Below, one piece after another: positions 1 to 11,411 of a stretch of 11,411 bases of DNA (the stretch's first letter is position 1; every line of letters starts with the position of its first letter). The notes below the pieces were generated by a model. The model did not search any database. It was not told where the DNA came from and saw nothing but the letters and a program-made list of their open reading frames with translations. Origin of the DNA: an uncultured Candidatus Poseidoniales archaeon (lineage in GTDB: Archaea > Thermoplasmatota > Poseidoniia > Poseidoniales > Thalassarchaeaceae); contig CATMIM010000007.1 of NCBI GenBank assembly GCA_950068635.1, positions 1 through 11,411 on the forward strand, in the 5' to 3' direction. The translations under genes were made by a program, and so were the position numbers.

Positions 1-611
1 GCCTCGGTGGCCACCGCCGCCGCTCGCGCATCGGGATACATCGGATTGCACTCGGCGAGCAGGGCGGTCACGTCGAGGTTGAGCCGGTTCGCCTCTGAGA
101 GCAGCCACCCGGCGATGCCTGACACTATTCCCTGCTGCATGGGCTCGATACCCGCAGCACGCAGACGGTTGCGCCCTTCTTCGGTAGCGGCCACTCCGTG
201 GATGTCGCCGGAGTCCTTCTCGCCGAGGTCCGGCGAGACGATGCCGTCGATGATGAACAGCTGGTCGAACCCGCCCTCGGTGAACCATTCGAGCACGGTT
301 TCGGCGAATTTGACGTCGGTTTCGGCTGGGAACTGGATTTCGGAGGTGAACACACCCAGACCGTCACCCTGGTAGACGCGCACGGGGTGCTTGGGAACCT
401 CGTCATGAACCAATGCCATCGGAGGGAATCTACGGTCGATGACCGTGCCAAGCTGCTTCAGGTCGAGCGCGCTGACGATGTTGCTGGCGGCGATCACCCC
501 AACCATGCCCACCGTCGAGAAACCGCACACAGCCACTCCACCGGTCGAGGTAGGGTCGGCATCACCGTGGAGCACGAGCGGGAAGCCATGCGAGTCATCG
601 TCGTCTGCCAT
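1..611 (-). CDS. PAC2-family (proteasome assembly chaperone-like) protein, 3' end cut by window edge
   Basis: The frame starts at ATG 611 and runs off the left edge, with 203 residues visible. After an acidic N-terminus (MADDDD) the order of motifs matches archaeal PAC2/COG2047 proteins: a glycine-rich start (VAVCGFSTVGMVGVIAASNI, residues 27-46), RFPPMALVHD (61-70), PVRVYQGDGLGVFTSEIQFP (76-95), the region around DGIV (122-125), HGVAATEEGRNRL (138-150), and GIEPMQQGIVSGIAGWLL (154-171) followed by LLAECNPMYPDARAAA (184-199). Family members are related to eukaryotic proteasome assembly chaperones, and some archaeal ones bind or help assemble the 20S proteasome; the role here is inferred. A GGGAAGTG stretch a few bases upstream could serve as ribosome binding site. 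It is transcribed in the same direction as the large surface-protein gene, 56 nt behind it. Family assignment is firm, exact function less so. Confidence 0.85.
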   Translation of the reverse strand, partial: MADDDDSHGFPLVLHGDADPTSTGGVAVCGFSTVGMVGVIAASNIVSALDLKQLGTVIDRRFPPMALVHDEVPKHPVRVYQGDGLGVFTSEIQFPAETDVKFAETVLEWFTEGGFDQLFIIDGIVSPDLGEKDSGDIHGVAATEEGRNRLRAAGIEPMQQGIVSGIAGWLLSEANRLNLDVTALLAECNPMYPDARAAAVATE

Positions 612-649
612 TCTTTCACTTCCCGGCCTCGGGCGGCCCTCCGCTTCTG

Positions 650-655
650 AAATAC
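650..655 (-). promoter_or_regulatory. possible TATA element for the PAC2 gene
   Basis: The minus strand reads GGGTATTTCAG about 40 nt before the ATG at 611. It is the only AT-rich patch in the 56-nt gap, and would leave a leader of roughly 14 nt containing a GGGAAGTG motif. Weak evidence; the gene could also be co-transcribed with the gene before it. Confidence 0.3.
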
Positions 656-667
656 CCGTCGGTGCAG

Positions 668-1849
668 TCACTCGTCGTGGTATTCGGCCCAGTCGTCCTC
701 GTCGGGATAGCGATACCACCAGACGTCTTCCTCGTCCTTCCACCACTCGACGCCGTCCGCATCCACGTGGTAGCTCTCGTCGTCCATGTACTCCTCGTCC
801 TCGCCGCGCTCCACTTCCTCAAGTTGACCGTCGCGCGGGCGGGCTCGCGTCGGCATGATGTCATCGAGCGGGCGGGTCAGGCCCAGATCCGCACCTCTGT
901 CCGGAGCCGAGGACTCGAACTCCCCTTCCACTGTGGACAGCCAGTCCGAGTCATCCTGCTCCTCTTCCTCGACAGCGCCTCTCCTACGGGTGGTGAGGAG
1001 GAACAGGGCGGCCATCAGCACGACGGCGCCGGCGATCGCGCCCCACATCCAGCCGGCGATTCCGCCTGTCTGCTGGGTCGGTTGGTCGGGAGGAATAGGG
1101 GTGGCGGCTGCGATGACCAGATAATCGAGTTCGACGATTGAACTGTTGGAGATCCATCCTCCTGCGTTGACGGGCAGGGTGATGACCAGCGTTCTTGGTC
1201 CGGGTGTGGCATTCACCAACGCCTTCGCCACGAAACTGATGGTCTTGGATTCGTTCGCCGCCAGGCTCACTGAGTTGCCCGGCATGACGAACATGTCAAC
1301 GCCTTCGGTCGGCGGTGCGAAGTCGATGCCGACGCTGATTCGCACCGGATTGAGATTGAGGAGTTCACACTCCATGGTCATCGACGATTCGTTCTCGATG
1401 ATGCGCCAATCCGTATCCTCACAGGTCATGTTGACCGGCAGCAACTCCGGGTCCGGCTCCGGCTCGGGCTCTGGCTCCGGATCAGAAGAGGGCGGGCGGA
1501 ATTCCACGGTCAGCGGGTTGCCTGACAACGTGAGCCATCCGGAAAGGTTGACCTCGTCGATGGAGATGTCAAGCTGGCCACCGGTCGCATGATCGAAGGT
1601 CACAATGGCCAGCCCGTCGCTGTTGAACGTCGCCGTTCCACTGCCGATGCTCGTCTGCTCGGACTCGTTCCTCGCCGACCAGTCGAATTCCATCCCAGAG
1701 AACAGGGGCTGGTAAACCGAATCGGCGGCGAGCAGCCGGATGGTGACGTCTGCGGAATCACCGGTCATCTGCACATCGGTGGAATCTGCGGACAGCGTCG
1801 CATCCACGTGCGCGTGGGCGGGCGCGCTGGCGCTGGACGAGCCCAGCAC
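668..1849 (-). CDS. C-terminal part of a giant membrane-anchored surface protein (downstream of in-frame TAG)
   Basis: This 393-codon frame follows the TAG at 1850-1852 without a gap and in the same frame as the 994-codon ORF before it. Its only nearby start is the GTG that abuts the TAG. It has no signal peptide and begins in the middle of an Ig-like domain (about 1-118), so it reads as the rest of one protein. Next come an acidic Glu-Pro linker (123-135), a second beta-rich domain with two cysteines (about 139-248, C143 and C161), a Pro/Gln spacer, one transmembrane helix (about 265-286, GWMWGAIAGAVVLMAALFLL) stopped by TTRRR, and an acidic cytoplasmic tail ending in a Trp-rich module (GVEWW, DVWWYRYP, DDWAEYHDE). 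This is the architecture of an archaeal surface protein with an extracellular N-terminus. A GGAG 11 nt upstream of the GTG leaves re-initiation possible. The frame ends in TGA. Either the downstream piece of a broken gene or of a read-through product; the ligand is unknown. Confidence 0.75.
   Translation of the reverse strand: MLGSSSASAPAHAHVDATLSADSTDVQMTGDSADVTIRLLAADSVYQPLFSGMEFDWSARNESEQTSIGSGTATFNSDGLAIVTFDHATGGQLDISIDEVNLSGWLTLSGNPLTVEFRPPSSDPEPEPEPEPDPELLPVNMTCEDTDWRIIENESSMTMECELLNLNPVRISVGIDFAPPTEGVDMFVMPGNSVSLAANESKTISFVAKALVNATPGPRTLVITLPVNAGGWISNSSIVELDYLVIAAATPIPPDQPTQQTGGIAGWMWGAIAGAVVLMAALFLLTTRRRGAVEEEEQDDSDWLSTVEGEFESSAPDRGADLGLTRPLDDIMPTRARPRDGQLEEVERGEDEEYMDDESYHVDADGVEWWKDEEDVWWYRYPDEDDWAEYHDE
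1445..1483 (-). repeat. Glu-Pro codon repeat (low-complexity linker)
   Basis: Thirteen codons alternate GAG/GAC/GAT with CCG/CCC/CCA, encoding D-P-E-P-E-P-E-P-E-P-D-P-E. This makes a stiff acidic linker between two extracellular beta domains of the surface protein. The plus strand shows it as a run of GGCTCC-like hexamers, and copy number may vary between strains. Confidence 0.8.
1832..1847 (-). other. stem-loop two bases after the in-frame TAG
   Basis: On the coding strand GCTGGG-CTCG-TCCAGC folds into a six-base-pair stem (one G-U pair) with a CUCG tetraloop. It starts two nucleotides after the TAG at 1852-1850. Structures just downstream of stop codons can promote read-through, and a downstream hairpin has been proposed at some pyrrolysine sites, but in GC-rich coding DNA such hairpins also arise by chance. 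The fold is certain on paper, the function speculative. Confidence 0.35.
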
Positions 1850-1852
1850 CTA
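1850..1852 (-). other. in-frame amber (TAG) codon splitting a 1388-codon frame
   Basis: The coding strand reads GAC AAT TAG GTG CTG GGC, and the frame is open on both sides for 994 and 393 codons. The break falls inside an Ig-like domain: the upstream side ends EYAGGIYGDDN and the downstream side continues VLGSSSAS. No other complete gene in the window ends in TAG; the ten others all end in TGA. A single change (CAG or TTG to TAG, for example) would explain it as mutation or sequencing error. Re-initiation at the abutting GTG or recoding of TAG are alternatives. Confidence 0.9.
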
Positions 1853-4834
1853 ATTGTCATCTCCGTAGATTCCTCCAGCGTACTCGGCGGTGATGCTCAC
1901 ATCTCCGACCATCATCCCGTAGGCGGTCAGCGCATCCTCCCAATCCGCCCAGGATATGATCGCCCTGCCGCTGCCGTCAGTCACCCCCATTTTTGTGCCA
2001 GAGACGGTGCCAGCCGAGATCTCGACCGAGACAGCGCGGCCGATGAGCAGCTCTCCCTCACTGCTCAGTTGGACATCGACATCCACGGAACTGCCGGATT
2101 GGAGCGGATGCACCCCTCCCACCGGGACAGAACCGGTGGAGACAGCGATGCTGATCTCGGACGGGCGCACCGTGTTGTTGTGCGCCTGCACCGGACCGGT
2201 GGCGGTCACGTTCCACCAAGCGTTCCCGCTGACATCGACCGAGACCACCGCCGCCCACACGTCGCTTCCGTCAGCGATCGCGCTGCCGTCCCCGAGAGTA
2301 CTGACATTCACCAGCGTATCTTCACCGGCACTGATCTGCGCAACCGGCGTCAGCGACGAGGCGTCGGAGATGTCCGTGGACTCGACGAACAGCAACTCAT
2401 AATCCAAGTCCCCCGAGGCGTTAGCAGCGGTCCACGATGCGATGAGAACACCGCCGGAATCGTCTGCACGGTCTGCAATCGAGACCGTCACGGCATCGGG
2501 TGGGGTGGTATCAGGAGGTTCGGGGGGCGGTTGTGCAGGAACGCTCACCGTGAGGATGTTCGAGAAGTGGCTGTAGATGCCGAAGTTGTAGAATGCACGC
2601 ACCTGATAATCGAACGTCTTGTTAGCCACATTGTTCCCATCCATGATACCGTTGGCCAGTGGAGACATGTGAGCGAGGGATGGACGGTTGGTGCCGTTCA
2701 ACCAGCGGAACAACTCGTAGTTCAGGAAGCCGGGGGCACCGGCGCTGATGTCAGTCCACATCAGAGAGACATTGTCCCAAGCGACACCGTAGAGGCTGAG
2801 TATGGGGGCATCTGGCAGAACCTGGTTGAGCGCTCCGTCAATCCAATTGATGTTCACAGCCTCGAGCGTCACAGAACCATTGCGCGTGGCGGACAGAGGA
2901 AGGCTGACGTTGAACGTCCCGCTACCCATCTGCATCACGAGGTTGAGCGAGTTCGACAGGTTGCCAGTTCCGAGGTTGTCATCGATCAGGAAGAACGCTG
3001 AGTAAGTGGCGTTGAATCCAGACATGCGTACATCTCCTGAACCGAGCGACGAGACCATCGGCCTCACCGAGATCATCTCGATGCCGTATTGGTAGAGCAT
3101 GGGCGCCATCATCCCAGCAGCGATGTTCTGTGAGAGTCCTTGAGTGATGTTACCCTGGTTGAACCACTCCAGGTTGTCAACGCCGTTCTGTCCATCTCCC
3201 GCATAGCCCGCGAGAACTCCCTCGTCGTCGCCGTCACCCTCCACATCGAAGCCGACCTCATGCCAGCCGGCCATGAACAGACCCCGCTGGCTCTCTCCAG
3301 CGCTGATCAGTTGTTCGAGATGACCGTCTCCGTCGAGGTCAGCCACCTGCACCTCACGCGGCGCGGTGTGCGGATTCAGGTTACGATAAGGTTGGGTGGT
3401 GATGGTGCCGTTGGGGGCGAACGCAAACACGGACAGGTTGCCATCCATGGTGGAATCGTTTCCATCCGGACTCCCAATGGACGCTACCAGCATGTCGATG
3501 GTTCCATTCCCGTTCCAATCGGCGAAGGTGTGGTTGACAGATTGCAGACCGGGCGCAAGCTGGGTGGTCCAGCCACTGCCGTTGAAGCGTGCCGTGCATG
3601 CGCCGCCATCGTAATCCCCGACCAGATCGACGAAGCCGTCGCCGTCATAGTCAACGGCCTGCAACCCGCGCTGTATGCAATCGAAGCTGAAGTCCGTCGC
3701 CAGTGGAATCCACGAGTTGTTGGTGAAGTTGTACATGCTCGTGTGTCCGTCCATGCCGTCGACCACGGCCACGGACAGGTTGGTTCCCTGACTCCAGAAG
3801 TCCTCCACCACCAAAGAGGACAGAGGGGCACCCATGCCGCCCACAGACCCGTTCTGCTCGATGTAGAAGGTGATCGCCCCATCGAGCGAGCCGTTGGCCT
3901 GGTTCCACAGACTGACGTTCAGGTTCCCGTTGTTGTGCACGGTCACCACATCACCGTAGCCGTCCTGTGACAGGTCGGCCACCACTGCCGCCGTCAGATC
4001 AGGCCCCATGCTGACGTTGCTCGAGTTGCTCCATGTGCCGTTCCCGTTGGACAGGCCGATGCAGAGGTGCGAGGAATTCAGGTCGAGGGCCAGCATCTCG
4101 GCATAACCATCATTGTTCAGGTCCCCGGTGATGAGTTTCGTCGCATCGGCGCAGGTCGCCTCCCAGTGGATATTGCTGAATCCGGTGGTCGACGACCAGT
4201 CGACGTAGCCGATCGCTGGGCTTGAGTTGCCACTCGGCCAGAGGTGGTCCCGCTGCAGGAACATCGGTTCTGGTAGACCATCGTTGTCGACATCCGCAGT
4301 TTCGAGATGATCGATGATGCCGGTCTGGATCCAGCCGCCGCCGAAGTCCGGCGTGAACTCGACAATCATGCCGACGTTCTGCAATTGAGTGGTGCTCGGT
4401 AGCAGGAAATCAATCAGCGGCCCCCCACTGCTGTTCACCGCGGTCGTGTTCGACGTGGAACCATCAGAGAAGGTCCTCTGATCACCCAGATCACCGAATC
4501 CAAGGTAATCGTACTCCCATTCGTACAACCCATCCTGGTCGATGTCCAGGCGAACCACGCCCGGGCTCGGTCGAGCAGCGTCGTAGTTGATGTCCATGGT
4601 GGCGCTGGTGATGGTGCTGTTGCGCATCAGTGTGAGCAGCGTGTCGTTGTTGACACCTGTCGTGTTGATGTCCACATCCACCGAGTTGCTGCCATCTGCG
4701 AATGTGTAGATCGAACCAGCGTGGCTCGACGCCAGCGCACCACCAAGAAGGGGGGAAAGCGGTGCGAGCAGCAGCACTGCGAGCAGCAGGAAAGTCCCGC
4801 GCCGGCGGTCGCGTACGCGCGTCACATGTGCCAC
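1850..4834 (-). CDS. giant secreted/surface protein, FG-GAP/VCBS repeats, FN3-like and Ig-like domains (N-terminal part)
   Basis: The 994-residue frame opens with a clear signal peptide: Arg-rich RVRDRRR, a hydrophobic core (residues 14-34) and a probable cleavage after GGALA or ASSHA. From about 90 to 540 it carries repeats of the FG-GAP/VCBS type with calcium-binding loops D-x-D/N-x-D-G: LDIDQDG (96-102), ADVDNDG (180-186), GDLNNDG (237-243), ADLSQDG (286-292), VDYDGDG (394-400), ADWNGNG (438-444), ADLDGDG (498-504). These probably form a beta-propeller that binds proteins or glycans. Two FN3-like domains follow (about 675-768 and 778-885, with a Pro-rich joint), then an Ig/Big-like domain from about 886 that is cut by the TAG. 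Asn-X-Ser/Thr sequons are abundant, suggesting N-glycosylation outside the cell. The start is GTG 4834 or GTG 4825; an in-frame TGA lies 27 bases before the first. Without the downstream part it would lack its membrane anchor. Probable role: adhesion or substrate capture. Confidence 0.85.
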   Translation of the reverse strand: MAHVTRVRDRRRGTFLLLAVLLLAPLSPLLGGALASSHAGSIYTFADGSNSVDVDINTTGVNNDTLLTLMRNSTITSATMDINYDAARPSPGVVRLDIDQDGLYEWEYDYLGFGDLGDQRTFSDGSTSNTTAVNSSGGPLIDFLLPSTTQLQNVGMIVEFTPDFGGGWIQTGIIDHLETADVDNDGLPEPMFLQRDHLWPSGNSSPAIGYVDWSSTTGFSNIHWEATCADATKLITGDLNNDGYAEMLALDLNSSHLCIGLSNGNGTWSNSSNVSMGPDLTAAVVADLSQDGYGDVVTVHNNGNLNVSLWNQANGSLDGAITFYIEQNGSVGGMGAPLSSLVVEDFWSQGTNLSVAVVDGMDGHTSMYNFTNNSWIPLATDFSFDCIQRGLQAVDYDGDGFVDLVGDYDGGACTARFNGSGWTTQLAPGLQSVNHTFADWNGNGTIDMLVASIGSPDGNDSTMDGNLSVFAFAPNGTITTQPYRNLNPHTAPREVQVADLDGDGHLEQLISAGESQRGLFMAGWHEVGFDVEGDGDDEGVLAGYAGDGQNGVDNLEWFNQGNITQGLSQNIAAGMMAPMLYQYGIEMISVRPMVSSLGSGDVRMSGFNATYSAFFLIDDNLGTGNLSNSLNLVMQMGSGTFNVSLPLSATRNGSVTLEAVNINWIDGALNQVLPDAPILSLYGVAWDNVSLMWTDISAGAPGFLNYELFRWLNGTNRPSLAHMSPLANGIMDGNNVANKTFDYQVRAFYNFGIYSHFSNILTVSVPAQPPPEPPDTTPPDAVTVSIADRADDSGGVLIASWTAANASGDLDYELLFVESTDISDASSLTPVAQISAGEDTLVNVSTLGDGSAIADGSDVWAAVVSVDVSGNAWWNVTATGPVQAHNNTVRPSEISIAVSTGSVPVGGVHPLQSGSSVDVDVQLSSEGELLIGRAVSVEISAGTVSGTKMGVTDGSGRAIISWADWEDALTAYGMMVGDVSITAEYAGGIYGDDN

Positions 4835-5063
4835 CCGGAGCAGAGCGACGGGTGGACTCCATCAAGTCACTTGCGCCAGACACCAATGACGCAATCCGGA
4901 AGTAGAATGGGTCGTAGGTGGCGAAGAGACTGATATTATCCCGGTATGTGGAATAATTCGTTGAATGAATCAGCCACAGTCTGACAGTCATTCGTCGACC
5001 AGAATGAAATGATATGGTAGTAACCGTTAATATATCGCTCGGCTTGGGCCGCCAAGAGGGCTT
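4835..5063. promoter_or_regulatory. divergent intergenic promoter region
   Basis: These 229 bases lie between the start of the surface protein (minus) and the winged-helix protein (plus) and are clearly richer in A+T than the flanks from about 4930 to 5037. GATATTATC at 4932-4940 is a possible TATA element for the minus gene but would leave a leader of about 75 nt. GAATGA occurs at 4963-4968 and 5002-5007, and in reverse (TCATTC) at 4988-4993. The last two form an inverted repeat with an 8-base spacer 20-40 bases upstream of the plus-strand TATA box, a plausible regulator site. No small gene or RNA was recognised here. Confidence 0.55.
5027..5034 (+). promoter_or_regulatory. TATA box of the winged-helix/pentapeptide operon
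   Basis: TTAATATA sits about 33 nt before the GTG at 5064, the best archaeal TATA match in the window. Transcription would start near 5056-5060, leaving almost no leader. AAGAGGG (5054-5060) could act as a ribosome binding site if the start is slightly earlier. Confidence 0.6.
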
Positions 5064-5591
5064 GTGGTGACGGTGGATGGGAGCAGCGGTGCGGTCGAAA
5101 GCCGAATCCAGATCCGCGTCGGAGATGTGGACGTCGACCTGACTGGTACGGCGAAGGAAGTCGACTCTCGAATGCTGACCCAGATGGAGCAGGATGTCTG
5201 GTCGACTGCTCTGGCAAGCATCCGCGGGGCGCGTGAAGCTGCCATCGAAGCCGCGCGTGAAGCCGCACGCGAATCAGGACTCCCGGAACGAGGTAGTTCG
5301 TTCAGGGCACTGTGCGAGTACAACAACCTCACGCGCAAACCCGATCAGGTGCTGGCGGCGATACAGTACCTGCGCGAAGTGGAAGGCACGGAGGACTCTC
5401 CCCCTCGGGTCATCAATGGTCTGTTCACCGATGCGGGAATCGATTCACCGGGAAATCTCAGCCTCTATCTCAACCGCCTGCGCGAACGCGGCCTGCTCTC
5501 CTTCCCAGTCGGGGATGGCAACAACAAGAATCGCTACGCGGTTCTGACCACAGAAGGCCGTGCCCACCTCGATAAACGCTCACGGGAGTGA
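5064..5591 (+). CDS. predicted winged-helix protein with N-terminal beta/coiled segment
   Basis: The product has 175 residues. The N-terminus forms a short beta-hairpin (RIQIRVGDVDVDLTGTAKEV, 14-33), followed by a long Ala/Arg/Glu-rich helix (about 37-71, GAREAAIEAAREAARES) that may dimerise. The C-terminal half (about 78-170) has the helix pattern of a winged helix: EYNNLTRKPDQVLAAIQYLRE (85-105) and NLSLYLNRLRERGLLSF (131-147), a probable recognition helix, then the wing NKNRYAVLTTEGRAHL (154-169). The last part resembles MarR/PadR-like endings where a strand leads into TxEGR. It is likely a DNA-binding regulator, but I do not recognise a named family. The start is GTG 5064 or the adjacent GTG 5067, supported by the TATA box. 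It overlaps the pentapeptide gene by four bases (GTGA), so the two are probably translated together. Confidence 0.75.
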   Translation: MVTVDGSSGAVESRIQIRVGDVDVDLTGTAKEVDSRMLTQMEQDVWSTALASIRGAREAAIEAAREAARESGLPERGSSFRALCEYNNLTRKPDQVLAAIQYLREVEGTEDSPPRVINGLFTDAGIDSPGNLSLYLNRLRERGLLSFPVGDGNNKNRYAVLTTEGRAHLDKRSRE

Positions 5592-6028
5592 ACGGCAGGA
5601 TGGCCGACGAGGCCGATGAAGGGCAAGTTGACTGGTCGTTCAGTTCGCATCGTGGCGAGGATCTCAGGGGTGCGAACCTCCGCGGCGCCGATCTCCGACG
5701 GGCGATACTTGACGGATCTGACCTGACAGGAGCGAATCTCTCCGGAGCAGACCTCAGGAATGCCTCTCTACTCGATGTGAACCTGAACAAGGCGGTGCTC
5801 GACGGCGCCGACCTGCGCGGAGCCCGTCTGTTGCGAGCGAAACTCAGCATGTCGAACATGCAGGGAGCGAAACTGGAGGGTGCGGACATGCGCGGCATCC
5901 GCGGTCGCTACGCCATCTGGAGAGCTGCTGACTGGTGGAACGCCCGCCTCGATGACGGTCTGGCCAAGGCGCTCGCGAAGAAGTGGCCGCGCGCCGAGAA
6001 CGAAATCGCTGCTTCCGCCGACGAATGA
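5588..6028 (+). CDS. pentapeptide-repeat protein
   Basis: A 146-residue protein in which about 16 consecutive pentapeptides of the A(D/N)Lxx type span residues 25-105: DLRGA NLRGA DLRRA ILDGS, DLTGA NLSGA DLRNA, then DLRGA RLLRA KLSMS. Such repeats fold as a right-handed quadrilateral beta-helix. Some relatives (MfpA, Qnr) mimic DNA and bind gyrase; others have unknown roles, so no function is assigned. The tail (106-146) is helical and Trp-rich (IWRAADWWNARL) and ends in an acidic stretch. The start may be GTG 5588, overlapping the TGA of the previous gene, or ATG 5600 preceded by GGCAGG. The coupling implies joint expression with the winged-helix protein. The gene converges on the membrane-protein gene with only 3 bases between stops. 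Confidence 0.85.
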   Translation: MNGRMADEADEGQVDWSFSSHRGEDLRGANLRGADLRRAILDGSDLTGANLSGADLRNASLLDVNLNKAVLDGADLRGARLLRAKLSMSNMQGAKLEGADMRGIRGRYAIWRAADWWNARLDDGLAKALAKKWPRAENEIAASADE

Positions 6029-6031
6029 ACC

Positions 6032-6598
6032 TCAGTCGAGCGCAGCACGACCGGTTGCGATCAGCAGCGGGACGAACGGCAGTGCCAGGCAGAGCAGCCC
6101 ACATCCGATACCCACACCGGAGGTGAGCTTCATGCTGATGGAGAGCAATTCGCTCGGAGGCTCCACCCCGCTGAGGATCACGAATCCCACGATCGCGTCG
6201 AGCAGCACCAGTGAGCCACCACCGATTCCAAGCCAGACGCCCAGTTTTCGCTTCAGCAGCAGCAGTACCCCACCAGTCAGCAGTACGAGGGAAGCGACGA
6301 GTTCGATCGCCCCGAGGGTGGTGAAGTAGCCGGCATCCGCCAACTCGTCGAAGTACTCCTGCACCTGTTCACCAGTGAGTTCGGCTCCTTGCGAATTGAG
6401 CGCGTCGGCCATCACCTGCGCTTCATCGGCTGACATCCCTTCCGTGGAGAGATTGGTGTATGCGGATAATCCGATGGCCAGCGCGCCTAGGATGAGCAGC
6501 ACGCCGATGGTCACCGGAATGGCGTTGTTCGGCTTGATGGGGATCTCCGGCATCACCGGCTCATCGCTGAACACGTCAGCAGGCATTCCGGTTTCCAT
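6032..6598 (-). CDS. four-helix membrane protein of unknown function
   Basis: The product has 188 residues. A short acidic, Pro-rich cytoplasmic N-terminus (PEIPIKPNNA) precedes a first transmembrane helix (28-46, VTIGVLLILGALAIGLSAY), then an extracytoplasmic loop with acidic helices (51-90, including a GELTGEQVQEYFDEL-like stretch), and three more helices at about 93-115, 118-143 and 158-182. KRK at 116-118 marks a cytoplasmic turn. No catalytic motif is visible and I do not recognise a family; the layout is common among small archaeal integral membrane proteins. The start at ATG 6598 is preceded by GGTGGTGG, and an AT-rich patch (ATTGAA, about 6623-6629) lies 28 nt upstream. The next gene upstream on this strand, the thioesterase, ends 36 nt away, so they could share a transcript. 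Confidence 0.75.
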   Translation of the reverse strand: METGMPADVFSDEPVMPEIPIKPNNAIPVTIGVLLILGALAIGLSAYTNLSTEGMSADEAQVMADALNSQGAELTGEQVQEYFDELADAGYFTTLGAIELVASLVLLTGGVLLLLKRKLGVWLGIGGGSLVLLDAIVGFVILSGVEPPSELLSISMKLTSGVGIGCGLLCLALPFVPLLIATGRAALD

Positions 6599-6634
6599 GC
6601 ATCCACCACCTGCTTCCAGCCCTTCAATCCTCGC

Positions 6635-7048
6635 TCATGGTGCTAGTTTCGCGAGTCCCTCACGCATCCAGTCGGGGACCGGGATCTTCTGTTTGACATC
6701 ATTCATGTCGACGCAGACCGTGACCTGGTCCGAGGTCCAGCACAGCACGTCGTCCTGATTGCGAAACTCGTAGCGCCATGAAATAGATGTGTTTCCGATC
6801 CTCGGCACGGTGATGGTGCAGTGGACGGTATCGCCGTAACTCAGCGGGTGCAGGAACTGCGCATCGCTGTGGACGAGCGGGAAGCCGATCCTGTGCTCGT
6901 TCAGGATCACGTCGTAGTGCATCCCGCAGGAATGCTCCCACGATTCCTCGTAGAACCTGTGGGCGAGGTCCCAATACTGGGGGTAGTAGACGATGCCTGC
7001 CAGATCGAGCATCGGGAAGTCGACGCGGCGAGTGGCGGTGAATGCCAT
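6635..7048 (-). CDS. 4HBT-superfamily acyl-CoA thioesterase (YbgC-like hotdog)
   Basis: The protein of 137 residues is the usual length for a single-hotdog thioesterase. It opens MAFTATRRVDFPMLDLAGIV; the motif L-D-L-A-G-I-V-Y-Y-P-x-Y-x-D (14-27) is the 4HBT signature, with D15 the likely catalytic aspartate, followed by LAHRFYEE (28-35). The rest carries the central strands (FPLVHSDAQFLHPLSYGD, 56-73; TSISWRYEFRN, 87-97). Such enzymes hydrolyse acyl-CoA thioesters in the cytoplasm; the acyl group cannot be told. The frame is open further back to 7117, but that would run through the tRNA-Arg at 7095-7168, so ATG 7048 is chosen, with GTTCAAG 27 nt upstream as possible promoter. Stop TGA at 6635. 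Confidence 0.85.
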   Translation of the reverse strand: MAFTATRRVDFPMLDLAGIVYYPQYWDLAHRFYEESWEHSCGMHYDVILNEHRIGFPLVHSDAQFLHPLSYGDTVHCTITVPRIGNTSISWRYEFRNQDDVLCWTSDQVTVCVDMNDVKQKIPVPDWMREGLAKLAP

Positions 7049-7071
7049 GCTTCCGGGTCGGGCATCAGGTG

Positions 7072-7078
7072 CTTGAAC
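7072..7078 (-). promoter_or_regulatory. possible TATA-like element of the thioesterase gene
   Basis: GTTCAAG on the minus strand is centred 27 nt before ATG 7048, the place for a TATA box of a leaderless archaeal transcript. The same core precedes other starts in the window. Confidence 0.35.
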
Positions 7079-7094
7079 GCTGTGAGGGACGTGG

Positions 7095-7168
7095 CGGACC
7101 TGCCGCGATTCGAACACGGGTTTCCAGCTCCGGAGGCTAGAGTGATATCCAGGCTACACCACAGGTCC
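7095..7168 (-). tRNA. tRNA-Arg (anticodon CCG)
   Basis: The 74-nt minus-strand sequence folds as a full cloverleaf: acceptor GGACCTG/CAGGTCC with discriminator G, a D arm with GTG/CAC and loop TAGCCTGGATAT, anticodon stem CTAGC/GCTGG (one U-G pair) with loop CTCCGGA, a four-base variable loop (AAAC), and T arm CCGTG/CGCGG with loop TTCGAAT. The anticodon CCG reads CGG (Arg). No intron and no encoded CCA are present. It lies between the thioesterase and the YajC-like gene and limits the thioesterase start to 7048. Confidence 0.93.
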
Positions 7169-7194
7169 AGTGGCCTTCCCAAATGACACAGCGA

Positions 7195-7202
7195 CTTGAA
7201 CC
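7195..7202 (-). promoter_or_regulatory. possible TATA-like element of tRNA-Arg(CCG)
   Basis: GGTTCAAG on the minus strand is centred about 30 nt before the tRNA 5' end at 7168. It is weakly AT-rich but matches elements found ahead of other genes here. Confidence 0.3.
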
Positions 7203-7238
7203 ACTCGGAGCCGGGGCTTGCCCGCGGTGATCTGACTG

Positions 7239-7748
7239 TCAGTCATCGTTCTCCTTGATGCTGGCCTCGAGTTCCTCTTTGTCGAGGTGCACAGACACCC
7301 TTCCCGAGCGTACCCGCACCCGCTCCGGGTTGATGTGCTCGATCACCCCTGTAAGCCCCCCGGGAGTCTTCACCTCCATGCCGATGCGCAGGGTCCTCGT
7401 CTGGCCTCCCTTGATGCTGTGCTTCCCACCGGTCAGTTTCAGCAGGTCATTGAGGCTCATCAGACCACCACGCCGCGCGAACATCGTGCCACAGATGATT
7501 CCGAGCAGCGAGATCAACACCAACAAACTGTCCTGTGTACTCCAGATGCCCAATTCATCCCAGGTTGGCTGCCGGATCGGATTCCCCGACAGATCCTTCA
7601 GGAACGGGATGAGGTAGAACTTGCTACGCGGTGTGCCGGCGCCGAGGCCATAGTAGACGTTCAGCACGGTCAGCAGTATCAGCGGCGGGCCCCCGTACAT
7701 CCCGACCTTGCCGGCCTGACGCTTCCATCGTGACAAGGACTTCCCCAT
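7239..7748 (-). CDS. two-helix membrane protein with YajC/KOW-like C-terminal domain
   Basis: The product has 169 residues. A basic N-terminus (KSLSRWKRQAGK) precedes a first hydrophobic segment (about 20-36, GPPLILLTVLNVYYGLG). A loop with YLIPFLKDLSGNPIRQP (45-61) follows, then a second helix (about 73-90, DSLLVLISLLGIICGTMF) stopped by ARR. The C-terminal domain (about 117-155) reads RTLRIGMEVKTPGGLTGVIE followed by INPERVRVRSGRVSVHL, a small beta-barrel pattern (G-x-x-V-x-T-x-G-G-x-x-G-x-V) resembling YajC or KOW domains, perhaps acting at the membrane; this link is only by pattern. ATG 7748 is preferred over the TTG two codons earlier. CTTCAAG is centred 25 nt upstream of that ATG. It is flanked by two tRNA-Arg genes on the same strand. 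Function uncertain. Confidence 0.7.
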   Translation of the reverse strand: MGKSLSRWKRQAGKVGMYGGPPLILLTVLNVYYGLGAGTPRSKFYLIPFLKDLSGNPIRQPTWDELGIWSTQDSLLVLISLLGIICGTMFARRGGLMSLNDLLKLTGGKHSIKGGQTRTLRIGMEVKTPGGLTGVIEHINPERVRVRSGRVSVHLDKEELEASIKENDD

Positions 7749-7769
7749 ATGCAAGCCCGTCCAGACCGC

Positions 7770-7776
7770 CTTGAAG
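7770..7776 (-). promoter_or_regulatory. possible TATA-like element of the YajC-like gene
   Basis: CTTCAAG on the minus strand is centred 25 nt before ATG 7748, as expected for a leaderless transcript. It shares the TTCAAG core with elements ahead of the thioesterase and tRNA-Arg(CCG). Confidence 0.35.
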
Positions 7777-7817
7777 ATTGCCCAACCTCATCAGGGGAGG
7801 TACAGTCCGTCGAAGAG

Positions 7818-7891
7818 CGGTCCCTCCGCGATTTGAACACGGGTCTCATCCTCCGCAGGGATGAAGGATATCCAAGCTACCCCAAGGGACC
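7818..7891 (-). tRNA. tRNA-Arg (anticodon GCG)
   Basis: The 74-nt minus-strand sequence folds as a cloverleaf: acceptor GGTCCCT/AGGGACC with discriminator G, a D arm around TAGCTTGGATAT, anticodon stem CATCC/GGATG with loop CTGCGGA, variable loop AGAC, and T arm CCGTG/CGCGG with loop TTCAAAT. The anticodon GCG reads CGC and CGU (Arg). No intron and no encoded CCA. It shares its T stem and much of its D loop with tRNA-Arg(CCG) 650 bases away, suggesting common descent. A TATA-like ATTTAAT lies 29 nt upstream. Confidence 0.93.
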
Positions 7892-7916
7892 TTGGATGCG
7901 CCGTGCGGAGAGTGTG

Positions 7917-7923
7917 ATTTAAT
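7917..7923 (-). promoter_or_regulatory. TATA box of tRNA-Arg(GCG)
   Basis: The patch ATTTAAT (minus strand ATTAAAT) is centred 29 nt before the tRNA 5' end at 7891 in otherwise GC-rich DNA. Spacing and composition fit an archaeal TATA box. The rest of 7892-8017 shows no gene. Confidence 0.55.
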
Positions 7924-8017
7924 CCCGACGGCAAGGACAGGAAGTGTGCTCCACACCGACCGCCCATAGGAGACGGCGGCCGGAGGGAGCGGGGGTGGTG
8001 TTGTGAGTCCTGTGTGT

Positions 8018-8272
8018 TCAGCAGGCGAGGGCGTAGACCCGCTTGCCGGTCATGCGATCCTGTTCCCAGCGTATCTCCTTGCAATGCCTGGGAATGAAGA
8101 AACCGACCTTGCGCGGGGTCAGTCCGTGATTCTTCATCTTGCGGTCGTTGCACAGCGAAGCGACGATGTCCGCCGCCGTGCATTTCGGATTCGTTCGCAC
8201 GTAATCCAATATTTCGGTTTTCAGGCGCATGAACCGCGCCAACTTCTGACTGCCTACAGTGTATGACATCAT
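8018..8272 (-). CDS. small winged-helix-like DNA-binding protein
   Basis: At most 84 residues. The sequence has the pattern of a small winged helix: helix one LKTEILDYVRTNP (17-29), helix two CTAADIVASLCNDR (31-44), a recognition-type segment LTPRKVGFFIPRHCKEIRW (51-69), and a hairpin wing DRMTGKRVYAL (72-82). It is rich in Lys and Arg, as expected for DNA binding. Start choices are ATG 8272, ATG 8269 and ATG 8230 (MRLKTEIL). The TATA-like AGTATAGT at 8273-8280 would place transcription start near 8250, which favours ATG 8230 and a 70-residue protein; the longest frame is listed. A palindrome covers the promoter, so self-repression is possible. No named family recognised. Confidence 0.65.
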   Translation of the reverse strand: MMSYTVGSQKLARFMRLKTEILDYVRTNPKCTAADIVASLCNDRKMKNHGLTPRKVGFFIPRHCKEIRWEQDRMTGKRVYALAC

Positions 8273-8274
8273 AC
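8261..8274. promoter_or_regulatory. palindrome overlapping the promoter of the small winged-helix gene
   Basis: GTATGA-CA-TCATAC is an inverted repeat with perfect 6-base arms and a 2-base centre. It abuts the TATA-like AGTATAGT and covers the two upstream ATG codons. A dimeric regulator bound here would block transcription start, and the gene it controls encodes a DNA-binding protein. Confidence 0.45.
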
Positions 8275-8280
8275 TATACT
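8273..8280 (-). promoter_or_regulatory. TATA-like element of the small winged-helix gene
   Basis: The minus strand reads AGTATAGT immediately before the first ATG. If used, the transcript would start about 25 nt inside the longest frame, so ATG 8230 would be the true start. Confidence 0.45.
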
Positions 8281-8340
8281 GGTCCGCCGGGGGGATATGA
8301 ACACAGGGTGGGAGACCCGGGGGCCCCCCATCAGATGAGG

Positions 8341-8688
8341 TCAGAGAATCGGCACGACGGTCTTCCAGCGTGGCTCGGCCAGCTTCTTCCCCTTGCCATC
8401 TGCCGGGATCGGATTCGAGTGCAGCAACGTGCCGTGCATGCCCTCCACCTGGAACTTGACGCGCAACTCGACCCTGCGGTCCCGCTCACACGCTTCAACG
8501 GTGTCATCATCGAGCTCTTTGGTGGTGAACGTGTCCGCATACCCCTCGTTGGTGATGGTCAGCAACGAGCCGTCGAGATGAACGCGCGGCTGGAAATCGT
8601 GGTCATTGGGATCATCCATCCACACATTCAGGTCGATGACCACCCTGTCTCGCGCGGTCACCTTGGTTATCTCCATCGACGCGACCAT
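8341..8688 (-). CDS. small conserved-looking protein of unknown function
   Basis: The frame from ATG 8688 gives 115 residues (from ATG 8676, MEITKV, 111). It is hydrophilic, probably cytoplasmic and all-beta: TARDRVVIDLNVWMDD (11-26), RVHLDGSLLTITNEGY (35-50), RRVELRVKFQVEGMHGTLLH (71-90), ending in a Lys-rich segment (GKGKKLAEPRWKT) and VVPIL. No signal peptide, membrane helix or known motif is visible. Another reading extends the frame back to 8985, but that part overlaps the lipoprotein gene in another frame and looks like a shadow. GTTATCA about 30 nt upstream is a possible TATA element. It lies 73 nt downstream of the PKD lipoprotein on the same strand. A GC-rich stretch (8284-8336) follows it. 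Real gene likely, function unknown. Confidence 0.65.
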   Translation of the reverse strand: MVASMEITKVTARDRVVIDLNVWMDDPNDHDFQPRVHLDGSLLTITNEGYADTFTTKELDDDTVEACERDRRVELRVKFQVEGMHGTLLHSNPIPADGKGKKLAEPRWKTVVPIL

Positions 8689-8761
8689 GGAATTCAACCG
8701 CCGCCACCGCTTGAGGTGATAACAACATTCGCTCGCGCCAACTCCCTCACCGTCCGCGGGT

Positions 8762-9934
8762 TCACACCGACAGTTCGCTGACACGCGGCACGAGTACGAT
8801 GAACTCCACCGTGAGGTCCCAGTCGTTGCCCTCGTCCGGGTCGAAGCCATCGACGAGGAAGTCCGGGTCGGCATCATCGGCGCGCACCGACCAGACCCAC
8901 TCTCCCTGTCCGAACCTGGCACCCGCCTCGGCGAGCAACTGCTCCCGCAGCTCGTCGACGTGGTCGGCGCTGAAGACCTGTTCACCGACCGGACGGGGAT
9001 TCATCCCCTCACGCTCGATATAGGCGGTCGCCGGTTTGGTGAAGTCTTCGTCTTCCTGATCGGTCTGCGCCTCATCGGTCCAGCCACTGCCGGGAACGGT
9101 GATCCCGAGGGTGAAGTTGTCCTGTGGCTGGGTGCCCGGCAGCAGATCCATCTCCAGTGTGAGCGTGGCGTTCACAGCCAGCAGCCGACCATCTGTTCCC
9201 GGAACGTGTGACTCCGCCCATGTCTCCCCTTGGGCGAGATATCCTGACCAGTTGAAGTTGATGCGGCGCTCCTCCCAGACCACCTTCCATGTGCGCGTGT
9301 ACACGTCGATGCTCCACAGCCGGGTGATGCTCGCACCCTGGTCATCTGTGACAGTCACCGAACCGCTGCGCTTCCCCGAACTGTTCAGCAGCAGGCTGAC
9401 GCTCGTCTCCGTCGAATCGACATCATTCTCGGTGTCGCCGTCAAGGTCGCTGTCCGCGCTCCAGTTGAGGTCCCAGGCGAACGCGAGCACTCCGCCCTCA
9501 GGGTCGGCTGAGGAGGAGGCATCGAGGGTGACAAGATCGCTCACCTTGGCCGTCGTCGGCATCGCCAGAGAGACGAACGGATAGCCATTGACGTTGATCG
9601 TCCAACGGGCGAGATCAGTGCCACCCTGGTCATTGCTCACCTGCACGCTGGCTTCGTAGGTGCCCAGTTCTTCGTAAACGTGGGTGGCGAGGCCCTGAGT
9701 GCTCGTATGGGTGGTGCCGTCACCGAAGTCCCACAGAAACTCGACGATCACCGTAGCATCAGGGGTGGATGAATCGCGGGCGTCGAAGTTCACCGCCTCG
9801 CCCGCATGGATGTTGTCAACATCAACAGACAGGCGGGCTTTGGGATCGGGCGGGCCGATGACGCTCGTGCAGCCTGAGAGCAGCAGACTGGCCAGCAGGA
9901 AGCAAGCCAGCATCGAGCGGACGCCCTTCGTCAT
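8762..9934 (-). CDS. PKD-domain lipoprotein
   Basis: The product has 390 residues from ATG 9934. The N-terminus is a lipoprotein signal: MTKGVRSMLA, a hydrophobic core, then LLLSGC with C22 as the lipid-attached cysteine. Two PKD-type beta domains follow: one at about 33-116 with the hallmark FLWDFGDGTTHTS (66-78) and HVYEELGTYEASVQVSNDQG (85-104), and one at about 118-212 with DASSSADPEGGVLAFAWDL (138-156) and VTVTDDQGAS (193-202). The second holds a DSDLDGDTEND insert (161-171) that may bind calcium. Residues 213-390 are a further beta-rich domain I do not recognise. PKD domains usually mediate extracellular contacts. The frame is open back to ATG 9994, but ATG 9934 begins exactly at the signal peptide and has GTTAAAC 25 nt upstream. 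Probably anchored at the outer face of the membrane. Confidence 0.85.
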   Translation of the reverse strand: MTKGVRSMLACFLLASLLLSGCTSVIGPPDPKARLSVDVDNIHAGEAVNFDARDSSTPDATVIVEFLWDFGDGTTHTSTQGLATHVYEELGTYEASVQVSNDQGGTDLARWTINVNGYPFVSLAMPTTAKVSDLVTLDASSSADPEGGVLAFAWDLNWSADSDLDGDTENDVDSTETSVSLLLNSSGKRSGSVTVTDDQGASITRLWSIDVYTRTWKVVWEERRINFNWSGYLAQGETWAESHVPGTDGRLLAVNATLTLEMDLLPGTQPQDNFTLGITVPGSGWTDEAQTDQEDEDFTKPATAYIEREGMNPRPVGEQVFSADHVDELREQLLAEAGARFGQGEWVWSVRADDADPDFLVDGFDPDEGNDWDLTVEFIVLVPRVSELSV

Positions 9935-9955
9935 GGGACGGGAGCCAGAACCATC

Positions 9956-9962
9956 GTTTAAC
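9956..9962 (-). promoter_or_regulatory. TATA-like element of the PKD lipoprotein gene
   Basis: GTTAAAC on the minus strand is centred 25 nt before ATG 9934, fitting a leaderless transcript and supporting that start over ATG 9994. Confidence 0.5.
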
Positions 9963-9989
9963 AGGCTGACGCAGCCATGCAGTCCCTGC

Positions 9990-10001
9990 CCCATCTATGG
10001 G
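9990..10001. repeat. short palindrome upstream of the lipoprotein promoter
   Basis: CCCAT-CT-ATGGG has perfect 5-base arms about 30 bases upstream of the putative TATA element of the lipoprotein gene and 20 bases after the stop of the SAP gene. It could be a regulator site or chance. Confidence 0.3.
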
Positions 10002-10020
10002 AGCATGTGTGACGTTGCGG

Positions 10021-10554
10021 TCAGTCACCCAGACGTTCGAGCAGATCAGCCTTGGTGCCGCTCACAGGCAGTCCCTTGGCACGAGCGAGCTCCACCAGTT
10101 CTGCCTTCTTCATCCGCTTCATCTCCGCGGTGGTGGGCTCATCATCGTCATCGCTGCCGACCGGTACATCGACCTGTTCGTAGGCGGACATGTCCGAGCC
10201 GTCGGAAGAGACCATGTCCGCCTCGACAAGATGTTCGTCGGCGCTGTCCAGATCGACTTTGTCCCCCATTGCCATCTTGTAATGGTCGACGAGCGGATCC
10301 TCGGTGAGCAGATCGTCCGCGTCAGCCTCGCCGGCATCGAACTCCACCGGGGAGGGTTCGAGCTCGATCTCCTCAGCCTCGAGCATGCTCGCCTCGAGAA
10401 CTTCCAGTGCCGTTCTCAGCTCCTCGTCGCGCTGCTCGCCATAGATCTCGGTCAATTGACGCGTCGCCTCCTGCTCCGTGTCATCGAAACTCGTTTCCGC
10501 TGAAACCTCAGGCTTTCCTCCGAACAATCGGCGCAGAGAGTCCAGCAGCCCCAT
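10021..10554 (-). CDS. SAP-domain protein (putative DNA-binding)
   Basis: The product has 177 residues from ATG 10554. It starts MGLLDSLRRLFGGKPEV, an amphipathic helix seen at the start of several archaeal soluble or membrane-associated proteins. A long acidic middle follows (21-140, with EEIELEPSPVEFDAGE and a GSDDDDEP stretch) that is probably disordered. The C-terminus (145-177, MKRMKKAELVELARAKGLPV then SGTKADLLERLGD) matches the SAP motif: two helices with the conserved Leu pattern and a Gly turn, a fold that binds DNA in eukaryotic and archaeal nuclear or nucleoid proteins. The acidic linker is unusual for a DNA binder and may regulate it. GTG 10563 is a possible alternative start; GGGTGA just upstream can pair with 16S rRNA. 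Its start faces that of a DEDDh exonuclease 105 nt away, so the two may share control. Confidence 0.8.
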   Translation of the reverse strand: MGLLDSLRRLFGGKPEVSAETSFDDTEQEATRQLTEIYGEQRDEELRTALEVLEASMLEAEEIELEPSPVEFDAGEADADDLLTEDPLVDHYKMAMGDKVDLDSADEHLVEADMVSSDGSDMSAYEQVDVPVGSDDDDEPTTAEMKRMKKAELVELARAKGLPVSGTKADLLERLGD

Positions 10555-10585
10555 CCCGTTCACCCGTGTAGCCAAGGGGGGTTGG

Positions 10586-10592
10586 GGATATG
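10586..10592 (-). promoter_or_regulatory. possible TATA element of the SAP-domain gene
   Basis: The minus strand reads CCATATCC about 35 nt before ATG 10554 and 26 nt before GTG 10563. It is the best AT-rich patch in the 105-nt divergent gap, but weak. Confidence 0.35.
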
Positions 10593-10626
10593 GACATTCC
10601 ACCCGTGGCGTGGCGTGTGGGCGCAA

Positions 10627-10634
10627 GTTCAAAC
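10627..10634 (+). promoter_or_regulatory. possible TATA-like element of the exonuclease gene
   Basis: GTTCAAAC is centred about 29 nt before ATG 10660, where a leaderless archaeal transcript would have its TATA box; ACATA follows directly. Confidence 0.4.
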
Positions 10635-10659
10635 ATAGTGCCACGCCCGCAGACAGCGT

Positions 10660-11411
10660 ATGGTACACGACCCACTCGCTGGTTTCCGCGTACTTGGGTT
10701 CGACCTCGAGACCACCGGATTGTCGAGCGGCCGGCACCGCATCATCCAGTACGCGCTGGTCGGCTGCTCAGAGGATGGTGATTCCATCCACGTCGAGGAG
10801 ATGGTGGACCCACAGCGCAGGATTCCACCAGATTCAACGCGTGTACACGGTTTCAACGATTCTGATGTCGCTGGGAAACAGACCTTCGGCGAACATGTCG
10901 ATCGAATCGACGAACTGATCGAGGGAGCGGTCATCGTTGGTCACAACGTCAACCGATTCGATTGGCCATTCATGCGCGACGAGTACATGCGCGTGGGCAG
11001 GATGATGCCGACTCCTAGAGCAGTGATCGACACGCTCGTGGTCGCTCGCCGACTGAGGCTCCCTCGACGACACACGCTGACCGCCATGTGCGCCCGCTAC
11101 GGCGTCGAACTCGAGAGAGCGCACACCGCCGGCGCCGATGCTGCAGCCACCCTGCTGCTGCTCTGGCGCATCATCGAGGAGCATCCGCGTCAGTTCCGCC
11201 GCCCGCTCGAGGACATCGAGGAGTGGCTGGCGAGTGGAAGAATCGGTGAGAACAGCGATCTCGGTCCGGGTTACGACGACCTCGAACCATTCGATGCGAA
11301 CGGCAGGCTGCGCTGGTCGGACCAAGAACTGGTTCTCGCCTTCGGGCGCCACCGCGGCGTCACCCTGCGGACCTTGGAACTCAACGACCCGGGTTACCTG
11401 CGCTGGCTGCT
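10660..11411 (+). CDS. DEDDh 3'-5' exonuclease (DnaQ-like), 3' end cut by window edge
   Basis: From ATG 10660, 250 residues are visible and the frame leaves the window. All DEDDh motifs are present: ExoI GFDLETTGL with D15 and E17; the VHGF signature (62-65) after the second strand; ExoII GHNVNRFDWPF with D101; ExoIII HTAGADA with H155 and D160. The enzyme should remove nucleotides from the 3' end of DNA or RNA using two metal ions, like the proofreading subunit of DNA polymerase III, RNase T or related archaeal exonucleases. After the catalytic domain (to about 175) and an acidic linker, the C-terminus (AFGRHRGVTLRTL then PGYLRWLL, about 226-250) resembles the small DUF3820-type domain (F-G-x-x-x-G and a P-x-Y-L-x-W motif) found attached to some such exonucleases. 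Start supported by GTTCAAAC 29 nt upstream. It faces the SAP-domain gene. Confidence 0.85.
   Translation, partial: MVHDPLAGFRVLGFDLETTGLSSGRHRIIQYALVGCSEDGDSIHVEEMVDPQRRIPPDSTRVHGFNDSDVAGKQTFGEHVDRIDELIEGAVIVGHNVNRFDWPFMRDEYMRVGRMMPTPRAVIDTLVVARRLRLPRRHTLTAMCARYGVELERAHTAGADAAATLLLLWRIIEEHPRQFRRPLEDIEEWLASGRIGENSDLGPGYDDLEPFDANGRLRWSDQELVLAFGRHRGVTLRTLELNDPGYLRWL

What the first reader, a model, noticed from the sequence alone, without database searches (positions are those of the whole stretch)
668..4834. 1388-codon surface-protein frame interrupted by one in-frame TAG
The frames on both sides of TAG 1852-1850 are continuous and the break falls in the middle of an Ig-like domain, with the signal peptide upstream and the only membrane anchor downstream. 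Split, the first product would be secreted unanchored and the second would have no way to leave the cytoplasm, so separate genes make little sense. The ten other complete genes all stop with TGA, so this TAG is the only one at the end of a frame. Possible causes are a recent nonsense mutation, a sequence error, or recoding (read-through or pyrrolysine; the related Methanomassiliicoccales use pyrrolysine, but I know of no established use in Marine Group II).
Basis: partly seen in the sequence, partly recalled or inferred. Interest (0 to 1): 0.75.

Follow-up and report, generated by a model that had tools for sequence, protein, structure and literature searches.

The report
Surface-protein gene with one nonsense codon
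A long surface-protein gene of a marine archaeon carries a single premature stop codon that its close relatives lack, most likely an ordinary recent nonsense change or a consensus error in an environmental genome assembly and not a new use of the genetic code.

Summary
In detail: on the minus strand 994 codons, one TAG (1852-1850) and 393 codons lie in one frame, with a signal-like start upstream and the only membrane segment downstream. The nearest relative covering the site (same genus, 93% protein identity) has CAG, glutamine, and an open frame. Glutamine stands there in 24 of 24 aligned relatives. In 26 other genomes the printed match spans this codon, none with a stop inside. PylS and PylD models pass their cut-offs in 0 of 59 genomes. 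TAG ends 19 of 206 predicted genes in 41 contigs. I found a second in-frame TAG in this genome, in a subtilisin-like protease on contig C32; there the relative has serine. Different residues replaced, and a census that left only these two in 545 kb, fit sporadic nonsense changes or consensus errors, not reassignment. dN/dS is 0.20 before and 0.23 after the stop, so the change is recent, erroneous or tolerated. Reads would decide.

The parts
668..4834 (-). whole interrupted frame of a surface protein (FG-GAP repeats, Ig-like region, membrane anchor, acidic tail)
   Evidence: open orthologue in G002 over residues 1-1388 at 93% identity
1853..4834 (-). part before the stop, 994 codons, GTG start
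1850..1852 (-). in-frame TAG; relatives have Gln (CAG in G002)
668..1849 (-). part after the stop, 393 codons, ends in TGA; begins with GTG directly after TAG
4724..4801 (-). signal-peptide-like hydrophobic stretch (residues about 12-37)
   Evidence: hydropathy
3944..4123 (-). best FG-GAP_3 (PF13517) stretch, residues 238-297
   Evidence: E 6.3e-15
983..1063 (-). only membrane-anchor-like stretch, residues about 1258-1284
   Evidence: hydropathy
671..832 (-). acidic, Trp-rich C-terminal tail that recurs in other proteins of the order

Best explanation
A single, recent nonsense substitution (CAG to TAG, a C-to-T transition on the coding strand) in one gene for an anchored surface protein. Shown: the frame, the stop, glutamine in relatives, no visible decay downstream. 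Inferred: in cells that carry it, ribosomes stop at codon 995 and make a 994-residue exported but unanchored fragment; the last 393 codons are untranslated or made only by rare read-through or reinitiation. The allele is probably young, and either segregating or on its way out.
For: G002 differs at this codon by one base and is open. Gln in 24 of 24 aligned relatives down to 26% identity. In 26 other genomes the printed match spans the codon, none with a stop inside. By G000's codon usage CAG to TAG is the commonest single-base route to a stop, 15-25% of the weight. dN/dS against G002 is 0.197 before and 0.226 after the stop. Private changes of G000 are few: N:S 4:7 in 417 N-terminal and 8:9 in 280 C-terminal codons. 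The second interruption in the genome replaces serine, not glutamine. Precedent: in-frame stops in bacterial genes, with a TAG/CAG example, mostly persist on the scale of population polymorphism (PMC7918605; abstract and the first part of Results and of Discussion seen).
Against: Glutamine is invariant in that alignment, so selection should oppose the loss. Two breaks in long exported proteins of one genome, both TAG, is a mild coincidence (about 0.32 at a TAG share of 0.56-0.57). Nothing here separates a real allele from a consensus error.
Confidence: 0.55

Rival explanations
1. Consensus or sequencing error in a fragmented environmental assembly: the cells carry a sense codon and the gene is whole.
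For: G000 is 60% complete in 292 contigs. About 3.2% of random substitutions in its coding sequence would be nonsense, so an error rate near 0.03% would give two stops in the 80,711 codons that the census could test (my arithmetic). No decay downstream. The orthologous protease of another genome, G053, is split by a frameshift without an N gap, so stray breaks occur in such assemblies.
Against: No excess of non-synonymous private changes in G000 (N:S 12:16 in 697 codons, against 24:19 for G001 and 43.5:48.5 for G002). I saw no non-triplet gap that clearly breaks a G000 gene among those printed, though one (L086 9007) is unclear. These are weak tests.
Confidence: 0.32
2. Tolerated stop: a near-cognate or suppressor tRNA reads through and makes some full-length anchored protein beside a secreted short form.
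For: Both in-frame TAGs lie between a signal-like start and a C-terminal membrane segment of long exported proteins (C32 read by eye). dN/dS after the stop is as low as before. Only 28 tRNAs were identified in a 60% complete genome, and one further tRNA-like match (C39) could not be typed, so a suppressor could be missing.
Against: The two TAGs replace different residues, Gln and Ser. No anticodon CTA among the tRNAs typed. RNA after the stop does not fold better than shuffles (z -0.73 and -1.31 in the window, +0.62 and +1.25 at C32); G002 without a stop gives z -1.53 there. No relative printed or aligned has a stop at either place.
Confidence: 0.1
3. Pyrrolysine codon.
Against: 0 of 59 genomes over cut-off for PylS and for PylD; in each search one of 14 control genomes passes. 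Weaker matches exist (PylS 56 of 59 genomes, best 35 bits against 178; PylD 9 of 59, best 21.7 against 150), which I take for other enzymes of the same superfamilies. TAG ends 19 of 206 predicted genes, and relatives have Gln.
Confidence: 0.01
4. Two separate genes.
For: GTG follows TAG directly, so reinitiation is conceivable. A search with the 393-aa part found two C-terminal-only proteins at 75-76% identity, of 342 and 300 aa, beginning at residues 1048 and 1088; they come from contigs of 1.9 and 3.3 kb and may be contig-edge pieces, which I did not check.
Against: One frame in G002 and in 23 of 23 aligned database relatives. Neither C-terminal piece begins at the site of the stop, and the 393-aa part has no signal-like start.
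Confidence: 0.02

Closest known systems
Short-lived in-frame stop codons in otherwise conserved prokaryotic genes (Belinky et al. 2021, PMC7918605)
   Same: A CAG/TAG single-base difference in a gene still under purifying selection
   Different: [quoted passage not shown] here one assembly of an archaeon
Pyrrolysine TAG genes of methanogenic archaea (PMC8211752, PMC4153887, passages seen)
   Same: In-frame TAG in an archaeal gene
   Different: No PylS or PylD over cut-off, relatives carry Gln, TAG is used as a terminator
FG-GAP / Ig-like anchored surface proteins of Candidatus Poseidoniales (Marine Group II)
   Same: Same domain order; 32 of 58 other genomes searched have a match at E 1e-60 or better
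   Different: Only this copy has a stop inside

Membership tests
Nonsense-interrupted single gene (recent pseudogene or allele) | Closest relatives have a sense codon and an open frame | tested here: met
   G001 does not cover the site
Nonsense-interrupted single gene (recent pseudogene or allele) | One base change from the relative's codon | tested here: met
   CAG in G002
Nonsense-interrupted single gene (recent pseudogene or allele) | Relaxed selection after the stop | tested here: inconclusive
   dN/dS 0.226 after and 0.197 before; the private branch is short
Nonsense-interrupted single gene (recent pseudogene or allele) | TAG supported by reads | not testable with these tools
   no reads held
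Pyrrolysine decoding | PylS present | tested here: not met
   0 of 59 over cut-off
Pyrrolysine decoding | PylD present | tested here: not met
   0 of 59 over cut-off
Pyrrolysine decoding | PylB and PylC present | not tested
   not searched
Pyrrolysine decoding | tRNA with anticodon CTA | tested here: inconclusive
   none typed in a 60% complete genome; one match untyped; no pylT-specific model was run
TAG reassigned to one amino acid | TAG not used as a gene end | tested here: not met
   19 of 206 predicted genes end in TAG; of 17 TAG ends printed, most are followed by loss of frame or a new gene, judged by eye
TAG reassigned to one amino acid | Same residue in relatives at the in-frame TAGs | tested here: not met
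   Gln and Ser

The most novel reading that the evidence does not exclude
Amber read-through as a switch between secreted and membrane-anchored forms of long surface proteins in this archaeal genus: both in-frame TAGs found here sit between the exported part and a C-terminal membrane anchor, one in an FG-GAP/Ig-like protein and one in a subtilisin-like protease.
Probability: 0.04. Interest if true: 0.7.

Novelty: already known. Interest (0 to 1): 0.15.

Why it matters
As it stands it matters little: one stop in an environmental assembly is no evidence for recoding. If read-through were shown, it would be of a kind that the 2021 review PMC8211752 (passages seen) does not list for archaea; there, demonstrated stop read-through is that of selenocysteine and pyrrolysine.

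Tried and rejected
Pyrrolysine and general TAG reassignment: rejected. Two genes: rejected, with the reservation about two C-terminal pieces. RNA structure after the stop: nothing beyond shuffles.

Excess of broken genes in G000: the census printed 42 same-frame candidates in 61 contigs (36 TGA, 5 TAG, 1 TAA). I set aside those with a start codon soon after the stop and judged the rest by eye, so that only the window and C32 remained; this is a judgement, not a script's count. The five TAG candidates were the window, C32, L087, L088 and L094; L088 and L094 have a start codon within three codons, and in L087 the frame after the stop is 78 codons long and overlaps a 200-codon frame on the other strand. 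Planted stops were found in 2167 of 2370 trials, in strong frames of 300 codons or more. A stricter census printed the window but missed C32.

In alignments of G000 with G002 and two G001 stretches (59,535 aligned bases, places aligned to two relatives counted twice) five G000 stops faced a sense codon: the window, C32, two at the very start of the C32 frame, and one in L150 dropped as lying in a non-coding frame. On the relatives' side there were also five: four lie within 33 codons of the frame's beginning, and one TAG in L130 lies at codon 74, where the first 80 codons of the G000 frame score as non-coding. Of 61 G002 contigs fetched, only 35 were readable; the rest read N and were left out.

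The split of the gene in G032 is a gap of 10 N, and that of the protease in G033 holds 14 N. A pairwise DNA check aligned 15 of 29 loci over the codon: 12 Gln (8 CAA, 4 CAG) and 3 others (R at E 1.6, A at 2.9e-8, P at 3e-7), which I take for local misalignment without proof. One search scored only the 7998 candidates sharing most words, and 8000 each. One search used a wrongly recalled Pfam number (LicD) and says nothing. Searches took a wrong row for the window; one search replaces, but the 17 ends come's list. One search stopped with an error after its main figures; redid the rest. A PDB profile search gave weak hits only, best E 1.4e-5 to a secreted esterase outside the stop region. Literature, listings only: Marine Group II with pyrrolysine, 5 papers; Poseidoniales with premature stop, 0. 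Passages of PMC9723677 and PMC8629427 gave nothing on Poseidoniales stops.

Full report
What is there. On the minus strand, 4834-668 is one frame: GTG, 994 codons, TAG at 1852-1850, 393 codons, TGA. Hydropathy shows a signal-like stretch near the start and one membrane segment near residue 1260. Pfam gives FG-GAP repeats before the stop and a sub-threshold Big_1 Ig-like match on the stretch around it. The codon score is the same on both sides (0.185 and 0.187).

Relatives. In 59 genomes, G000 itself among them, 50 have a match, and only G000's row shows a stop inside; in 26 others the printed match spans codon 995. G002, same genus, is open over residues 1-1388 at 93% and has CAG at the codon, with no gap in 4167 aligned bases, 3927 of them identical. 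The other same-genus genome, G001, has only residues 1-417 and 1107-1388, on contig ends, and does not cover the site. In an alignment of 23 database proteins and G002, Gln stands at the column in 24 of 24. A pairwise DNA check covered 15 of 29 loci and gave 12 Gln codons and 3 weakly aligned other residues.

Recoding machinery. PylS and PylD models pass their cut-offs in 0 of 59 genomes and in one of 14 control genomes each; Methanosarcina acetivorans is among the controls that ring. Weaker matches, far below cut-off, occur in 56 (PylS) and 9 (PylD) of the 59. G000 is only 60% complete, so its own lack is weak evidence; 25 of the 59 are at least 90% complete. In G000, 28 tRNAs were typed, none with anticodon CTA; no tRNA-Gln was among them and one match stayed untyped, so the set is incomplete. 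In 41 contigs (403 kb) 206 predicted genes end TGA 180, TAG 19, TAA 7, the window's and the C32 TAG among the 19. Of 17 TAG ends that I read, most are followed by loss of frame or by a new gene. TAG is thus a working terminator.

A second case. Aligning G000 with G002 turned up another in-frame TAG in a subtilisin-like protease on contig C32 (L095, 2122-2124 minus), with 876 codons before and 707 after it, to the contig edge. G002 has TCG there in a 1589-codon open frame. The column varies in relatives (S, T, V, I, H, K and others). G001 and G002 are open, and among the matches printed for 59 genomes only G000 has a stop inside; further matches were not listed. This protein too has a signal-like start and a C-terminal membrane stretch (read by eye). 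It was picked because it had a stop, so it gives no rate by itself.

How unusual that is. A coding-potential census of 61 G000 contigs (545 kb) left, after my sorting by eye, only these two (a stricter version, missed C32). The method found 2167 of 2370 planted stops in strong long frames, over 80,711 testable codons. By codon usage 56-57% of single-base nonsense changes in this genome give TAG, CAG to TAG being the commonest, so two TAGs are unremarkable (about 0.32). PMC7918605 reports in-frame stops as common in bacterial genes, mostly short-lived, with a CAG/TAG example, and warns that many raw cases are artefacts (parts seen).

Age and selection. dN/dS against G002 is 0.197 before and 0.226 after the stop. 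On the G000 branch there are 4 non-synonymous and 7 synonymous private changes in 417 N-terminal codons, and 8 and 9 in 280 C-terminal ones. No decay is seen, but the branch is too short to show it. The stop is recent, an error, or tolerated.

Verdict. One gene, one private nonsense codon. A real recent allele and a consensus error are both live, and the data here cannot separate them. Read-through is possible but unsupported; pyrrolysine is very unlikely.

Noticed in passing
L095 (G000:C32) 2122-2124 minus: Second in-frame TAG, in a long subtilisin-like protease with a C-terminal membrane stretch; G002 has TCG there.
   Followed up: yes
window 671-832 minus; L153 (G000:C50): An acidic, Trp-rich C-terminal tail of about 40-50 residues recurs in other proteins of this order: one search printed many separate matches to residues about 1335-1388, and L153 carries one at 38% identity near the end of its frame. 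Pfam gave no family for the 393-aa part. It may be a common tail of anchored surface proteins.
   Followed up: partly
L193 (G053:C75, 7900-8500): The orthologous protease of another genome is split by a frameshift with no N gap.
   Followed up: partly
L192 (G000:C39, 7581-7693): A tRNA-family match that ARAGORN could not type, with or without introns.
   Followed up: partly
window 7092-7168 and 7817-7891 minus: Two tRNA-Arg genes, anticodons CCG and GCG.
   Followed up: no
window 8762-9994 minus: PKD-domain protein whose start (SLLLSGCTS) looks like a lipoprotein signal; the lipobox reading is by eye.
   Followed up: no
window 1790-1849 minus: A hairpin can form directly after the TAG; it is not beyond shuffles, and G002, with CAG, also folds a hairpin there.
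   Followed up: yes
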